Assembly (NCBI GenBank): GCA_945897465.1 | Contig: CAMDFK010000014.1 | Span: forward strand, 1-64,000 | DNA from: Limnohabitans sp. Rim8 | Lineage (GTDB): Bacteria > Pseudomonadota > Gammaproteobacteria > Burkholderiales > Burkholderiaceae_C | Direction: 5' to 3' | DNA length: 64,000 bases | Position numbers and translations under genes: made by a program | The notes under the pieces: model-generated | What the model was told of the DNA's origin: nothing | The model's input: the letters and a program-made list of their open reading frames with translations, nothing else | The model's database searches: none | In this document: in pieces, positions 1 through 64,000 of the stretch | Position numbering within the stretch: position 1 is the first letter of the stretch | Layout: each line of letters starts with the position of its first letter

Positions 1-255
1 GAAGAGGGCTTGCGCATGCTCAAGCGGCGCAAAGTCTATGACGGCTTGCTGGCCTTGCAAGGACAACTTCAGTGGGACGACTCTGACGAAGGATGGGCCC
101 GCTGGCGGGCGCAGCAGCAGGCTTTGAAGGTCGCAGGCGAGCCGTACGATCGCGCCATTGACGCGGCAGAGAAAGGCTTCACAGGCGTTCAGGCTTTGGT
201 GCTTCAAGAGCCCGAGCCACCTACACTGATCTCAAAAGCCCGGAAGAAACCATGA
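1..255 (+). CDS. VapB-family antitoxin, C-terminal part (5' end outside window)
   Basis: The reading frame is open from the first base, so the gene starts upstream. The visible part begins EEGLRMLKRRK and continues with LLALQGQLQW, which resembles the end of VapB antitoxins of the DUF2191 type (typically ..EEGLR.L...L..L.G.L.W). The DNA-binding N-terminus is not in the window. VapB proteins neutralise the VapC ribonuclease and repress their own operon. The tail after the W (about 55 residues) is longer than usual. The TGA stop overlaps the ATG of the following PIN-domain gene (ATGA at 252-255), the normal antitoxin-toxin order and coupling. Identification rests on the short conserved block plus the neighbour. 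Confidence 0.75.
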   Translation, partial: EEGLRMLKRRKVYDGLLALQGQLQWDDSDEGWARWRAQQQALKVAGEPYDRAIDAAEKGFTGVQALVLQEPEPPTLISKARKKP

Positions 256-653
256 TTCTGGTGGACTCCAGCGTCTGGATTGATTTCTTCAATCAAGCAC
301 CGACACCACAACGCCTGCAGCTGGTGCGCTGGCTGGAAGGTGGAGACGTGTCGATTGGGACTGCCGATCTGGTGGTCTTCGAAGTTCTGCGCGGATTTCG
401 CAACGACACAGCCCGTCGCACGGCAGAAAGCCTGCTGTTGGATTTGCCCGTAATGGACATTGGCGGGGCGGCCAATGCGCTCAGCGCGGCAGCGCTGTAC
501 CGCCGCCTGCGGGCGCAGGGCCGCACCGTGCGCAGCCCCATCGACGTGCTGCTGGCCAGCTACTGCATGACGCACGGTCATGCGCTGCTGCACCGTGACG
601 CTGATTTTGAATCGCTGAAAACTTTGGGAGGGCTGGACACATGGCCGCAATGA
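252..653 (+). CDS. vapC: VapC-family PIN-domain ribonuclease toxin
   Basis: A 133-residue PIN-domain protein. Acidic active-site residues typical of VapC are visible: D5 in MILVDSSVWIDFF, E44 in VVFEVLRGFR, D98 in SPIDVLLAS, and D116/D118 in HRDADFE. VapC toxins are Mg-dependent endoribonucleases that usually cleave tRNA or rRNA and are held inactive by VapB. Length and motif order are normal, so the toxin looks intact. It overlaps vapB by ATGA at its start and nearly abuts the DinB-like gene, whose upstream GGGAGGG lies inside vapC. The pair is therefore transcribed into a run of metabolic genes. Confidence 0.88.
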   Translation: MILVDSSVWIDFFNQAPTPQRLQLVRWLEGGDVSIGTADLVVFEVLRGFRNDTARRTAESLLLDLPVMDIGGAANALSAAALYRRLRAQGRTVRSPIDVLLASYCMTHGHALLHRDADFESLKTLGGLDTWPQ

Positions 654-1177
654 ACACTTCATCGACTTGGCACCGTCACTTTAGCGGCCAAGCCCGCTAC
701 CACGTTTGGGCCACGCATCGCCTGCTCGAAGCGGTATCGCCCGTGCCCGACCAAGACTACCGGCGCGACGTGGGTCTGTTCTTCAAAAGCATCCACGGCA
801 CGCTCAACCACATGCTGGTGGCCGAGCAGCTGCTTTGGTATGCGCGGTTTGCCAAAGGCACATCCCCCGTGCTGGCGCTGGATACCGAAGTCGAACCCCA
901 CCGCGAACGACTGGCGCAGGCCATCAAGGGCGGATCGGCCAACTGGACGCCCCTGATCGCCAGCTGGAGCGCCGAGCGTTTTGACGGCCAACTGGACTAC
1001 CGCACGAGTAAGGGCGACCCCCTGTCCTTGCCGTTTGCGGCGACCTTGGCGCATGTGTTCAACCACGCCACCCACCACCGTGGCCAGATCACGGCGGCGC
1101 TCACCGCCATGGGCCAGCCTTGCCCCGAGCTGGACATGGTTTATTTTCTGCAATCAGAACAAGCGCCCAAAGCATGA
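641..1177 (+). CDS. DinB-family (YfiT/DinB four-helix) protein
   Basis: A 178-residue protein with the DinB four-helix-bundle pattern. An early His in the helix around SIHGTLNHMLVAE and the late FNHATHHRGQ supply the usual three-histidine metal site. Family members include thiol-dependent metalloenzymes (bacillithiol or mycothiol transferases) and stress-induced proteins; the substrate here is unknown. Start 641 is chosen because GGGAGGG at 626-632 lies 8 nt upstream; a second ATG at 650 overlaps the vapC stop. The TGA stop overlaps the liuC ATG (1174-1177), so translation is probably coupled. Comamonadaceae encode many DinB-like proteins of unknown role. Confidence 0.85.
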   Translation: MAAMNTSSTWHRHFSGQARYHVWATHRLLEAVSPVPDQDYRRDVGLFFKSIHGTLNHMLVAEQLLWYARFAKGTSPVLALDTEVEPHRERLAQAIKGGSANWTPLIASWSAERFDGQLDYRTSKGDPLSLPFAATLAHVFNHATHHRGQITAALTAMGQPCPELDMVYFLQSEQAPKA

Positions 1178-1962
1178 GCACAGCCCTGAAAATTTCAACC
1201 CAAGGCGGCGTGCACACGATCACGCTGTCGCGTCCCGATGTGCGCAACGCTTTCAACGACGAGGTCATTGCCGAGCTGAAAAACGCTTTTCTGGCGGTGG
1301 CGCAAGACAGCTCCGTGCGCTGCGTGGTGTTGGCTGCTGAGGGGCTTGCTTTTTGTGCAGGCGCAGACCTGAACTGGATGCGCCGAATGGCCGACTACAC
1401 ACGCGAAGAAAACCTGGCCGACGCGGGGGAGCTGGCCGCCATGCTGCGAGCGATTTATGAATGCCCTCAGCCGACCATTGCCCGCGTGCAGGGTGACGTG
1501 TACGCGGGCGGCATGGGCCTGGTGGCGGCATGCGATATGGCGGTGAGTGTGGACACGGCGCATTACTGCCTGAGCGAGGTCAAGCTCGGCCTGATTCCCG
1601 CCACAATCAGCCCCTATGTGATCCGCGCCATGGGCACGCGTGCGGCGCACCGTTACTTTTTGACAGCCGAACGTTTTGGCGCTGCCGAGGCGAACCGCAT
1701 TGGCCTGGTGCACGATGTGGTGACAGCCGATGCGGTGGACGCCAAAGTGGCGGAAATCACCCAAGCGCTGGTGAACGCCAGCCCCCACGCTGTGCGCGCC
1801 TGCAAAAAGCTGGTGCAAGACGTGGCCGAGCGAGAGATCAACAACGCGCTGGTGGCGCAAACGGTGGCGGGCATCGCCGACATCCGCGCCAGCGTTGAGG
1901 GCAAAGAGGGTGTGCAGTCTTTTTTGCAAAAACGTAAACCCAACTGGTTGTCTTCAAGATGA
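1174..1962 (+). CDS. liuC: Enoyl-CoA hydratase family, probable methylglutaconyl-CoA hydratase
   Basis: A 262-residue crotonase. The oxyanion-hole segments are visible as FCAGADLNWM and GDVYAGGMGLVAACD, followed by FLTAERFGAAEANRIGLV. In leucine and isovalerate degradation LiuC hydrates 3-methylglutaconyl-CoA to HMG-CoA. That assignment is supported by position: the biotin carboxylase subunit of methylcrotonyl-CoA carboxylase and HMG-CoA lyase lie downstream on the same strand. The frame is open further upstream, but ATG 1174 gives the normal N-terminus (MSTALKISTQGGVHTI) and overlaps the DinB stop. Sequence alone would only say enoyl-CoA hydratase/isomerase. Confidence 0.85.
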   Translation: MSTALKISTQGGVHTITLSRPDVRNAFNDEVIAELKNAFLAVAQDSSVRCVVLAAEGLAFCAGADLNWMRRMADYTREENLADAGELAAMLRAIYECPQPTIARVQGDVYAGGMGLVAACDMAVSVDTAHYCLSEVKLGLIPATISPYVIRAMGTRAAHRYFLTAERFGAAEANRIGLVHDVVTADAVDAKVAEITQALVNASPHAVRACKKLVQDVAEREINNALVAQTVAGIADIRASVEGKEGVQSFLQKRKPNWLSSR

Positions 1963-3086
1963 TGAATTTCAAAAATTTTATTGGGGCCATGTTTGTTGTT
2001 CTGTGGGCCAATTTGGCACAGGCGCAAGTTCCGGTAGCCAATTTGGGCGAGTCGATTGTGAGCATCAAAAACAACCGATTGTTTGCCGTGAATTTGGAAA
2101 CAACGGTATTCAAGCCAGAGGGGGATGGGCCATTTCCAGTGGTGATTATCAACCATGGAAAAAGCTTAGGGAACAACCGTCTTCAGGGTCGTGAGCGAGC
2201 GATTGTGGCGACTCGACAATTTTTGCAAAGAGGTTATGCAGTCGTGCTGCCCATGCGCCAAGGATTCTCTAATTCTGGTGGTGCAGTGGTCGGCGAAGGG
2301 TGCAACATAGCCGGCAACGGCGATGCGCAAGCGGATGACATCCATGCCGTGATGAAGTGGACTGTCCAGCAGCCTTGGGCAGACGCCCAAAAGATGATCA
2401 TGATGGGTCAATCTCATGGCGGCTTAACAACGCTGGCCTACGCCCAAGACCCACACCCCGGTATCCAATTTGTCGTTAACTTCGCAGGTGGACTCAAATA
2501 CACCCAGGGATGTCAGTGGGAGTTGGCGTTGAAAGATGCGTTCAGTGCCTATGGCAAAAAAGCAAAGGTTGATTCGCTATGGTTTTATGGTGCCAATGAC
2601 AGCTTTTTCCCGCCGCAAGTGATAAAGCCTGCGCATCAAGCCTATGTAGACGCTGGTGGGAAGGCTGAGTTAAATGCCTTTGGTGCGTTTGGGTCAGATG
2701 CTCACGGCATGTTTGCGAACCCTGATGGACTGGCCATTTGGTGGCCAAGTGTTGAAACCAAACTGCTTCAGCATGGTATGCCCACTGCATTGATTTTTCC
2801 TCAGTACGGCGCAGCTGGAAAAACACCCAAACCAGAGCCAACGCAATGGGCTGATCTCAAAGAGATTGATCGAATTCCACACTTGAAAGAGGGCGGACGA
2901 AAAGGCTACGGGGTGTTTCTTATGAGACCTTTACCCAGAGCTTTCGCCTTGTCAGGATCGGGGGCTTGGGGCTGGGCCAATGGTGGAGATGACCCTCTTG
3001 CCAGTGCATTGAACAACTGTCAGAAAAACTCTAAATCTCCTTGTCTGCTGTACGCGGTGGATGAACAAGTGGTCTGGAAACCTTGA
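1959..3086 (+). CDS. Secreted alpha/beta-hydrolase (dienelactone-hydrolase-like)
   Basis: A 375-residue protein with a signal peptide (about residues 1-23, ending LAQAQ), so probably periplasmic or secreted. An alpha/beta-hydrolase core follows: PVVIINHGKSLGNN (oxyanion region), nucleophile elbow GQSHGG, acid in YGANDSFF, and a late His in SDAHGMF. Family members cleave esters or peptides; the substrate is unknown. It starts on the liuC stop (ATGATG at 1959) and ends 19 nt before liuD, splitting the liu genes. Base composition is visibly more AT-rich than its neighbours (runs such as AATTTCAAAAATTTTATT), which suggests separate acquisition. Confidence 0.8.
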   Translation: MMNFKNFIGAMFVVLWANLAQAQVPVANLGESIVSIKNNRLFAVNLETTVFKPEGDGPFPVVIINHGKSLGNNRLQGRERAIVATRQFLQRGYAVVLPMRQGFSNSGGAVVGEGCNIAGNGDAQADDIHAVMKWTVQQPWADAQKMIMMGQSHGGLTTLAYAQDPHPGIQFVVNFAGGLKYTQGCQWELALKDAFSAYGKKAKVDSLWFYGANDSFFPPQVIKPAHQAYVDAGGKAELNAFGAFGSDAHGMFANPDGLAIWWPSVETKLLQHGMPTALIFPQYGAAGKTPKPEPTQWADLKEIDRIPHLKEGGRKGYGVFLMRPLPRAFALSGSGAWGWANGGDDPLASALNNCQKNSKSPCLLYAVDEQVVWKP

Positions 3087-3105
3087 TAAGCTGAGAAGGT
3101 CTCAA

Positions 3106-5118
3106 ATGTTCAAAAAAATCCTGATCGCCAACCGTGGCGAAATCGCCTGCCGCGTGGCCGCTACTGCGCGCCGAATGGGCATTCAAACCGTGGCGGTGTA
3201 TTCCGACGCTGACGCCAGCGCCAAGCATGTGCAAGCCTGTGACGAAGCGGTGCATGTAGGCGGCTCAGCACCCAAAGACAGCTACCTGCGCTGGGAGCGC
3301 ATCTTGCAAGCGGCCAAAGACACGGGTGCTGAGGCGGTGCACCCCGGCTACGGCTTTTTGAGCGAGAACGAAGACTTTGCCAAGGCCTGCGTCGCCGCAG
3401 GTCTGGTGTTCATCGGCCCGCCCGCATCGGCGATTTTGGCGATGGGCCTCAAGGCCGAGTCCAAGCGATTGATGGAGCAAGCCGGTGTGCCGCTGGTGCC
3501 TGGTTACCACGGTGCCGACCAAGACCCCGCGCTGCTGCAGCGCGAAGCCGATCGCATCGGTTACCCCGCGCTCATCAAGGCCAGCGCAGGCGGTGGCGGC
3601 AAGGGCATGCGCGTTGTGGAAAAGTCCGAAGACTTTGCCGCCGCCTTGGCCAGCTGCCAGCGCGAAGCGATCAACAGCTTTGGCAGCGATGCGGTGCTGA
3701 TTGAAAAGTATGTGCAGCGCCCACGCCACATCGAGATCCAGGTGTTTGGCGACACGCAGGGCAACTGCGTGTATTTGTTTGAGCGCGACTGCTCGGTGCA
3801 GCGCCGCCACCAAAAAGTGCTGGAAGAAGCCCCGGCCCCCGGCATGACCGAAGCCCTGCGTGCACACATGGGCGCAGCGGCGGTGGCGGCAGCCAAGGCG
3901 GTGAACTACGTGGGCGCAGGCACGGTGGAATTCATCGTCGAGCAAACGGCGTATGACCAGCCCGAGTCCATGAAGTTTTTCTTCATGGAAATGAACACCC
4001 GCCTGCAGGTGGAGCACCCCGTGACTGAAGCCATCACCGGCCTGGATTTGGTCGAGTGGCAGTTGCGTGTGGCCAGTGGCGAGCCACTGCCTTTGCGCCA
4101 GGACCAGTTGCGCATCCAGGGTCACGCCATCGAGGCGCGGATCTGCGCCGAAAACCCCGACAACAACTTCTTGCCTGCTACTGGCACGCTGCAGGTGTAC
4201 CGCAAGCCACAAGCCAGCAGTTTTGAAAGAAGCACGGTGCGTGTGGACGACGGCGTGCGCGGGGGCGACACCATCAGCCCGTTTTACGATTCGATGGTGG
4301 CCAAGCTCATCGTGCATGGCGACACGCGCGAGCAAGCGTTGGCCCGGCTGGACACCGCTTTGGCGCAAACCCACATCGTGGGCCTGAACACCAATGTGCA
4401 GTTTTTGCGTCATGTGGTGCGCAGCGAGTCGTTTGCCACCGCCAAGCTCGACACCGCACTCATTCAGCGCGAAGCCGCTGTGCTGTTCAAACAAGAAACC
4501 GTGGGCTTAGCCGCAGCCGTGGCCACCGTGGTGGCCCACACCCTGCACGCCGAAAAAGCCCTGCAGGGCGCAGACCCCTTCAGCCGCCGCGATGGCTGGC
4601 AGTCGCACAGTCTGGCGCAGCGCCGATTTGAGTTTGTCTGGCAAGACCAGCCCCGTTCGGCCCGTTTGAACTATTTGCATGACGGCGCTGTGAGCCTGTC
4701 GCTGGAAGGCGAGGAAGCCGCATCTGGCGTGCTGACGTTTGCTGCGGATGGTGCAGGCCTGTGGGTGCAGTGGGGCAGCGCCCCCCGAGTTTTCAGCCAG
4801 CTCGACTGGCAAGGCGAAACCGCGCACCTTTTCACGCATCAGGGCGCGACCCGCATTACTGTGCTGGACCCGCTGGCGCACGCGGGCGAAGCCGCGCAAG
4901 AGGGCGGTCGCCTGACAGCTCCGATGCCAGGCAAGGTGGTGTCGTTTGCCGTTAAAGTGGGCGACAAGGTCAAAGCCGGTCAGCCTCTGGCCGTGATGGA
5001 AGCCATGAAGATGGAGCACACCATCAGTGCGCCCAAAGACGGCGTGGTGGCCGAGCTGCTCTACGCGCCGGGTGACCAAGTCGCCGACGGGGCAGAGTTG
5101 CTCAAGCTGGCGGCGTGA
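3106..5118 (+). CDS. liuD: Methylcrotonyl-CoA carboxylase, biotin-containing alpha subunit
   Basis: A 670-residue acyl-CoA carboxylase alpha chain. The biotin carboxylase domain (about residues 1-450) begins MFKKILIANRGEIACRV and carries the glycine-rich ATP loop KASAGGGGKGMR and MNTRLQVEHPVTE. A central BT-type linker follows, and a C-terminal biotinyl domain has the biotinylation motif EAMKMEH. It carboxylates biotin with bicarbonate and ATP for the beta subunit (LiuB, not in the window). The frame is open to 3061, but ATG 3106 gives the family N-terminus and has GAGAAGG at 3093-3099. Propionyl-CoA or geranyl-CoA carboxylase subunits are similar; adjacent liuC and liuE favour the leucine pathway. 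Confidence 0.9.
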   Translation: MFKKILIANRGEIACRVAATARRMGIQTVAVYSDADASAKHVQACDEAVHVGGSAPKDSYLRWERILQAAKDTGAEAVHPGYGFLSENEDFAKACVAAGLVFIGPPASAILAMGLKAESKRLMEQAGVPLVPGYHGADQDPALLQREADRIGYPALIKASAGGGGKGMRVVEKSEDFAAALASCQREAINSFGSDAVLIEKYVQRPRHIEIQVFGDTQGNCVYLFERDCSVQRRHQKVLEEAPAPGMTEALRAHMGAAAVAAAKAVNYVGAGTVEFIVEQTAYDQPESMKFFFMEMNTRLQVEHPVTEAITGLDLVEWQLRVASGEPLPLRQDQLRIQGHAIEARICAENPDNNFLPATGTLQVYRKPQASSFERSTVRVDDGVRGGDTISPFYDSMVAKLIVHGDTREQALARLDTALAQTHIVGLNTNVQFLRHVVRSESFATAKLDTALIQREAAVLFKQETVGLAAAVATVVAHTLHAEKALQGADPFSRRDGWQSHSLAQRRFEFVWQDQPRSARLNYLHDGAVSLSLEGEEAASGVLTFAADGAGLWVQWGSAPRVFSQLDWQGETAHLFTHQGATRITVLDPLAHAGEAAQEGGRLTAPMPGKVVSFAVKVGDKVKAGQPLAVMEAMKMEHTISAPKDGVVAELLYAPGDQVADGAELLKLAA

Positions 5119-5452
5119 TTTTGAGCAAAGCCAAGCCAAGCGCAGTCCAATGCTTGACTGCTGTCATCGCGAGCGAAGCGTGGCGATCCAGTGTCCGAGC
5201 CAGCACAGTTGCTGGATTGCCACGTCACTTCGTTCCTCGCAATGACGAGTTCAGGGGCTTCGTTCCTCGCAATGACGAGTTCAGGGGCTTCGTTCCTCGT
5301 AATGACGAGTTCAGGGGCTTCGTTCCTCGTAATGACAAAATCAATGACTCTTCGCCACGGTCGATCGCGAGGCCTTCTGCGCTTGGGTCTCGTGATGACA
5401 GAGGGCATCCTGCGTGAAAGCAGGGGCATGGTCTTGCTGACAAAATTAAGAC
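5119..5452 (+). repeat. Intergenic palindromic repeat plus 30-bp tandem array
   Basis: This 334-bp gap between liuD and the ghrA-like gene holds no convincing gene. At 5163-5246 a long imperfect palindrome has arms GTCATCGCGAGCGAAGCG and its counterpart ending CCTCGCAATGAC. The right arm continues as a direct tandem array: a 30-bp unit starting CGTTCCTCGCAATGACGAGT at 5231, 5261 and 5291, with a partial fourth at 5321-5337. Unit changes are limited to single bases (CTCGC to CTCGT). The same palindrome family recurs four times inside uvrA. Positions 5338-5452 show only a degenerate arm (TCTCGTGATGAC near 5388-5399) and the leader of the next gene. Confidence 0.9.
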
Positions 5453-6373
5453 ATGAACATCACCATCTGCTTTGACAAGCTCGAGCCCGCGCCTTGGGTG
5501 CAGGGCCTGCAACAAGCCTTCCCGGAGGCCTCGGTGTCTGCTTGGGCCCCTGGTGCACCACCCGCTGACCACGCCATCGTCTGGGCACCGCCCCAGCAGT
5601 TCATCGACGAACAGCTGGGTTTGCAAACCCTGTTCAACATCGGCGCAGGCGTCGATGCCTTGCTGCAGCTGAAACTGCCGCCAGCGCTGAAGGTGGTGCG
5701 TCTGGACGATGCGGGCATGTCGGTGCAAATGGCCGAATACGTGTGCTACGCGGTGATCCGGCACTTCCGTGAGTTCGATGGCTACGACGCTGACACCCAA
5801 TTGGGCAAATGGTCGTACCGCAAACCGCGCAGCCGCGCCGATTTTGCGGTGGGTGTGATGGGCCTAGGTGTGCTGGGCGAGCGGGTGGCCAAGGCGCTGC
5901 AGGTGTTTGAATTTCCGGTCAACGGCTACAGCCGCAGCCCCAAAGATCTGCCCGGCATCCGCTGCTTCAGCGGGGCGCAGAGCCTTCCCGAATTCCTGCA
6001 GGCCACGCGCGCACTGGTGAACTTGATGCCGCTGACCGCCGAGACCGAAAACATCCTGAACAAAGACACGCTCTCTCAGCTGCAACGAGGCGGCTATGTG
6101 ATCAACGTGGCCCGTGGCAAGCACTTGGTCGAAGATGACCTGATCACCCTCATCGACCAGGGCCACCTCGCAGGAGCCACACTCGACGTGTTCCGCACCG
6201 AGCCACTGCCCGCTGGGCATCCGTTTTGGCAACACCCGAAAATCACCGTGACACCTCACACCTCGGCCCGTACGCTGCGCGAAGAAAGCATCGCGCAAAT
6301 CGTGGGCAAAATGCAGGCGCTGCAGCGCGGCGAGCCCATCCGTGGCGTGGTGGACCACCGTCGCGGTTATTGA
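5453..6373 (+). CDS. ghrA: Glyoxylate/hydroxypyruvate reductase A (D-2-hydroxyacid dehydrogenase)
   Basis: A 306-residue D-isomer-specific 2-hydroxyacid dehydrogenase of the GhrA branch. The NAD(P)-binding loop GVMGLGVLGERVAKAL, the YVINVARGKHLVEDDL segment carrying the substrate-binding Arg, TLDVFRTEPLP, and the catalytic His in TVTPHTS are all visible. It should reduce glyoxylate or hydroxypyruvate with NADPH in the cytosol. It lies between liuD and liuE on the same strand, separated from liuD by the repeat region. No strong ribosome-binding site is visible before ATG 5453. Substrate could be another 2-ketoacid. Confidence 0.85.
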   Translation: MNITICFDKLEPAPWVQGLQQAFPEASVSAWAPGAPPADHAIVWAPPQQFIDEQLGLQTLFNIGAGVDALLQLKLPPALKVVRLDDAGMSVQMAEYVCYAVIRHFREFDGYDADTQLGKWSYRKPRSRADFAVGVMGLGVLGERVAKALQVFEFPVNGYSRSPKDLPGIRCFSGAQSLPEFLQATRALVNLMPLTAETENILNKDTLSQLQRGGYVINVARGKHLVEDDLITLIDQGHLAGATLDVFRTEPLPAGHPFWQHPKITVTPHTSARTLREESIAQIVGKMQALQRGEPIRGVVDHRRGY

Positions 6374-6389
6374 GCATTCAGAGAACCCC

Positions 6390-7298
6390 ATGACCCTACC
6401 TTCACGCGTTCAACTCATCGATGTCGGCCCCCGCGACGGTTTGCAAAACGAAAAGCAACCGGTCCCGGCTGAAATCAAAATCGGTTTGGTGCACCGCTTG
6501 CAGGCCGCGGGGCTCACCGAGATCGAGGTCACCAGTTTTGTGTCCCCGAAGTGGGTGCCCCAGATGGCCGACAACGCCGAGGTGATTGCGGGCATCGTGC
6601 GCCAAGCGGGCGTGCGCTATTCGGTGCTCACCCCCAACATGGTGGGTTACCAAGCGGCGGTGGCTTCGAAGCCTGACGAAATCGTGGTCTTTGGTGCCGC
6701 CAGCCAGGCCTTCAGCCAAAAAAACATCAACTGCTCCATCGAAGAAAGCATGGAGCGCTTCGCGCCTGTGGTGCAAGCGGCTCTGGCGGCGGGTGTCGCG
6801 GTGCGCGGTGCCATGAGCTGCAGTGTGGGTTGCCCCTACGAAGGCGATGTCTCACCTGCCAGCGTGGCCCACTTGGCAGGTTTGATGAAGCAGATCGGCG
6901 TGCAGCGCGTGGACATGGCCGACACCATCGGCACGGGCACACCGCTCAAGGTGCAAAAAGCCATTGAAGCCACGCTGCAGCATTTCGACGTCGACCACAT
7001 TTGCGGGCACTTTCACGACACCTATGGCCAGGCTCTGGCCAACACGCTGGCTGCTTTGCAAATGGGCGTGTGGAATTTCCAGTCGTCGGTGGCGGGTCTG
7101 GGCGGTTGCCCTTATGCCAAGGGCGCCACGGGCAATGTGGCCACCGAAGACGTGGTCTACATGCTGCACGGTATGGGCATTTCCACGGGCATTGATCTGG
7201 ACAAATTGGTCGATGCCGGTGCTTTCATCAGCGACTTTTTGGGCCGACAACCCAACTCGAACGTGGCCAAGGCTTTGTTGACCAAGCGGGCGGGTTGA
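6390..7298 (+). CDS. liuE: Hydroxymethylglutaryl-CoA lyase
   Basis: A 302-residue HMG-CoA lyase that splits HMG-CoA to acetyl-CoA and acetoacetate, the last step of leucine degradation. The metal and substrate residues sit in VQLIDVGPRDGLQNE, HFHDTYGQA and GLGGCPYAKGATGNVATED, the family signature with the catalytic Cys. The start is ATG 6390; the frame is open to 6342, but that extension overlaps ghrA and lacks family sequence. It is the last gene of the plus-strand run and converges on the minus-strand glycosyltransferase/HAD gene, with about 22 bp between stops. Confidence 0.94.
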   Translation: MTLPSRVQLIDVGPRDGLQNEKQPVPAEIKIGLVHRLQAAGLTEIEVTSFVSPKWVPQMADNAEVIAGIVRQAGVRYSVLTPNMVGYQAAVASKPDEIVVFGAASQAFSQKNINCSIEESMERFAPVVQAALAAGVAVRGAMSCSVGCPYEGDVSPASVAHLAGLMKQIGVQRVDMADTIGTGTPLKVQKAIEATLQHFDVDHICGHFHDTYGQALANTLAALQMGVWNFQSSVAGLGGCPYAKGATGNVATEDVVYMLHGMGISTGIDLDKLVDAGAFISDFLGRQPNSNVAKALLTKRAG

Positions 7299-7320
7299 GC
7301 AGGTGTGCACAGGGTCCCCA

Positions 7321-8934
7321 TCAAGACCCGTGGTCTACCGACTGAGCTCCGTCGGCTTGAGCCGTTTGTTCTTGCACAGCCAGCGCCAATGCCGCCGTCA
7401 GTTCGTCAAAGTGCGCGATCTCGGTCACGCCCGCTAGGGTCTTGAGGCGGGGTGATTTGGGCTCGATCATCCAAGCCCGGTCGGCCAGGCTGAGCATCTC
7501 GACGTCGTTGTCGTTGTCGCCCATGGCCCAGATGGTGTCAAAGCGCGGCTGGATGTCTTCGCTGCGAAACTGCACCAGCACATGGTGCTTGGAAATGCCG
7601 ATGCGGGCGGCGGCTGTCTCTGGCGTGTTGGGATCGAGCAAAAAGGCGCTGTTGATGCTCAACTCGCCGGTGCACACATCGCCTTGAAACTGCACCGTGT
7701 GCGCCAGCGCGAAGTCGGCAAAAATGCGTTTGCGCAGCACCTCTGCGGCAACAAAATAACTGTCTGACACCACGCCCACCATGAAACCTGCCCGCTTGAA
7801 GGCCTTCACGCACTCGATCACGCCGGGCCGGATGGGCATGGCTTTGGCCACGGCCTCGAATTTTTGGCGGTGCACAAATCGGAAAATTTGCGCGATGTTG
7901 GCGCTGCGTGTCAGCACATCCAGGTTGCTGCCGTCCAAGTGCTTGTTCAGCTCGTCGACCTGCCCTGTGGCTTGCGCCAGCAAGGTGGCAAAGCGGCTGG
8001 TGGTCACTGTACCGTCCATGTCCAGCAGCAGAAGTTTCGTGCGGTTTTTCTGCCGCGTGATGGCGTAGTCCCATGAGGCGGTGGCCTGGCGCTGGCTTTC
8101 GTACATGGCGGTGATCTGCTCGACATGCAAACGGCCTGATTCACGGGCGCGGCTGTAAATCACACGAGAAACCTCGTTGGCCATCGATGTCAGGTCCATC
8201 AGAGGCTGGCTGTCATGTTCCAAGTGACCAATGTCCACCTCGGCCAACTTGGCGTTGGCCCGCCAGGCGTCAATCAGCAGGCCGATGTCCACGCCATAGC
8301 CGTCTTCGAAAGTGAGTTGTTGCAACAGTGATTTGCGTGCTGCGATGATGCCGCCTAAGGGCTGGTTGAAATGCGCCAGTTCGGGGAAAAACACCTTGAG
8401 CATGGGCTTGGCGGTGAGTTCGGTCACGCGACCGCCGCCCCGGCCAAACCGCGCTTTCACCAATTCGGCATGGCCCGCGAGCAAAGGGCGGGCCAAGTCG
8501 CTGATGATGCCGCTGCGCAGGCCTTTGAGGTCACCATCGAGGTAGACCAGAATTTCGCTTTTCGCCACCCGTGCCCCATCGGCCATGGAGGCACCCTTGC
8601 CCAGCAAGCTGCTGGTGATCACTCGGGCACCCGCTTCGCGGGCCAGGCGCACGGTGTTGTCGATCGAGCTGTCGTCCACCACGATCACCTCGGCTGTGGC
8701 CGAATCGCTCAGGGCATAACGCACCACATCGGCGATGCGTTTTTGCTCGTTCAAAGCGGGAATGATGACGCTGACACAGGGCCCCAAAGGCGCCTCCAGA
8801 AGCAGAGGAGCAGGTGCAGGGTGTGTGGGCTCGGTCGTGGCCGTGTCCAGCTTTTGCAAAGGGCTCAGGCGGAGGATCAGCCAATGTCGCAGTCCTTGCC
8901 ATGCATTGTTCCAAATGCTTTGCCAAATGTTCAT
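7321..8934 (-). CDS. Fused glucosyl-3-phosphoglycerate synthase-like / HAD phosphatase
   Basis: A 537-residue two-domain protein. Residues about 52-250 form a GT-A glycosyltransferase of the GpgS type: SVIIPALNEQKRI, VIVVDDSS, DxD motif D133-G-D135 in LVYLDGDL, then RGGGRVTELTAKPML and DGYGVDIGLLIDAW, close to the GpgS family pattern. Residues about 298-510 form a SerB-like HAD phosphatase: DMDGT (D305, D307), GVVSDSY and MGDNDNDVEML. GpgS joins glucose to 3-phosphoglycerate, and a phosphatase then releases glucosylglycerate, a compatible solute. The fusion suggests a bifunctional solute synthase, analogous to the fused mannosylglycerate enzyme of Dehalococcoides. An AGGTGA ribosome site precedes ATG 8934. 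The sugar donor is inferred. Confidence 0.72.
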   Translation of the reverse strand: MNIWQSIWNNAWQGLRHWLILRLSPLQKLDTATTEPTHPAPAPLLLEAPLGPCVSVIIPALNEQKRIADVVRYALSDSATAEVIVVDDSSIDNTVRLAREAGARVITSSLLGKGASMADGARVAKSEILVYLDGDLKGLRSGIISDLARPLLAGHAELVKARFGRGGGRVTELTAKPMLKVFFPELAHFNQPLGGIIAARKSLLQQLTFEDGYGVDIGLLIDAWRANAKLAEVDIGHLEHDSQPLMDLTSMANEVSRVIYSRARESGRLHVEQITAMYESQRQATASWDYAITRQKNRTKLLLLDMDGTVTTSRFATLLAQATGQVDELNKHLDGSNLDVLTRSANIAQIFRFVHRQKFEAVAKAMPIRPGVIECVKAFKRAGFMVGVVSDSYFVAAEVLRKRIFADFALAHTVQFQGDVCTGELSINSAFLLDPNTPETAAARIGISKHHVLVQFRSEDIQPRFDTIWAMGDNDNDVEMLSLADRAWMIEPKSPRLKTLAGVTEIAHFDELTAALALAVQEQTAQADGAQSVDHGS

Positions 8935-9330
8935 GGGTATTCACCTTTTGGGTTGATTCATGCTGGGCAGTCTGGGGGTGGGTGACCCGTTGCGGCGCTT
9001 CGACCGACATGGCCGATGGCGTGTGTGAAGAACTCAAGACTCAAGTGCAGGCCCGCCCATTGGCGGCCTTGCTGTTGCATTCGGCTTCCTGACCTGGCAA
9101 TTTTACATTTGATCAAATGTAATCAAATCAAAGACCCTGAGTTGGTCGGGTTGTCAATTTGTCACATTGGTGTCAAGGTGAAATGAGGGTCTAACAAGGC
9201 GGCGGGTTCAAGGGCGGTGCAAACGGCATGCAAGGCGAGAAAACTGTCTATGGTGCGCTCAGTTTTCAGCCTCCATGGGCAAAACAAAGGCTCAGAGATG
9301 ACCAATCCCAGAGCTTCGCGGCGCGCTCGC
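8935..9330. other. Intergenic region between the marR-type gene and the glycosyltransferase gene
   Basis: This 396-bp stretch has no convincing ORF. It holds a perfect 16-bp palindrome at 9105-9120 and an 8-bp-stem hairpin at 9239-9267 (GAAAACTG / CAGTTTTC, 13-nt loop) just downstream of the MarR gene in its own direction. The hairpin lacks a T tract and is a weak terminator candidate. The minus-strand promoter for the glycosyltransferase/HAD gene should lie here. Confidence 0.5.
9105..9120. promoter_or_regulatory. Perfect 16-bp palindrome, candidate operator
   Basis: ACATTTGATCAAATGT is a perfect inverted repeat in an AT-rich pocket about 170 bp upstream of the glycosyltransferase/HAD start. 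Size and symmetry suit a dimeric regulator, for example the MarR protein encoded just upstream on the same strand. The regulator is inferred. Confidence 0.45.
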
Positions 9331-9846
9331 TCACATCATGGCAATCGGGGTTTGTGCGGCTTTCTCATCAACCTCCAGTCGGTTGATCAGCGCTGACAGG
9401 TTGTGCTCCAGTTGGAGCAAGGTCACTTCATCCATGCGTTGCAGGGCATGGGGCAAGACGCCCGCAAAAGGCCCGGGTATTTTCTTGAGCAGTTTTACAC
9501 CCTCGGGCAGCACATACAACTCCACCACGCGTCGGTCAGAGGCAGATTTTTCGCTGTGAAGCAAACCGCTTTTGATCAGCGAGCGCACCAAATTGCTGGT
9601 GGTCGACTGGTGAATGTCCATCAGCGCTGCCAGCTGAGTCACACCTAATCCTTGGTGCTGGGCCACCAGGCTCAAGGCCCAAACCTGGGCACCGCCGATG
9701 CCCGATTGTTTCTCCATGGTCTGGAAATGGCGTCTGACGGTGTTGAAAATCAATCTGAATTGCCGCAGAACCCGCGCAGCATGGTCATCAAGGGAGGGGT
9801 CTTCGCCAATTTCAGACGTGTGTCTCGGAGGGCTGAGTGGGGACAT
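9331..9846 (-). CDS. MarR-family transcriptional regulator
   Basis: A 171-residue winged-helix protein of the MarR type: GGAQVWALSLVAQHQGLGVTQLAALMDIHQ precedes the recognition helix STTSNLVRSLIKSGLL, then the wing SEKSASDRRVVELYV. MarR proteins are dimeric repressors that release DNA on binding aromatic or other small ligands. The frame is open to 10113, but the internal ATG at 9846 gives the normal N-terminal length. Palindromes at 9105-9120 and 9974-9987 are possible binding sites; the genes controlled cannot be stated from sequence. Confidence 0.85.
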   Translation of the reverse strand: MSPLSPPRHTSEIGEDPSLDDHAARVLRQFRLIFNTVRRHFQTMEKQSGIGGAQVWALSLVAQHQGLGVTQLAALMDIHQSTTSNLVRSLIKSGLLHSEKSASDRRVVELYVLPEGVKLLKKIPGPFAGVLPHALQRMDEVTLLQLEHNLSALINRLEVDEKAAQTPIAMM

Positions 9847-9973
9847 GATGGCACGCAAGCTGAAGTCTGCGAAGCATACGACAAAGTTTTTGTCGTCATG
9901 GGTGCCCACCGGGTAAAAAAAAGGGAGGCAAGCCTCCCCGAAGCCTTGTTCTGGCGTTGAAAAGGCATCGTGA

Positions 9974-9987
9974 TTGTATTGGTACAA
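9974..9987. promoter_or_regulatory. Short inverted repeat upstream of marR gene
   Basis: TTGTA-TTGG-TACAA is a perfect 5-bp inverted repeat in the AT-rich region between the divergent marR gene and the 10145 gene. It could be a MarR operator or part of a promoter. Short palindromes occur by chance, so confidence is low. Confidence 0.3.
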
Positions 9988-10144
9988 ATGAAATGGGTTG
10001 ACAGTGAAAACCCTTGCTTGCCCAAAATGGGTGGTTGGGGCTTGCAAGGCGTGGCTGCACAAAGCTGCCCCACAAGGCGTCGGGGCATGCACTTGCACGC
10101 ACAATAGACGCATCTATCCTCTGCAGGTGAACCGTGTCAACAAG

Positions 10145-10369
10145 ATGAGTCCTTTCAAACATCAGGCTTTGCCCGAAGGTGTGCAGCGCGCGAAGGCGAC
10201 ATTGCGTGCCGGGCGCACCGCTGACACTCTGGTCATGCGCGAAGGTGATGCCCGAAACGCAAAAGCCGTCGATACCCTCGGCATGCCATGGTGGCAGATG
10301 GCCAAGCGCGTAATCTTGAACCGCAAGAAGGATGGCTTGGCCGTGTCCCTGGTCAAGGAAGCACCATGA
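10145..10369 (+). CDS. Hypothetical 74-residue protein coupled to DUF1289 gene
   Basis: A small basic protein starting MSPFKHQALPEG and ending KKDGLAVSLVKEAP. I do not recognise a family. A Trp pair in GMPWWQMAKRVILNRK suggests a short amphipathic or binding helix. A GTG at 10127 is an alternative start. Its TGA overlaps the ATG of the DUF1289 gene (ATGA at 10366-10369), which supports real translation and co-expression. There is no signal peptide or membrane segment. Confidence 0.5.
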   Translation: MSPFKHQALPEGVQRAKATLRAGRTADTLVMREGDARNAKAVDTLGMPWWQMAKRVILNRKKDGLAVSLVKEAP

Positions 10370-10590
10370 ATGCCCGCATGAAACTGCTCGCGCACCGGGC
10401 CACGCTGGTGCTGGCCAAACCCGAGCCCCATGTGCCTTCGCCGTGTATGTCGGTGTGCGTGATGGACCCGCAGAGCGCTATGTGTTCGGGCTGCTGGCGC
10501 AGTCTGGAAGAAATCGGCGCCTGGAGCCGAATGTCTGATGAGGCCAAGCGCCAGGTCTGGCAACGCATCCAGCAGCGCATCGCTTTCTAA
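10366..10590 (+). CDS. DUF1289 domain protein
   Basis: A 74-residue protein with the DUF1289 pattern: SPCMSVCVMDP, then CSGCWRSLEEIGAWSRMS. The four cysteines (C-x3-C...C-x2-C) look like a small metal or Fe-S site. Function of the family is not established. The start at ATG 10366 overlaps the preceding small ORF; it is convergent with the UspA gene, with 37 bp between stops. Confidence 0.85.
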   Translation: MNARMKLLAHRATLVLAKPEPHVPSPCMSVCVMDPQSAMCSGCWRSLEEIGAWSRMSDEAKRQVWQRIQQRIAF

Positions 10591-10627
10591 ACCCCTCAGG
10601 TTCGGCAAAACCCGGGTGGGCCTGGCT

Positions 10628-11083
10628 TCAGGCTGCAGCCGCTGCGCTGCGGTCCACCACAATCAGCACGTTGCAAGGCGACTCTTCCACCAGAGACTTG
10701 GCGGTGGAGCCGCTCCACCAGCGGCGCAGCAGGTTGGGCTCATGCTTGTGACCGACCACGATCAGGTCTGCCCCCACGCGCTCGGCAAATCCCGACAGTT
10801 CTCGGATCACCTCGCCCTTGAGCACCTCGCCTTGCACCGCATACCCCATGGCTTGCAGGGCTTGCACGCCCTCGCTCAATTGCGCTTTCAGGGTTTCCTC
10901 TAAAGGACCGTTGTCGGCCGAGGTGTAGTAACCCATCTCCATCGATCCCACGTCCAGCGGGTTGGGGGCCACCGCCACCAAGGTCAGGCGGGGCTGGCCC
11001 CAATGCGCCAGCTCCTTGAGTTCCAACATGGCCTTTTGACCACTGCTCGAGCCGTCGTAGGCCAGGATGATGTGCTTGTACAT
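10628..11083 (-). CDS. Universal stress protein UspA family
   Basis: A 151-residue single-domain Usp. The start MYKHIILAYDGSSSGQKAM and the ATP-binding signature GADLIVVGHKH...GSTAKSLVEESPCNVLIV are complete, so it is probably the nucleotide-binding type. Usp proteins accumulate under starvation or stress in the cytosol. AAGGAGA lies at normal spacing before ATG 11083. It is divergent from the isomerase at 11255, with about 170 bp of shared upstream region in which I see no clear operator. Confidence 0.92.
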   Translation of the reverse strand: MYKHIILAYDGSSSGQKAMLELKELAHWGQPRLTLVAVAPNPLDVGSMEMGYYTSADNGPLEETLKAQLSEGVQALQAMGYAVQGEVLKGEVIRELSGFAERVGADLIVVGHKHEPNLLRRWWSGSTAKSLVEESPCNVLIVVDRSAAAAA

Positions 11084-11254
11084 GGCGTCTCCTTGAATGA
11101 CAGGGGGTGACTCTGGCCCGGTGCGGGCGGTGTGGTCACCTATTTGTGCAAATGCATTCTACGGACAAGCTGGCCCGCGCAAGTTGGTGTTGACCCTATA
11201 AACTGAGGTCAAGATCAAGTCGTTGAGCGAGACACAATACACTGGCAGGCCCTT

Positions 11255-11893
11255 ATGAAAACCATCGATTTCTATCTCGACTTCATTTCTCCCTACGCTT
11301 GGCTCGGGTTTGACGCCCTGCCCCGGGCTTTGGAGTGCGTCAGCCACCGGGTGGTACACAAACCGGTCCTGTTTGCGGCCCTGCTCAAGCACCATGGCCA
11401 GCTGGGTCCGGCGGAAATTCCTGCCAAGCGCGACTGGACCTACCGGCAAGTGCTGTGGCTGGCCCGTCAGCAGGGCACGCCCTTGCAGTTGCCTACCCAG
11501 CACCCCTTCAACCCGCTGGGCTTGTTGCGCTTGGCCACCGCTTGCGACGCCGACGGGTCGCCCAGCCGCTATGTGTGCGAGACAATTTTCCGCCACGTCT
11601 GGTGCACCGGGCAGGACGCGGCGGACACCGAGCGCCTGGCGGCTCTGACGGCAGCACTGGCCCCGGCGCAAGACCCCGGCAGCGCCCAGGTCAAGCAAGC
11701 TTTGCAAACGTACGCCCAAGAGGCGATCGCGCAGGGGGTGTTTGGTGTGCCCAGCTGGGTGGTCGATGGCCGTGTGTTTTGGGGGCAAGACGCGCTGCCC
11801 ATGCTGCGGGCTTACTTGCTGGGCGATGCCTGGTTTGACGGTCCGGACTGGCAGGCTGCGTCGCAGTGCGGGGAGGGCGTCAAGCGCTCATGA
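11255..11893 (+). CDS. 2-hydroxychromene-2-carboxylate isomerase family (DsbA/kappa-GST fold)
   Basis: A 212-residue thioredoxin-fold protein: MKTIDFYLDFISPYAWLGF at the start, where the Ser of the SPYA motif replaces a CXXC site, and GVFGVPSWVVDGRVFWGQDAL near the end, typical of the NahD family. Family enzymes are glutathione-dependent isomerases in aromatic degradation, but homologues are widespread outside such pathways, and no aromatic-degradation operon adjoins it. It is followed by a strong terminator. Confidence 0.82.
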   Translation: MKTIDFYLDFISPYAWLGFDALPRALECVSHRVVHKPVLFAALLKHHGQLGPAEIPAKRDWTYRQVLWLARQQGTPLQLPTQHPFNPLGLLRLATACDADGSPSRYVCETIFRHVWCTGQDAADTERLAALTAALAPAQDPGSAQVKQALQTYAQEAIAQGVFGVPSWVVDGRVFWGQDALPMLRAYLLGDAWFDGPDWQAASQCGEGVKRS

Positions 11894-11913
11894 ACTGAGT
11901 TGTTGCCCTAATG

Positions 11914-11947
11914 AAAAAACCCGATCGCATGACGCAATCGGGTTTTT
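11914..11947. terminator. Bidirectional rho-independent terminator
   Basis: AAAAACCCGAT and ATCGGGTTTTT form a stem around an 11-nt loop, with A and T tracts on both sides. It lies between the convergent isomerase and symporter genes and can serve both. Confidence 0.85.
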
Positions 11948-11996
11948 GGTTGGAAGGGTTCAAGTTGGCAAGACAGGGCTTTCCAACTTTGGCCTA

Positions 11997-14111
11997 TTAG
12001 TGAGCAGCACTGCCTTGTGAGGTGGTGCCGTCAAAGCTGGGGAAACGGACGTTTTCGACCATGTCCTGAACTTCTTGATCCGGTGCCTTGGTCAGCAGCG
12101 ACACGATGATGATCACCGCAAAGCCGACGGGCACACCAAAGATACCGGCCGAGATGGGGGCAATGTCCCACCAGGTGTTGGCTTTGAGGATTTCAGGCGT
12201 CAACGAACCACTGTGGAACAGGCCGTACATCCAGGGATGGGTCTTGACCATGTAGTAGAACGAGATGCCCAAACCAGCCACCATGCCCAGCGAGGCGCCC
12301 CATTTGTTGGCACGCTTCCAGAAGATGCCCAAGGTCAAAGCAGGGAAGAAAGCCGCCGCTGCGAACGAGAATGCTGCTGACACGAGGAACAAAATGTCCG
12401 CCATACGCAGAGACGCGACATAAGCAGCCGCCAAAGCCACGAACACCAAAATGGTTTTGGATACCGCGACACGGCTGCTGGCCGATGCGTTAGGGTCAAT
12501 CACTTTGTAGTACACGTCGTGAGACAAGGCGTTGGCAATGGTCAGCAACAAGCCGTCAGCAGTGGACAAGGCCGCAGCCAAACCACCGGCCGCCACCAGA
12601 CCCGAAATCACGAAGGGCAAGCCGCCGATTTCAGGCGTGGCCAACACGATGATGTCACCACCCAATCGGATTTCTGCCAACTGCAAGATGCCATCTTTGT
12701 TGATGTCAGACACCGCCATCAGCGAGGGGTCGACCACATTCCAGCGTGCAATCCATCCTGGCAACTGGTCTATCGGCGTGCCGACCAAGAGCGTGTAGAT
12801 GTCGTATTTGACCAGCACCGCCAAAGCAGGCGCTGTGAGGTACAACAAGCAGATGAAAAATAGCGACCAAGCCACCGACTCACGCGCTGCACGCACCGAA
12901 GGAACGGTGTAAAAACGCATCAGGATGTGGGGCAGAGCGGCTGTACCGATCATCAAGCAGAACACAAGAGCTAAGAAGTTCTTGCGGGCAACATCTCGAG
13001 CGGCATCGTCCTTGCCCGGGAAGGGCTCAGCGTGGCGCAGAGGTGGAGCTGCACGGGGAGCATTGGCTGCACGCGCAGCGGTATAGGCCGCCTTGGCAGC
13101 GGCTTCGTCTTTGGGCAGGCCAGCCAAAGCTGTTTCTGCAGCTTTGATGTCAGCTGCAGGTGCGTTGGCGGCCTTCAGCTCTTCCAGCTTCTTGGTAGCG
13201 GCTTCTTTGTCCGCGGCCATGGCTGCTGGCACATCTTTCAGCTTTTCCGCGGCTGCATCGGCACGTGCTTTGAAGATGCCGCGAACTTCGAGTTCTTTGG
13301 GATCTTTCAGCAGCTGCTCCTCTTTGGCCGTGACTTTTTCAAGCAAGTAACCGTAAGAGATCTGAGGCACAGGCATGTTGGTGTGTTTCACCGACAACCA
13401 GACCACAGGGATCATGTAGGCCACGATCAGGATGATGTACTGCGCCACTTGGGTCCAGGTCACAGCGCGCATGCCACCCAAGAAAGAGCACACCAAGATA
13501 CCTGCCAAGCCCACGTAAACGCCCACGTCGAAGGACAGACCGGTCAATCGGGCGGTGATCAGGCCCACGCCAAAGATCTGCGCCACCACGTAAACGAAGG
13601 ACACCAAGATGGCCGCAAACACGCCAATCAGGCGCGCCATGTTGCCGCCGTAGCGTGCGCCCAAAAAGTCGGGGATGGTGAACTGGCCGAACTTGCGCAG
13701 GTAAGGTGCCAAGAACAAGGCCACCAAACAGTAACCGCCTGTCCAGCCCAAAATGAAGGCCAGACCGCCATAACCTGTCAGGTAAAGCGTACCGGCCATA
13801 CCGATGAAGGACGCTGCAGACATCCAGTCAGAACCGGTGGCCATGCCATTGTAGATGGCGGGCACACGGCGACCGGCCACATAGTATTCGGCCGCATCGT
13901 TGGTGCGACTCATCACACCGATGCCGCCGTACAAGAGCACCGTGGCCGCCAAGAAGGCGTAACCGATGTACTCTTTGGGCAACCCCATCTGTTCAAGGAT
14001 GGCGAGCGTGATGACGAAGGCCGCAAAGCCCCCGATATAGAACGCAAAGACCCTGTTCAGGGATTTTTGAAATTGGCCTTGGCTTTGGCCTTCTCCGCCG
14101 AAAACGCTCAT
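11997..14111 (-). CDS. Sodium:solute symporter (VC2705-type, large subunit)
   Basis: A 704-residue SSS-family transporter with about 13 predicted membrane segments. Typical segments include NGMATGSDWMSAASFIGMAG and GLVAAGGLAAALSTADGLLL. A large Lys/Ala-rich hydrophilic insert (about residues 265-385) has coiled-coil character and interrupts the membrane core. Between later helices DINKDGILQLAE looks like an EF-hand Ca-binding loop. These symporters pair with a DUF4212 small subunit, which is encoded directly upstream with a 4-bp overlap. Organic-acid uptake (acetate-like) is probable but the substrate is unproven. The terminator at 11914-11947 follows. Confidence 0.9.
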   Translation of the reverse strand: MSVFGGEGQSQGQFQKSLNRVFAFYIGGFAAFVITLAILEQMGLPKEYIGYAFLAATVLLYGGIGVMSRTNDAAEYYVAGRRVPAIYNGMATGSDWMSAASFIGMAGTLYLTGYGGLAFILGWTGGYCLVALFLAPYLRKFGQFTIPDFLGARYGGNMARLIGVFAAILVSFVYVVAQIFGVGLITARLTGLSFDVGVYVGLAGILVCSFLGGMRAVTWTQVAQYIILIVAYMIPVVWLSVKHTNMPVPQISYGYLLEKVTAKEEQLLKDPKELEVRGIFKARADAAAEKLKDVPAAMAADKEAATKKLEELKAANAPAADIKAAETALAGLPKDEAAAKAAYTAARAANAPRAAPPLRHAEPFPGKDDAARDVARKNFLALVFCLMIGTAALPHILMRFYTVPSVRAARESVAWSLFFICLLYLTAPALAVLVKYDIYTLLVGTPIDQLPGWIARWNVVDPSLMAVSDINKDGILQLAEIRLGGDIIVLATPEIGGLPFVISGLVAAGGLAAALSTADGLLLTIANALSHDVYYKVIDPNASASSRVAVSKTILVFVALAAAYVASLRMADILFLVSAAFSFAAAAFFPALTLGIFWKRANKWGASLGMVAGLGISFYYMVKTHPWMYGLFHSGSLTPEILKANTWWDIAPISAGIFGVPVGFAVIIIVSLLTKAPDQEVQDMVENVRFPSFDGTTSQGSAAH

Positions 14112-14377
14112 GCTTCTTCTCCTTCAGAAACGCCATATTCCTCGTCAAGCTTGTTCATATAGCGTGCGTAGTACCAAATGATCAGGCAGTACACGATCAA
14201 TGCGCCTTGGCCAGCGACCCAAAACGAGAACGGCCAGCCAAAAAAGCTGAACGTTAAGTCGCGCGAAAAGAATAGAACCACAAAAGTGACAAAGAACCAC
14301 AGGACCAGCAACAGCCCCGTGATCCTTAAGTTTTTGCCCCAGTATTCCTGGTGCCTTGCAGTGAGCTGCATCGTCAT
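14108..14377 (-). CDS. DUF4212 small subunit of sodium/solute symporter
   Basis: An 89-residue protein with two membrane helices (ITGLLLVLWFFVTFVVLFF and a second around ALIVYCLIIWYYARYMNKLD). FSFFGWPFSFWVAGQGA is the DUF4212 signature. It is expressed before, and overlaps by 4 bp, the symporter gene, so the two are translationally coupled and probably form one transporter. Confidence 0.93.
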   Translation of the reverse strand: MTMQLTARHQEYWGKNLRITGLLLVLWFFVTFVVLFFSRDLTFSFFGWPFSFWVAGQGALIVYCLIIWYYARYMNKLDEEYGVSEGEEA

Positions 14378-14447
14378 CTCCTTCTTGTTAAAAAATAAAT
14401 ACCGACTGTCATACTTGAAATTTTATGTGGCTGTGCTGACCTTGGGC

Positions 14448-15065
14448 TTACTTGGGAAGGTCCAATTTGAGCCCGGTCTCCCGCTCCAGTTGAGCGGCCA
14501 CTTTGGGCTCAAATCCTTTGAGGTGTCGCATCACGGCCAGGGCTTCATCGGCTTGATCCAGCTCCATATACACCCTGGCCATTTGGTACCAAGCGTAGGG
14601 GCTCATGGATTGCAATTCAGTGTTGCGTTTGAAGGCGACCAAGGACTCTTCAAGTCGACGCTGACGCACCAAAACCAAACCCAAGCCATACCATGCTCGA
14701 TCCATTTTCCCGTCGATCTGAATGGCGGCCCTGAAGGCTTGTTCGGCCTCTTGGCTCCGCCCCAGTTCTTCGCAGACAAATGCCACATTAAAGTGGGCAT
14801 TGGCGTTGGTTGGCGTTTGCGCGAGTGCACGCTCGAAAAAACTTAAAGCTAGGATCAAATGTCGATCGTTCAATTCCTTGTAACCCATGCTGTTGAGGGC
14901 TAAAACATCCATCGGTTGGATTTCGAGAATTTCTTGAAATACAGCATGGGCTTTGTTGGTCAAGCCTAAGACCAAAAGAGCCTTGGCTTGGAGATGAAGC
15001 CAAAAACATCTGCTGCGGCTTGATCTGCTTGAGTTATCGACGGTGATGCGGCTGTTCACTGACAT
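14448..15065 (-). CDS. TPR-repeat protein
   Basis: A 205-residue protein made of about four to five tetratricopeptide repeats (for example ALSFFERALAQTPTNANAHF and AEQAFRAAIQIDGKMDRAWY). There is no signal peptide or catalytic motif; TPRs mediate protein contacts. The start overlaps the end of the upstream membrane-protein gene by 10 nt. Together with the two symporter genes it forms a four-gene minus-strand set, suggesting an accessory role in transporter assembly or regulation (inference). Confidence 0.8.
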   Translation of the reverse strand: MSVNSRITVDNSSRSSRSRCFWLHLQAKALLVLGLTNKAHAVFQEILEIQPMDVLALNSMGYKELNDRHLILALSFFERALAQTPTNANAHFNVAFVCEELGRSQEAEQAFRAAIQIDGKMDRAWYGLGLVLVRQRRLEESLVAFKRNTELQSMSPYAWYQMARVYMELDQADEALAVMRHLKGFEPKVAAQLERETGLKLDLPK

Positions 15066-15352
15066 GAGGCAATTCCCATCTCGAGGCAGATATCAATTTT
15101 CAATTGCACCATCAACACCCAAGCAATCAGAAGCCAACTGCTTGCAGCCAAAGGGATGTGCTGATCCAGGATGAGTTTGGGACTGACTTTGCGTGTCAGC
15201 CATAGGGCGGGCTTAGAAGCAACATCCAGCAATTGCCAAAAAACATTTTTGTCGCGATTGGCGCCCGCCAGCAATCCCAGCAAGAAACGCCCAACGATGA
15301 ACATAAGGGACAATTCAATCAGACTTTTGGCAATGACAACAGCAAGCAACAT
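15056..15352 (-). CDS. Small membrane protein of unknown function
   Basis: 98 residues with two hydrophobic stretches (residues about 1-30 and 70-88). The linker contains FWQLLDVASKPALWLTRKVSP, which resembles small YggT-like membrane proteins, but I cannot assign a family. It overlaps the TPR gene, so the two are likely co-translated. It is probably the first gene of the symporter-associated operon. Confidence 0.65.
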   Translation of the reverse strand: MLLAVVIAKSLIELSLMFIVGRFLLGLLAGANRDKNVFWQLLDVASKPALWLTRKVSPKLILDQHIPLAASSWLLIAWVLMVQLKIDICLEMGIASCQ

Positions 15353-15671
15353 AGGTATTTATTGATGAAGGGCAGACAGCTAATGTGATTTTATGGACAT
15401 GCTACAAAAATCACAAAGGGCTCAGATTGGCTGCAAAAATGAGGGGCGGTATCTTTTGAGCCAAATTTTTTTCGATCATTGAGCCGTGTCACTCGGAAAA
15501 AATATTTAGCTGACAAATGCCTTACGCCATGCGTGCTGGGGGCGGTTTGCACAAAGAACAAAACTCAAGGGAAAACACTTAGAAATATTTGGTGGTTTTG
15601 GTTATTTTTTCGCCACTTCGCCCTTTTGTTTTGAGTCTGTTTTGAAAACATTGACTTGCTAGACCCCCAAC
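15353..15671. other. AT-rich intergenic region without a gene
   Basis: This 319-bp stretch lies between the membrane-protein gene and the orphan DUF4212 gene, both on the minus strand. It is AT-rich with poly-A/T runs (for example AAATTTTTTTCGATCATTG near 15463-15481). No ORF with family features or clear hairpin terminator was seen. The promoter of the four-gene symporter operon should lie here. Confidence 0.5.
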
Positions 15672-15941
15672 TCACAAAGTTTCGTCGATTCGATGCGCAC
15701 CTTCTTGGGCTTCCCATTGGTTCATCAGCCACGCGTAGACAACAACAATGGTGATGAAAACCAAAATGGATCCTTGCGCGGCTATCCAAAAATGAACGGG
15801 CCAACCGGCAACTTCAATCGAGAGACTTCGAGCGAAAAAAGCCGGTCCAAAACTAACAGAAAGCCAAGCGCTCAAAAGAGCGAATGTTAAGCGTCGCTTG
15901 CGTTGGCGCAAAGCGGGTGAGTGGGCTTGATCATGCAACAT
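15672..15941 (-). CDS. Orphan second DUF4212 protein
   Basis: 89 residues, the same length and layout as the DUF4212 subunit at 14108: a basic N-terminus, a helix (FALLSAWLSVSFGPAFFARS), then VAGWPVHFWIAAQGSILVFI and a second helix ending YAWLMNQWEA. No symporter gene adjoins it. The frame extends to 16163, but the internal ATG at 15941 gives the family N-terminus; no good ribosome-binding site is visible. It may be a diverged duplicate serving the same symporter, or a relic. Confidence 0.75.
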   Translation of the reverse strand: MLHDQAHSPALRQRKRRLTFALLSAWLSVSFGPAFFARSLSIEVAGWPVHFWIAAQGSILVFITIVVVYAWLMNQWEAQEGAHRIDETL

Positions 15942-16252
15942 GCCCAAGCTTAGTGACAAAAACAAGTTGCGACTTGTTGGTAGATACCCTTGTTTTGATG
16001 GATCAGGTTCTTGATCGCAATACCTGTGTATGGAAGCCTTGACACAGTTACAGATGTGAAGTCTTGAATCGTGGTGTTTGAGATAAGCAAAACGTGGCGG
16101 TTGACCCCGTATAAATACATGAGCATCACTCTTGGAGATGACTTTCATGACAACTGATAGCAACGCAAAGGCCTACTGGTCTGCCACACTTGGTCTACTG
16201 ACCTGAACATGCCCCTGTTTGACGTAACGCTTAGCCACTTCATTATGCGGCC

Positions 16253-16600
16253 TTCAATCGCTGTGTCGCGTCCCAGTGTTTTTCAAACTGCATCGTACTG
16301 ACTTAGCCCAGCATGGAGTGCAACCGGAGGTGGTTGTAGAACGTCAGCCAATCAATCACCTCGTCCATCGCCTGCCTACGGGTTGAAAACCTCTGTCCGA
16401 AAACCTGCCCACCTTCAAGCGACCCCACTGACTCTCCGTGGGTGCGTTGTCCCAGCAGTTTCCCTTGCGGCTCATGGAACTTCTCATTTTGTAACCCGCC
16501 AGCGTGGCCTGTAACTCATACCGCAGTATTGGCTGCCTCGGTCCGAATGGAAGAGCAGGCCTGGCGCTGGCTGACGCCGGATACATGCCATCTTTATCGC
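16253..16600 (-). pseudogene. IS3-family orfB (integrase core) C-terminal remnant
   Basis: Minus-strand reading gives YELQATLAGYKMRSSMSRKG, then NCWDNAPTES, the end of the DDE integrase core including the final Glu. Beyond a frameshift, DEVIDWLTFYNH and MQFEKHWDA follow in another frame, with an in-frame stop after HSMLG. The N-terminal two-thirds, including the first two catalytic Asp residues, is missing. Confidence 0.85.
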
Positions 16601-16605
16601 GTTTG

Positions 16606-16860
16606 TCACCAGGCTGCTTTGCATGTGAGGCTGCATGCTCCATACCGGCGGGCCAGCTCCATTTGCTCCGCACTGACAGGCTTATCCCCCGCGCCTTTGA
16701 GTTGGCATTTGGCACTGAGCTTGACCCAGTTGTCCAGGCATGCTTTTGGGATGCCCAACACTTTGGCTGTGACCGCCGCCGCCAGCCCACCTTTGACCAG
16801 CCTGACCGCCTCCATCTTGAATTCCAACGTGTACTTGGTCCGTTTTCTCGTTTCACGCAT
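16606..16860 (-). pseudogene. IS3-family orfA transposase, truncated
   Basis: 84 residues beginning MRETRKRTKYTLEFKMEAVR, the usual IS3 OrfA helix-turn-helix N-terminus, followed by AKVLGIPKACLDNWV and KGAGDKPVSAEQMELAR. After ELAR the sequence changes to RYGACSLTCKAAW instead of the leucine-zipper end, showing a frameshift or deletion. It should bind IS ends with OrfB but is incomplete. Confidence 0.85.
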
Positions 16861-16925
16861 CTCGTTCTCCTTGGACTGATTTTTTTACCATCAGCTAAGC
16901 AGTACGTTTTTCGGGGGCAAGGTCA

Positions 16926-17201
16926 GTGCCAGCAAGTCTTGCCGATTGGCTTAGCTCAGCAAGCCCCAAACGCGGTGCTGGGCCAGGTTGTCCGACCATT
17001 AAAGTGAGGGGATGACATGTTCAAAGTCCCTGTTTTTTGGGCGATGTGTGTCTTTTCATTGTGGCAGTCGGTGAGTGCGTCCTGTCTCTCGGTGCTGCGG
17101 ATTTTCTGATTCCGGTCAAGAAAAAGGGGCAAGCGCTGCTTTGCCGAGGGACATGGGTCACAGCCCTAGAATGTTTGGCCTCTACCCCATAAAGCCCGTC
17201 C
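16926..17201. other. uvrA upstream region
   Basis: 276 bp between the IS remnant and uvrA. A 30-codon ORF at 17017-17109 with GTGAGGGG before it is too short to support. No LexA-type CTGT-N8-ACAG box was found. The uvrA promoter should lie here, so the IS insertion may have altered it. Confidence 0.4.
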
Positions 17202-20200
17202 ATGTCCCAAGGCCTCATCCGCATCCGTGGTGCCCGTCAGCACAACCTCAAAAACATTGACCTCGACATCCGTACCGGCGAGTTGACGGTGGTCACTGGC
17301 CCCAGCGGCTCGGGCAAATCGAGCTTGGTGTTTGACACGCTGTACGCCGAGGGCCAACGCCGCTATGTGGAGACCTTCAGCGCCTACGCCCGCCAGTTCC
17401 TGGACCGCATGGACAAACCGGCCGTGGACAAGGTCGAAGGCGTGCCCCCGGCGATTGCGATTGACCAGACCAACCCGGTGCGCAGCTCGCGCTCGACCGT
17501 GGGCACCATGACCGAGCTGAACGACCACCTCAAGCTCTTGTTTGCGCGTTTGGGCCAGCTGTTCGACAAAGACACCGCGCAGCCCGTGCGGCACGACAAC
17601 CCCGACACGATTTACGCCGAGCTGGCCCAACGTGCCGCGCAAGCGGGCGACCCGCGCCTGTACCTGACCTTTCCGGTGGAATTGCCCGCCAACACCAGCG
17701 CAGAACAGGTTGAGCAGTGGCTCTCGGCCAGTGGCTTCACCAAGGTGCAGGCTGAGCGCGAAGTGGCCACCCCCACCGGCCCACGCAAAGTGCTGGACGT
17801 GATCGCCGACCGTTTCCGCATCGGCACCGCCGAAAAAGCCCGCGTGGTCGAAGCCATCGAAGTGGCCTTGAAACGCGGCGGCCGCCTCAATGTGTATGTG
17901 GAGAAATTGGGGTCAGATCCCCATTTTTCTTCTGCCAGTGCGGGTGTGACTGATGCATCCATTGATCGCTTCGTGCCTCGCGATGACGCGGCTCCTGTCA
18001 TGGCGAGCGAAGCGCGGCCATCCTTTTCTGAGCCGGCCAGCAACTTTGACCTCTGGCGTTTTTCGACTGGCTTGCATTGCCCGGACAGCGACCAGCGTTA
18101 TACCGACCCGATCCCGTCGATGTTCTCCTTCAACTCGGCTGTGGGCGCATGCGAAACGTGCCGAGGTTTTGGGCGCGTGATCGGCGTGGATTACGGTCTG
18201 GTCATTCCCAACCCCAAGCTCACGCTGCGGGCCGGTGCCATCAAGACGCTGCAAACCCCCGCATGGCAAGAAAACCAAGACGACCTGATGCGCCACGCCG
18301 AGGCCGCAGGCATTCCGCGTGACACGGCTTGGGACAAGTTGACGAAAGCCCAGCAAGACTGGGTGATCAACGGCTCCCCCGAGTGGAAGGGGCGCTGGAA
18401 CCACCAGTGGTATGGCGTGAAACGCTTCTTTGAGTACCTGGAGAGCAAGGCCTACAAGATGCACATCCGGGTGCTCTTGTCCAAGTACCGCAGTTACACC
18501 GAGTGCCCGACGTGTCAGGGGGCACGTTTGAAGACCGAGAGTTTGCTCTGGCGCATTGGCAGCCATTCCGATGCCGATGGGGTCTTGCCAGTGGAGAAGC
18601 GTTTCATGCCCGCGGGTGTGAAGTGGTCGCGGGCGCAGTTGGAGGCGTTGCCGGGTTTGAGTTTGCACGACATGATGATCATGCCGCTCGATCGTTTGCG
18701 TTTGTTCTTTGACCGGGTGTCGGCGTCGGGTCAGGCGTCACTGGTTGCTGGGTTGTTGAGCACGTTGGGGGAGGCTCCGGCCGGGGATGGGCTGGGCTCC
18801 TCATACGGCGGGGGTACGTCAAAATCGTCGCCCAGCCCATCCCCGGCCGAAGCCGTAGGAGCGGGTGCAAACGCACTGACAAACGGAGTCACTAAGACGG
18901 CGATTGTTGCAGCGTCAGAGATGTCGCAAGACGATCAATCGACCACAAGGTCTGCGTCAGAGCGGGGGGCGGGCGACGATTTTGGCGTACCCCCGCCTCA
19001 TGAGGAGCCCGCCCCCCGCTCTGACTCAGACCGAACCGCCGAAGAAACCACTGCAACCAACAGCTCTGATGAAGACCGAGCCTCCGCAGAAACCACGAAG
19101 GCAACAAACCAAGGCCCAAGCGCCGAACAAAAAGCCCTGCAACTGCTGCTGGAAGAAATCACCACCCGCCTCAAATACCTGTGCGACGTGGGCATTGGCT
19201 ACCTCACCCTTGACCGCCAAAGCCGCAGCTTGAGCGGCGGCGAAGTCCAGCGCATCAACCTCACCACCGCCTTGGGCACCAGCCTCGTCAACACCTTGTT
19301 CGTGCTCGACGAGCCCAGCATCGGCCTGCACCCGCGTGACATGCACCGCATCACACAGGCCATGCATCGCCTGCGTGACGCGGGCAACACCTTGGTCGTG
19401 GTCGAGCACGACCCGGCTGTGATGATGGCCGCTGACCGCATGATCGACATGGGCCCCGGGCCTGGCGAGCGCGGTGGGCAAATTGTGTTTGACGGCACCA
19501 CCGCCGACCTGCGCAACGCCGACACGCTGACAGGTGCTTATTTGGGCGGGCGCAAACAAGTGGGTCTGGGCTTCAAGCGCATGGTCACCGACAGCACGCC
19601 GCGTTTGATTTTGGAAGGCGCACGCGAGCACAACCTGCAAAACATCAGCGTGGACTTTCCGCTGCAGCGCCTGGTCACCATCACCGGCGTGAGTGGCTCG
19701 GGCAAATCGAGTTTGATCCAAGACGTGCTGGCCCCGGCACTCATGCGCCACTTTGGCAAAGCCACCGAAACCCCAGGCGCACACGACCGCCTGTTGGGGG
19801 CTGACCACCTGAGCGATGTGGTGTTTGTCGACCAGTCCCCGATTGGCAAAACCGCTCGCTCCAACCCGGTGAGCTATGTGGGCGCGTGGGACGCGATCCG
19901 TGAAATTTTTGCCACTGCGCCGCTGTCGCGCCAACGCGGCTACACCGCCAGCAAGTTCAGTTTCAACGGCGGCGACGGGCGTTGTCCCACCTGCGGCGGC
20001 TCGGGGTTTGAGCATGTGGAGATGCAGTTTTTGAGCGATGTGTATTTGCGCTGCCCCGATTGCGATGGCAAGCGTTACCGCCCCGAAATTCTGGAGATCA
20101 CCATCGAGCGCCAAGCCCTGGTTGGATCGCCACGCTTCGCTCGCGATGACGGCGGCACCTCAAACCCTGTCACTGCGAGCGAAGCGCGGCAGTCCATGCC

Positions 20201-23200
20201 TGTGGGTGCTGGTGTTAGGCACCTGAATGTGGCCGATGTGCTGGACTTGACGGTGAGCGAAGCGGCCGCTTTGTTCGCACAAGACCGCGACGTGATCCGC
20301 GCCCTGCAGCCCATCGTGGATGTGGGCCTAGAGTATGTGAAGCTGGGCCAGCCTGTGCCCACCTTGTCGGGCGGTGAGGCGCAGCGCCTCAAGCTCGCAG
20401 GCTTTTTGGCCGAGGCCGCCAAGAGCGCGTCCAAGAGCCGCCAGAGTTTGGCCCGCAAAGGCACGCTGTTTTTGTTTGACGAGCCGACCACGGGTCTGCA
20501 CTTTGACGACATCGCCAAGCTCATGCGGGCTTTGCGCAAGCTGCTTGAAGCGGGGCATTCGCTCATTGTCATCGAGCACAACCTGGACGTCATTCGCGCC
20601 AGCGATTGGCTGATCGACTTGGGGCCAGAGGGGGGTTATGCCGGGGGCCTGATCGTGGCCGAGGGCACGCCAGAGGATGTGCGCCAACACGCGACATCGC
20701 ACACGGGGCTGGCGCTGCGGGAGTACGCTGAGGCCATGGGTGAGGTCGGCGCTGTCAGGGAGAAGGGGGTTGACTACCCATGGTCTGTCACTGCGAGCGC
20801 AGCGCGGCAGTCCATGTTTGGATCGCCACGTCGCTTCGCTCCTCGCGATGACGCCGAAACATATGCGACCCGCAAGGCACCTGACAACAACATCCAAATC
20901 GTCAACGCCAAAGAACACAACCTCAAGAACCTGAGTGTGGACATTCCACGCGGCAAATTCAACGTCGTCACAGGCGTGAGTGGTTCGGGCAAATCCACGC
21001 TGGCGTTTGACATCCTGTTCAACGAAGGCCAGCGCCGTTATTTGGAAAGCCTCAACGCTTACGCCCGAAGCATCGTGCAGCCCGCAGGCCGCCCCGAGGT
21101 GGATGCGGTGTATGGCATTCCGCCCACCGTGGCGATTGAGCAGCGTTTGTCACGCGGCGGCCGCAAATCCACCGTGGGCACGACCACCGAGGTCTGGCAT
21201 TTCTTGCGCTTGCTCTACGTCAAGCTGGGCATTCAGCATTGCGTGCACGACAACACCCCGGTGCAGCCCCAAACACCCGACAGCATCGTCGCGCAGCTGA
21301 TGACGCAGTTCCGGGGGCAGCACATTGGTCTGTTGGCGCCCTTGGTCAACAACCGCAAAGGTGTTTACACCGAGTTGGCGGATTGGGCGCGGCCGCGGGG
21401 TTACACGCACTTGCGCGTGGATGGCGATTTTTTGCCCACACAAGGCTTTCCGCGCATTGACCGATTCAAAGAACACAACATCGAGTTGCCTGTGGCCAGT
21501 CTCGATGTGCTGCCCGCCAATGAAACCGCCCTGCGCCAAGCCCTGAGCAAAACACTGGAGCACGGCAAAGGCGTGGTGCATGTGCTGAGCGATTTGGAGG
21601 GCTTGCGCGAAGCCATGTTCAGCGGCGAGTCCACCGCCCGCATCGGGCAAAACCGGGTGTTTTCGACCTTGCGGGCTTGCCCGGCCTGCGACACCTCGTA
21701 TGCCGAACTCGACCCGCGTTTGTTCTCTTACAACAGCAAACATGGTTGGTGCCCCGATTGCGTGGGCACGGGCGTCAAGCTCAGCAAAGACGAACGCCAA
21801 GTGTTTGACGATTCGGTGCAAGACGACAAACAAAAAGGACGTGAACAAACCTTTGCCGAACCCGAGATCGAAGACTTGGCCAACGTGGCCTGCCCCAGCT
21901 GCGAAGGCACCCGCCTGAACGCCACGGCGCGTGCCGTGCGCTTGGGCTCGGCGTCTGGCCAGGGCTGGCGCATCACCGACATCGCCAGTTTGTCGGTGAC
22001 CGATGTGCGACATTGGGTGGACAAGTTGCAGCTGACAGGCCGCGATGCCGACATCGCCCGCGACTTAGTGCCCGAAATCAAAAGCCGCTTGGAGTTTTTG
22101 GAAGAAGTGGGTCTGGGTTACCTCACGCTCGATCGGGGTGCGCCCACGCTCTCAGGCGGCGAGGCTCAGCGCATCCGCTTGGCCGCGCAACTGGGCAGCA
22201 ACTTGCAGGGCGTGGGCTACGTGCTCGACGAGCCGACCATTGGCTTGCACGCTCGCGACAACCAGATCTTGCTCAATGCCCTGCACAAGTTGGGTGAGAA
22301 AGGCAACACGCTGGTGGTGGTGGAGCACGATGAGGACACCATTCGCCGCGCGGATCACATCATCGACATTGGCCCGAGTGCGGGCAAACGCGGTGGCCGC
22401 TTGGTGGCGCAAGGTTCGGTGGCAGACATCACCGCGTCTGCCGATTCACAAACCGGGCGCTATTTGTTGCACGCGATGAAGCATCCGATGCAGGTTCGGC
22501 GCGAAGTGAATGGATCGCCACGCTTCGCTCGCGATGACGAGAAGCACGTCATTGCGAGGAGCGCAGCGACGCGGCAATCCATGCCCGATGCACCTCAAAC
22601 GCCTGAACTGCAATGGCTCACGCTCACCGGTGCCAACCTGCACAACCTGCGCCAAGTCGATGTGCAAGTGCCGCTCAAGCGACTGGTGGCTGTGACCGGC
22701 GTCAGTGGCTCCGGCAAATCCACCTTGGCCCGTGATGTGCTGCTGGCCAATGTGCAAGCCCTGGTCAGCCAGCGCTCCACCTTTGCAGGCCGCACCGCAC
22801 AAGACGCAGGCCAACGCGTGGCTTTGACCGCGTGCAGTGATGTGCAAGGTTTTGAAACCATCGACCGCGTGCTCGAAGTGGACCAAACGCCCATCGGTAA
22901 AACACCACGTTCCTGCCCTGCCACCTACATCGGTTTTTGGGACACGATCCGCAAACTGTTTGCCGAAACCCTCGAGGCCAAAGCCCGTGGCTATGCCGCC
23001 GGGCGTTTCAGCTTCAACACCGGCGAAGGCCGCTGCCCCAGTTGCGAAGGCCAGGGCATGCGCACCATCGAGATGAGTTTCTTGCCCGATGTGAAAGTGC
23101 CTTGCGAAACTTGCCGAGGCGCCCGCTTCAACCCAGAAACTTTGGCCGTCACTTGGCGCGGCAAGAGCATCGGCGACGTGCTGCAGATGGAGGTGGACGA

Positions 23201-23672
23201 AGCGGTGGACTTTTTTGCCAGCATGCCCAGCATTGCGCACCCGCTGCAGTTGCTCAAGGATGTGGGCCTGGGTTACCTGACTTTGGGCCAGCCTTCACCC
23301 ACGCTCAGCGGCGGCGAGGCGCAGCGCATCAAGTTGGTGACCGAGTTGACCAAGGTACGCGACGAAGTCGGCAAGCGCGGCAACAAAGCACCGCACACGC
23401 TCTATGTGCTGGACGAACCCACGGTGGGTCTGCACATGGCCGATGTGGACAAACTCATCAGCGTGTTGCACCGCCTGGTCAACGCCGGTCACAGCGTGAT
23501 CGTGATCGAGCACGACCTGGATGTGATCGCCGAAGCCGACTGGGTGATTGACCTGGGGCCAGAGGGCGGTAACGCAGGTGGCCGCATCGTGGCGGCCATG
23601 ACGCCCGAGGCGCTGGTGCGCTTGGGCACCCACACCGGTGTGGCGCTGGGACCTGTCTTGGCCAGGGTTTGA
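17202..23672 (+). CDS. uvrA: Tandem-fused excinuclease ABC subunit UvrA (2156 aa)
   Basis: Two UvrA units in one chain, each with two ABC ATPase modules. Walker A motifs lie near residues 33 (GPSGSGKSS), 829 (GVSGSGKSS), 1257 and 1833 (GVSGSGKST). All four LSGGE signatures are intact (LSGGEVQRINL, LSGGEAQRLKL, LSGGEAQRIRL, LSGGEAQRIKL). UvrA detects bulky DNA lesions as a dimer and loads UvrB; a fused chain could act as a built-in dimer. Zinc modules have CXXC pairs except near residue 292, where HCPDSD stands where CPxC is expected. The chain is long partly because palindromic repeats are read in frame (residues about 235-274, 524-610, 975-998, 1196-1217, 1770-1793). A normal single uvrA is not in this window. 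Confidence 0.93.
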   Translation: MSQGLIRIRGARQHNLKNIDLDIRTGELTVVTGPSGSGKSSLVFDTLYAEGQRRYVETFSAYARQFLDRMDKPAVDKVEGVPPAIAIDQTNPVRSSRSTVGTMTELNDHLKLLFARLGQLFDKDTAQPVRHDNPDTIYAELAQRAAQAGDPRLYLTFPVELPANTSAEQVEQWLSASGFTKVQAEREVATPTGPRKVLDVIADRFRIGTAEKARVVEAIEVALKRGGRLNVYVEKLGSDPHFSSASAGVTDASIDRFVPRDDAAPVMASEARPSFSEPASNFDLWRFSTGLHCPDSDQRYTDPIPSMFSFNSAVGACETCRGFGRVIGVDYGLVIPNPKLTLRAGAIKTLQTPAWQENQDDLMRHAEAAGIPRDTAWDKLTKAQQDWVINGSPEWKGRWNHQWYGVKRFFEYLESKAYKMHIRVLLSKYRSYTECPTCQGARLKTESLLWRIGSHSDADGVLPVEKRFMPAGVKWSRAQLEALPGLSLHDMMIMPLDRLRLFFDRVSASGQASLVAGLLSTLGEAPAGDGLGSSYGGGTSKSSPSPSPAEAVGAGANALTNGVTKTAIVAASEMSQDDQSTTRSASERGAGDDFGVPPPHEEPAPRSDSDRTAEETTATNSSDEDRASAETTKATNQGPSAEQKALQLLLEEITTRLKYLCDVGIGYLTLDRQSRSLSGGEVQRINLTTALGTSLVNTLFVLDEPSIGLHPRDMHRITQAMHRLRDAGNTLVVVEHDPAVMMAADRMIDMGPGPGERGGQIVFDGTTADLRNADTLTGAYLGGRKQVGLGFKRMVTDSTPRLILEGAREHNLQNISVDFPLQRLVTITGVSGSGKSSLIQDVLAPALMRHFGKATETPGAHDRLLGADHLSDVVFVDQSPIGKTARSNPVSYVGAWDAIREIFATAPLSRQRGYTASKFSFNGGDGRCPTCGGSGFEHVEMQFLSDVYLRCPDCDGKRYRPEILEITIERQALVGSPRFARDDGGTSNPVTASEARQSMPVGAGVRHLNVADVLDLTVSEAAALFAQDRDVIRALQPIVDVGLEYVKLGQPVPTLSGGEAQRLKLAGFLAEAAKSASKSRQSLARKGTLFLFDEPTTGLHFDDIAKLMRALRKLLEAGHSLIVIEHNLDVIRASDWLIDLGPEGGYAGGLIVAEGTPEDVRQHATSHTGLALREYAEAMGEVGAVREKGVDYPWSVTASAARQSMFGSPRRFAPRDDAETYATRKAPDNNIQIVNAKEHNLKNLSVDIPRGKFNVVTGVSGSGKSTLAFDILFNEGQRRYLESLNAYARSIVQPAGRPEVDAVYGIPPTVAIEQRLSRGGRKSTVGTTTEVWHFLRLLYVKLGIQHCVHDNTPVQPQTPDSIVAQLMTQFRGQHIGLLAPLVNNRKGVYTELADWARPRGYTHLRVDGDFLPTQGFPRIDRFKEHNIELPVASLDVLPANETALRQALSKTLEHGKGVVHVLSDLEGLREAMFSGESTARIGQNRVFSTLRACPACDTSYAELDPRLFSYNSKHGWCPDCVGTGVKLSKDERQVFDDSVQDDKQKGREQTFAEPEIEDLANVACPSCEGTRLNATARAVRLGSASGQGWRITDIASLSVTDVRHWVDKLQLTGRDADIARDLVPEIKSRLEFLEEVGLGYLTLDRGAPTLSGGEAQRIRLAAQLGSNLQGVGYVLDEPTIGLHARDNQILLNALHKLGEKGNTLVVVEHDEDTIRRADHIIDIGPSAGKRGGRLVAQGSVADITASADSQTGRYLLHAMKHPMQVRREVNGSPRFARDDEKHVIARSAATRQSMPDAPQTPELQWLTLTGANLHNLRQVDVQVPLKRLVAVTGVSGSGKSTLARDVLLANVQALVSQRSTFAGRTAQDAGQRVALTACSDVQGFETIDRVLEVDQTPIGKTPRSCPATYIGFWDTIRKLFAETLEAKARGYAAGRFSFNTGEGRCPSCEGQGMRTIEMSFLPDVKVPCETCRGARFNPETLAVTWRGKSIGDVLQMEVDEAVDFFASMPSIAHPLQLLKDVGLGYLTLGQPSPTLSGGEAQRIKLVTELTKVRDEVGKRGNKAPHTLYVLDEPTVGLHMADVDKLISVLHRLVNAGHSVIVIEHDLDVIAEADWVIDLGPEGGNAGGRIVAAMTPEALVRLGTHTGVALGPVLARV
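17904..17928 (+). repeat. Mini-palindrome TGGGG-tcagat-CCCCA in uvrA frame
   Basis: An imperfect palindrome of AAATTGGGG / TCCCCATTTTT type with a TCAGA centre, read in frame as KLGSDPHF. It resembles the GGGGTCAGA repeats common in proteobacterial genomes and sometimes linked to REP-associated transposases (recalled, not checked). It directly precedes the palindrome at 17958 and seems part of the same composite insertion. Confidence 0.5.
17958..18023 (+). repeat. Palindromic element A, copy 1, in frame in uvrA
   Basis: Left arm GATCGCTTCGTGCCTCGCGATGAC (positions 17964-17987) is partly deleted compared with other copies. Right arm starts GTCATGGCGAGCGAAGCG and ends GGCCATCC at 18023. It is read as IDRFVPRDD...VMASEARPSF and sits before the first zinc module of half 1. 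Confidence 0.85.
18773..18854 (+). repeat. Hairpin element B, copy 1, in frame in uvrA
   Basis: Left arm 18773-18797 and right arm 18830-18854 are complementary at 24 of 25 positions (inner end GGATGGGCTGGGC / GCCCAGCCCATCC). They enclose a 32-nt loop at 18798-18829 containing GGCGGGGGTACG and AAAATCGTC. It is read in frame within a Gly/Ser/Ala-rich stretch near residues 524-551, between the ABC1 insertion domain and its signature motif. Confidence 0.88.
18951..19030 (-). repeat. Hairpin element B, copy 2, inverted, in frame in uvrA
   Basis: Arms 18951-18974 and 19007-19030 match at 23 of 24 positions (inner end AGCGGGGGGCGGGC). The 32-nt loop at 18975-19006, read on the minus strand, matches the loop of copy 1 at 29 of 32 positions, while the outer stem sequence is unrelated. 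It encodes an Asp/Glu/Pro-rich segment near residues 583-610. Confidence 0.88.
20124..20195 (+). repeat. Palindromic element A, copy 2, in frame in uvrA
   Basis: Arms GGATCGCCACGCTTCGCTCG.. (20124-20150) and ..GCGAGCGAAGCGCGGCAGTCC (20169-20195) are imperfect inverted repeats. It is read as GSPRFARDD...VTASEARQSM. It interrupts the loop between EILEITIE and VADVLDLTVSEA after the second zinc module. Confidence 0.9.
20787..20852 (+). repeat. Palindromic element A, copy 3, in frame in uvrA
   Basis: Left arm GTCACTGCGAGCGCAGCG... and right arm ...CGCTTCGCTCCTCGCGATGAC, in the order opposite to copy 2. It is read as VTASAARQSMFGSPRRFAPRDD and lies in the linker joining the two UvrA halves. Confidence 0.9.
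22511..22581 (+). repeat. Palindromic element A, copy 4, in frame in uvrA
   Basis: Left arm TGGATCGCCACGCTTCGCTC... and right arm starting GTCATTGCGAGGAGCGCAGCG and ending GGCAATCCA. It is read as NGSPRFARDDEKHVIARSAA and lies in the linker between the third and fourth ABC modules. Confidence 0.9.
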
Positions 23673-23716
23673 TGGCAAATTTTGTGGGATGCCGCCCCTG
23701 CGGTCGAAGGGAGGGC

Positions 23717-24880
23717 TTAGCTTGCCACGCCCAAGCGCCAAAGCGAGGTCACTTCGGCCGAGCGTGCAGCATGCAGCGGGTCGGTGGTGTCTTGGGCTTT
23801 GGCGTGTACGGGTTTCACATCTGTGCGGCCCATCACCTCCAGGCCCGCATCCGCAATCCAGCCCAGAAGCGACTCGCGGGTGCGCAGGCCCAGGTGCTCG
23901 GCCAGGTCCGACAAGATCAGCCAGCCTTCGCCGCCTTCGCACAGGTGCGTGGGAAGGCCCATCAAAAAGCCTTGGAGCATCTGACTGCCTTCGTCATAAA
24001 CTGCTTGTTCCAAAAGTGATGTCGGGCGTGCAGGCAGCCACGGTGGGTTGCAGACCACAAGGGCCGCTTGGCCTTCCGGGAAGAGGTTGGTTTGAACCAG
24101 TTGCACTTGGTTTTGCAGGCCCAGGCGTTGCAAGTTGTCCAGGGCGCAGGCCAAAGCGCGTTCCGACATGTCGGTGCCCACCACTTGCGCCGCACCCCGA
24201 CGCGCCAATACCGCCGACAACACGCCGGTGCCCACGCCAATGTCAAAGGCCACGGAGTGGGCTTTGAGCGCTTCGGGCAGAGGAGCTTTGGCCACCAGTT
24301 CCACATACTCACCGCGGACCGGCGAAAACACGCCGTAGTGCGGGTAAATGCACAAGGCCTCACCCATGGCGGGAACCTCAACGCCGTTCTTTCGCCACTC
24401 AAACGCACCAATCACACCTTGCAGGCTGCGCAGCGAGATCACCGAGGCTTCGCCTTTGCCCATGCCAAAGGCTTGCATGCAGGCAGCTTTGACGTCGGGT
24501 GCACGGCGCAGATCAATCCCGTAGTCGCCGTTCAACTCAATCAAGACTTGGCTCAAGATGCGGGTGCGTTGGGCTTGGGCCTGTCGGTGGGCGTGGAAGG
24601 CTGCACCGGGCATGGTGGGCGCATCTTGCGATTGCTTTTTGGCCCGGACTTTTTTGGGTTTGTCGATGCGCCGGGTCAGCGCTTGCAGCATTTGCCGTGC
24701 ATTCTGAAAATCGCTGCGCCAGAGCAAGCCTGTTCCCGCGCAAGCCAGGCGATAGGCGGTGTCCGCCGTCATGGTGTCGTCAGCCAGCACCACCTGTTTG
24801 GGCAGCACTTGTTCGGAGCGCCAAATGGCGCGGCGGGAGGTGTCTTTTTCAGACCAAGTCAAAAGGGAAGGGGCGGTCAT
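23717..24880 (-). CDS. Class I SAM-dependent methyltransferase, NPPW type
   Basis: 387 residues. The C-terminal half carries a Rossmann methyltransferase: FDIGVGTGVLSAVLARRGA (SAM-binding motif I), VVGTDMSERAL, and VVCNPPWLPA, the NPPW catalytic motif of N-methyltransferases such as PrmC, RsmC and HemK relatives acting on Gln, Asn or purine amino groups. The N-terminal about 190 residues resemble no motif I know. ATG 24880 is preferred to the TTG at 24886. It converges on uvrA, 44 bp from its stop. The substrate (rRNA or protein) is unknown. Confidence 0.8.
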   Translation of the reverse strand: MTAPSLLTWSEKDTSRRAIWRSEQVLPKQVVLADDTMTADTAYRLACAGTGLLWRSDFQNARQMLQALTRRIDKPKKVRAKKQSQDAPTMPGAAFHAHRQAQAQRTRILSQVLIELNGDYGIDLRRAPDVKAACMQAFGMGKGEASVISLRSLQGVIGAFEWRKNGVEVPAMGEALCIYPHYGVFSPVRGEYVELVAKAPLPEALKAHSVAFDIGVGTGVLSAVLARRGAAQVVGTDMSERALACALDNLQRLGLQNQVQLVQTNLFPEGQAALVVCNPPWLPARPTSLLEQAVYDEGSQMLQGFLMGLPTHLCEGGEGWLILSDLAEHLGLRTRESLLGWIADAGLEVMGRTDVKPVHAKAQDTTDPLHAARSAEVTSLWRLGVAS

Positions 24881-24949
24881 GCGCAAGTCCAGTCGGTGGG
24901 GGGTGTATCGCGCAAAGCGCCGCGAAAACGGTGTCGAAAACCAGTATTT

Positions 24950-25738
24950 TCAGGTCAGGTGTTGCAGCACATGGTGGGCCAGTTCAGAAAAACCGGCACC
25001 GCGTTCACTGGGTGTGATGTAACGGGGTCGGTGAGTCAGTTGCGATTCAAAGCGGCGGATATTGGCCACGCCTGCACTGAACGCAAAGTGTCCGAACATC
25101 ACCTGGTCATTGGTGGAGTCTCCCACATAAACCCAGCGTGCCAATTCGGCATCCAGCTCACGTCCCCACAAGGCTTTCAGGATCCACCGGGCACCGCTGA
25201 GTTTGTTATGAGACCCAAACCATCCGTTGATGTGAATGCTGCTGATTGTTGCCGTCATCCCCTCGCTTTTCATGATGCGCACCACCTCGTCAATGGCCGC
25301 AGCTGGCAAATGTGTGAATTCACTGTGGTCGATGGCGATGTCGGTCTCACGGCCTGCACTGTCCTGGGCCAAAGCGGCGCCGGGCACCTCGCGCACGATG
25401 CGTGCGGCCACTTCCTGCATGCGCGTCCAATTCGCTGTTCGCACAGCCTCGCTTTGTTGGTAAATGGCCCGGGGGTGGCCGTCGGCTTGGGGCAGCCAGG
25501 CCGCCGCGCCGTTTTCGGCGACCAGCGCATCCACGGGCCAGGTTTGGGCGAAATCGCGGCTCCAGCCCATGGGCCTGCCGGTGATGGGAATGACCATGAG
25601 ACCGGCTTTTTTCAGCGTGGTCAGTGCCTGCAAGGCATCGGCCGTGATCGCGCCGTCGGTGGTCAGGGTGTCATCGATGTCGGTGAACACGCCCAGCCAA
25701 GGCTGGGGTGGGCGCTGCCAATGCGACAGGTCCAGCAT
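24950..25738 (-). CDS. HAD-superfamily (IIB/Cof-like) phosphatase
   Basis: A 262-residue HAD hydrolase: FTDIDDTLTTDG (nucleophile Asp in D-x-D), PITGRPMGW (motif II), a Lys in NKLSGARWIL, and YVGDSTNDQVMF (motif IV). A cap of the IIB type lies between motifs II and III. Sugar-phosphate phosphatases such as sucrose-phosphate or mannosyl-3-phosphoglycerate phosphatase share this layout. It starts 11 bp after metF ends and is probably the last gene of the riboswitch-controlled operon. Substrate unknown. Confidence 0.82.
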   Translation of the reverse strand: MLDLSHWQRPPQPWLGVFTDIDDTLTTDGAITADALQALTTLKKAGLMVIPITGRPMGWSRDFAQTWPVDALVAENGAAAWLPQADGHPRAIYQQSEAVRTANWTRMQEVAARIVREVPGAALAQDSAGRETDIAIDHSEFTHLPAAAIDEVVRIMKSEGMTATISSIHINGWFGSHNKLSGARWILKALWGRELDAELARWVYVGDSTNDQVMFGHFAFSAGVANIRRFESQLTHRPRYITPSERGAGFSELAHHVLQHLT

Positions 25739-25749
25739 GCCGCCGTGCG

Positions 25750-26595
25750 TCAGTAGGTCAGCGAGTTCAGGCGCTGGACGATGGCCAGTGTGGGCGCGCT
25801 CTGGTTCATGGTGTAGAAGTGGATGGCAGGCACACCGCCGTTGACGAGTTGCTCACACAGGTCACTCACCACATCGAGGCCAAAGGCCTTGATCGATTCC
25901 ACATCGTCGCCATAGGCTTGCAGGCGAAGCCGGATCCAACGCGGGATCTCGGCGCCGCACGCGTCCGAAAAACGCAGCAACTGCGACGAACTGGTAATGG
26001 GCATGATGCCGGGCACCACGGGCACATCCACACCCAGTTTGTAGGCGTCGTCCACAAAGCGGAAGTACGCATCGCTGTTGTAGAAATATTGCGTGATGGC
26101 CGAATCGGCACCGGCCTTCACCTTGGTCGCAAAGGCCTGCAAATCGGCCGCGGGTGACTTGGCCTGGGGGTGGATCTCGGGGTAGGCGGCCACTTCGATG
26201 TGGAAATCGTCACCGGTTTCAGCGCGAATGAACGACACCAAATCGCTGGCGTAGTGGAATTCGCCGCCAGCGCCGTACCCGCTGGGCAAGTCGCCACGCA
26301 AGGCCACCAGACGCTTGACACCCATGGCCTTGAGCGTGGCCAACTCTTCGCGCACCGAAGCCTTGCTGGCGCCAATGCACGAAAAATGCGAGGCTGCGGC
26401 CACGCCTTCGGCCTGGATCGCGCCCACGGTGGCAAACGTGCCCTCTTGGGTGGAGCCGCCAGCGCCGTAGGTCACCGAGCAAAACTCGGGCTTCAGGCTG
26501 TAGAGTTTCTCGCGCGCACCCCGCAATTTTTCGTCGCCTTCGGGCGTTTTGGGTGGAAAAAATTCCAGGCTGATCGGCAGATTCAATCCAGACAT
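25750..26595 (-). CDS. metF: 5,10-methylenetetrahydrofolate reductase
   Basis: 281 residues with a MetF TIM barrel: LPISLEFFPPKTPEGD, SVTYGAGGSTQEGT (catalytic Glu and FAD region), LVALRGDLPSGYG and ITQYFYNSDAYFRFVD. It reduces methylene-THF to 5-methyl-THF with NADH via FAD, supplying the methyl group for methionine synthesis. ATG 26595 has GAAGGTG upstream and gives the usual N-terminus; a longer start at 26622 or 26634 is possible. It follows tlyA and ahcY on the same strand, so it is likely co-transcribed in the SAM-cycle operon. Confidence 0.95.
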   Translation of the reverse strand: MSGLNLPISLEFFPPKTPEGDEKLRGAREKLYSLKPEFCSVTYGAGGSTQEGTFATVGAIQAEGVAAASHFSCIGASKASVREELATLKAMGVKRLVALRGDLPSGYGAGGEFHYASDLVSFIRAETGDDFHIEVAAYPEIHPQAKSPAADLQAFATKVKAGADSAITQYFYNSDAYFRFVDDAYKLGVDVPVVPGIMPITSSSQLLRFSDACGAEIPRWIRLRLQAYGDDVESIKAFGLDVVSDLCEQLVNGGVPAIHFYTMNQSAPTLAIVQRLNSLTY

Positions 26596-26677
26596 CACAA
26601 CACCTTCAAATTCAATAGTCATTGGCCTTGGCATAGGCCTTGGCGGCCAGATCGGCCTCGTGCGCTACACGCGTAGC

Positions 26678-27460
26678 CTACCGAGCGGGCATCACCGCAG
26701 CGGGGTCGGGCCAGCAGGCCTGCACAAAAAATTCACGGTTGCCGTCACCGCCCGCAATGGGGCTGTCCAGCCAAGCGGTGACCTTCATGCCCAGTTCGGT
26801 CAAAGCCGTGCGGACACGGTTTTCAATGAATGGGAAATGCGTGTCGTCTTTCACGATGCCACCCTTGCCCACCTGACCCGGTTGCAATTCAAACTGGGGT
26901 TTTACCAGCATGAGCAGCTGGCCCGTGGGTTTGAGCAAATGCACCACGCCCGGCAGCACCAGCGTGAGCGAAATGAAGGACACATCACCCACCATCAGGT
27001 CAAAGCCTTCCAGCGCATCGGGGATGCGCTCGTCACCCGGCTCCAGCTCGCGGGCGTTCACGCCTTCGATGCAGACCACACGTTCGTCTTGGCTGATGCG
27101 TGGGTGCACCTGGGCATGGCCCACATCAATGCCCACCACCTCGGCCGCGCCGTGCTGCAGCAAACAGTCGGTGAAGCCCCCCGTGCTCTGACCCACATCG
27201 AGGCAGCGCAAGCCGTCCACCTGCACGCCGGTGGCCTTCAAGGCCCCTTCGAGTTTGAGACCACCGCGTGAGACGTAACGCGACTCGGCATCGTCGAGCA
27301 GCTGCAGGGCAGCGCTTTCGGGCACCTCGTCGCGGTTTTTGACGATGGCACGCCAATTCCCGTCGGGCTGCTGCCATTTCACGCCCCCGGCGATCAGTCG
27401 CTGAGCTTGGGAGCGAGAAGCGGCCAGGCCGCGCTCGACTAGAAGTTGGTCAATGCGCAT
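26678..27460 (-). CDS. tlyA: TlyA-family rRNA methyltransferase
   Basis: 260 residues. An S4 RNA-binding domain at the N-terminus (MRIDQLLVERGLAASRSQAQ) is followed by an FtsJ-like methyltransferase with CLDVGQSTGGFTDCLL, GIDVGHAQVH and GDVSFISL. TlyA 2'-O-methylates rRNA cytidines; some relatives are called hemolysins. It lies between ahcY and metF; its SAH product is the substrate of AhcY, so co-regulation by the SAH riboswitch is plausible. Confidence 0.9.
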   Translation of the reverse strand: MRIDQLLVERGLAASRSQAQRLIAGGVKWQQPDGNWRAIVKNRDEVPESAALQLLDDAESRYVSRGGLKLEGALKATGVQVDGLRCLDVGQSTGGFTDCLLQHGAAEVVGIDVGHAQVHPRISQDERVVCIEGVNARELEPGDERIPDALEGFDLMVGDVSFISLTLVLPGVVHLLKPTGQLLMLVKPQFELQPGQVGKGGIVKDDTHFPFIENRVRTALTELGMKVTAWLDSPIAGGDGNREFFVQACWPDPAAVMPAR

Positions 27461-27469
27461 GCGTGGTTT

Positions 27470-28903
27470 TTAATAGCGGTAAGTGTCGGCTTTGTAGGGG
27501 CCGTTTTTGGACACGCCGATGTAAGACGCTTGCTCGTCGCTCAGTTCGGTCAGCATGGCGCCGACCTTCTTCAGGTGCAAACGAGCGACCTTCTCATCGA
27601 GGTGCTTGGGCAGCACATAGACCTTGCCGGACTCGTACTGGTCTTGTTTGGTGAACAGTTCGATCTGGGCGATGGTCTGGTTGGCGAACGAAGATGACAT
27701 CACAAAGCTGGGGTGACCAGTGGCGCAACCCAGGTTCACCAAGCGGCCCTTGGCCAACAGCGTGATCTTTTTGCCATCGGGGAAGGTGATGTGGTCGACC
27801 TGTGGCTTGATCTCGTCCCACTGTAGCTTTTCCAAGGAAGAGACGTCGATCTCGTTGTCGAAGTGACCGATGTTGCAAACGATGGCTTCGTCTTTCATGG
27901 CGGCCATGTGTTCGTAACGGATCACGTTCTTGTTGCCGGTGGCCGACACAAAGATGTCGCACTTGTCGGCAGCGTATTCCATGGTCACGACTTTGAAGCC
28001 CTCCATCGCGGCTTGCAGGGCGTTGATCGGGTCGATCTCGGTCACCCAGACTTGGGCGCTCAGGGCGCGCAGGGCTTGGGCGGAACCTTTGCCCACGTCA
28101 CCGTAACCAGCGACCACAGCCACTTTGCCCGCGATCATCACGTCGGTGGCGCGTTTGATGGAGTCCACCAAAGATTCGCGGCAGCCGTACAGGTTGTCGA
28201 ACTTGCTCTTGGTCACCGAGTCATTGACGTTGATGGCGCGGAACATCAGGCTGCCCTTGGCGGCCATCTCGTTCAGGCGCAACACGCCGGTGGTGGTCTC
28301 TTCGGTCACGCCGATGATCTGCGCACCCTTGCGGCTGTACCAGGTCGGGTCCACGGCCAGCTTGGCCTTGATGGCGTTGAACAGGCAGGTCTCCTCTTCG
28401 CTGGTGGGGTTGGCGATCAAGGACGCGTCTTTTTCGGCACGCTTGCCCAGGTGCATGAGCAAGGTGGCGTCGCCGCCGTCGTCCAAGATCATGTTGGGGC
28501 CTTCGCCGGGTGTGCCCGCTGCGCCGAAGTCAAAAATGCGGTGGGTGTAGTCCCAGTAGTCGGCCAGGGTTTCGCCCTTGATGGCGAACACGGGCGTGCC
28601 CTTGGCGGCAATAGCGGCAGCGGCGTGGTCTTGGGTCGAGAAAATGTTGCAAGAGGCCCAACGCACGTCAGCGCCCAAGGCTTGCAAGGTCTCGATCAGC
28701 ACGGCCGTTTGAATGGTCATGTGCAGCGAACCGGTGATGCGGGCGCCCTTCAAGGGCTGGGCTTTGTTGAACTCTTCGCGGATGGCCATGAGGCCGGGCA
28801 TTTCGGTCTCGGCGATTTTGATTTCTTTGCGGCCCCAATCGGCCAGGCCGATGTCGGCGATCACGCAGTCAGCGTTGACGGTGGAAGGCATACGTGCATT
28901 CAT
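27470..28903 (-). CDS. ahcY: S-adenosylhomocysteinase
   Basis: A 477-residue SAH hydrolase that splits SAH to homocysteine and adenosine with tightly bound NAD. Visible are [20 protein letters not shown], the NAD fold [31 protein letters not shown], and the C-terminal KADTYRY tail that completes the NAD site. The frame is open to 28954, but ATG 28903 ([12 protein letters not shown]) fits the family. The SAH riboswitch at 28990-29073 precedes it. Confidence 0.97.
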
Positions 28904-28989
28904 GAGAAAAGCTCCAAGGCAATGTGAATAAGCCACACGCGTGGATGAAAGCACTGAAAGGGAAAAACAGGCTCACCGCACGTCAAGTG

Positions 28990-29073
28990 GATGAGCGTCG
29001 TTGCTGTTGGAAGGTTCCGAGCCTCACGCCTGCTGCCAGCTGGTGGGCTGGTGGGCGCTGCAACGCTCCTCGG
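28990..29073 (-). promoter_or_regulatory. S-adenosylhomocysteine (SAH) riboswitch
   Basis: On the minus strand the leader starts CCGAGGAGCGTTGCAGCGCC, the characteristic 5' block of SAH riboswitches. The pairing partner AGGCTCGG and a terminal GACGCTCAT block lie downstream, in the expected order. It ends about 85 nt before the ahcY ATG. SAH binding turns on SAH recycling. The operon behind it includes ahcY, tlyA, metF and a HAD gene. Confidence 0.92.
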
Positions 29074-29198
29074 AAAGCGCATTCTACAGCAAACGGTTTG
29101 TTCCCAAGGGGCGAGCAGGCCTTTTAGGGGCGGAGCGGATGGCGGGCGCTGAAGGGCGGATCGTATGTGCTTGTGGGCAGGTCTTGGCAGTCTCAGGC

Positions 29199-29918
29199 TC
29201 AGGCGCAACAAGCCAACACCGCCAAGGGCGCGGTTTCGGCCCGCAAGACGCGTGGCCCCAAGCTCACAGGCGCAAACCCTGCAGCCAGGGCTGCCGCTTC
29301 CTCTGTGGGGCTCAGGCCGCCCTCAGGGCCGCTGAGCACGGTGACCGGTGCCATGCGCAGGCCTTCTGCGGGTCCAAGCACCTGCGCTAGAGGCTGTGTG
29401 CCTGCGGACAGTGACAGCACCCAACGCTCGCCAGGCGCGGACTTTTTCAGCCATTCGGTCAGTGTCACGGCCAGGTGCACGGTAGGCACGCGGTTGCGGC
29501 CGCACTGCTCAGCGGCAGCCACGGCCACACCTTGCCAGTGGGCCAGTTTTTTCTCGGCACGTTCGCCTTTGAGCTTGAGCACGCTGCGCTCGGCCACCAG
29601 GGGCGTGATGCTGGCCACGCCCAACTCGGTGGCTTTTTCGACCAACCAGTCCATGCGCTCGTTGGCGGTGATGCCCGCCAGCAGGTGCACCGCGCGGGTG
29701 GCTTCGCGCTCCACCGCGTGGTGTGCGCCCACCTCGACGTCGACATCGCTGCGGCCCATGCGGGTGACGGTGGCGTCAAATTCGCCGCCCTCGCCGTTGA
29801 ACAAAGTCATCACATCACCCGGCTGCAGGCGCAGCACCTGCACATGACGCGCCGCGCCAGCGGGCAGGCAGAGCGCTAGGCCTGTGGCCAAGGGGGTGGG
29901 ACAGTAAAAGCGCGGCAT
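29199..29918 (-). CDS. rsmE: 16S rRNA (uracil-1498-N3)-methyltransferase
   Basis: 239 residues in the RsmE/SPOUT family: N-terminal PUA-like MPRFYCPTPL, then ITANERMDWLVEKATELGV, AEQCGRNRVP and the knot motif LSGPEGGLSPTEE, SLGPRVLRAETA. It methylates U1498 of 16S rRNA using SAM. ATG 29918 gives the normal N-terminus; the frame extends upstream into amgK. It begins 2 bp after the amgK stop, so the two are co-transcribed. The ahcY riboswitch follows downstream. Confidence 0.95.
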   Translation of the reverse strand: MPRFYCPTPLATGLALCLPAGAARHVQVLRLQPGDVMTLFNGEGGEFDATVTRMGRSDVDVEVGAHHAVEREATRAVHLLAGITANERMDWLVEKATELGVASITPLVAERSVLKLKGERAEKKLAHWQGVAVAAAEQCGRNRVPTVHLAVTLTEWLKKSAPGERWVLSLSAGTQPLAQVLGPAEGLRMAPVTVLSGPEGGLSPTEEAAALAAGFAPVSLGPRVLRAETAPLAVLACCA

Positions 29919-29920
29919 GT

Positions 29921-31048
29921 TCAAATGCGCCCGTAGGCAAAACCGACTTCGGGCGTGGTGCCTTCGATCTCGTCGAGCAATTTGAGCAGGGGGCCCAGCT
30001 CGCGGTAACGGTCGCAGGTTTTGCGGATGTAGTGGATGAAACGCGGCGCATCGGCCAGGTATTTGGGCTTGCCGTCGCGCAAGGTCAGGCGAGCAAAGAT
30101 ACCCGCCACTTTCAGGTGGCGCTGCAGGCCCATCCATTCGACCGCGCGGTAAAACGCACCAAAGTCGCCGTGCCAGTCTTCAAAGTCCATCAGCCCTGCC
30201 TTGCGGGCTTTTTCCCAATAGCGGATGGTGATGTCCAGCACAAAGTCTTCGTCCCAAGTGAGGAAGGCGTCGCGCATCAGGCTGGCGATGTCGTAGCTGA
30301 TGGGGCCGTAGACCGCGTCCTGGAAGTCCAACACACCGAGTTGCGCACTGCTGCCAAACGGCATCATCAGGTTGCGTGGCATGAAGTCGCGGTGCACATA
30401 CACGCTGGGTGCGGCCAGGTTGCGCTGCACGATCAGGGCAAAAGCCTTGTCGAACACCTCGCGCTGCGCGTCTTGCAGTTGCACGCCCCGGTGCTGGGCC
30501 AAATACCAATCGGCAAACAGACTCAGCTCTCGGTTCAAAAGCGCGGCGTCATAAGGCGGCAGCACGCCGGGGCGTGAGGCCAGCTGCCATTGCACCAGCG
30601 TGTCCACCGCCTGCATGTACAGGCCGTGGTTGGCCTGCGGGCGCTCGGGGTCGATGGCCGACATCATGGTGGCGTCGCCCAAGTCACCCAGCAGCATGAA
30701 GCCATGGGCTTCGTGCCAATCGAGCACCTCGGGGGCATTCAGACCAGCGGCCTTCATCAAGGCCGCGATCCGCACGAAAGGCTCGGAGTTTTCCTTGTCG
30801 GGTGGGGCGTCCATGACGATGCGGCTGCCGCCCTGCACGGTGTCGACCCGCAGGTAGCGGCGAAAGCTGGCATCGGCCGATGCCACGCGCAAGCTGCCGG
30901 GCAAGAGGCCTTGGGAAGCAGCTACGCCGGACATCCAGCGGTCAAAAACCGCTTGCCGGGCCGGGTCGGTCCAGCTGACGTTGTCAGAGACGGCTGCTTG
31001 GGGGGCTGAATGGGGGGGCGGGGTGAGGTGGCTCATGGATAATCCCAT
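29921..31048 (-). CDS. amgK: N-acetylmuramate/N-acetylglucosamine kinase AmgK-type
   Basis: A 375-residue aminoglycoside-phosphotransferase-fold kinase with catalytic loop VYVHRDFMPRNLM (Brenner motif) and LGVLDFQDAVYGPISYD (DFQD metal site). In pseudomonads AmgK phosphorylates MurNAc at C1 for peptidoglycan recycling ahead of MurU. Position next to lptD and RsmE matches amgK loci. A MurU gene occurs at 41618. ATG 31036 is an alternative start. It is divergent from lptD with only 41 bp between start codons, so promoters must overlap. Confidence 0.85.
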   Translation of the reverse strand: MGLSMSHLTPPPHSAPQAAVSDNVSWTDPARQAVFDRWMSGVAASQGLLPGSLRVASADASFRRYLRVDTVQGGSRIVMDAPPDKENSEPFVRIAALMKAAGLNAPEVLDWHEAHGFMLLGDLGDATMMSAIDPERPQANHGLYMQAVDTLVQWQLASRPGVLPPYDAALLNRELSLFADWYLAQHRGVQLQDAQREVFDKAFALIVQRNLAAPSVYVHRDFMPRNLMMPFGSSAQLGVLDFQDAVYGPISYDIASLMRDAFLTWDEDFVLDITIRYWEKARKAGLMDFEDWHGDFGAFYRAVEWMGLQRHLKVAGIFARLTLRDGKPKYLADAPRFIHYIRKTCDRYRELGPLLKLLDEIEGTTPEVGFAYGRI

Positions 31049-31089
31049 TTTACAAAGCCTGCAACCGGCGTTTTACCCTCACTCCTCGC

Positions 31090-33597
31090 GTGTTCAACCC
31101 CCATCCCATCGCCGTGCCCCCTTTCCCATCACCTTGTGCGCAGACAGACGTGGCCGTGGCCTTTTTGCGGGCGGTGGTTCAGGCCGTGGTGTGGGTGGTG
31201 CTGTTGTTGGGGGTACCAGGTGTCACGCTGTTTGTGCCGCTGGGTGCGCAGGCTCAAACTCAGACACCGCTGCAGGGTGTGCCCGCAGTCCCTGCTCAGG
31301 GCTTGGTTCTGCGCAGCAGCCCGATGCTGGAGGAAGCCATCTCCCAGCGCCAAGATCAAGAGGGAGCGGTTTACCTGCAGGGGCAGCGCTTGCGCGTGCG
31401 GCCTGATCTGGACTTGGTGGTCGAGGGTGAGGCCAGCATTCGCAAGCCGGGCGTGAGCATTCAGGCGGACCGCCTGTCCTTTGACCAAAGCCAAGACGTG
31501 GTGGAGGCCACGGGTCAGGTGCGCCTGAACCGCCCGGGCAGCTTGTTGACCGGACCCAAGCTCACCTTGCAGATGGACAGTTTCCGGGGCTTCCTGTCCC
31601 AGCCTACTTTTGAGCTTTATAAAAGTGGTGCCTACGGGCAAGCGGCGCAGATCGAGTTTGTGGATGAGCAGCGCGCCATCGTGCGCGAGGCCAGTTACAC
31701 CACCTGCAAGCGCACGCCCGGGCCGGAATGGTTGCCGTCATGGGTGCTCAAAGCCACCCGATTGAGCCTGGACGAAGAAGAGTCTACGGTCAGGGCTGAG
31801 GGGGTCCAGCTGCGCTTTCAGGACCTGCCGGTGCTGGGTATTCCTGTGGTCACCTTCCCGTTGACCACTGAGCGCAAATCGGGTCTGTTGTCGCCGGTGG
31901 TAGGCATCACCACCAACAACGGGGTCGAGCTGACCCAACCCTATTATCTCGATATCGCGCCCAACCGCGATGCCACCGTGACCACCCACCTGATGAGCAA
32001 ACGTGGGGTGGCGGTGGACACCGAATTCCGTTATTTAGAGCGCGACTACAGCGGCCAGGCCCGGCTGAACCTGATGCCCACGGACAGCCTGCGCAACCAA
32101 TCCCGTTGGGGCTGGTCCAGTCAGCACAACGGCACGGTGGACACAGGCCTGGACAGCGTGGGGCGCGTCGGTCTGGGCCTGAACCTGAACCGGGTCAGCG
32201 ACGACGACTATTGGCGAGATTTCTCCCGCTCAGGCCAGGTGCTCACCCAGCGACTGTTACCGTCCATAGGGGTTTTGAACTGGAGCCGTGGGAACCTGAA
32301 CATGACCGCACAGGTTCAGCGCTGGCAAACCCTCCAGGACATCACCGCATCCATCACCCCGCCCTATGACCGTGCACCCCAAATCGGGCTGCGTTACGGG
32401 CAGTGGCAGGCCGATGGCCTGGACTGGTCGGTGCAAGCCGACACCACTCGCTTTGAGGCCAGCTACGACCGCATTCCACTGGCCAGCACCGCAGAGCGCC
32501 CTGTGCTCCGCAATGGCGAGCGCAGTTTTGTGCTGGCGCAGGTCAGCCGCCCCTGGATTCGCCCCTGGGGTTTTGTCACGCCCAAGCTGCAATTGCATGC
32601 CACCCGCTACCAACTCGACCAGCCACTCGATTCGGGTGAACGTTCGGCCAACCGGGTGTTACCGACTTTCTCGCTGGATTCAGGCTTGGTGTACGAGCGC
32701 GAGGCGCAGTGGTTTGGGCGTGGCGTTATCCAAACTTTGGAGCCGCGTGCGTTTTATGCACGCACACCGTTCAGGGACCAAAGCCTTTTGCCGGTGTACG
32801 ACAGCGGGGCCACCGATTTCAATCTGTCCACCATTTACAGTGACAACGCTTATGTGGGCCATGACCGCTTGGTGGACAACGATGCCTTGACCTTGGGTGT
32901 GACCAGCCGGTTTTTTGATGCCAACAATGGTGCGGAAATGTTGCGCGTCGGCGTGGCCCAGCGCATCCGCTTTTCAGACCAACAGGTGGTGCTGCCCGGC
33001 CAAAGCCCAGTCGCTGCAGGTCTGAGCGATTTGTTGGTGGGTGCTGGCGTGCGTTGGGATGACCGCTGGGCTTTGGACGCCACGGTGCAGGTCAACACCC
33101 AGACCGACCGCGTCAGACGCAGCACTTTGCAAGGCCGCTTTAGCCCCAGCCCTTACCGGGTGCTCAATGCGGCTTACCGTTTGAACCAAGACGTGAGCGA
33201 GCAGGTCGATCTGGGATGGCAATGGCCGCTGAGTGACTTGCTGGGACGGCGCGATGTTGCCACGGAAACGGCCTGGACCCGCACCCCCGGCCAAGGCCTG
33301 GGGCCGGATCGCTGGTACAGCGTGGGCCGCCTGAACTTCAGCCTGACCGAAGGCCGCATGGTCGACAGTCTGTTGGGTCTGGAATACGATGGTGGTTGCT
33401 GGATCGGACGCATCGCCTTCGAGCGCATCCAGAGCACCGTGAGCACCGCGACCAGCCGCTTGCTGTTCCAGCTCGAATTCATCGGATTGGCCCGAGTCGG
33501 GGCCAGCCCACTCAATGCCTTGCGCAACAACATTCCCCGCTATCAGAACCTGCGAGACTCTACTGTTGAACCAAGCCGTTTCCAGCACTATGAATAA
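31090..33597 (+). CDS. lptD: LPS-assembly protein LptD
   Basis: An 835-residue outer-membrane beta-barrel with an N-terminal OstA-like (LptA-type) domain: VYLQGQRLRVRPDLDLVVEG and IQADRLSFDQSQDVVEATGQ. It inserts lipopolysaccharide in the outer leaflet together with LptE. A signal region ends near LGAQAQ (residue about 55). YDGGCWIGRIAFER near the C-terminus holds a Cys typical of the inter-domain disulfides. The start is GTG 31090, so the N-terminus is uncertain. It overlaps surA by 8 nt; SurA is the chaperone that folds LptD. Confidence 0.94.
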   Translation: MFNPHPIAVPPFPSPCAQTDVAVAFLRAVVQAVVWVVLLLGVPGVTLFVPLGAQAQTQTPLQGVPAVPAQGLVLRSSPMLEEAISQRQDQEGAVYLQGQRLRVRPDLDLVVEGEASIRKPGVSIQADRLSFDQSQDVVEATGQVRLNRPGSLLTGPKLTLQMDSFRGFLSQPTFELYKSGAYGQAAQIEFVDEQRAIVREASYTTCKRTPGPEWLPSWVLKATRLSLDEEESTVRAEGVQLRFQDLPVLGIPVVTFPLTTERKSGLLSPVVGITTNNGVELTQPYYLDIAPNRDATVTTHLMSKRGVAVDTEFRYLERDYSGQARLNLMPTDSLRNQSRWGWSSQHNGTVDTGLDSVGRVGLGLNLNRVSDDDYWRDFSRSGQVLTQRLLPSIGVLNWSRGNLNMTAQVQRWQTLQDITASITPPYDRAPQIGLRYGQWQADGLDWSVQADTTRFEASYDRIPLASTAERPVLRNGERSFVLAQVSRPWIRPWGFVTPKLQLHATRYQLDQPLDSGERSANRVLPTFSLDSGLVYEREAQWFGRGVIQTLEPRAFYARTPFRDQSLLPVYDSGATDFNLSTIYSDNAYVGHDRLVDNDALTLGVTSRFFDANNGAEMLRVGVAQRIRFSDQQVVLPGQSPVAAGLSDLLVGAGVRWDDRWALDATVQVNTQTDRVRRSTLQGRFSPSPYRVLNAAYRLNQDVSEQVDLGWQWPLSDLLGRRDVATETAWTRTPGQGLGPDRWYSVGRLNFSLTEGRMVDSLLGLEYDGGCWIGRIAFERIQSTVSTATSRLLFQLEFIGLARVGASPLNALRNNIPRYQNLRDSTVEPSRFQHYE

Positions 33598-34951
33598 TCA
33601 CCTGTTTCTTGTTCGAGCTTTGTGGGCCACCTGCGCTTCGGTGTGTCTGGCGGTGGCCTGGCTGCCGCTGGCTGTGTCAGCCCAAAGCACGGCCTCCGAC
33701 GCTTCTCGGCCTGCCCCCATTCGATCTGCCGACTTCATTGTGGCAGTGGTCAATTCCGAGCCCATCACCAACCAGGAAGTGCAGAACCTGAGCAATCGCT
33801 TGCAGCGCGAGGCGCAAGCGCAAGGCCGACCCTTCGCCCCCCCCGAGGCCAAACGGCTGGCGCTGGAACAACTCATCAATGACAAGGCCCAGACCCAACA
33901 AGCCCGTGACGCGGGCATCACGATTGACGATGAGGCCTTGGACCAGGCCGAGGCCAATGTGGCCCGCAGCAACCAGCTCACGCCCGAAGAGCTTCGCCAG
34001 CGTTTGCAGCAAGATGGGGTGGCCCTGGCGACCTTCCGCGAACAGCTGCGCAATCAGTTGTTGTTGACCCGCGTGCGCGAGCGGGAGGTGGAAGCGCGAA
34101 TCCGCATCAGCGACATCGAAGTGGAGCAGTTTTTGCAAGAGCAAATCAGTGCTCAGGCGGGGCGTGTCCCGGTGGCGTTGAACCTCGCCATGGTCCTCAT
34201 CGCCGTGCCGGAAAACAGCACCGAAGATCAGATCAAACCCCTGGAAGCTCAAGCTCGCGAAGTGGTCCGACGTGCTCGCGCGGGTGAGAACTTTGCCGAC
34301 TTGGCCAGAACCTTCTCGCAAACGGCCGACCGGGGTGCCAATGGCGGTGCCTTCGGCTTGCGCCCGGCTGACCGCTACCCAGAGTTGTTTGTGCAGGCTG
34401 TGGCGGCCTTGCCCGTGGGTGGGGTGTCCGAGGTGTTGCGCTCGGGTGCTGGTTTTCATGTGCTCAAAGTGTTGGAGCGTCAGCAGGCCCCGGCCACCTT
34501 GATGGTCACACAAACCCGTGCACGGCACATTCTGCTGCGCCTGAGTCCCCAGCTGACACAGGCCCAGGCGCTTTCGCAGCTGAGCGCCCTGCGCAAGGAC
34601 ATTGTGTCGGGGAAGGCCGATTTTGCGGAAGCGGCCAAACGCCTGTCGCAAGACGGCAGCGCAGCGCAGGGGGGTGATCTGGGATGGGCCAGCCCTGGCA
34701 TGTTCGTGCCCGAGTTCGAGCAGACCATGAACCGCCTGCGCCCCGGCCAGGTGGCCGAGCCGCTGGTCTCGCGCTTTGGGGTGCACCTGATTGAGGTGAC
34801 CGACCGCCGCGATGCCCCCATGAGCGATGCCGAGCAACGCGTGCTGGCCCGCAACATCTTGCGGGAAAAGAAGCTCGACGAAGCCTACGTCGCCTGGGCC
34901 GAGGATGTGCGAGGCCGGGCCTACGTTGAGCTGCGCGAGCCCGTCCAATGA
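33590..34951 (+). CDS. surA: Peptidylprolyl isomerase / periplasmic chaperone SurA
   Basis: 453 residues with a signal peptide (about residues 1-30, ending AVSAQS) and a SurA N-terminal chaperone domain ([16 protein letters not shown]... [16 protein letters not shown]). Two parvulin domains follow: [18 protein letters not shown] and [18 protein letters not shown]. It escorts outer-membrane proteins across the periplasm. ATG 33590 lies inside the lptD stop region, and its stop overlaps the rsmA start by 4 bp, so lptD-surA-rsmA is one operon. Confidence 0.95.
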
Positions 34952-35727
34952 AGCACATTGCCCGCAAACGTTTCGGGCAGCATTTTTTGACAGACGGCGG
35001 CATCATCGATGCCATCGTGGACGCCATTGCCCCGGTGGCTGGACAGCCCATGGTCGAGATCGGTCCTGGTCTGGCCGCACTCACGCAGCCTTTGGTCGAG
35101 CGTTTGGGCCATCTGTCGGTGATCGAGCTGGACCGCGATCTGGCGTTGCGCCTGCGCGAGCACCCGCAATTGTCGGTGGTTGAATCGGATGTGCTCAAGG
35201 TCGACTTTCGGGCGCTGGCGCATCAGATGCTGGCCAAAGCCACGGCGGCCCCGCTGCGCAAAATTCGTGTGGTCGGTAACCTGCCCTACAACATTTCCAC
35301 GCCCATCTTGTTCCATTTGCTGGCGCAGGTCGACGTGATCGAAGACCAGCATTTCATGCTCCAAAAGGAAGTCATTGACCGCATGGTGGCCCAACCCTCT
35401 ACCTCGGACTACAGCCGCTTGTCGGTGATGCTGCAGTGGCGTTATGACATGGTCAACGTGCTGTTTGTCCCGCCCAAAAGCTTTGACCCGCCCCCGCGTG
35501 TGGACAGCGCTGTGGTGCGCATGGTGCCGCTGGCCAAGCCGCCCGATGTGGATGTCAAAACCCTCGAAACGCTGGTGCAGGTGGCCTTCAGCCAGCGCCG
35601 CAAAATCTTGCGCAACACTTTGGGCAAATGGCTTGATGAAAAAGGCTTTGGCGGCACGTTTGACGTGCAGCGCCGCGCCGAAGAAGTGCCGGTGGCCGAG
35701 TTCGTGGCCTTGGCCCAAGCCGTCTGA
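34948..35727 (+). CDS. rsmA: 16S rRNA dimethyladenosine transferase (KsgA)
   Basis: 259 residues. [46 protein letters not shown] (NLPY catalytic motif) and [16 protein letters not shown] are all present. It dimethylates A1518 and A1519 of 16S rRNA late in 30S assembly. It is the third gene of the lptD-surA-rsmA operon and is followed by a terminator. Confidence 0.97.
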
Positions 35728-35752
35728 CGCGCCAAGTCAGCTGAGCCCAAAG

Positions 35753-35779
35753 AAAAAGCCCGTCATGGACGGGCTTTTT
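35753..35779. terminator. Rho-independent terminator after rsmA
   Basis: AAAAAGCCCGTC-atg-GACGGGCTTTTT is a perfect stem with A and T tracts on both sides. It lies between rsmA and the convergent barstar side, so it may act in both directions. Confidence 0.92.
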
Positions 35780-35810
35780 CATGGGTGCCGCATGAGCGGC
35801 TCAATGGGGT

Positions 35811-35930
35811 TCAGGCTGCGGCGAGCCAGTAACCTGCATTGAAGGGGCTGCTCATGCGCAGCGCCAAGGGCGACACGTCCACCAATTTGTCGGTGGGCAT
35901 TTTTTCGCCCTCTTCGATCGATTCAGCCAT
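35811..35930 (-). CDS. Possible 39-residue ORF downstream of barstar
   Basis: It starts MAESIEEGEKMPTDKLVDVS and ends NAGYWLAAA, with GAGGA about 9 nt before ATG 35930; the frame stays open to 36014 inside barstar. I do not recognise a family. The composition (acidic first half, hydrophobic end) looks protein-like, and it would be the third gene of the barnase/barstar operon before the terminator. Weakly supported. Confidence 0.3.
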   Translation of the reverse strand: MAESIEEGEKMPTDKLVDVSPLALRMSSPFNAGYWLAAA

Positions 35931-35992
35931 CAAGGCGTCCTCGGTTTGTGCCTCATTCGCCCGTCCTGCTTGGCTGTTTTGCGCAGAACGGG

Positions 35993-36418
35993 CTACAGAA
36001 AAGAATAGAAGCATCGGAAGGGTATCTTCCTGTCTCCCCAGTAATCGGCTGTGTCGCGGAAGATGTCCAGCAATTGCTCGCGGGCCTCTTTGTCGAACTT
36101 GACGTGTGCAGGAATTTGCTCCAGCACCACGATGAAGCCCGGCTGCGGGCCTGACTTGTGCAAGGGGTCGGTCATGCAGTCGTACAGGGCATCGAAATTC
36201 TTGCCAAAGTGCGAGGGCAGTGTGAATTGCGCACCAATGAGGTCGAGCACATCTTGTTTACTCTGGGCGTCGGCCAGGTTGGCATACAAAAAGTGGTGGC
36301 CCAAGCCTTGGGCGGCTTCTTGCAGGTCGCTCACGCGGTAGGCGCGAATCGACTGCACGATGTTCGACCGTACGCCCTTCAGGGGCGTCTCTGGGTCTTG
36401 ACGTGTCGGCATGTCCAT
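35993..36418 (-). CDS. Barstar-family ribonuclease inhibitor
   Basis: 141 residues with the barstar pattern QSKQDVLDLIGAQFTLPSHF, GKNFDALYDCMTD, where the helix/loop Asp and Trp/Tyr positions block barnase. It is encoded 36 bp downstream of a secreted guanyl ribonuclease, so it probably protects the cytosol from that enzyme before export. The N-terminal 25 residues are an extra extension. It is intact. Confidence 0.9.
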   Translation of the reverse strand: MDMPTRQDPETPLKGVRSNIVQSIRAYRVSDLQEAAQGLGHHFLYANLADAQSKQDVLDLIGAQFTLPSHFGKNFDALYDCMTDPLHKSGPQPGFIVVLEQIPAHVKFDKEAREQLLDIFRDTADYWGDRKIPFRCFYSFL

Positions 36419-36454
36419 CTCCGTGGTCTTTCTTGGTAACTTAAAAAATCAGGT

Positions 36455-36862
36455 TCAGTCAACGATCAGGCGAAAGCTCGCATAATGGTCTTCGGTGTAA
36501 TAACAGGCCTTCGGTTCTGTCGGCACCGGACCGCCGCAGACGATGCGGCGGGCTCCACGGTGACGCACGCCGGGTGTCCTGACGGTGTATTCGCGGTAAA
36601 AACCTCTTGTCTCGCGTGGCAAGAGTCGCTCGCGATTGCCAAAAACCGTACCGTCCTTTTCGTAGGGAAAAGGACCGCCCTTGCGGATCAGTTGATAGGT
36701 TGTCTGGCCTTCACGGGGCAGGTCCTTGGCCAACAATTTGGCTTGAACTTGCACCTCTTGGGGTGAGCGCGCTTGCACCAAATTTGTGCATGCCAGCAAA
36801 ATAAAGCCCATCAGCATGGTGAACCACCACCGACGGGCCATGGCCTGTTGTGCCACCCTCAT
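36455..36862 (-). CDS. Secreted guanyl-specific ribonuclease (barnase/RNase N1-T1 family)
   Basis: 135 residues with an N-terminal export signal (MARRWWFTMLMGFILLACTN), possibly a lipoprotein-like Cys. The catalytic domain has GPFPYEKDGTVFGNRERLLP, then Glu in YREYTV, Arg in RHRGARRIVCGG and His in TEDHYASFRLI, matching the Glu-Arg-His catalytic set. It cleaves RNA after G. AAGGTG lies 7 nt before ATG 36862. Barstar follows in the same operon, forming a toxin/immunity-like pair. Confidence 0.88.
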   Translation of the reverse strand: MRVAQQAMARRWWFTMLMGFILLACTNLVQARSPQEVQVQAKLLAKDLPREGQTTYQLIRKGGPFPYEKDGTVFGNRERLLPRETRGFYREYTVRTPGVRHRGARRIVCGGPVPTEPKACYYTEDHYASFRLIVD

Positions 36863-37016
36863 GAATACACCTTTCAGGAGCGTCCGGGTTTACCCGAAAA
36901 CTCGAAGGCGCTAGTGTGTATCAAATGCGATAAAAATGCAAGTGATTGCCCAATAAATAGGCAAAGACAATGTGTTCATTCAGATTGCAGGTGAGCGCAC
37001 ACACCTTTTGAAATCA

Positions 37017-39320
37017 TCAACGAGCCACGTTGGCGTCCGCCACGGTGAGTGCGGTCATGTTCACAATCCGCCGCACCGTGGTGCTGGGCGTCAAAATGTG
37101 CACCGGTTTGGCCGCACCCAACAAGACCGGGCCGACGGCGATGTTGCCGCCTGCCGCTGTTTTGAGCAGGTTGTAGGCGATGTTGGCCGCATCGATGTTG
37201 GGCAGAACCAACAAGTTGGCATCCCCCACCAGTGTGCTGTTGGGCATGATGGCGTGCCGTGCTGCAGCGTCCAAGGCCACATCGCCGTGCATTTCGCCAT
37301 CGACCTCCAGCCAAGGCGCGTTTTGGCGCAACAAGTCCAGCACATCGCGCATCTTCACAGCGCTGGGCTGGTCAGAAGAGCCGAAATTGGAGTGCGACAG
37401 CAGTGCTGCCTTGGGCTGGATGCCAAAACGGCGCATTTCTTCTGCGGCCATGATGGTGAATTCGGCCAATTGCTGGGCGGTGGGGTCGTGGTTGACATGG
37501 GTGTCCACCATGAACACCTGACGGCCCGGCAGCATCAAGCCGTTCATGCAGGCGAAGGTGTTGACACCGGGGCGCTTGCCAATGACTTGGTTGATGTAGT
37601 TAAGGTGCATGGGGTTGGTGCCCCAAGTGCCACAAATCATGCCGTCCACATCGCCTTTGTGCAGCAGCATGGCGCCAATCAGAGACAAACGGCGACGCAT
37701 TTCGATTTTGGCGATCGACTCGGTGACACCCTTGCGTTCGGTCATGCGGTGGTAGGTTTGCCAAAAATCGCGGTAGCGGTGGTCGTCTTCCACGTTCACG
37801 ATGTCGTAATCCAGCGCCTCATTCAGGCGCAGGCCGAATTTTTTGATGCGCTCGGCGATCACGGCCGGGCGGCCAATCAATGTCGGGCGGGCAATGCCTT
37901 CGTCCACGACGATCTGCGCCGCACGCAGCACGCGCTCTTCTTCGCCCTCGCTGTAGGCGATGCGCTTTTTCAGGGCGCGTTTGGCGGCCGTGAAGATCGG
38001 CTTCATCATGGTGCCCGAGGCATACACAAAGCCTTGCAGGCGTTCGCGGTAGGCGTCCATGTCGGTGATGGGACGGGAGGCGACGCCGGAGTCGAATGCG
38101 GCTTGGGCGACAGCTGGCGCGATCATCATCATCAGGCGCGGGTCGAAGGGCTTTGGAATCAGGTATTCGGGGCCAAAAGCCAACGGTTCACCCACATAGG
38201 CCGCAGCCACCACTTCGCTTTGCTCGGCCTGGGCCAGATCAGCGATTGCGTGTACCGCCGCGATTTCCATCTCCTGGCTGATGGTGGTCGCGCCGCAATC
38301 CAAAGCGCCCCGGAAGATGTAGGGGAAACACAGGACGTTGTTGACCTGGTTGGGGTAATCGGTGCGGCCTGTGGCCATGATCGCGTCGTCGCGCACGGCT
38401 TTGACGTCTTCGGGGTTGATCTCGGGGTTGGGGTTGGCCAGTGCAAAAATCAGAGGCTTGGCCGCCATGGACTGAACCATGTCCTGCTTGAGCACACCAC
38501 CCGCAGACAGGCCGAGGAACACATCGGCGCCAGCAATCACCTCGCGCAGTGTGCGCTGATCGGTTTTTTGCACAAACTGGATCTTGTCTTCGTCCATCAG
38601 CTCGGTGCGGCCCTCATAGACCACGCCGGCCAAGTCGGTGACCCAGATGTTCTCGCGTGGGATGCCCAGCTTGACCAGTAGGCCCAGGCAAGCTAGCGCC
38701 GCAGCGCCCGCACCCGAGGTGACCAGCTTGATTTTTTTGGGGTCTTTGCCCACGACCTTGAGGCCGTTCAAGATGGCTGCACCCACCACGATGGCGGTGC
38801 CGTGCTGGTCGTCGTGGAAGACCGGGATCTTCATGCGCTCGCGCAGCTTTCGTTCGATGTAAAAGCAATCCGGTGCCTTGATGTCTTCGAGGTTGATGCC
38901 ACCAAATGTCGGCTCCAGCGAAGCGATGATCTCGACCAACTTGTCCGGGTCTTTTTCGTTGATCTCGATGTCGAACACGTCGATGCCCGAGAACTTCTTG
39001 AAGAGCACGCCCTTGCCTTCCATGACTGGCTTGCTGGCCAGCGGGCCGATGTCGCCCAAACCCAATACGGCCGTGCCGTTGGTCACCACACCGACCAAGT
39101 TGCCACGGCTGGTGTATTTGAAAGCGTTGGCCGGGTCTTTGACGATTTCTTCGCAAGGCGCGGCCACACCGGGCGAATAGGCCAGGGCCAGGTCGTGCTG
39201 GTTCACCAGTTGTTTGGTGGCTGCGATGGCCACTTTTCCGGGGGTGGGGAACTGGTGGTATTCCAGAGCGGCTTTGCGCAGCTGGGCGCGTTTTTCTTCG
39301 GCGAGGACCTTGTTGGTCAT
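37017..39320 (-). CDS. maeB: NADP-dependent malic enzyme, MaeB type
   Basis: 767 residues. The malic-enzyme half (about 1-430) has [24 protein letters not shown] and NAD(P)-fold [16 protein letters not shown]. The C-terminal half is phosphotransacetylase-like ([20 protein letters not shown]), usually regulatory in MaeB. It converts malate to pyruvate with NADPH production, linking the TCA cycle to gluconeogenesis and biosynthesis. It is monocistronic; about 150 bp upstream of the barnase gene hold nothing recognisable. Confidence 0.96.
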
Positions 39321-39518
39321 TGTTATGCTCCGTTGTAGGGAAGTGTCATGGGGCCGCTGGACTTCAGCGATGGGGCTGAAATGGGATGGAATTTATTGAA
39401 TTACAAAATGAAAGCCCGGTGTCAGTTTCATTGTAGACGCGGGATGACAGAGATTTGGCCTTTAGCCTGGCCACAGCAAGTGAGTTGGCTTTTGACTTTT
39501 GAGCACAAATGCGGGGAT

Positions 39519-40136
39519 TCAACGCAGATGCTTCCAGGCTTTGAGCTGCAAAGCCTCGGTCACGCGGGTCGAGCGCGACCCCGGCAGAACTTGGCATATC
39601 GCACCGGCTTGCAAAAAACCGGCTTGTTCCACCGCCAAATAAAAACCACAACGCCCGCTTTGCACCATGTCTTTGGCGGCTTGGGCATACCCCATGATGG
39701 CATTGAACTTGCCACAGGGCTCGCGCGGCTGCGTCACACGCAAGACCACCTCACCAAAGTCAAGGCGGTCGCCGATGAACAGCCCGTGCTCGAGGAGGCC
39801 TTGTAGGCTCAGGTTTTCGCCCAAATAACCTGGGACCAAGAGTTCTTCAAACATCGTGGCGCCATGTAACTGGCGCTGCGTTTGCCACCATATCAAATGC
39901 TCCGACGGCAAGGCATACACCGCTTTGCTCAAACCCCCATGCACCGACAAATCGGCTTGCTCGTCACCCGCCAAGCCCAGGACCCCCACCTCGATGGGGC
40001 CAGACACGGTGGTTTTGCCAATGGCCGACACCAGCTTGCGCCCGCCCACCATCAAGGGGCGAACCCGGCCGGTCTGGAGGGCGAGCAGCGTGCCCAACAA
40101 ACCCGGCGGCGAACTCGGCCGCGAACTCGGCATCAT
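39519..40136 (-). CDS. MOSC-domain protein
   Basis: 205 residues. MOSC features include GVLGLAGDEQADLSVHGG, ALPSEHLIWW and the Cys-bearing VTQPREPCGKFNAIMG that would coordinate molybdenum cofactor. It resembles YiiM-type proteins (N-hydroxylated base reduction). ATG 40136 or 40133 is preferred over GTG 40142. It starts just after pepP ends on the same strand. The 200 bp before it (39321-39518) hold nothing recognised. Confidence 0.9.
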   Translation of the reverse strand: MMPSSRPSSPPGLLGTLLALQTGRVRPLMVGGRKLVSAIGKTTVSGPIEVGVLGLAGDEQADLSVHGGLSKAVYALPSEHLIWWQTQRQLHGATMFEELLVPGYLGENLSLQGLLEHGLFIGDRLDFGEVVLRVTQPREPCGKFNAIMGYAQAAKDMVQSGRCGFYLAVEQAGFLQAGAICQVLPGSRSTRVTEALQLKAWKHLR

Positions 40137-40143
40137 GGGCACT

Positions 40144-41535
40144 TCAGCCCCGCATCAGGGCTTCGATCTCGTCGGCCTTGACCGGCACGCCGCGCGTGAT
40201 CAGCTCACAGCCGGTGGCGGTCACGATGGCATCGTCTTCAATGCGGATGCCGATGTTGTGGAACTGTTCGGGCACGCCAGGAGCAGGACGCACATACAAG
40301 CCCGGCTCGATGGTCAGCACCATGCCCGGCTGCAGGATGCGGCTGGGGCGGTCTTTGATCAACTCACCACTCAGTGGGTCTTGTCGTTCGCTGACCTGGC
40401 CCACCTGCGAGGGCTCTACATAGCTGCCGCAGTCGTGCACGTCCATGCCCAGCCAGTGGCCGGTGCGGTGCATATAGAACTGGAAATAGCTGCGGTTGGC
40501 GATCACGTCTTGCGCGTGGCCCACCTTGTTTTTATCGAGCAGGCCCACATCGAGCAGGCCCTGCGCCAGCACGGCCACGGTGGCTTCATGCGGGTCCACA
40601 AATCGGGCACCGGCCTTGGTGGCGGCCACAGCGGCGTCCTGCGAGGCCAGCACCAGGTCGTACAAAGCGCGTTGCGGCCCGGTGAATTTTCCGTTGGCCG
40701 GGAAGGTGCGGGTGATGTCGCTGGCATAGCCGTCCAACTCGCAACCGGCGTCGATCAACACCAAGTCGCCGTTTTGGATCAAGGCCGTGTCGGCGCGGTA
40801 ATGCAGCACGCAGGCATTGGCCCCGCCGGCCACGATGGAGCCATAAGCCGGGTACTGCGAACCGCTTTGGCGGAACTCGTGCAGCAACTCGGCGTCCAGG
40901 TGGTACTCACGCACCTCTTGGCCCGAACGCAGCATGGCCGCGCAGCGCTGCATGGCGCGGATGTGGGCACGGGCGCTGATGGTGCTGGCGCGGCGCATGA
41001 TGTCCTGCTCGTGCGCGTCTTTCACCAGCCGCATCTCATCGAGCAAGCTGCACAGGTCGCGCTGCTGCTCAGGGCACAAAGCGCCGTAACGCACACGCGC
41101 TCGCACCGACTGCAGCCAGCCGTTCACCAGACTCTCCAGTCCGGTGTGGATGGCAAAGGGGTACCAAACGGTGCTGCGGTTTTCCAGCAACTTGGGCATC
41201 TGCGCGGCCATCTCGCCAATCGGCAAGGCCCGGTTCACGCCCAATGCAGCGGGTGCTGCGTCTGGTCCTAGGCGGATGCCGTCCCAGATTTCGCGCTCCA
41301 GGTCTTTGGGTTGGCAAAACAGCGTGCACTCGCCATCGGCCGTGATCACCAAACTGGCGTGCGGCTCGGTGAAGCCGGTCAGGTAATAAAAGTAGCTGTC
41401 GTGCCGGTACAAGTAATCGCTGTCGCGGTTGCGCTGGCGCTCCGGCGCGGTGGGGATGATGGCGATGCCGCCTGCGCCCAATTGGGCAGCGAGGCGGGCA
41501 CGGCGTTGGGCGTAGAGAAGGGTGGTGTTGGTCAT
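40144..41535 (-). CDS. pepP: Xaa-Pro aminopeptidase P
   Basis: 463 residues in peptidase family M24B. An N-terminal domain has DYLYRHDSYFYYLTGF; metal-binding residues lie in VLIDAGCELDGYASDITRTF, GHWLGMDVHDCG and LTIEPGLYV plus GIRIEDD. It removes an N-terminal residue before proline, Mn-dependent, cytosolic. ATG 41535 (MTNTTLLYAQRR) fits the family better than the longer frame start. It is transcribed with murU upstream (82 bp) and the MOSC gene downstream. Confidence 0.95.
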   Translation of the reverse strand: MTNTTLLYAQRRARLAAQLGAGGIAIIPTAPERQRNRDSDYLYRHDSYFYYLTGFTEPHASLVITADGECTLFCQPKDLEREIWDGIRLGPDAAPAALGVNRALPIGEMAAQMPKLLENRSTVWYPFAIHTGLESLVNGWLQSVRARVRYGALCPEQQRDLCSLLDEMRLVKDAHEQDIMRRASTISARAHIRAMQRCAAMLRSGQEVREYHLDAELLHEFRQSGSQYPAYGSIVAGGANACVLHYRADTALIQNGDLVLIDAGCELDGYASDITRTFPANGKFTGPQRALYDLVLASQDAAVAATKAGARFVDPHEATVAVLAQGLLDVGLLDKNKVGHAQDVIANRSYFQFYMHRTGHWLGMDVHDCGSYVEPSQVGQVSERQDPLSGELIKDRPSRILQPGMVLTIEPGLYVRPAPGVPEQFHNIGIRIEDDAIVTATGCELITRGVPVKADEIEALMRG

Positions 41536-41617
41536 TGGAGATCCGTCCCAAAAGAAGTCGTCATTATGTTCGTTGCCCTGCAATGGTGAATGTCCACACA
41601 GTCACCCGGGTGCTTGA

Positions 41618-42403
41618 TCAGGCACTGCTGCCATTGAGCTGCGCCAGCCGCTGGGGGGTGCCCACATCGGTCCAGTCGCCCGAATACACTTCGCCCGACA
41701 CGTGTCCACGGTCCATGGCCGCACGCAGAAAAGGCGCCAGCGCAAGCGCCACGCCCTGGGGGTTGCCGGGGGGCAAGCCGCAGTCGGCAAAAAATGACTT
41801 TTTGTACAGGGCCACGGTGCTGAAGGTGTATGCACAAGCGGGGCTGCCTCTGGGCAGGTTGAGCACCTGGCCTGTGGCCGACAGGCCAAAGTCACCGCCC
41901 GGGTTGTGTGCAGGGTTGGGCACCAGCCACAGGTGGGCCAGGGCAGCGCTGGCGGCAAAACGCGCCACGGCGGGCTGCGTGAACACCATATCTGGGGCAA
42001 ACACATCGCCCGCCACGACCCAGAACACCTCATCGAGCTGGGGCAAAGCCCGCACGATGCCGCCCGCGGTCTCCAGCGCCCGGCCAAAGTCCTGGCCTTC
42101 GTGCGAATAACGAATGTGCACATGGGGTAGCTCAGGCCAGTGGGCCTGGTCACCCAAGAGCGCCGGAATCTGCTCGCCCAGCCAGGCGGTGTTGATCAGC
42201 TGTTGCACAAAGCCGCCCCGGGCCAGCGCCTGCATGGGCCACAACATGAGCGGCTGGCCGCGCACGGGCAGCAAGGGCTTGGGGGTCTGGTCAGACAAAG
42301 GGCGCATGCGCTCGCCGCGTCCGGCGGCCAGCACCATGGCTTGGGCGAGCGGCCTGGCGCTGAGCGAAGGCGGCTGTGAAGTGGGGTGAGTGGAAGTCGG
42401 CAT
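41618..42403 (-). CDS. murU: N-acetylmuramate alpha-1-phosphate uridylyltransferase MurU-type
   Basis: A 261-residue nucleotidyltransferase with MVLAAGRGERMRPLSDQTPKPLLPV (signature loop; only short parts are conserved elsewhere) and VVAGDVFAPDMVF for metal. MurU makes UDP-MurNAc from MurNAc-1-P in the recycling route that bypasses de novo synthesis. It would act after AmgK, which lies about 10.6 kb away, separated by envelope and metabolic genes. The start is ATG 42403 or the internal Met at 42340. It could also be a hexose-1-P nucleotidyltransferase. Confidence 0.8.
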   Translation of the reverse strand: MPTSTHPTSQPPSLSARPLAQAMVLAAGRGERMRPLSDQTPKPLLPVRGQPLMLWPMQALARGGFVQQLINTAWLGEQIPALLGDQAHWPELPHVHIRYSHEGQDFGRALETAGGIVRALPQLDEVFWVVAGDVFAPDMVFTQPAVARFAASAALAHLWLVPNPAHNPGGDFGLSATGQVLNLPRGSPACAYTFSTVALYKKSFFADCGLPPGNPQGVALALAPFLRAAMDRGHVSGEVYSGDWTDVGTPQRLAQLNGSSA

Positions 42404-42525
42404 CCCCGGATGTTGCCACGGTCGCAGGCGCTCTCGGGACAGCCCCTGCCAAATGCCACGTCCTAAACTTCGCCTTATTGGCTCTGTGCACTGCATCTGC
42501 CTGGCCACTTCAGGAGACAGTCCCC

Positions 42526-43620
42526 ATGACACGCCCCCACATCAGCCTCATCACCGCCGCACAAAATGCCTCACAACGCTTGGCCGATCGCCACACACCG
42601 TTTGTGATGAACGACTGGTACGTGGCCGCCTTTGGCGAAGAGATCAAGAACCAACTGCTGGCCCGCACACTGCTGGGTCGGCGTTTGGTGTTTTACCGCG
42701 CCAGCGACGGCCGCGTGGTGGCTTTAGAAGACCGCTGCCCCCACCGCTCCATGCCACTGTCAGCCGGGACGCTGGAGCAAGACACCATCGTCTGCGGCTA
42801 CCATGGTCTGCGCTTCAACACCGAGGGCGATTGCATCGAGGTGCCCTCTCAGTCAATTTGCCCGCCCAACATGGGCATCCGGTCCTACCGCACCCAAGAG
42901 CGTGGCGCGGTGGTCTGGATCTGGATGGGTGAGGCCGAGCAGGCCGATGTGTCCAAACTGCCCGCGCAAGACTGGATGACCGATGCCCAGTGGGAGCGCT
43001 CGCAGGGTTACTTGAGTTTGCAGGCCAACTACGTGCGGCTGCACGAAAACCTGCTGGACCTGACCCACTTGAGCTTTTTGCACGCCAAGAGCTTTGGCAC
43101 ACCCGACTACGCCAAGGCCGCGTTTGAAAGCGTGATCGGCGATGGCCAATTTGCCTTGCTGCGCAACGTGGTGCCCACCACCTTGCCGCCCGTGTGGGGC
43201 ATTCCGACCGGATTGACGGGCCAGGGCCAAGCCGCCCGCATCGTGCGCTCCGAATTCCGCAGCTTGGGGCTGCACGAGGTGTCGGTCACTCTTTACGATT
43301 GCCATTTGCCCGAAGCCTCGCGGCCGCAATACCGCATCCGCACCGCCCACATGCCCACCCCTGAGACGGCCACCAGCACGCATTACTTCATCGTGCACGG
43401 GCGCGACTTTGCACAGAACGATGCGCAAACCACCCGTTTCATGCACGACCAGTTGTTTGTGGCTTTTCAAGAAGACGTGGACGGCTTGGCCCTTCAAGAG
43501 CAGGCACTGGCCAGCACCCCAGCAGAAGATTTGTACGAGTTCTCGGTGGCCGCCGACGCCCCGGCGGTCGCCATGCGCCGCTACGTCTTGGGGCGGCAGC
43601 AAAAAGAATCGAAAGCCTGA
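42526..43620 (+). CDS. Rieske oxygenase, VanA-like (aromatic demethylase/hydroxylase alpha subunit)
   Basis: 364 residues. A Rieske [2Fe-2S] site is formed by CPHRSMPLSAG and CGYHGLRF; a mononuclear iron site by NLLDLTHLSFLH (Asp and two His). It resembles vanillate O-demethylase and related oxygenases. AGGAGA precedes ATG 42526, so the upstream open frame to 42376 is not used. The oxidoreductase partner (VanB) usually beside such genes is absent; psd follows convergently. Substrate unknown. Confidence 0.85.
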   Translation: MTRPHISLITAAQNASQRLADRHTPFVMNDWYVAAFGEEIKNQLLARTLLGRRLVFYRASDGRVVALEDRCPHRSMPLSAGTLEQDTIVCGYHGLRFNTEGDCIEVPSQSICPPNMGIRSYRTQERGAVVWIWMGEAEQADVSKLPAQDWMTDAQWERSQGYLSLQANYVRLHENLLDLTHLSFLHAKSFGTPDYAKAAFESVIGDGQFALLRNVVPTTLPPVWGIPTGLTGQGQAARIVRSEFRSLGLHEVSVTLYDCHLPEASRPQYRIRTAHMPTPETATSTHYFIVHGRDFAQNDAQTTRFMHDQLFVAFQEDVDGLALQEQALASTPAEDLYEFSVAADAPAVAMRRYVLGRQQKESKA

Positions 43621-43634
43621 GCCAACCCCGCTAG

Positions 43635-44498
43635 TCAGCGCAAAGAGCCCATGGCCTCGCCCATCACGATGGGGCGTGTGGGTGTCCAGTCGGGCTTGAA
43701 CTGCATCACCCCCTTGGGGAACAGCATCACCACCGTGGAGCCGAGCAAAAAGCGCCCCATCTCTTCGCCTTGCGCCAGAGCGATGTGGCCCATCTCATAT
43801 GTCCATTCGCGCACCGAGCCCGGGCGTGGCGGGTTGACCACACCGTGCCACACCGTGGCCATGCTGCCCACAATCGTGGCCCCCACCAGCACCATCACAA
43901 AGGGGCCGTGTTCGCCTTCAAACACACACACCACCCGCTCGTTGCGGGCAAACAAACTCGGCACGCCGCGGGCGGTGGTCGGGTTGACCGAGAACAAATC
44001 ACCCGGCACGTGAATCATGCGCGTCAGGCGCCCTGCACAAGGCATGTGGATGCGGTGGTAATCACGCGGGCTGAGGTACAGCGTGGCAAATTCGCCGTCT
44101 TGAAACTGCGCCGCCAGCGCCGCGTCGCCGCCCACCAAAGCGCATGTGCTGTAGCCGTGGCCCTTGGCCTGGAAAACCTGGCCGCCGGCAATGGGGCCAC
44201 ACTGGCTGATGGCCCCGTCCACTGGGCTCAACAAGGCCGCGGCCGCCAGAGGCCGGGCATCGCCACGCAGAGGGCGGGTGAAGAATTCATTGAAGCTCTT
44301 GTAGCTGGCGGTGTCGGGGTTGGCCGCTTCGGCCATGTTCACGTTGTAGCGCTTCACAAACCAGTTGATGATGCCGGTGGTCGCGCCGCCCCACTGGCTG
44401 CCCGCGACCCAGCCCGCAAAGACAGTCAGGGATTGTTTGGGAATCAGGTACTGCGGCAAGACCGCCAGGCGATCCGAAAAAGAAGGGGAACTTGACAT
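43635..44498 (-). CDS. psd: Phosphatidylserine decarboxylase proenzyme
   Basis: 287 residues. The family pattern FFTRPLRGDARPL, SPVDGAISQCG, LSPRDYHRIHMP and the self-cleavage LGST motif (in GRFLLGSTVVMLFPKG, near residue 250) are present. Cleavage gives a pyruvoyl prosthetic group that decarboxylates phosphatidylserine to phosphatidylethanolamine at the inner membrane. It is divergent from the ABC exporter genes. Confidence 0.95.
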   Translation of the reverse strand: MSSSPSFSDRLAVLPQYLIPKQSLTVFAGWVAGSQWGGATTGIINWFVKRYNVNMAEAANPDTASYKSFNEFFTRPLRGDARPLAAAALLSPVDGAISQCGPIAGGQVFQAKGHGYSTCALVGGDAALAAQFQDGEFATLYLSPRDYHRIHMPCAGRLTRMIHVPGDLFSVNPTTARGVPSLFARNERVVCVFEGEHGPFVMVLVGATIVGSMATVWHGVVNPPRPGSVREWTYEMGHIALAQGEEMGRFLLGSTVVMLFPKGVMQFKPDWTPTRPIVMGEAMGSLR

Positions 44499-44591
44499 GA
44501 AGAGGCCGCAGGCGCGGTGCAGAAGAAGACCCTGATTTTATCGGTCACCCAAATGCCCGCTCGGGCATGCGCCGACAGGCACAATTCGGGC

Positions 44592-45521
44592 ATGAACACT
44601 CCCTTGCTTTCGGTCGAACACCTGGTCAAACGCTACAGCGATACCACGGTGGTCAACGACCTGACTTTCCATATCCACCCCGGCGAATGCCTGGGCGTGA
44701 TCGGCCCCAATGGCGCGGGCAAAACCACCACGCTGCGCATGTGCCTGGGCTTGTCTCAGCCCAACAGCGGCAGCATGGCCTACTTTGATGGCCTGCACAT
44801 GCCTCGCGATGCGCTGGCCATCAAAGCCCGTCTGGGTGTGGTGGCACAAATGGACACGCTCGACCCCGATTTCACGGCGGAAGAAAACTTGCTGGTCTTT
44901 GGCCGTTATTTCGGCCTGCCCGACGCCGTGATCCGGGAGCGCATTCCGCAGCTGCTCGAATTTGGCGCCCTCAGCCACAAAGCCAAAGCCAAACCGGGCG
45001 AGTTGTCGGGTGGCATGAAGCGGCGCTTGAGTTTGTCGAGAGCCCTCATCAACCACCCGCAGCTCTTAATGCTGGACGAGCCCACCACCGGGCTGGACCC
45101 GCAGGCGCGGCACCTGATGTGGGAGCGCCTGCAGCTGTTGCTGCAAGAAGGCAAATCCATCTTGCTCACCACCCACTTCATGGACGAGGCCGAGCGCCTG
45201 TGCAGCCGCCTCTTGGTGCTGGACCAGGGCCGCAAAATCGCCGAAGGCAAGCCCCGCGATTTGATCGCCGAGCACCTAGAGCCCGAGGTGATCGAGGTGT
45301 TTGGCCAAGGCGCGGTGGCTCTGGCGCAAGAGCCCAGCCTGAAAGCCTTGGCGGGTCGGGTCGAGGTGAGCGGTGAAACCGTTTTCTTCTACACCCAAGA
45401 CAGCCGCGCCCTGATGCAGGCCCTGCAGGCTTGGCCTGCCATGCGCACCCTGCACCGCCCTTCCAACCTGGAAGACCTGTTCTTGAAGTTGACCGGACGC
45501 CAGATCCGCGAAGAAAGCTGA
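44592..45521 (+). CDS. ABC exporter ATP-binding protein, NodI/DrrA type
   Basis: 309 residues. Walker A GPNGAGKTTT, signature LSGGMKRRLSLSRALI, Walker B LLMLDEPTTGLDP and a His-switch LLTTHFMDEAERL are complete. The C-terminal extension is typical of the NodI/DrrA/daunorubicin-resistance subgroup. ATG 44592 fits; the frame is open to 44517. It is followed by its permease 2 bp later. The exported substrate is not predictable. Confidence 0.9.
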   Translation: MNTPLLSVEHLVKRYSDTTVVNDLTFHIHPGECLGVIGPNGAGKTTTLRMCLGLSQPNSGSMAYFDGLHMPRDALAIKARLGVVAQMDTLDPDFTAEENLLVFGRYFGLPDAVIRERIPQLLEFGALSHKAKAKPGELSGGMKRRLSLSRALINHPQLLMLDEPTTGLDPQARHLMWERLQLLLQEGKSILLTTHFMDEAERLCSRLLVLDQGRKIAEGKPRDLIAEHLEPEVIEVFGQGAVALAQEPSLKALAGRVEVSGETVFFYTQDSRALMQALQAWPAMRTLHRPSNLEDLFLKLTGRQIREES

Positions 45522-45523
45522 TC

Positions 45524-46330
45524 ATGAGTCAAATCCAAAACAACATCTGGGCCGCACCGCGCCTGTCCATGCGCTGGTGGCCCGTGTTCCAACGCAATTG
45601 GCTGGTCTGGAAAAAGCTCGCCATCCCCAGTCTGGTGGGCAACATTGCCGAGCCACTCATGTGGCTGGTGGCCTTTGGTTATGGCCTGGGCGCTTTGGTG
45701 GGCCAAATCGAGTTGGGCGGCGAAAAAGTGCCCTACATCCTGTTTTTGGCCAGCGGCAGCATTTGTATGAGCGCCATGAATGCGGCCACCTTTGAGGCGC
45801 TTTACTCGGCGTTTTCGCGCATGCATGTGCAAAAAACCTGGGACAGCATCATGAACGCCCCGGTGCGTCTGGACGATGTGGTTCTGGCCGAAATGCTTTG
45901 GGCCGCGTTCAAGGCGCTGTTCAGCGTCACCGCCATTTTGTTGGTCATGATGGCCTTGGGCATCAGCCACAGCTGGAAACTGCTGGTGGCCTGGCCGGTG
46001 CTGCTGGGTGTGGGCATCACCTTCAGCTGCATGGCGCTGATCTTCAACGCGCTGGCCAAGGGCTACGACTTTTTCACCTACTACTTCACCCTGTTCCTCA
46101 CGCCCATGATGTTCCTCTCGGGCATCTTTTTTCCGCGTGATCAACTCCCTGCTTTTGTCCGCGTCGTTGCCGATTGGCTGCCACTGTCGGTCGCGGTGGA
46201 CTTGGTGCGCCCGCTGTTTTTGGACCGCTGGCCTGACCATCCCCTGCGCAACGTGCTGGTGCTGACAGGGTTCGCGGTGGTGTCGTTCTGGATTGCGCTG
46301 GCGTTGACCCGCAAGCGTTTCAGGAGCTGA
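45524..46330 (+). CDS. ABC-2 exporter permease, NodJ type
   Basis: 268 residues with about six membrane helices and the ABC-2 pattern PSLVGNIAEPLMWLVAFGYG, FSRMHVQKTWDSIMNAP, PMMFLSGIFFPRDQLP. It forms the channel for the NodI-like ATPase encoded just upstream. It starts 2 bp after that gene. NodIJ-like pairs are common in beta-proteobacteria without nodulation, so a cell-envelope or lipid substrate is as likely as an oligosaccharide. Confidence 0.9.
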   Translation: MSQIQNNIWAAPRLSMRWWPVFQRNWLVWKKLAIPSLVGNIAEPLMWLVAFGYGLGALVGQIELGGEKVPYILFLASGSICMSAMNAATFEALYSAFSRMHVQKTWDSIMNAPVRLDDVVLAEMLWAAFKALFSVTAILLVMMALGISHSWKLLVAWPVLLGVGITFSCMALIFNALAKGYDFFTYYFTLFLTPMMFLSGIFFPRDQLPAFVRVVADWLPLSVAVDLVRPLFLDRWPDHPLRNVLVLTGFAVVSFWIALALTRKRFRS

Positions 46331-46733
46331 CTTTTTGCTGCCGCTGCGCAGGCAGTGGCTGTGGTCATCGGTGGGTTTTGCTTGCGCCAAAGCCTGCAGG
46401 CCTTGGTACTTTTATCAACTTTTAATGCGAAGGCGATGCACCACGGACAGTGCGGGCGCGTGCCTTCTGTGGTGCTTTGTAGGAGCGCGTAGATCAGGTG
46501 CTGGGGTGCGGGTGTACGGAGTGCATACTTATTGAAGAATTTGGTGCTTGTGTCGATGTTAATGGCAGTATTGATGCAATTAAATAAATAAATTCCCAAA
46601 ATAAACAAATTAGTCTACAATTGACACCTAAGATGAGTTGATCTTGGTCAAAAGGGTTCAACTGACAGGCGCGAAGTCTTTGTAACAGGCGCATTTGAGA
46701 ATTTGTTTGTCAACCGCATCACACAACTCTGCC
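46331..46733. other. AT-rich intergenic region
   Basis: 403 bp without a convincing ORF, markedly AT-rich between 46540 and 46660 (runs such as AATTAAATAAATAAATTCCC). It holds an Fnr-like box at 46638-46651. The promoter for the HTH protein gene should lie here. AT richness may mark foreign DNA or a regulated promoter. Confidence 0.5.
46638..46651 (+). promoter_or_regulatory. Candidate Fnr/Anr-type site
   Basis: TTGATCTTGGTCAA matches the Fnr consensus TTGAT-N4-ATCAA at nine of ten defined positions. It is about 83 bp upstream of the HTH protein gene. The Fnr-family member encoded at 59028 is one possible regulator; this is inference. Confidence 0.45.
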
Positions 46734-47360
46734 ATGACTGCCCAAACCATGAATGCCTACGTCAAAACCAGCTTTTCACTGGCCCAAGTGCACCCCGACG
46801 TCGACTCGTCACGGGTTGGGGTCACCATGGAGTCCAAGGACGCCCGTGTGCTCAAACAGGTCAAGTCTTTGCACATCCAACGCAATTTGTTGAACGCCAA
46901 CAAAAGCAGTCAGATGTTCATCGGCGTACAAAGCACCGAGACAGAAGATCCCAATGGTTGTGTGCTGCGCAAGTTGCGCATTCAACAAGGGCTGGACCCT
47001 TCGGTGGTCGCCTCCCATGCCTGCATCAGTGTGTGGCAGCTGTACCAGCTCGAGACGGGAAAAAATACCTTGTTCTACACCCCTGGCTTGCGAACACGAG
47101 CTGCTGAGCGTGTGGCCAGTTTTCTCAACAGCAATTGGAAGGACATTTGTGAAGGCCGGGTCTCGGTCAAGACCCTGCAAGAGGCGCCCGTGCAGTTGCA
47201 CGTGATCGGCTCGCGTCGGCATGAGCCTCGCATCATCCGCCCTCAGACCGCACAAAACACCCCTGAACCCATTCAAACGGTTGACGTGGCCGAAGGCCCC
47301 CTGTCCTTGACGCAGTTGCTGCGCGTGGCCGACGCCTCAAGCCGCCCCACATCGGGATAA
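46734..47360 (+). CDS. Hypothetical protein with HTH-like central segment
   Basis: 208 residues. The middle (CVLRKLRIQQGLDPSVVASH, then ISVWQLYQLETGK) looks like an Xre/RodZ-type helix-turn-helix with the usual LETG ending. Both flanks are unrecognised and the C-terminus is Pro/Gln-rich. ATG 46734 has no good ribosome site; 46749 or a start at 46695 is possible. It is in an AT-rich setting, alone between an exporter operon and the hydroxyacyl-CoA dehydrogenase. Probably a DNA-binding regulator. Confidence 0.55.
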   Translation: MTAQTMNAYVKTSFSLAQVHPDVDSSRVGVTMESKDARVLKQVKSLHIQRNLLNANKSSQMFIGVQSTETEDPNGCVLRKLRIQQGLDPSVVASHACISVWQLYQLETGKNTLFYTPGLRTRAAERVASFLNSNWKDICEGRVSVKTLQEAPVQLHVIGSRRHEPRIIRPQTAQNTPEPIQTVDVAEGPLSLTQLLRVADASSRPTSG

Positions 47361-47456
47361 GCGGCCACGCCACCTCCGTGGCGGCGTAAGGGCAGGCAAG
47401 GCCAGCCCGTTAAGATCATTCCTTTTGATTTTTCCAACTTTCAAGGAATGAAGAAC

Positions 47457-48305
47457 ATGAGCATCCAGACCGTAGGCATCATTGGTGCAGGCACCATGGG
47501 CAACGGCATTGCACAAGCGTGCGCCGTCTCGGGCATCCAAGTGGTGATGGTCGATATTTCTGACGCGGCCGTGGCCAAAGGCGTGGCCACCGTGGCCAGC
47601 AGCCTGGACCGACTCGTCAAAAAAGAAAAAATCAGCGAAGCCGACAAGGCCGCTGCACTGGCCCGCATCCAAGGCTCCAGCAACTACGACGACCTCAAAA
47701 GCGCCCAGTTGGTGATCGAAGCCGCCACCGAGAACCACGAGCTCAAGGTCAAGATCCTGAAGCAGCTCGACGGCCTGCTGGCCCCGGGCGTGATTATCGC
47801 GTCCAACACCTCGTCGATCTCGATCACGCAGCTCGCCGCCGCCACGCAGCGTGCGGACCGCTTCATCGGCATGCACTTTTTCAATCCCGTGCCCATGATG
47901 GCGCTGGTCGAAATCATCCGTGGCCTGCAAACCAGCGACGCCACCCACGACGCGGTGCACGACATGGCGCTGGCACTGGGCAAGACGCCCATCACCGTCA
48001 AAAACGCCCCCGGCTTTGTGGTCAACCGCATCCTTGTGCCCATGATCAATGAAGCCTTCTTTGTGTTGGGCGAGGGCTTGGCCGAAGCCGAAGCCATCGA
48101 CGCAGGCATGAAGCTCGGCTGCAACCAGCCCATTGGCCCGCTGGCGCTGGCCGATATGATCGGTCTTGACGTGTGTTTGGCCGTGATGGAGGTTTACCTC
48201 AAGGAGTTCGGCGACAGCAAATACCGCCCCAGCCCTTTGCTGAAAGAAATGGTGGCCGCAGGCCGCTTGGGCCGCAAGACAGGGCAGGGCGTTTACAAGT
48301 ACTGA
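47457..48305 (+). CDS. 3-hydroxybutyryl-CoA dehydrogenase family
   Basis: 282 residues. The NAD-binding VGIIGAGTMGNGIAQACA, catalytic His region RFIGMHFFNPVPMMALVEII, and NAPGFVVNRILVPMINEA are all present. It interconverts 3-hydroxyacyl-CoA and 3-ketoacyl-CoA with NAD(H), in PHB/butyrate or beta-oxidation routes. AAGGA at 47443-47447 abuts ATG 47448, so the second ATG at 47457 (10-nt spacing) is the probable start. An enoyl-CoA hydratase follows 1 bp later. Confidence 0.93.
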   Translation: MSIQTVGIIGAGTMGNGIAQACAVSGIQVVMVDISDAAVAKGVATVASSLDRLVKKEKISEADKAAALARIQGSSNYDDLKSAQLVIEAATENHELKVKILKQLDGLLAPGVIIASNTSSISITQLAAATQRADRFIGMHFFNPVPMMALVEIIRGLQTSDATHDAVHDMALALGKTPITVKNAPGFVVNRILVPMINEAFFVLGEGLAEAEAIDAGMKLGCNQPIGPLALADMIGLDVCLAVMEVYLKEFGDSKYRPSPLLKEMVAAGRLGRKTGQGVYKY

Positions 48306-48306
48306 G

Positions 48307-49113
48307 ATGCACACCACAACCCACCCCGAAGGCCAGATCGACTGCACCGTGCACGGCGCAGTCCTTCAAATTTGCATCAACCGCCCTGCCAAGCGCAACG
48401 GTTTCACGCCCAAGATGTTTCGCGAATTGGGCGTGGCCTACACCCGGCTCGACGACGACCCGACCCTGCGCGTGGGCGTGCTGTGTGCAGCCGGTGCGCA
48501 TTTCACGGCCGGGCTGGATTTGCCCACGATCGCGCCGCTGATGCAACGCGGTGAAAAGTCGGTGCCGTTGGGCTTGGTCGACCCGCTGAACCTGGGCATG
48601 GACGGTTACCGCCGTCGCGTCAAACCCATGGTGGTGGCGGTGCAGGGCATCACCTACACCTTGGGCATCGAGCTGATGCTGGCCGCCGACCTCGTGGTCG
48701 CGGCCGACGACTGTCGGTTTTCGCAGCTGGAGGTGCAGCGCGGCATCATGGCTACGGGCGGGGCTACGCTGCGCATGGCCGAGCGGGCGGGCATGGGCAA
48801 TGCGCTGCTGCATTTGCTGACGGCCGATGTGTTTGACAGCGCCGAAGCTCTGCGCCTGAACTTCGTGCAAAAGGTGGTGCCTGCGTCTGTTTTGTTGGCC
48901 GAGGCCATGCGCATTGCCGAGCAAATCGCCGCTCAGGCCCCGCTGGCGGTGGTGGCCACACGCCAAAACGTGCTCAAAGCGGTGGAGCAGGGCCCGCTGG
49001 TGGCTATGCAAGAATTTTTGCCCGTGCAGCAGCGCCTGTCGAAGTCGGAAGACGCGGCCGAGGGCGTGCGCTCGTTTGTGGAAAAACGCGCCGCACGCTT
49101 TACCGGCAATTAG
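48307..49113 (+). CDS. Enoyl-CoA hydratase/isomerase family protein
   Basis: A 268-residue crotonase: VLCAAGAHFTAGLDLPTIAP and VQGITYTLGIELMLAADLVV form the oxyanion hole; the usual catalytic Glu pair is not obvious here. It starts 1 bp after the hydroxyacyl-CoA dehydrogenase, so the two act in one operon, hydrating or isomerising enoyl-CoA next to the dehydrogenase step. The substrate is unknown. Confidence 0.88.
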   Translation: MHTTTHPEGQIDCTVHGAVLQICINRPAKRNGFTPKMFRELGVAYTRLDDDPTLRVGVLCAAGAHFTAGLDLPTIAPLMQRGEKSVPLGLVDPLNLGMDGYRRRVKPMVVAVQGITYTLGIELMLAADLVVAADDCRFSQLEVQRGIMATGGATLRMAERAGMGNALLHLLTADVFDSAEALRLNFVQKVVPASVLLAEAMRIAEQIAAQAPLAVVATRQNVLKAVEQGPLVAMQEFLPVQQRLSKSEDAAEGVRSFVEKRAARFTGN

Positions 49114-49140
49114 TCACCGGGCGTACGCCACAATCGGTGG

Positions 49141-50160
49141 ATGACCGATGCCCACGCCTTGCACCCTTACGCCGAACTCACCCCTGACCGGGTGATGGAC
49201 GCCCTGACCGATCTGGGCCTGTGGCCTGACGGCCGTTTGCTGGCGCTCAGCTCTTACGAAAACCGCGTGTACCGTGCGCACTTGGACGAACCCGTCCAGG
49301 GCAGCGCGGCCGTGGTCCTCAAGTTTTACAGGCCCGGCCGCTGGAGCCGGGCACAGATTCAGGAAGAGCACGACTTTGCGGCCGAGTTGCAGGCTTCCGA
49401 AGTGCCTGTGGTGCCACCGATGGTGCTCAAGGGCCAAACTGTGCACTCAAGTGCCGAGTTTGAATTTTCGGTCAGTCCCTTGCGCGGTGGCCGCACGCCG
49501 GAGTTGGACGATTTTGAAGTGCTCGAATGGATCGGTCGTTTTCTGGCCCGCATCCACACCGTGGGCGCGGCCAAGCCCTTTGTGCACCGCCCAGCGCTCG
49601 ATGTGCAGACCTTTGCGCTCGAGCCCGGCGAGTGGCTGCAAACGCATCAAATGATTCCGCTGGAAGTGGCACGCGAATGGCGCGAAGCCTTTGCGGCAGC
49701 GCTGGCGCTGGTGCAAGAAAAAATGGCGCAGGGTTCAGCAGACCGTCGCCTGATTCGCCTGCATGGCGACTGCCACCCGGGCAATATTTTGTGGACCCCC
49801 ACCGAGCTGCCCGGGGGCGGCCCGCACTTTGTGGACCTGGACGACGCGCGCATGGGCCCCGCGGTGCAAGACCTGTGGATGCTGTTGTCGGGCGACCGGG
49901 CGCAACGCACCCAGCAACTGTCCGCCTTGCTTGATGGTTATGAGCAAGTGCGCGACTTCGACCGCGCCGAGTTGGCGCTCATCGAGCCCCTGCGCACCTT
50001 GCGCTTGATCCATTACAGCGCCTGGCTGGCGCGGCGCTGGGAGGACCCGATCTTTCCGGTCAACTTCCCCTGGTTTGGCACCCCCGACTACTGGCGCGGT
50101 CAGGTGCTGATGCTGCAAGAGCAAGTCGAGCAGATGCAAGAAGCGCCCCTCAACATTTGA
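49141..50160 (+). CDS. srkA: Stress-response serine/threonine kinase SrkA (YihE/RdoA family)
   Basis: 339 residues. Visible are SSYENRVYRAHLD, VVLKFYRPGRWS (ATP Lys), LIRLHGDCHPGNILW (catalytic loop) and FVDLDDARMGPAVQDLWML (metal Asp). YihE protects cells from stress-induced death in enterics by phosphorylating target proteins. Start 49141; it follows the enoyl-CoA hydratase by 27 bp, so may be read from the same mRNA. It converges on the amidohydrolase. Confidence 0.92.
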   Translation: MTDAHALHPYAELTPDRVMDALTDLGLWPDGRLLALSSYENRVYRAHLDEPVQGSAAVVLKFYRPGRWSRAQIQEEHDFAAELQASEVPVVPPMVLKGQTVHSSAEFEFSVSPLRGGRTPELDDFEVLEWIGRFLARIHTVGAAKPFVHRPALDVQTFALEPGEWLQTHQMIPLEVAREWREAFAAALALVQEKMAQGSADRRLIRLHGDCHPGNILWTPTELPGGGPHFVDLDDARMGPAVQDLWMLLSGDRAQRTQQLSALLDGYEQVRDFDRAELALIEPLRTLRLIHYSAWLARRWEDPIFPVNFPWFGTPDYWRGQVLMLQEQVEQMQEAPLNI

Positions 50161-50187
50161 GGCGAACAGGGCGCTTCGGCCTGGAGC

Positions 50188-51426
50188 TCAAACGGGAAGG
50201 CTTTGCTTGTAAAACTTGCCATCTTTCATGATTGACAGGATGTTCTCGCCCTGCCCCAAGAGGCACGAGATGTCGGCCAGCGGGTTGCCCTGCACCAGCA
50301 GCAGGTCGGCCTTGGCGCCCGGTTTGATCACGCCCAATTGGCCGGGCATATTGAGCAGCTCCGCCGCGTTCACCGTGGCTTGTTGCAAGGTGGCGCCTGC
50401 GCCCAGAATGCCAGCGCGGATGCGCAGTTCTTCGGATTGGTGGCGGTGCGACTCGCCCAGCAAGTCGGTGCCCAGCGCCATCTTGACGCCCGCTTTGGCC
50501 AGCAGCTCCAGCGCCTGTTGGCCTTGGCTGCGCACGGTCTCGATTTTGGCCACCGACACGGCCGGCAGGCCCAGGCTGGCGCCTTCGTTGGCCAGGGCCT
50601 CGTAAGTGATCAAGGTGGGCACCATGAATGCGCCACGCTCGGCCATGAAGGCGCAGGTGTCGGCGTCGATCAGGTTGCCGTGTTCAATGCTGCGCACACC
50701 AAAGTCCACCGCTCGGCGAATCGCCTTGGGCGTGTAGGCGTGCGCCATGACGTAGGTGCCCGCGTGCTCGGCCTCGTCCACGATGGCGCGGATCTCGCCT
50801 TCGGAGTAGCCCAGGTAATGGATCGGGTCGTTGGGTGAAGCCACTCCGCCTGAGGCCATGATCTTGATCTGGTTGGCCCCTTTCATGATCTCTTCTCGTA
50901 CGGCCAGGCGCACGTTGTCCACCCCATCGACCACACGCGCCAGCGCCCCCACACGGGTGGAGCAGGCGCAGGTTTCGAGTTCGTCGCTGCGGGGACGGCC
51001 ATCGCCGTGCCCGCCGGTTTGCGACAAAGCGCGGCCGGCGGCAAAAATGCGTGGTCCTTCGACCAAGTCGGTGCGGGTGGCTTCGGCCAGATTCCAGTCG
51101 GCACCCCCGGCGTCGCGCACCGTGGTGAAGCCACGCATCAGCATGCCCTTCATGATGGGGATGGCCCGCAAGGTGGCAAACACATTCGGCTGCTGGCTGT
51201 TGTAGGTCAGGTTCAGGTGCGAAGCGATCACATGCACATGGCAGTCGATCAGGCCGGGCATCAGGGTCAGGCCTCTGGCCGAGAGGGTTTGTGCACCCTC
51301 AGGCGCGGGCAGCTTGGGCCCCACGGCTCGGATCTGTCCATCCAAGACCCACACATCGGTGTCAAGCAAAAGTTCCAGCTTTTCAACATCCAGCACATTG
51401 GCCGATTGGATCAGGATCGAGGACAT
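50188..51426 (-). CDS. Metal-dependent amidohydrolase (imidazolonepropionase/prolidase-like)
   Basis: 412 residues in the amidohydrolase superfamily: MPGLIDCHVHVIASHLNL (HxH metal site), metal Lys region ANQIKIMASGGVASP, YVMAHAYTPKAIRRAV and SIEHGNLIDADT, and MALGTDLLGESH (final Asp). Such enzymes hydrolyse cyclic amides or dipeptides with Zn or other metals. It is divergent from a solute-binding protein gene, so an oligopeptide substrate is plausible but unproven. Confidence 0.85.
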   Translation of the reverse strand: MSSILIQSANVLDVEKLELLLDTDVWVLDGQIRAVGPKLPAPEGAQTLSARGLTLMPGLIDCHVHVIASHLNLTYNSQQPNVFATLRAIPIMKGMLMRGFTTVRDAGGADWNLAEATRTDLVEGPRIFAAGRALSQTGGHGDGRPRSDELETCACSTRVGALARVVDGVDNVRLAVREEIMKGANQIKIMASGGVASPNDPIHYLGYSEGEIRAIVDEAEHAGTYVMAHAYTPKAIRRAVDFGVRSIEHGNLIDADTCAFMAERGAFMVPTLITYEALANEGASLGLPAVSVAKIETVRSQGQQALELLAKAGVKMALGTDLLGESHRHQSEELRIRAGILGAGATLQQATVNAAELLNMPGQLGVIKPGAKADLLLVQGNPLADISCLLGQGENILSIMKDGKFYKQSLPV

Positions 51427-51595
51427 ACAGCGTTCTAAAAGTTACCCAAGCGAGGTGCGTCGACATGACGAACCAAAGTCCATCATCTCAGCCGTTCATC
51501 CTCTTTGGCACCGCACAAACCCTAGGTTTTCGGCCTTGCGCTCGCCCACTCTCCTGCCTAGAATGAAGTGTTAACCAACCAAGACAGGAACCTGC

Positions 51596-53191
51596 ATGTT
51601 GAAACCTATTCTTCGCATCACACGCTTGCTCGCGCTGGCCTTCGGCATGTCTGCCGCCCTGGTTTCAGTGAGTGCCGTGCAAGCCAACACGCTCAAGTGG
51701 GCTGCGCAAAACGATATTCTGACGCTGGACCCGCACGCGCAAAACCACGCCACCACCAACAACATTGTGGGCCATGCCTACGAACCTTTGGTGCGCTACG
51801 ACCGCAATTACAAGGTCGAACCTGCTCTGGCCACCAGCTGGCAAGTGGTCAATCCCACCACCGTGCGTTTCAACCTGCGCAAAAACGTGAAGTTCCAGGA
51901 CGGCTCGGCCTTCACCGCCGACGATGTGCTGTTCTCTTTTGACCGCATCCGTCAGCCACAAGGCACCATGCAAATTTATGTGGCGGGTGTCAAAGCCATC
52001 ACCAAGATCGATGACCACACCATCGATGTGGTGCTGGACAAGCCCAACCCAACCTTGCTCAACAGCTTCACCACCTTTTTCATCATGAGCAAGACTTGGG
52101 CGGTGAAGAACAAGTCTGAAAAGGTGCAGGACTACAAGGCCAAGGAAATCACCTTCGCCTCCACCAACGCCAATGGCACCGGCCCATACGTCATCAAGGA
52201 GTGGGTGGCGGATCAGCGCTTGGTCATGACCGCCAACAAAACTTGGTGGGACAAGTTGCCTGGCAATGTGACCGATGTGGTCTACACCCCCATCAAATCC
52301 GACCCTACCCGCATCGCCGCTTTGTTGGCGGGTAACGTGGACATCGTGACCGATTTGCCCACACAAGATGTGGCCCGTCTGCGCTCAACGCCCGCTTTGT
52401 CCGTGCTCGATGGTCCGGAAGTGCGCACTATTTTCATTGGCGTTGACCAAGGCTCCAACGAATTGAAATACGGCTCCAAAGGCCCCAACCCCTTCAAGGA
52501 CGTGCGCGTGCGTAAAGCCTTGAACATGTCGATTGACCGGGTGGCTATTCAGCGCAGCATCATGCGCGGCCTGTCGGTGCCTGCGGCCATCATGGTGGCG
52601 CCTGGCGTCAACGGCCACACGGCCGAGTTGGACAAAGTTGCGCCGCCCGATCTGGAAGGTGCCAAGAAACTGCTGGCCGATGCCGGTTACGCCAACGGCT
52701 TTGATTTCACCCTGGACTGCCCGAACAACCGCTACGTGAACGACGAAGAGGTGTGCCAGGCCGTGGTCAACATGTGGGCCAAAGTGGGCATCCGCGCCAA
52801 GCTCAATGCCACCAACTTCAGCAGCTTCATCGGCAAAATCCAAAACTTTGACACCAGCGCCTACCTGTTGGGTTGGGGCGTGGCCACTTACGACGCGCAG
52901 TACTCCCTGCAGTCCTTGGTCATGACCCGCACCACCGGCTCGGATGGCAACTTCAACTTTCTGAAGATCAGCAATGCCAAGGTGGACGCTCTGACCGAAG
53001 CCATGAAAACCGAAATGGACAAGACCAAGCGCGACAACATGCTCAAGGAAGCCTTGACCATCACCCGCGACGAAGCCCTGTATGTGCCACTGCACCACCA
53101 GATGCGCCCTTGGTCCATGAAGAAGAACGTGAGCATCGCGCACAACTCCAACGATGCGCCCAAGATGTACTACGCCACCGTCAGCAAGTGA
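51596..53191 (+). CDS. ABC transporter substrate-binding protein, family 5 (peptide type)
   Basis: 531 residues with a signal peptide ending near VQANT. The SBP_bac_5 pattern is visible: DILTLDPHAQNHATTNNI, VRFNLRKNVKFQDGSAFTADDVLFS, and PLHHQMRPWSM. It should bind oligopeptides or another solute in the periplasm. No permease or ATPase gene adjoins it; it is followed by a terminator-like stem and an MFS gene. The divergent amidohydrolase may share its role. Orphan SBPs can serve a distant transporter. Confidence 0.9.
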   Translation: MLKPILRITRLLALAFGMSAALVSVSAVQANTLKWAAQNDILTLDPHAQNHATTNNIVGHAYEPLVRYDRNYKVEPALATSWQVVNPTTVRFNLRKNVKFQDGSAFTADDVLFSFDRIRQPQGTMQIYVAGVKAITKIDDHTIDVVLDKPNPTLLNSFTTFFIMSKTWAVKNKSEKVQDYKAKEITFASTNANGTGPYVIKEWVADQRLVMTANKTWWDKLPGNVTDVVYTPIKSDPTRIAALLAGNVDIVTDLPTQDVARLRSTPALSVLDGPEVRTIFIGVDQGSNELKYGSKGPNPFKDVRVRKALNMSIDRVAIQRSIMRGLSVPAAIMVAPGVNGHTAELDKVAPPDLEGAKKLLADAGYANGFDFTLDCPNNRYVNDEEVCQAVVNMWAKVGIRAKLNATNFSSFIGKIQNFDTSAYLLGWGVATYDAQYSLQSLVMTRTTGSDGNFNFLKISNAKVDALTEAMKTEMDKTKRDNMLKEALTITRDEALYVPLHHQMRPWSMKKNVSIAHNSNDAPKMYYATVSK

Positions 53192-53205
53192 TTTTGTGTT
53201 GATCT

Positions 53206-53236
53206 ACCCTGCCCCGCCCGCGCGGGGCAGGGTTTC
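53206..53236 (+). terminator. GC-rich hairpin after the substrate-binding protein gene
   Basis: ACCCTGCCCCGC and GCGGGGCAGGGT form a strong 12-bp stem, followed only by a short T run (TTTCAAG). It is a probable terminator for the solute-binding protein gene. Confidence 0.55.
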
Positions 53237-53289
53237 AAGCGCGAACGGGGCCATGCGCCCAACGGGGCTTGCCGCTACGCACAGCCACC

Positions 53290-54564
53290 ATGTTTTCGCC
53301 TTCTCCATCCCACACTGACAAGCCTGTCGCCCGTCTGCCTTGGCTGGGCTTTGCCGTCGTCGGCTGTGGTGCATCGATTGCCCCACTCGACTTTGCGGTC
53401 AACATGGCATTTCCCGCCATGACCGAAGCCTTTGCCTTGGCTACAGCCGACATCCGCTGGGTGGCGGTTTGTTATGTCGTCACTTATGGCGGCCTGATGC
53501 TGTTTTGCGGCGTGCTGGGCGACCGGCTGGGGCACCTGCGTGTGTTCCGCTGGGGCTTGGTGCTGTCGGCGTTGGGCTTGGCGGCCTGTGCGGCGGCACC
53601 GGCGTATGGTTGGTTGCTGGCCGGGCGGGTTGTGCAAGGCGTCGGGGTGGCGCTGACCTTGTCCTGCGCGCCAGCCTTGGCCATGGGCTTGCTGGCCGCC
53701 GGGCAGCGCACGCAGGCGCTGTCGGTGTATGGCGCGATGTTTGCGGGGGCTGGTTTGCTGGCCCCAATGCTGGGGGGGCTGAGCATGCTGATCTGGGGTT
53801 GGGCCGGGGTGTACGGTTTTCGGGTGCCGATTGTGTTGCTGGCCTGGCTGTGCACGCCTTGGCTGGCGCGACGTCTGCGTGCGCAGACCTTGTGCGCGCC
53901 CGGTGATGCCAGCCCGGCGAGCAGCGTGCTTGGTGTGTGGGGCCTCATGCGGCGCGACGCCGATTTCGCCTGGATCAACCTGGTCAATGTGGGCGTCCAG
54001 TTTTGCAGCTTCACCGTTGCCCTGAGCTTGCCTTATGCCTTGCCTGCTGCGGGCTGGGGCGGCACCGCCACGGGGGCCATGCTGGCCCTTTGGCTTTTGG
54101 GCGTGCTGGTGGGGTCGGGCGCAGCGCCTGCGCTGCTGCGCCGCATAAGCCTGCGCGCTGCCGACCATGGGGCACAAGGGGTCATGGCCCTGGGGCTGGC
54201 CTGGATTGGTGCGGTGTCGATGGCGCAAGCCTGGCCCTTCATGGCCTTGGCCTTGTTGCTTCAGGGCGTGGGCTTGGGGGTGTTTCAGGTGGTCTACGCT
54301 GACCAGGTGGTGGCCCGTTTGCCGGACTCGGCGCGGGGCCTCTCGGGCAGTCTGACCCTGGTGACCCGTACCGTGGGCATCGTGGCCGCTGCCATGGTTT
54401 GGTTGTGGCTGATGCAATGGCTGCAAACCCAAGCTCTGGCGCAAGGGGATTCAACCCCTCAGGCCATATGGGTGGGCACGATGGGCCTCACGCTGTGGGC
54501 ATCTGGTGTGGCCTGGGTGTTGGTGGGGCTGAGTGTTTGGCGGCAGCGCAGGCGCGCGGCCTGA
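53290..54564 (+). CDS. MFS transporter
   Basis: 424 residues with about 12 predicted membrane helices. MFS loop motif GDRLGHLRVFRWGL between helices 2 and 3 and GRVVQGVGVALTLSCAPAL (motif C-like) suggest a drug/proton antiporter of the DHA class. ATG 53290 (MFSPSPSHTDK) is preferred to the upstream frame start. It converges on glk with about 27 bp between stops. The substrate is unknown. Confidence 0.85.
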   Translation: MFSPSPSHTDKPVARLPWLGFAVVGCGASIAPLDFAVNMAFPAMTEAFALATADIRWVAVCYVVTYGGLMLFCGVLGDRLGHLRVFRWGLVLSALGLAACAAAPAYGWLLAGRVVQGVGVALTLSCAPALAMGLLAAGQRTQALSVYGAMFAGAGLLAPMLGGLSMLIWGWAGVYGFRVPIVLLAWLCTPWLARRLRAQTLCAPGDASPASSVLGVWGLMRRDADFAWINLVNVGVQFCSFTVALSLPYALPAAGWGGTATGAMLALWLLGVLVGSGAAPALLRRISLRAADHGAQGVMALGLAWIGAVSMAQAWPFMALALLLQGVGLGVFQVVYADQVVARLPDSARGLSGSLTLVTRTVGIVAAAMVWLWLMQWLQTQALAQGDSTPQAIWVGTMGLTLWASGVAWVLVGLSVWRQRRRAA

Positions 54565-54591
54565 GCCAGTGCCCAGCCTGGCAGGCGGTGA

Positions 54592-55578
54592 TCAGGGCCT
54601 GGCCGCTTGCATGCCCAGCGCCGTGGCGCAGCCAATCAGGGCCGGTTGCTCGGCGCGGATCACATAGGTCGGGATGCGTTGCATGTAGCTGGCAAAGCGG
54701 CCTTTGGCCTCGAACGCAGTCCGAAAACCCGAGCGCGCGAAGTAGTCGCCCAAGCGGCCAATCACGCCACCCCCGATGTAGACGCCGCCGCGTGCCCCCA
54801 GCGTCAAGGCCAGGTTGGCAGCGGTATGGCCCAGCAGGCAGCACATGCGCTCGAGCGCTTCTTCGCAGGCCACATCTGTTGCGGCCAGGCCGCGTTCGCT
54901 CACCTGCGCAGCGGTCAGGGCTTCGGGCTCGGTGCCATTCAGAAGGCAAATGGTGCGGTATAAATTTTCCAGTCCCATGCCCGAGATGACTCGCTCGGCC
55001 GAGACATGGGGGTAGGTTTGCCACAGCACGCGCAGGATGTCGGCCTCGCGCTCGCAGCTGGGGGCCAGGCTCACATGCCCGCCTTCGCCCGCAATGGGCA
55101 CCCACTCGCCGCTGCGAGAGCGCACCAAAGACGACACGCCCAGGCCCGTGCCCGGCCCGATCAGACCTTTGGGCGCACCGTGCACCGGCTCGCCCGAGCC
55201 AATTTGTTCCAGGTCTCGGCCATTCAGTGCGGGTGCCGCCATGGCCATGGCTTCCCAGTCGTTGAGCATGAGCAAGTTGTCCAGGCCCAGCGCCAGGCGC
55301 GTGGCTTCGATGGAAAACTGCCAATCGTTGTTGGTCATCTTCAGCACATCGCCATCGATCGGGTTGGCGATCGCGATGCAGGCTTGCGCTACCTTTGGCT
55401 GCCCCACTTGCTGCAGATAGGCTTGTGCGGCGGCGGCCAGGTCGGGGTATTGGCCGGTGGGCAAAGTCAATTCGTGTGTGATGGGCTGCTGGTCGCCAAG
55501 TACCAGGGCAAACCGGGCGTTGGTGCCGCCAATGTCGCCCAGCAGGCGAGGCATGTTGGGGTGGTGTTGTGGGTTCAT
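54592..55578 (-). CDS. glk: Glucokinase
   Basis: 328 residues of the proteobacterial Glk (non-ROK) family: LLGDIGGTNARFALVLGD (phosphate loop), LLMLNDWEAMAMA (catalytic Asp), LIGPGTGLGVSSLV, EGGHVSLAP. It phosphorylates glucose with ATP. The start may be 55578 or 55554 (MPRLLGD); neither has a good ribosome site. A Gly/Val-rich lipoprotein gene ends 18 bp upstream on the same strand. Confidence 0.94.
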   Translation of the reverse strand: MNPQHHPNMPRLLGDIGGTNARFALVLGDQQPITHELTLPTGQYPDLAAAAQAYLQQVGQPKVAQACIAIANPIDGDVLKMTNNDWQFSIEATRLALGLDNLLMLNDWEAMAMAAPALNGRDLEQIGSGEPVHGAPKGLIGPGTGLGVSSLVRSRSGEWVPIAGEGGHVSLAPSCEREADILRVLWQTYPHVSAERVISGMGLENLYRTICLLNGTEPEALTAAQVSERGLAATDVACEEALERMCCLLGHTAANLALTLGARGGVYIGGGVIGRLGDYFARSGFRTAFEAKGRFASYMQRIPTYVIRAEQPALIGCATALGMQAARP

Positions 55579-55596
55579 GGTTCTGTGATCAAGGGC

Positions 55597-55941
55597 TTAT
55601 TTTTTTGGATCGTAAAGCACCCCGCCCACGCCCACTCCGCCGCCCACACTCACTGGCCCGGGTGTGCTGGCCCCCACGCCTGCGCGGCCGCTGACTTGGC
55701 CGGAGCCATTGACCCCAACCCCCACGCCCACCGGGCCGGACTGGGCATTCACCCCCGCACTCACACCGCCCGTGCCCACATTCACGCCGATCGACACACC
55801 GGGCAGGATGGGCACATTCACACCGATGCCCTCGCCTGTGTGGACGTTGCTGCAGCCGGTCAGGCCGACAGCCAGGGCCAGCCAGGCCAGAATTTTGTTC
55901 AAGGACGGGTGCGCGGCCGTGGGGTTTTGCAGAGATGTCAT
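55597..55941 (-). CDS. Gly/Val-rich putative lipoprotein
   Basis: 114 residues. A signal peptide (NKILAWLALAVGLTGCSN) has lipobox LTGC, with the lipidated Cys near residue 30. The mature part is low-complexity Gly/Val/Asn (for example GIGVNVPILPGVSIGVNVGT, then VGVGVGVNG). I know no catalytic motif. It is probably anchored to a membrane from the periplasmic side. The frame extends to 55983, but ATG 55941 gives the clean signal peptide. Confidence 0.7.
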   Translation of the reverse strand: MTSLQNPTAAHPSLNKILAWLALAVGLTGCSNVHTGEGIGVNVPILPGVSIGVNVGTGGVSAGVNAQSGPVGVGVGVNGSGQVSGRAGVGASTPGPVSVGGGVGVGGVLYDPKK

Positions 55942-56008
55942 GCGCCGATTGGACCACCTTTCAGCCGGCGATTTGTAAGCCATTGTGAACAGCGGCCCAA
56001 GGGGAAGA

Positions 56009-57976
56009 TCAGCTCAACAACGCATTCACCCGCTTCACATAAGCCGCAGGGTCTTCGGGCAAGCCACCTTCGGCCAGCAGGGCCTGGTCAAACAGGATGT
56101 GGGCCAGGTCGTGGAAGTGGACGGAGCCGTCGAGTTTTTTGACCAGCGCGTGATCGGGGTTGACTTCGAGCACGGGCTTGACTTCAGGGGCGTTTTGCCC
56201 GGCTTGTTTGAGCATGCGGGCCAGTTGCATGCTCATGCCGTCGTCGGTCACCACCAGGCAGGCGGGGCTGTCGACCAGGCGGCTGGTCACGCGCACGTCT
56301 TCGGCTTTGTCTTTGAGCGCTTCCTTGAGCTTGGCCAGCACGGGCTTGAAGGTTTCGGCCGCGTCTTCGGCGGCTTTCTTTTCTTCTTCGTCTTGCAACT
56401 TGCCCAGGTCAAACGCGCCCTTGGCCACGCTTTGCAGCGGGGTGCCGTCGAACTCGTGCACAAAGTTGAGCGCCCACTCGTCCACGCGGTCGGTCATCAG
56501 CAGCACTTCGATGCCTTTTTTCTTGAAGACTTCGAGCTGTGGGCTGTTCTTGGCCGCGGCCAAGGTGTCGGCGGTGATGTAGTAAATCGCGTCCTGGCCT
56601 TCTTTCATGCGGGCTTTGTAATCGGCAAAGCTGACGCTCACGGTGTCGCTGGCGGTCGATGCAAAACGCAGCAGCTTGGACAGACGGTCCTTGTTGCCAA
56701 AGTCTTCGCCCAGGCCTTCTTTGAGCACCGCGCCGAACTCGGCGTAGAACTTGGTGTACTGGCCGACCTTGGCTTTGTCTTCGTCGCTGAGAACGTCCGT
56801 GACTTCTGCAGAGGCTTCCGGCGCTTTGTCGTGCTTCGCCAAGTCTTCCAGCATCGACAGCACACGCTTGGTGCAGCCTTCGCGGATGGCTTTCACGTCG
56901 CGGCTTTCTTGCAGCAGCTCGCGGCTCACGTTCAGCGGCAGGTCGGCCGAGTCCACCACACCTTTCACAAAACGCAGGTAGCTGGGCACCAGCGCTTCGG
57001 CGTCGTCCATGATGAACACGCGCTTGACGTACAACTTGATGCCCGCCTTCTTGTCGCGGTTCCACAGGTCGTGCGGGGCTTTGGATGGGATGTAGAGCAG
57101 CTGGGTGTACTCGGTGCTGCCTTCCACGCGGTTGTGGGTCCAGGTCAGCGGTGCTTCAAAGTCGCGGCTGATCTGTTTGTAGAAGTCGGCGTACTGCTCG
57201 TCGCTGATGTCTTTCTTGGGGCGGGTCCACAAAGCGCTGGCTTTGTTGATGGTTTCCCACTCGCCGGTCTTGACCATGCCGCCGGGTTTGCGGCCACCGT
57301 TTTCATCGTTCGGGTCGATCAGCTCGCCGTCTTTCCATTCTTCCTTTTCCATCAAGATGGGCAAGCTGATGTGGTCGGAGTATTTGCCGACGATTTCTTT
57401 GAGCTTCCAGGTGTTGGCGTATTCCAGCGCTTCTTCACGCAGGTGCAGGATCACGCTGGTGCCGCGTTCGGCGCGGGTGATGGTCTCGACCTCGAAGTCG
57501 CCCGTGCCGCCGCTGATCCAGCGCACGCCCTCGGCCGCTGCAGCGCCTGCACGGCGGGTCTCGACGGTGATCTTGTCGGCCACGATGAAGCCCGAATAAA
57601 AACCCACGCCGAACTGGCCGATCAGCTGCGCGTCCGACTTCTGGTCGCCGCTCAGCTTGCTCATGAAGTCCTTGGTGCCGCTCTTGGCGATTGTGCCCAG
57701 GTGGTCAATCGCTTCTTGCGCCGTCATGCCGATGCCGTTGTCGGTGATGGTGAGTGTCTTGGCGGCTTTGTCAAAGGATAGGCGCACTTGCAAATCGGGC
57801 GTGTCTTCGTACAGGCCGTTGTTGTTCAGCGCTTCAAAACGCAACTTGTCGCAAGCGTCCGAGGCGTTGGAGATCAGTTCGCGCAGAAAAATCTCTTGGT
57901 TGGAGTACAGCGAGTGGGTGACCAGGTGCAACAGTTGTGCGACTTCGGCCTGAAAGGCATGGGTTTGTTTGCTCAT
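56009..57976 (-). CDS. htpG: Chaperone protein HtpG (Hsp90)
   Basis: 655 residues. N-terminal GHKL ATPase: [51 protein letters not shown]. The middle and C-terminal dimerisation domains are complete ([19 protein letters not shown]). It is an ATP-dependent cytosolic chaperone. No sigma-32 promoter was looked for in detail in the 80 bp upstream, which contain a terminator of the preceding gene. Confidence 0.98.
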
Positions 57977-57999
57977 ATCAATTCAACAGGTAAAAACAA

Positions 58000-58035
58000 A
58001 AGATCAAAAAACCAAAACGCCCCACAGTTGGGGGT
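58000..58035 (-). terminator. Terminator of the pseudouridine synthase gene
   Basis: On the minus strand CCCCA-ACTG-TGGGG is followed by a T-rich run (CGTTTTGGTTTTTTG). It lies just downstream of the pseudouridine synthase and upstream of htpG. Confidence 0.5.
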
Positions 58036-58056
58036 GTCTGGCGGGGTTTCAAGGGG

Positions 58057-59010
58057 TCAGAACGATTCGTTCGGCCCCAAATAGCGCCATGTACCCGCGG
58101 GCATTTGCCCCAGTTGCACATTGCCCATGCGGATGCGCTTGAGGCCCACGACTTTCAGGCCGACTTGTTCGCACATGCGGCGGATTTGGCGCTTTTTGCC
58201 TTCGGTCAGCACAAAGCGCAATTGCTCGGGGTTTTGCCAGTCGACTTTGGCGGGCTTGAGGGGTTTGCCGTCCAGGCTCAGCCCGTGGCGAAGGCGCTCG
58301 AGCAGCGCCTTGGGGAACACGGCTTGCACGTTGGCGCTCACCCGGTCGAAGTCGCCAATGGTGGTGAGTTGGTTGGCCTTGCCGCCATAGGTGGCCGAAG
58401 CGGCCGTGGCGGCAGCGGTGTTTTCGTGTCCGGTATAGGCCACGCGCACCAAATACTCTTTCTCCATATCGGCGTCTTCACCGATCAGTTGACGCGCCAC
58501 GCGGCCGTCTTGCGTCAGCACCAAGAGGCCGGTGGAGTCGATATCGAGGCGCCCAGCCGGGGCCAAGCCGCGCAGGTGCGGCGGGGTGAAGCGCAGCTTG
58601 GACGGGTCGCCGCCCCAATGGCTGCGTGGGTTGATCAGGGTGATGGCAGGTTCGTGCCCGTCTTCGGCCTGGCCGCTCACATAGCCCATGGGCTTGTGCA
58701 AAAGAATAGTCACTTGCCGCTCTTGTTGCTGCTCTGCAGCTTTGTCGATGGTGATGCGGTCCGACAGCGTGACCTGTTGGCCCATGGTGGCGGGTTGGCC
58801 GTTGACCATCACCCAGCCTTGTTCGATCCAGGCATCGGCTTCGCGGCGCGAGCACATGCGCAGCTCGGCCATGCGTTTGTTCAGGCGCGAGGTGCCGCTG
58901 GGCGCAGCGGAGTCGCCTTTGCCCTCAGGGCGAGGGGCGCGTTTGAAGGCGGGGGGCTGGGTCATGGGCGTGAAGGGTACAGATAAGGGGCGGGTCGTCT
59001 GGCTGCCCAT
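58057..59010 (-). CDS. Pseudouridine synthase, RluF/RluB-like
   Basis: 317 residues. An S4 domain ([20 protein letters not shown]) is followed by the RsuA/RluB core: [32 protein letters not shown] (catalytic Asp) and [19 protein letters not shown]. It isomerises a uridine in 23S rRNA (RluF-type position likely) or 16S rRNA. GAGGGACA precedes ATG 59010, so this start is preferred to 58965. It lies downstream of the Crp/Fnr gene on the same strand with a 17-bp gap, possibly co-transcribed. Confidence 0.9.
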
Positions 59011-59027
59011 TGTCCCTCTTTTGCAAC

Positions 59028-59735
59028 TCAAAACTGGGCCGTGCGCAGACCCTGCAAATCCAGAATGCGCAGCCCACCGTATTCGATGCGAATGAGCTGG
59101 CGCGCTTCGAGCACGCGCAGCGCTTCGTTCACGCGCTGGCGCGACAGGCCCACCAAATAGGCCAGCTCTTGCTGGGTGATGCGCAGCACCTCGCCCACGC
59201 CGGAAAACAGCACCGGGTTGAACAAGGTGGCCAGGTGCCGGGCCAGGCGCAGCTCCGGGTTGGTCATGCGGTCGAGCTCGCGAGCCGCGATGAATTGGCC
59301 CAGCCGCTCGTTGAGCTGCTGCATGATGAAGCGGTTGAAACCCAGCGAGTGGTTGATCAGCCAATGGAAGGTCTCCAACGGCAGGCCCGCCACCACGCTG
59401 GGGCGCAGGGGTTGGATGTTGTAGCGGTAGACCTCGCGCTTGAGCGCAGTGCCTTCGCCAAACCAGCCGCCGGGCGGCACGCCGGTGAAAGTCATGGTCT
59501 GGCCGCTCTCGTTGTCGGTGCTCATTTTGAGCAAGCCCGAGATCACGCCAAACCAGTAGGTCACGGGGCGGCCCACCCGGCACACGTAGTCGCCCACCTG
59601 CGGGTCGCTCACCACCAGTTGCGGGACGATCTCTTCCCGCTCTTGGGCTTGCAAAAGGTTCAGCCACGGGATCATCTGAAGCTCTGAATCGGTGGGGGCG
59701 CGGCGGCGCTGATAAACGCTGATTTCTGAGGCCAT
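59028..59735 (-). CDS. Crp/Fnr-family transcriptional regulator
   Basis: 235 residues. A cyclic-nucleotide-like domain ([39 protein letters not shown]) precedes a Crp-type HTH ([40 protein letters not shown]). No N-terminal Fe-S cysteine cluster is visible, so it is probably not an oxygen-sensing Fnr; the ligand is unknown. ATG 59735 is chosen. It is divergent from the acyl-CoA ligase-liv cluster, with a perfect palindrome at 59791 between them. Confidence 0.88.
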
Positions 59736-59790
59736 ATTGGAAGTGATGCTTGTCAGCAATCGGTCAGCAGGGCTAGGGGTCTTCCCTGAA

Positions 59791-59808
59791 TTGTCGTCCA
59801 AACGACAA
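59791..59808. promoter_or_regulatory. Perfect inverted repeat between Crp/Fnr gene and acyl-CoA ligase gene
   Basis: TTGTCGT-CCAA-ACGACAA is a 7-bp perfect inverted repeat with a 4-bp spacer, the expected geometry for a dimeric HTH regulator. Its centre is about 65 bp from the regulator start and 91 bp from the ligase start. Likely an operator for the adjacent Crp/Fnr protein (inference). Confidence 0.6.
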
Positions 59809-59890
59809 CTTAACGTCAAATGAGTGCCTAACATCTCCATTGGTTCTGTCGCATTGCGTCCAATGCACCGTTTTGGAGTCAGGTCAGGTC

Positions 59891-61837
59891 ATGCAAACAA
59901 CGTTCCCCCGTTTGATGCTCAAGCACGCTGCCGAGCGCCCTACGGCGCCCGCATTGCGCGAGAAGGAATATGGCATTTGGCAAACCACCAGCTGGTCGGA
60001 TTTGGCCAGTTTGGTCCAGTCTGTGGCCTGTGGTTTGCACCAGGCGGGTTTGCAGCGCGGCGAGCACCTGATCGTGGTGGGCTCCAACCGTCCACGCCTG
60101 TACGCCACCATGCTGGCCGCACAGTCGCTGGGTGCGATTCCTGTGCCGTTGTACCAAGATGCCGCCGCCGCCGAATGCGTGTTTCCCATCACCAACGCCG
60201 AAGTGCGCTTTGCCGTGGTGGAAGACCAAGAACAGGTCGACAAGATGCTGGAAGTGCGCGAGCAGTGCCCACAGCTGACCCACATTTACTACGACGATCC
60301 ACGCGGCCTGCGCAAGTACACCGAAGACGGTTTGGGCTCGCTCGAGGAGCTGATTGCCGCAGGCGGGGTGTTTGCCCAGCAGCACCCCCAGTTTTTCAGT
60401 GACGAGGTTGGCAAAGCCAATTGGACCGATGTGGCGGCCATGTTTTTCACATCGGGCACCACGGGCAACCCCAAGGGGGTGGTGCACACACACAGCTCCC
60501 TGATCGACCGCGCCCAAGCAGGCGCCGAGTTCGACAAGCTCACCAGTGCCGAAGACGTGCTCGCTTACATGCCGCCGGCTTGGATTGGCCAGAACATCTT
60601 CAGCTACGCACAGTGGCTGGTGTGCGGCTATGTGGTGAACTGCCCCGAATCATCGGCCACGGTGACCATCGACCTGAAAGAAATTGGCCCCACCTATTAC
60701 TTTGCCCCGCCTCGCGTGTTCGAGGGCATGCTGACCAGTGTGATGATCCGCATGGAAGACGCGGGCAGTTTCAAGCGCAAGCTGTTTCACTACTTCATGG
60801 GTGTGGCTAAAAAAGTGGGGCCCACCTTGATGGACGGCCAGTCGGTGGGTTTCTTGGACCGCATCCTTTACGGGCTGGGAAACTTCATGGTGTACGGCCC
60901 TTTGCGCAACAACATGGGTTTCAGCCGCGTTCGTGTGGCTTACACCGCGGGCGAGGCCATTGGCCCGGATCTTTTTACATTCTTCCGCTCCATTGGTGTG
61001 AACATCAAGCAGTTGTATGGTTCCACCGAAACCGCCGTGTTTGTGTGCCTGCAGCCCGATAACCAAGCGCGTGCCGACACCGTGGGCGTGCCGTGCAAAG
61101 GGGTTGAAATCAAGGTGGCTGACAACGGCGAGATCCTGGTCAAGTCACCGGGTTTGCTCAAGGGTTATTACAAAAACCAGAAGGCCACCGACGAGGTATT
61201 GACGGCCGATGGCTGGTACCACACCAGCGATGCGGGTTTCATTGATTCCCACGGTCACCTGAAGATCATCGACCGCGTCAAAGACGTGGGCCGCATCCAG
61301 GGCGGTGCCAACGACGGCGCGATGTTTGCGCCCAAATATGTCGAGAACAAGCTCAAGTTTTTCCCGCACATCAAAGAGGTGGTGGCTTACGGCGACCAGC
61401 GCGAAAAAGTGTGTGTGATGCTCAACATCGACTTTGACGCTGTGGGCAATTGGGCCGAACGGCGCAACCTGCCCTATGCCGGCTACACAGACTTGGCTCA
61501 AAAGGCAGAGGTGTATCAGCTGATTCAAGAGTGCGTGGAAAAGGTCAACGCTGATTTGGCCGAAGACGCCTTGCTGGCGGGCAGTCAGGTCAGCCGTTTC
61601 TTGGTCTTGCACAAAGAGCTGGACGCCGATGACGGCGAGTTGACCCGCACCAACAAGGTTCGCCGCGGCTTCATAGCCGACAAATACAAACCTTTGGTGG
61701 ATGGCCTGTACGAGGGCAAAGCCGAGCAGTTCATCGAGACCGTGGTGAAGTTTGAAGACGGTCGCACCGGCAGCGTCAGCGCCACGCTCAAGATCATGGA
61801 CGCCAAGACGTTCACCCCCGTGAAAGCCGCAGCATGA
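59891..61837 (+). CDS. AMP-dependent acyl-CoA synthetase (long-chain type)
   Basis: 648 residues in the adenylate-forming family: MFFTSGTTGNPKGVVHTHSS (P-loop), QLYGSTETAVFVCLQ, DGWYHTSDAGFIDSHGHLKI and DRVKDVGRIQGG. It activates a carboxylic acid to its CoA thioester. ATG 59891 gives the normal start. Its last codons overlap livG by 4 bp, so acid activation is coupled to an import system; similar ligase-liv clusters occur widely in Burkholderiales and suggest uptake of an aromatic, fatty or branched acid. Confidence 0.92.
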   Translation: MQTTFPRLMLKHAAERPTAPALREKEYGIWQTTSWSDLASLVQSVACGLHQAGLQRGEHLIVVGSNRPRLYATMLAAQSLGAIPVPLYQDAAAAECVFPITNAEVRFAVVEDQEQVDKMLEVREQCPQLTHIYYDDPRGLRKYTEDGLGSLEELIAAGGVFAQQHPQFFSDEVGKANWTDVAAMFFTSGTTGNPKGVVHTHSSLIDRAQAGAEFDKLTSAEDVLAYMPPAWIGQNIFSYAQWLVCGYVVNCPESSATVTIDLKEIGPTYYFAPPRVFEGMLTSVMIRMEDAGSFKRKLFHYFMGVAKKVGPTLMDGQSVGFLDRILYGLGNFMVYGPLRNNMGFSRVRVAYTAGEAIGPDLFTFFRSIGVNIKQLYGSTETAVFVCLQPDNQARADTVGVPCKGVEIKVADNGEILVKSPGLLKGYYKNQKATDEVLTADGWYHTSDAGFIDSHGHLKIIDRVKDVGRIQGGANDGAMFAPKYVENKLKFFPHIKEVVAYGDQREKVCVMLNIDFDAVGNWAERRNLPYAGYTDLAQKAEVYQLIQECVEKVNADLAEDALLAGSQVSRFLVLHKELDADDGELTRTNKVRRGFIADKYKPLVDGLYEGKAEQFIETVVKFEDGRTGSVSATLKIMDAKTFTPVKAAA

Positions 61838-62616
61838 CCAAGAAAATCGGCGACGTCATCCTGGACGTCAACAACATCAGTTTGCGATTCGGCGGTGTGA
61901 AGGCACTGACCGATATCTCGTTTGACGTGCGTGAGCATGAGGTTCGCGCCATCATCGGCCCCAACGGTGCCGGGAAAAGCTCGATGCTCAACTGCATCAA
62001 TGGCGTTTACCAGCCCCAAGAGGGCAGCATCACCTTCCGAGGTCAAAAGTTCTCCCACATGAACAGCCGTCAGGTGGCCGAGATGGGCATTGCCCGCACG
62101 TTCCAGAACCTGGCTTTGTTCAAGGGCATGAGCGTGATCGACAACATCATGACCGGCCGCAACCTGCACATCAAAAGCAATTTGTTCATGCAGGCCTTGC
62201 GCATAGGGCCCGCACAGCGCGAGGAAGAGAAGCACCGCGAATTCGTCGAGCACATCGTCGACTTTCTGGAGATCCAGGCCTTCCGCAAGACGCCTGTGGG
62301 CCAGTTGCCTTATGGCTTGCAAAAGCGGGTCGATCTGGGCCGCGCTCTGGCCATGGAGCCTCAAGTGCTGTTGCTGGACGAGCCGATGGCCGGTATGAAC
62401 ATGGAAGAAAAGCAGGACATGTGCCGCTTCATTCTGGATGTGAACGACGAGTTCGGTTCGACCATCGTGCTGATTGAGCATGACATGGGCGTGGTGATGG
62501 ACATTTCGGACCGTGTGGTGGTGCTGGATTACGGCAAAAAAATCGGCGACGGGACCCCCGAAGAAGTGCGCAACAACGAAGACGTGATCAGTGCCTATCT
62601 GGGCACGAGCCACTGA
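61834..62616 (+). CDS. livG: Branched-chain amino acid-type ABC transporter ATP-binding protein (LivG)
   Basis: 260 residues. Walker A IIGPNGAGKSSMLNC, Q-loop ARTFQNLALFKGMSV and Walker B VLLLDEPMAGMNMEE, followed by LIEHDMGVVMDISDRVVVLD. LivG/HAAT-type ATPases energise import of hydrophobic amino acids or organic acids. Its signature motif PYGLQKRVDLGRAL departs from the usual LSGGQ, as in LivG proteins. It overlaps the acyl-CoA ligase by 4 bp and is followed by livH 12 bp later. Confidence 0.93.
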   Translation: MTKKIGDVILDVNNISLRFGGVKALTDISFDVREHEVRAIIGPNGAGKSSMLNCINGVYQPQEGSITFRGQKFSHMNSRQVAEMGIARTFQNLALFKGMSVIDNIMTGRNLHIKSNLFMQALRIGPAQREEEKHREFVEHIVDFLEIQAFRKTPVGQLPYGLQKRVDLGRALAMEPQVLLLDEPMAGMNMEEKQDMCRFILDVNDEFGSTIVLIEHDMGVVMDISDRVVVLDYGKKIGDGTPEEVRNNEDVISAYLGTSH

Positions 62617-62628
62617 GGAGAACAAGAC

Positions 62629-63558
62629 ATGGCATTTTTTCTGGAAGCTTTGTTGGGTGGCCTGATGGCCGGCATGCTTTACGCGCTGGTGGCGCTGGGC
62701 TTTGTTTTGATTTTCAAAGCCTCGGGCGTGTTCAACTTCGCACAAGGGGCAATGGTTTTGTTCGCAGCTTTGGCCATGGCCCGTTTTTCCGAATGGATTC
62801 CTGGCTGGTTGGGCATCGAGGACAAATTTTTGGGCAACCTGATTGCCTTTGTGCTGGCCGCTGCCATCATGTTTGTGTTGGCTTGGTTGATTGAGCGCTT
62901 GGTGCTGCGCCACTTGGTCAACCAAGAAGGCGTGACTTTGCTGATGGCCACCTTGGGCATCACCTATTTCCTGGACGGCCTGGGGCAGACGATTTTTGGC
63001 AGCGACATTTACAAGATCGACGTGGGTATGCCCAAAGATCCGATTTTCTTGTTCGACTCGGTCTTTCCCGGTGGTGTGTTGGTCAACTTGGAAGACGTTT
63101 ATGCGGCCTGCATCGCGGCTTTGTTGGTGGTGTTTTTGTCGCTGTTCTTCCAAAAGACCAGTACCGGTCGCGCCCTGCGTGCGGTGGCCGATGACCACCA
63201 GGCGGCGCAGTCGATCGGCATTCCGCTCAACCGCATCTGGGTGATTGTTTGGTTTGTGGCCGGCATCACCGCTTTGGTGGCCGGCATCATCTGGGGCTCC
63301 AAGATGGGTGTTCAGTTCTCGCTGACCACCGTGGCTTTGCGGGCCTTGCCCGTGATCATTTTGGGTGGCTTGACGTCGGTGCCCGGTGCCATCATCGGTG
63401 GTCTGATCATTGGTGTGGGCGAGAAACTGTCTGAGGTGTACCTCGGCCCCTTTGTGGGCGGCGGCATCGAAATCTGGTTTGCTTATGTGCTGGCGCTGGT
63501 GTTCTTGCTGTTCCGTCCGCAAGGCTTGTTCGGCGAAAAAATCATCGACCGCGTGTAA
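62629..63558 (+). CDS. livH: Branched-chain amino acid-type ABC transporter permease (LivH)
   Basis: 309 residues, about eight membrane helices. Family segments: GLMAGMLYALVALGFVLIFK, SGVFNFAQGAMVLFAAL, and GRALRAVADDHQAAQSIGIP before the EAA-like loop. It pairs with LivM to form the channel. GAGGAGAAC lies before ATG 62629. Substrate is set by a periplasmic binding protein expected downstream, outside the window. Confidence 0.94.
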   Translation: MAFFLEALLGGLMAGMLYALVALGFVLIFKASGVFNFAQGAMVLFAALAMARFSEWIPGWLGIEDKFLGNLIAFVLAAAIMFVLAWLIERLVLRHLVNQEGVTLLMATLGITYFLDGLGQTIFGSDIYKIDVGMPKDPIFLFDSVFPGGVLVNLEDVYAACIAALLVVFLSLFFQKTSTGRALRAVADDHQAAQSIGIPLNRIWVIVWFVAGITALVAGIIWGSKMGVQFSLTTVALRALPVIILGGLTSVPGAIIGGLIIGVGEKLSEVYLGPFVGGGIEIWFAYVLALVFLLFRPQGLFGEKIIDRV

Positions 63559-63569
63559 GGAAGAAAAAC

Positions 63570-64000
63570 ATGTTTTACAGAGAAAACGGTCAGTTCAAGA
63601 CCTCTTACCGCAGTGACCAGCAGATCTTTGCGATCGCCCAAGACCGTTGGGCCATCCTGGGCTTGGTGGCCTTCGCATTCATCGGTGTGCCCTTCATCGC
63701 CGATGAGTACATGTTCCGCGCGATCTTGATCCCTTTCCTCATCTTGTCGCTGGCGGCTTTGGGGGTGAACATCTTGGTCGGTTACTGCGGTCAAATTTCT
63801 TTGGGTTCCGGTGCTTTTATGGCGGTCGGCGCCTACATGGCTTACAACACCTACATCCGCATCGAGGGCATGCCCTTGATTGTGGCGCTGTTGGCCGGGG
63901 GCTTTTTTGCCACTCTGGTGGGGATGTTCTTTGGTATCCCGAGTCTGCGCGTGAAAGGCTTGTATTTGGCGGTGGCCACACTGGCGGCGCAGTTCTTTTG
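63570..64000 (+). CDS. livM: Branched-chain amino acid-type ABC transporter permease (LivM), 3' end outside window
   Basis: The 143 visible codons start MFYRENGQFKTSYRSDQQIF and include NILVGYCGQISLGSGAFMAV, GAYMAYNTYIR and SLRVKGLYLAVATLAAQFF, typical LivM segments. AAGGAAG at 63557-63563 precedes ATG 63570. The C-terminal half continues past position 64000. It should be followed by a binding protein and livF. Confidence 0.93.
   Translation, partial: MFYRENGQFKTSYRSDQQIFAIAQDRWAILGLVAFAFIGVPFIADEYMFRAILIPFLILSLAALGVNILVGYCGQISLGSGAFMAVGAYMAYNTYIRIEGMPLIVALLAGGFFATLVGMFFGIPSLRVKGLYLAVATLAAQFF

Follow-up and report, generated by a model that had tools for sequence, protein, structure and literature searches.

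Rickettsia palindromic elements share sequence along the stem, and integron attC sites carry conserved R'/R'' boxes where the stem begins at its base. For REP sequences, parts of PMC8266576 describe TnpA-REP as binding one strand of an irregular hairpin, with the sequence of the upper stem and of the loop mattering little. Template switching, according to PMC8604942, homogenises the arms of inverted repeats and inverts the spacer between them, and passages of PMC8794818 attribute inverted loops in rRNA genes to the same process. REPs inside uvrA have been published for Thioalkalivibrio and O. terrae (section 15 of PMC3733652), so that on the account given in that section uvrA linkers were already known as a landing place. 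For the Limnohabitans palindrome family described here, a literature search with most subscription journals outside its coverage returned no printed description.

Two in-frame hairpins in a uvrA-like gene

The window (64,000 nucleotides of contig CAMDFK010000014.1 from Limnohabitans sp. Rim8) contains a uvrA-like open reading frame of 2156 amino acids on the + strand (17202..23672). Pfam ABC_tran and UvrA_DNA-bind matched on 17202-20400, in the first half of this frame, which we read as a double UvrA. The frame runs through two hairpins. In hairpin A the first arm (18773..18797, + strand) is complementary at 24/25 positions to the second arm (18830..18854, + strand), and the tip between them (18798..18829) has its conserved internal loop on the minus strand, with CGATTT at 18827-18822 and ATGAG at 18804-18800. 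Beyond a spacer without assigned strand (18855..18948), hairpin B stands back-to-back with A; its arms at 18949..18974 and 19007..19032 (both + strand) are complementary at 25/26 positions and enclose a tip on the + strand (18975..19006, with CGATTT at 18977-18982 and ATGAG at 19000-19004). The arms, 25 nt long in A and 26 nt in B, are each 96% complementary, and 32 nt lie between the arms in both hairpins. The four single-strand folds lay 6.3 to 9.4 s.d. below dinucleotide shuffles, with equally good shuffles in 0/200 for each.

The earlier note had described two hairpins with complementary stems that share a 32-nt loop in opposite orientation and are read in frame in UvrA. Our measurements agree on each count: the second pair of arms extends two bases further on each side than noted, the tips agree at 29/32 positions and both hairpins lie inside the open frame 17202-23672. 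The statement that the two stems are unrelated to each other holds for the outer part, but the 9 bp beside the tip are alike (inverted repeat I1). The hairpins had also been said to form most of the linker; they account for about 166 of its roughly 420 nt, and hence for less than that.

Other palindromes occur in the same gene. An in-frame GAAATTGGGGTCAGATCCCCATTTTTC palindrome at 17903-17929 resembles the unit that forms the terminal repeats of Y1 transposase genes in the genus, and in-frame pairs of CGTCATTGCGAGCGAAGCG-type palindromes, CGTC REP-like by eye, are found at 17967-18023, 20124-20199, 20775-20856 and 22512-22586. Just before uvrA, at 16356-16879, are overlapping frames that we take to be a remnant resembling an IS3-type transposase.

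Comparison across loci showed up to four hairpin sites in uvrA, namely A and B, which are about 150-180 bp apart and inverted, C about 1.7 kb on and D about 3.5 kb on. The CGTCATTGCGAGCGAAGCG-type pairs at 20775-20856 and 22512-22586 occupy sites C and D, which are tip-hairpin sites in other species. Sites C and D of other species also hold CGTCATTGCGAG-type and GTAGGAGC-type palindromes, which by eye resemble published REPs, and GGGGTCAGATC units. Weak Y1 matches were seen right behind uvrA among GTAGGAGCG...-type palindromes (L459, G310:C9:41000-43500) and, similarly, near uvrA in G304 and G318.

We extracted 40 A/B linkers from 41 loci, one locus giving none. Sixteen were clean (78 bp), 14 had both hairpins, two had A only, six had B only (two of these with a remnant of A) and two had a single hairpin of another stem. 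Compared as empty sites, in which one arm might equal the sequence before insertion, the 16 clean 78-bp uvrA linkers were not alignable to an arm with confidence. Several of the apparent empty sites, both here and in the gap between xseA and sodB, look like deletion scars.

A constant internal loop between variable stems

Genome searches confirmed that the window hairpins are members of a large family of repeated palindromes in which the tip is conserved and the stem varies yet remains self-complementary. The tip pattern, with up to three mismatches, was present in 44/90 genomes of the genus, and a reversed-pattern control gave no match in the same 90. Among 299 genomes of the bacterial family the strict tip pattern matched one genus only; the suggestion of a genus-restricted element was rejected, since structure model R3 (E up to 1e-4) matched 56/299 of these genomes and 37/141 genera. 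One genus with the strict tip against 37 with the structure model, in the same 299 genomes, illustrates how repeats with copy-specific stems escape sequence-similarity tools. Structure model R1 matched 5/349 genomes of the order, all of this same family, and R2 (E up to 1e-3) found 7-27 copies per genome in 11 Limnohabitans genomes and three in G114; the viral contigs searched gave no match. The titles of 97 named stretches with copies refer to Limnohabitans, other Comamonadaceae and Burkholderiales MAGs, a few being labelled Polaromonas or Rhodoferax. Two contigs titled Akkermansia muciniphila (L106 and L125; CALQKH020000013.1 and CALQKH020000004.1) carry Limnohabitans-like hairpins and layout and are probably a mislabelled bin.

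When copies were selected by the tip alone, 156/166 distinct matches, in 19 stem groups at 70% identity, had at least 14/22 arm positions paired. This bears out the core idea of the earlier note, that the tip is conserved while the arms vary but stay complementary. Two kinds of observation that the note had set against its own idea were both found in part. Stems are common to orthologous copies and are shared by some recent copies, namely four units in L281 and two identical copies in L412; with these two exceptions stems within one genome differ between copies, and most copies differ overall. Tips lacking complementary flanks made up 10/166 matches, seven of them distant (5-6 mismatches). The other three (L089, L117 and L181) had good tips with arms from two different hairpins, and mixed arms were seen also in L098 and L118, which are located at contig ends. 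The fused non-complementary copy in L089 (position 2339, JAIYCB010000035.1) lies away from the contig end and has one arm like that of the recQ-side hairpin and the other of the L099 type. In L281 (2878-8746, G315:C1) a two-hairpin unit occurs four times within 6 kb, with shared stems in which minor changes are matched; the fourth unit has a different sequence as its right stem.

Stem length was 23-27 bp in 210/260 copies. Neighbouring pairs less than 400 bp apart, with orthologous pairs counted apart, were back-to-back (-,+ on the CGATTT strand) in 71/76 distinct cases, at a median of 165 bp tip to tip. Further copies in the window's genome lie in the gap between queC and recQ and also in front of a CoA-ligase-like gene (gene names by inspection), and some copies are found near the ends of genes such as xseA and sodB.

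Two genomes (L201 and L202) have, at uvrA site C, a hairpin with the same CTCAT/AAATCG bases and a different inner stem, and subsequent searches with a covariance model found further subfamilies. Based on this inner stem and on the further subfamilies, the constant piece is an internal loop between two variable stems: CGATTT...ATGAG is invariant, while the outer stem of about 25 bp and the short stem at the tip differ between copies in a covarying manner. Within the internal loop we infer a closing C-G followed by G.A, A.G, T.T and T-A appositions. For 45 diverse copies on the CGATTT strand, 91.7% of 1306 cells were paired, both-side changes were seen in 27/30 pairs and the covariation score was 0.817, against 0.095-0.173 when slid. 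This set was chosen by the tip and partly by pairing, hence the tip-only figure of 156/166 is the fairer one.

Models R1 and R2 were built on the strand complementary to the CGATTT strand, and an early impression of Watson-Crick pairing only, with almost no G.U, was an artefact of that strand. Among 4482 cells from 249 copies, the strand first modelled had 206 A.C, 28 G.T and 109 other mismatches; counted as distinct events these became 106, 22 and 81 (A.C against G.T, p 2e-14). Read on the CGATTT strand, the mismatches are mostly G.T and rarely A.C (106 to 22 events). In cells of the strand first modelled, A.C exceeded G.T by 61 to 1 at uvrA D and by 24 to 0 in the recQ-side group, with a slight excess at uvrA B (6 to 2) and C (6 to 4). 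Sites D and B are in opposite orientation, and the excess has the same direction in both, slight as it is at B. We read this asymmetry as a sign that selection acts on the CGATTT strand in its folded DNA form. The earlier note had offered strong selection on structure as one explanation; the strand-specific wobble supports it, and the run lengths and tip inversions described below point to arm-to-arm copying too.

One-strand G.U pairs, covariation and a conserved internal loop could be features of a structured RNA element, riboswitch-like or bound by an RNA-binding protein. We consider such an element highly improbable, given that both orientations occur inside one mRNA (uvrA A, C and D against B) and that the 71/76 back-to-back neighbours place their copies on opposite strands. 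No Rfam family reached its gathering cut-off within 18000-20000.

Matched arm changes, tip inversions and transposase ends

One Limnohabitans subclade has 35 copies with GATCAACATTAATT...AATTAATGTTGATC ends and a common tip. Among them are 33 different left arms, and 25/35 copies are perfect over 26 bp. The arms differ by 28.7% on average, yet 965/980 stem cells (98.5%) are Watson-Crick, the rest being 11 G.T, 2 A.C and 2 other on the CGATTT strand; when the right arms were dealt anew among the 35 copies, pairing dropped from 0.985 to 0.64. The G run and the C run were equal in length in 35/35 copies (6 in 23, 5 in ten and 3 in two). The constancy of ends and tip is partly by choice, since the search pattern demanded an exact match to the 14-nt ends and to a portion of the tip; where the pattern imposed nothing, the difference was 1-2% over the outer 8 nt of the ends and 3.4% over 13 nt of the tip. 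A looser pattern gave 15 more copies, with equal runs by eye in 14 and G.T substitutions in the run of L422.

Nearest pairs of subclade copies with 1-4 arm differences (nine pairs) showed 11 double and 2 single changes, whereas 156 mostly orthologous pairs gave 17 double and 248 single changes, two doubles unpaired on both sides being omitted. The contrast is marked (Fisher 9e-11), for two sets that differ in kind and with nine pairs being few. Single uncompensated changes dominate between close orthologues, which argues that arm copying would not be continuous, and doubles rise with distance. Since the changes are mostly matched in moved copies and mostly single in stationary ones, we think that arm copying may be tied to movement. 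Furthermore, L424/L428 and the two L429 copies are alike apart from a single matched length or a single matched base, and between the two L425 copies the tip is inverted in place. The interior of the 35 copies is oriented one way relative to the ends in 20 and the other way in ten, with five without assignment.

These patterns bear on whether selection alone could account for the arms, in the sense that copies must fold as a DNA hairpin, mismatched copies are lost and compensation arises by point mutation. The strand-specific tolerance of G.T points to selection on the folded strand, the close orthologues with mostly single changes and doubles rising with distance look as two-step compensation would, and foldability of mobile copies would also push toward double changes. 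However, matched runs of 6/6, 5/5 and 3/3 in 35/35 copies, and the single matched difference in each of the L424/L428 and L429 pairs, need coordinated events, and inversion of a tip in place needs exchange between arms. Selection alone therefore appears unlikely to us, if far from negligible; selection for foldability acts in addition to arm copying and could do much by itself. The reported marks of template switching, arm homogenisation and spacer inversion, are present in direct comparisons of some related copies.

Fixed sites gave further inversions. The xseA-sodB gap (51 loci) holds at least three stem types and apparent deletion scars; the arms of L309 equal those of L299 with the tip inverted in place, and L317 is nearly the same. 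A transposase in the interval of about 900 bp between two hairpins behind xseA was considered and rejected, its content being read as sodB. In the gap behind a putative dnaE, 20 orthologous stretches include L445, where the site is empty, L437 and L447, with bare terminal-repeat palindromes, and L431, L433, L440, L443 and L446, whose complete hairpins have five different stems and both tip orientations, the tip of L431 being inverted in place with respect to the other four. L432 and L434 have a second element precisely at the hairpin tip position; L441 is truncated, and L450 bears no relation to the rest. Repeated nesting and replacement make the histories in this gap hard to read.

The earlier note had also proposed that a unit creates an inverted copy of its flank on insertion; a related reading is that it always enters the tip of a pre-existing palindrome, so that the outer arm is target sequence. 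The second elements at the tips of L432 and L434 favour this, and in several subfamilies the outer 8-12 bp are, by eye, more site-specific than the inner stem. In the empty site of L445, TTTAATT runs directly into ATTAATC, whereas in L437/L447 TTTAATT is followed by the element, AATTAA and then ATTAATC. The AATTAA repeat beside the element would fit a 6-nt inverted flank copy but is only suggestive, with other readings possible, since transposase ends can themselves carry TTAATT. By contrast, the arms of the 35-copy subfamily are bounded by conserved ends and are therefore not flank, a stem of 23-27 bp in 210/260 copies is not of a length set by the target, and in many cases the inner stem moves together with the tip. 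The apparent empty sites in uvrA and in the xseA-sodB gap, moreover, include apparent deletion scars. We hold this reading, whether as flank copying or as entry into a tip, to be improbable.

The subclade also offers a candidate for the mover. Its Y1 genes (G303, G306 and G315) and its palindromes have the same GGGGTCAGATCAACATTAATT ends; other Y1 genes of the genus have GGGGTCAGATCCCAATTAA. Among 17 Y1 loci, GGGGTCAGATC repeats were found on both sides in 11 and, by exact match, on one side in two subclade loci; L453 has the repeat on both sides with one mismatch. The four loci without these repeats are two near uvrA and two that are IS200-like. The repeat at the subclade Y1 loci L453-L455 is of the same GATCAACATTAATT version as the ends of the palindromes. 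Because the same GATCAACATTAATT repeat bounds both, in our view the Y1 transposase moves the subclade palindromes, and a Y1 (RAYT/TIRYT-type) transposase is the likely mover in this subclade. The exact tip motif was found beside 0/17 of the Y1 loci scanned. Y1_Tnp matches occur in 85/90 genus genomes as against 44 with the strict tip, and the presence of Y1_Tnp was discarded as uninformative for a phyletic match to the tip. The GGGGTCAG ends are absent from the window's two hairpins and, as far as read, from copies outside the subclade. For the letters of the terminal repeat, the literature search gave only unrelated work.

A proposed mechanism and its relation to known systems

On balance, with confidence little better than even, we favour a model in which these are REP-like mobile hairpins of DNA, each arm being re-templated on the other, and in which the folded CGATTT strand is recognised. 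The recognised form would be a folded single DNA strand with the CGATTT...ATGAG internal loop between stems of free sequence, and by analogy with the behaviour of TnpA-REP the tip would be read by a transposase. Complementarity of the long stem would be restored by arm-to-arm copying, either through template switching in replication or when the folded single strand is repaired or synthesised anew during movement, the latter being, we think, the simplest route. A change in one arm would in this way come to be in both, stems would drift apart between copies and tips would sometimes be inverted in place. At least one clade has its elements enclosed by terminal repeats of the kind that flank a Y1 (RAYT/TIRYT-type) transposase. 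The copies in uvrA may persist because inter-domain linkers tolerate in-frame inserts, whether or not they have any function there. A more radical scheme, in which only the tip and the ends are inherited, one arm is discarded and re-made by fold-back at each move, leaving the stem able to change quickly without loss of perfect pairing, and nested growth arises from insertions into the tip, is tentative, and we would sooner doubt it than adopt it.

The family provides natural replicates for how long inverted repeats stay perfect, and can be used to ask whether hairpin arms are re-templated in single-strand transposition and which features of a hairpin are read by a Y1 transposase. It is also a further case of in-frame palindromes being accepted in uvrA.

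As REP/REPIN sequences and their RAYT (TnpA-REP) are described in parts of PMC3733652, PMC8266576 and PMC3686654, the family resembles them in consisting of short palindromes, mostly intergenic and in inverted pairs. The inverted doublets that mark REPINs correspond here to the 71/76 neighbouring pairs within 400 bp. Recognition of one strand as a hairpin with irregularities is, in the same parts of those papers, known for REPs, and may apply here too. In contrast to REPs, the stem is about 25 bp long and in most copies unlike that of the others, an internal loop close to the tip is what stays constant and, L281 and L412 excepted, there is no single stem sequence per family within a genome; the 7-27 copies per Limnohabitans genome found with R2 are a further listed difference. 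A GTAG or CGTC tag at the stem end was absent from the weighted flank composition of 49 stem groups, where the most uneven position was C at 0.64.

The GGGGTCAG ends of the subclade palindromes and Y1 genes fit the GGGGWSAS motif given for TIRYTs in section 16 of PMC3733652. Terminal repeats of this type are on the 35 subclade copies, as seen from the search pattern that selected them and from their flanks, and are absent from the window's two hairpins; variable arms and a CGATTT/ATGAG tip do not figure in the TIRYT description in that section. Arm homogenisation and spacer inversion recall quasipalindrome correction, which PMC8604942 and PMC8794818 describe as a mutational process acting on ordinary inverted repeats, whereas here they are joined by a conserved tip and the spread of copies. 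In-frame inserts, some of them in repair genes, are a likeness to the Rickettsia palindromic elements as covered in section 15 of PMC3733652. Collectively, these comparisons suggest a family that behaves like a REP/RAYT substrate and yet is not REP by its tags, with the outer ends of one subclade appearing to be of the published TIRYT kind.
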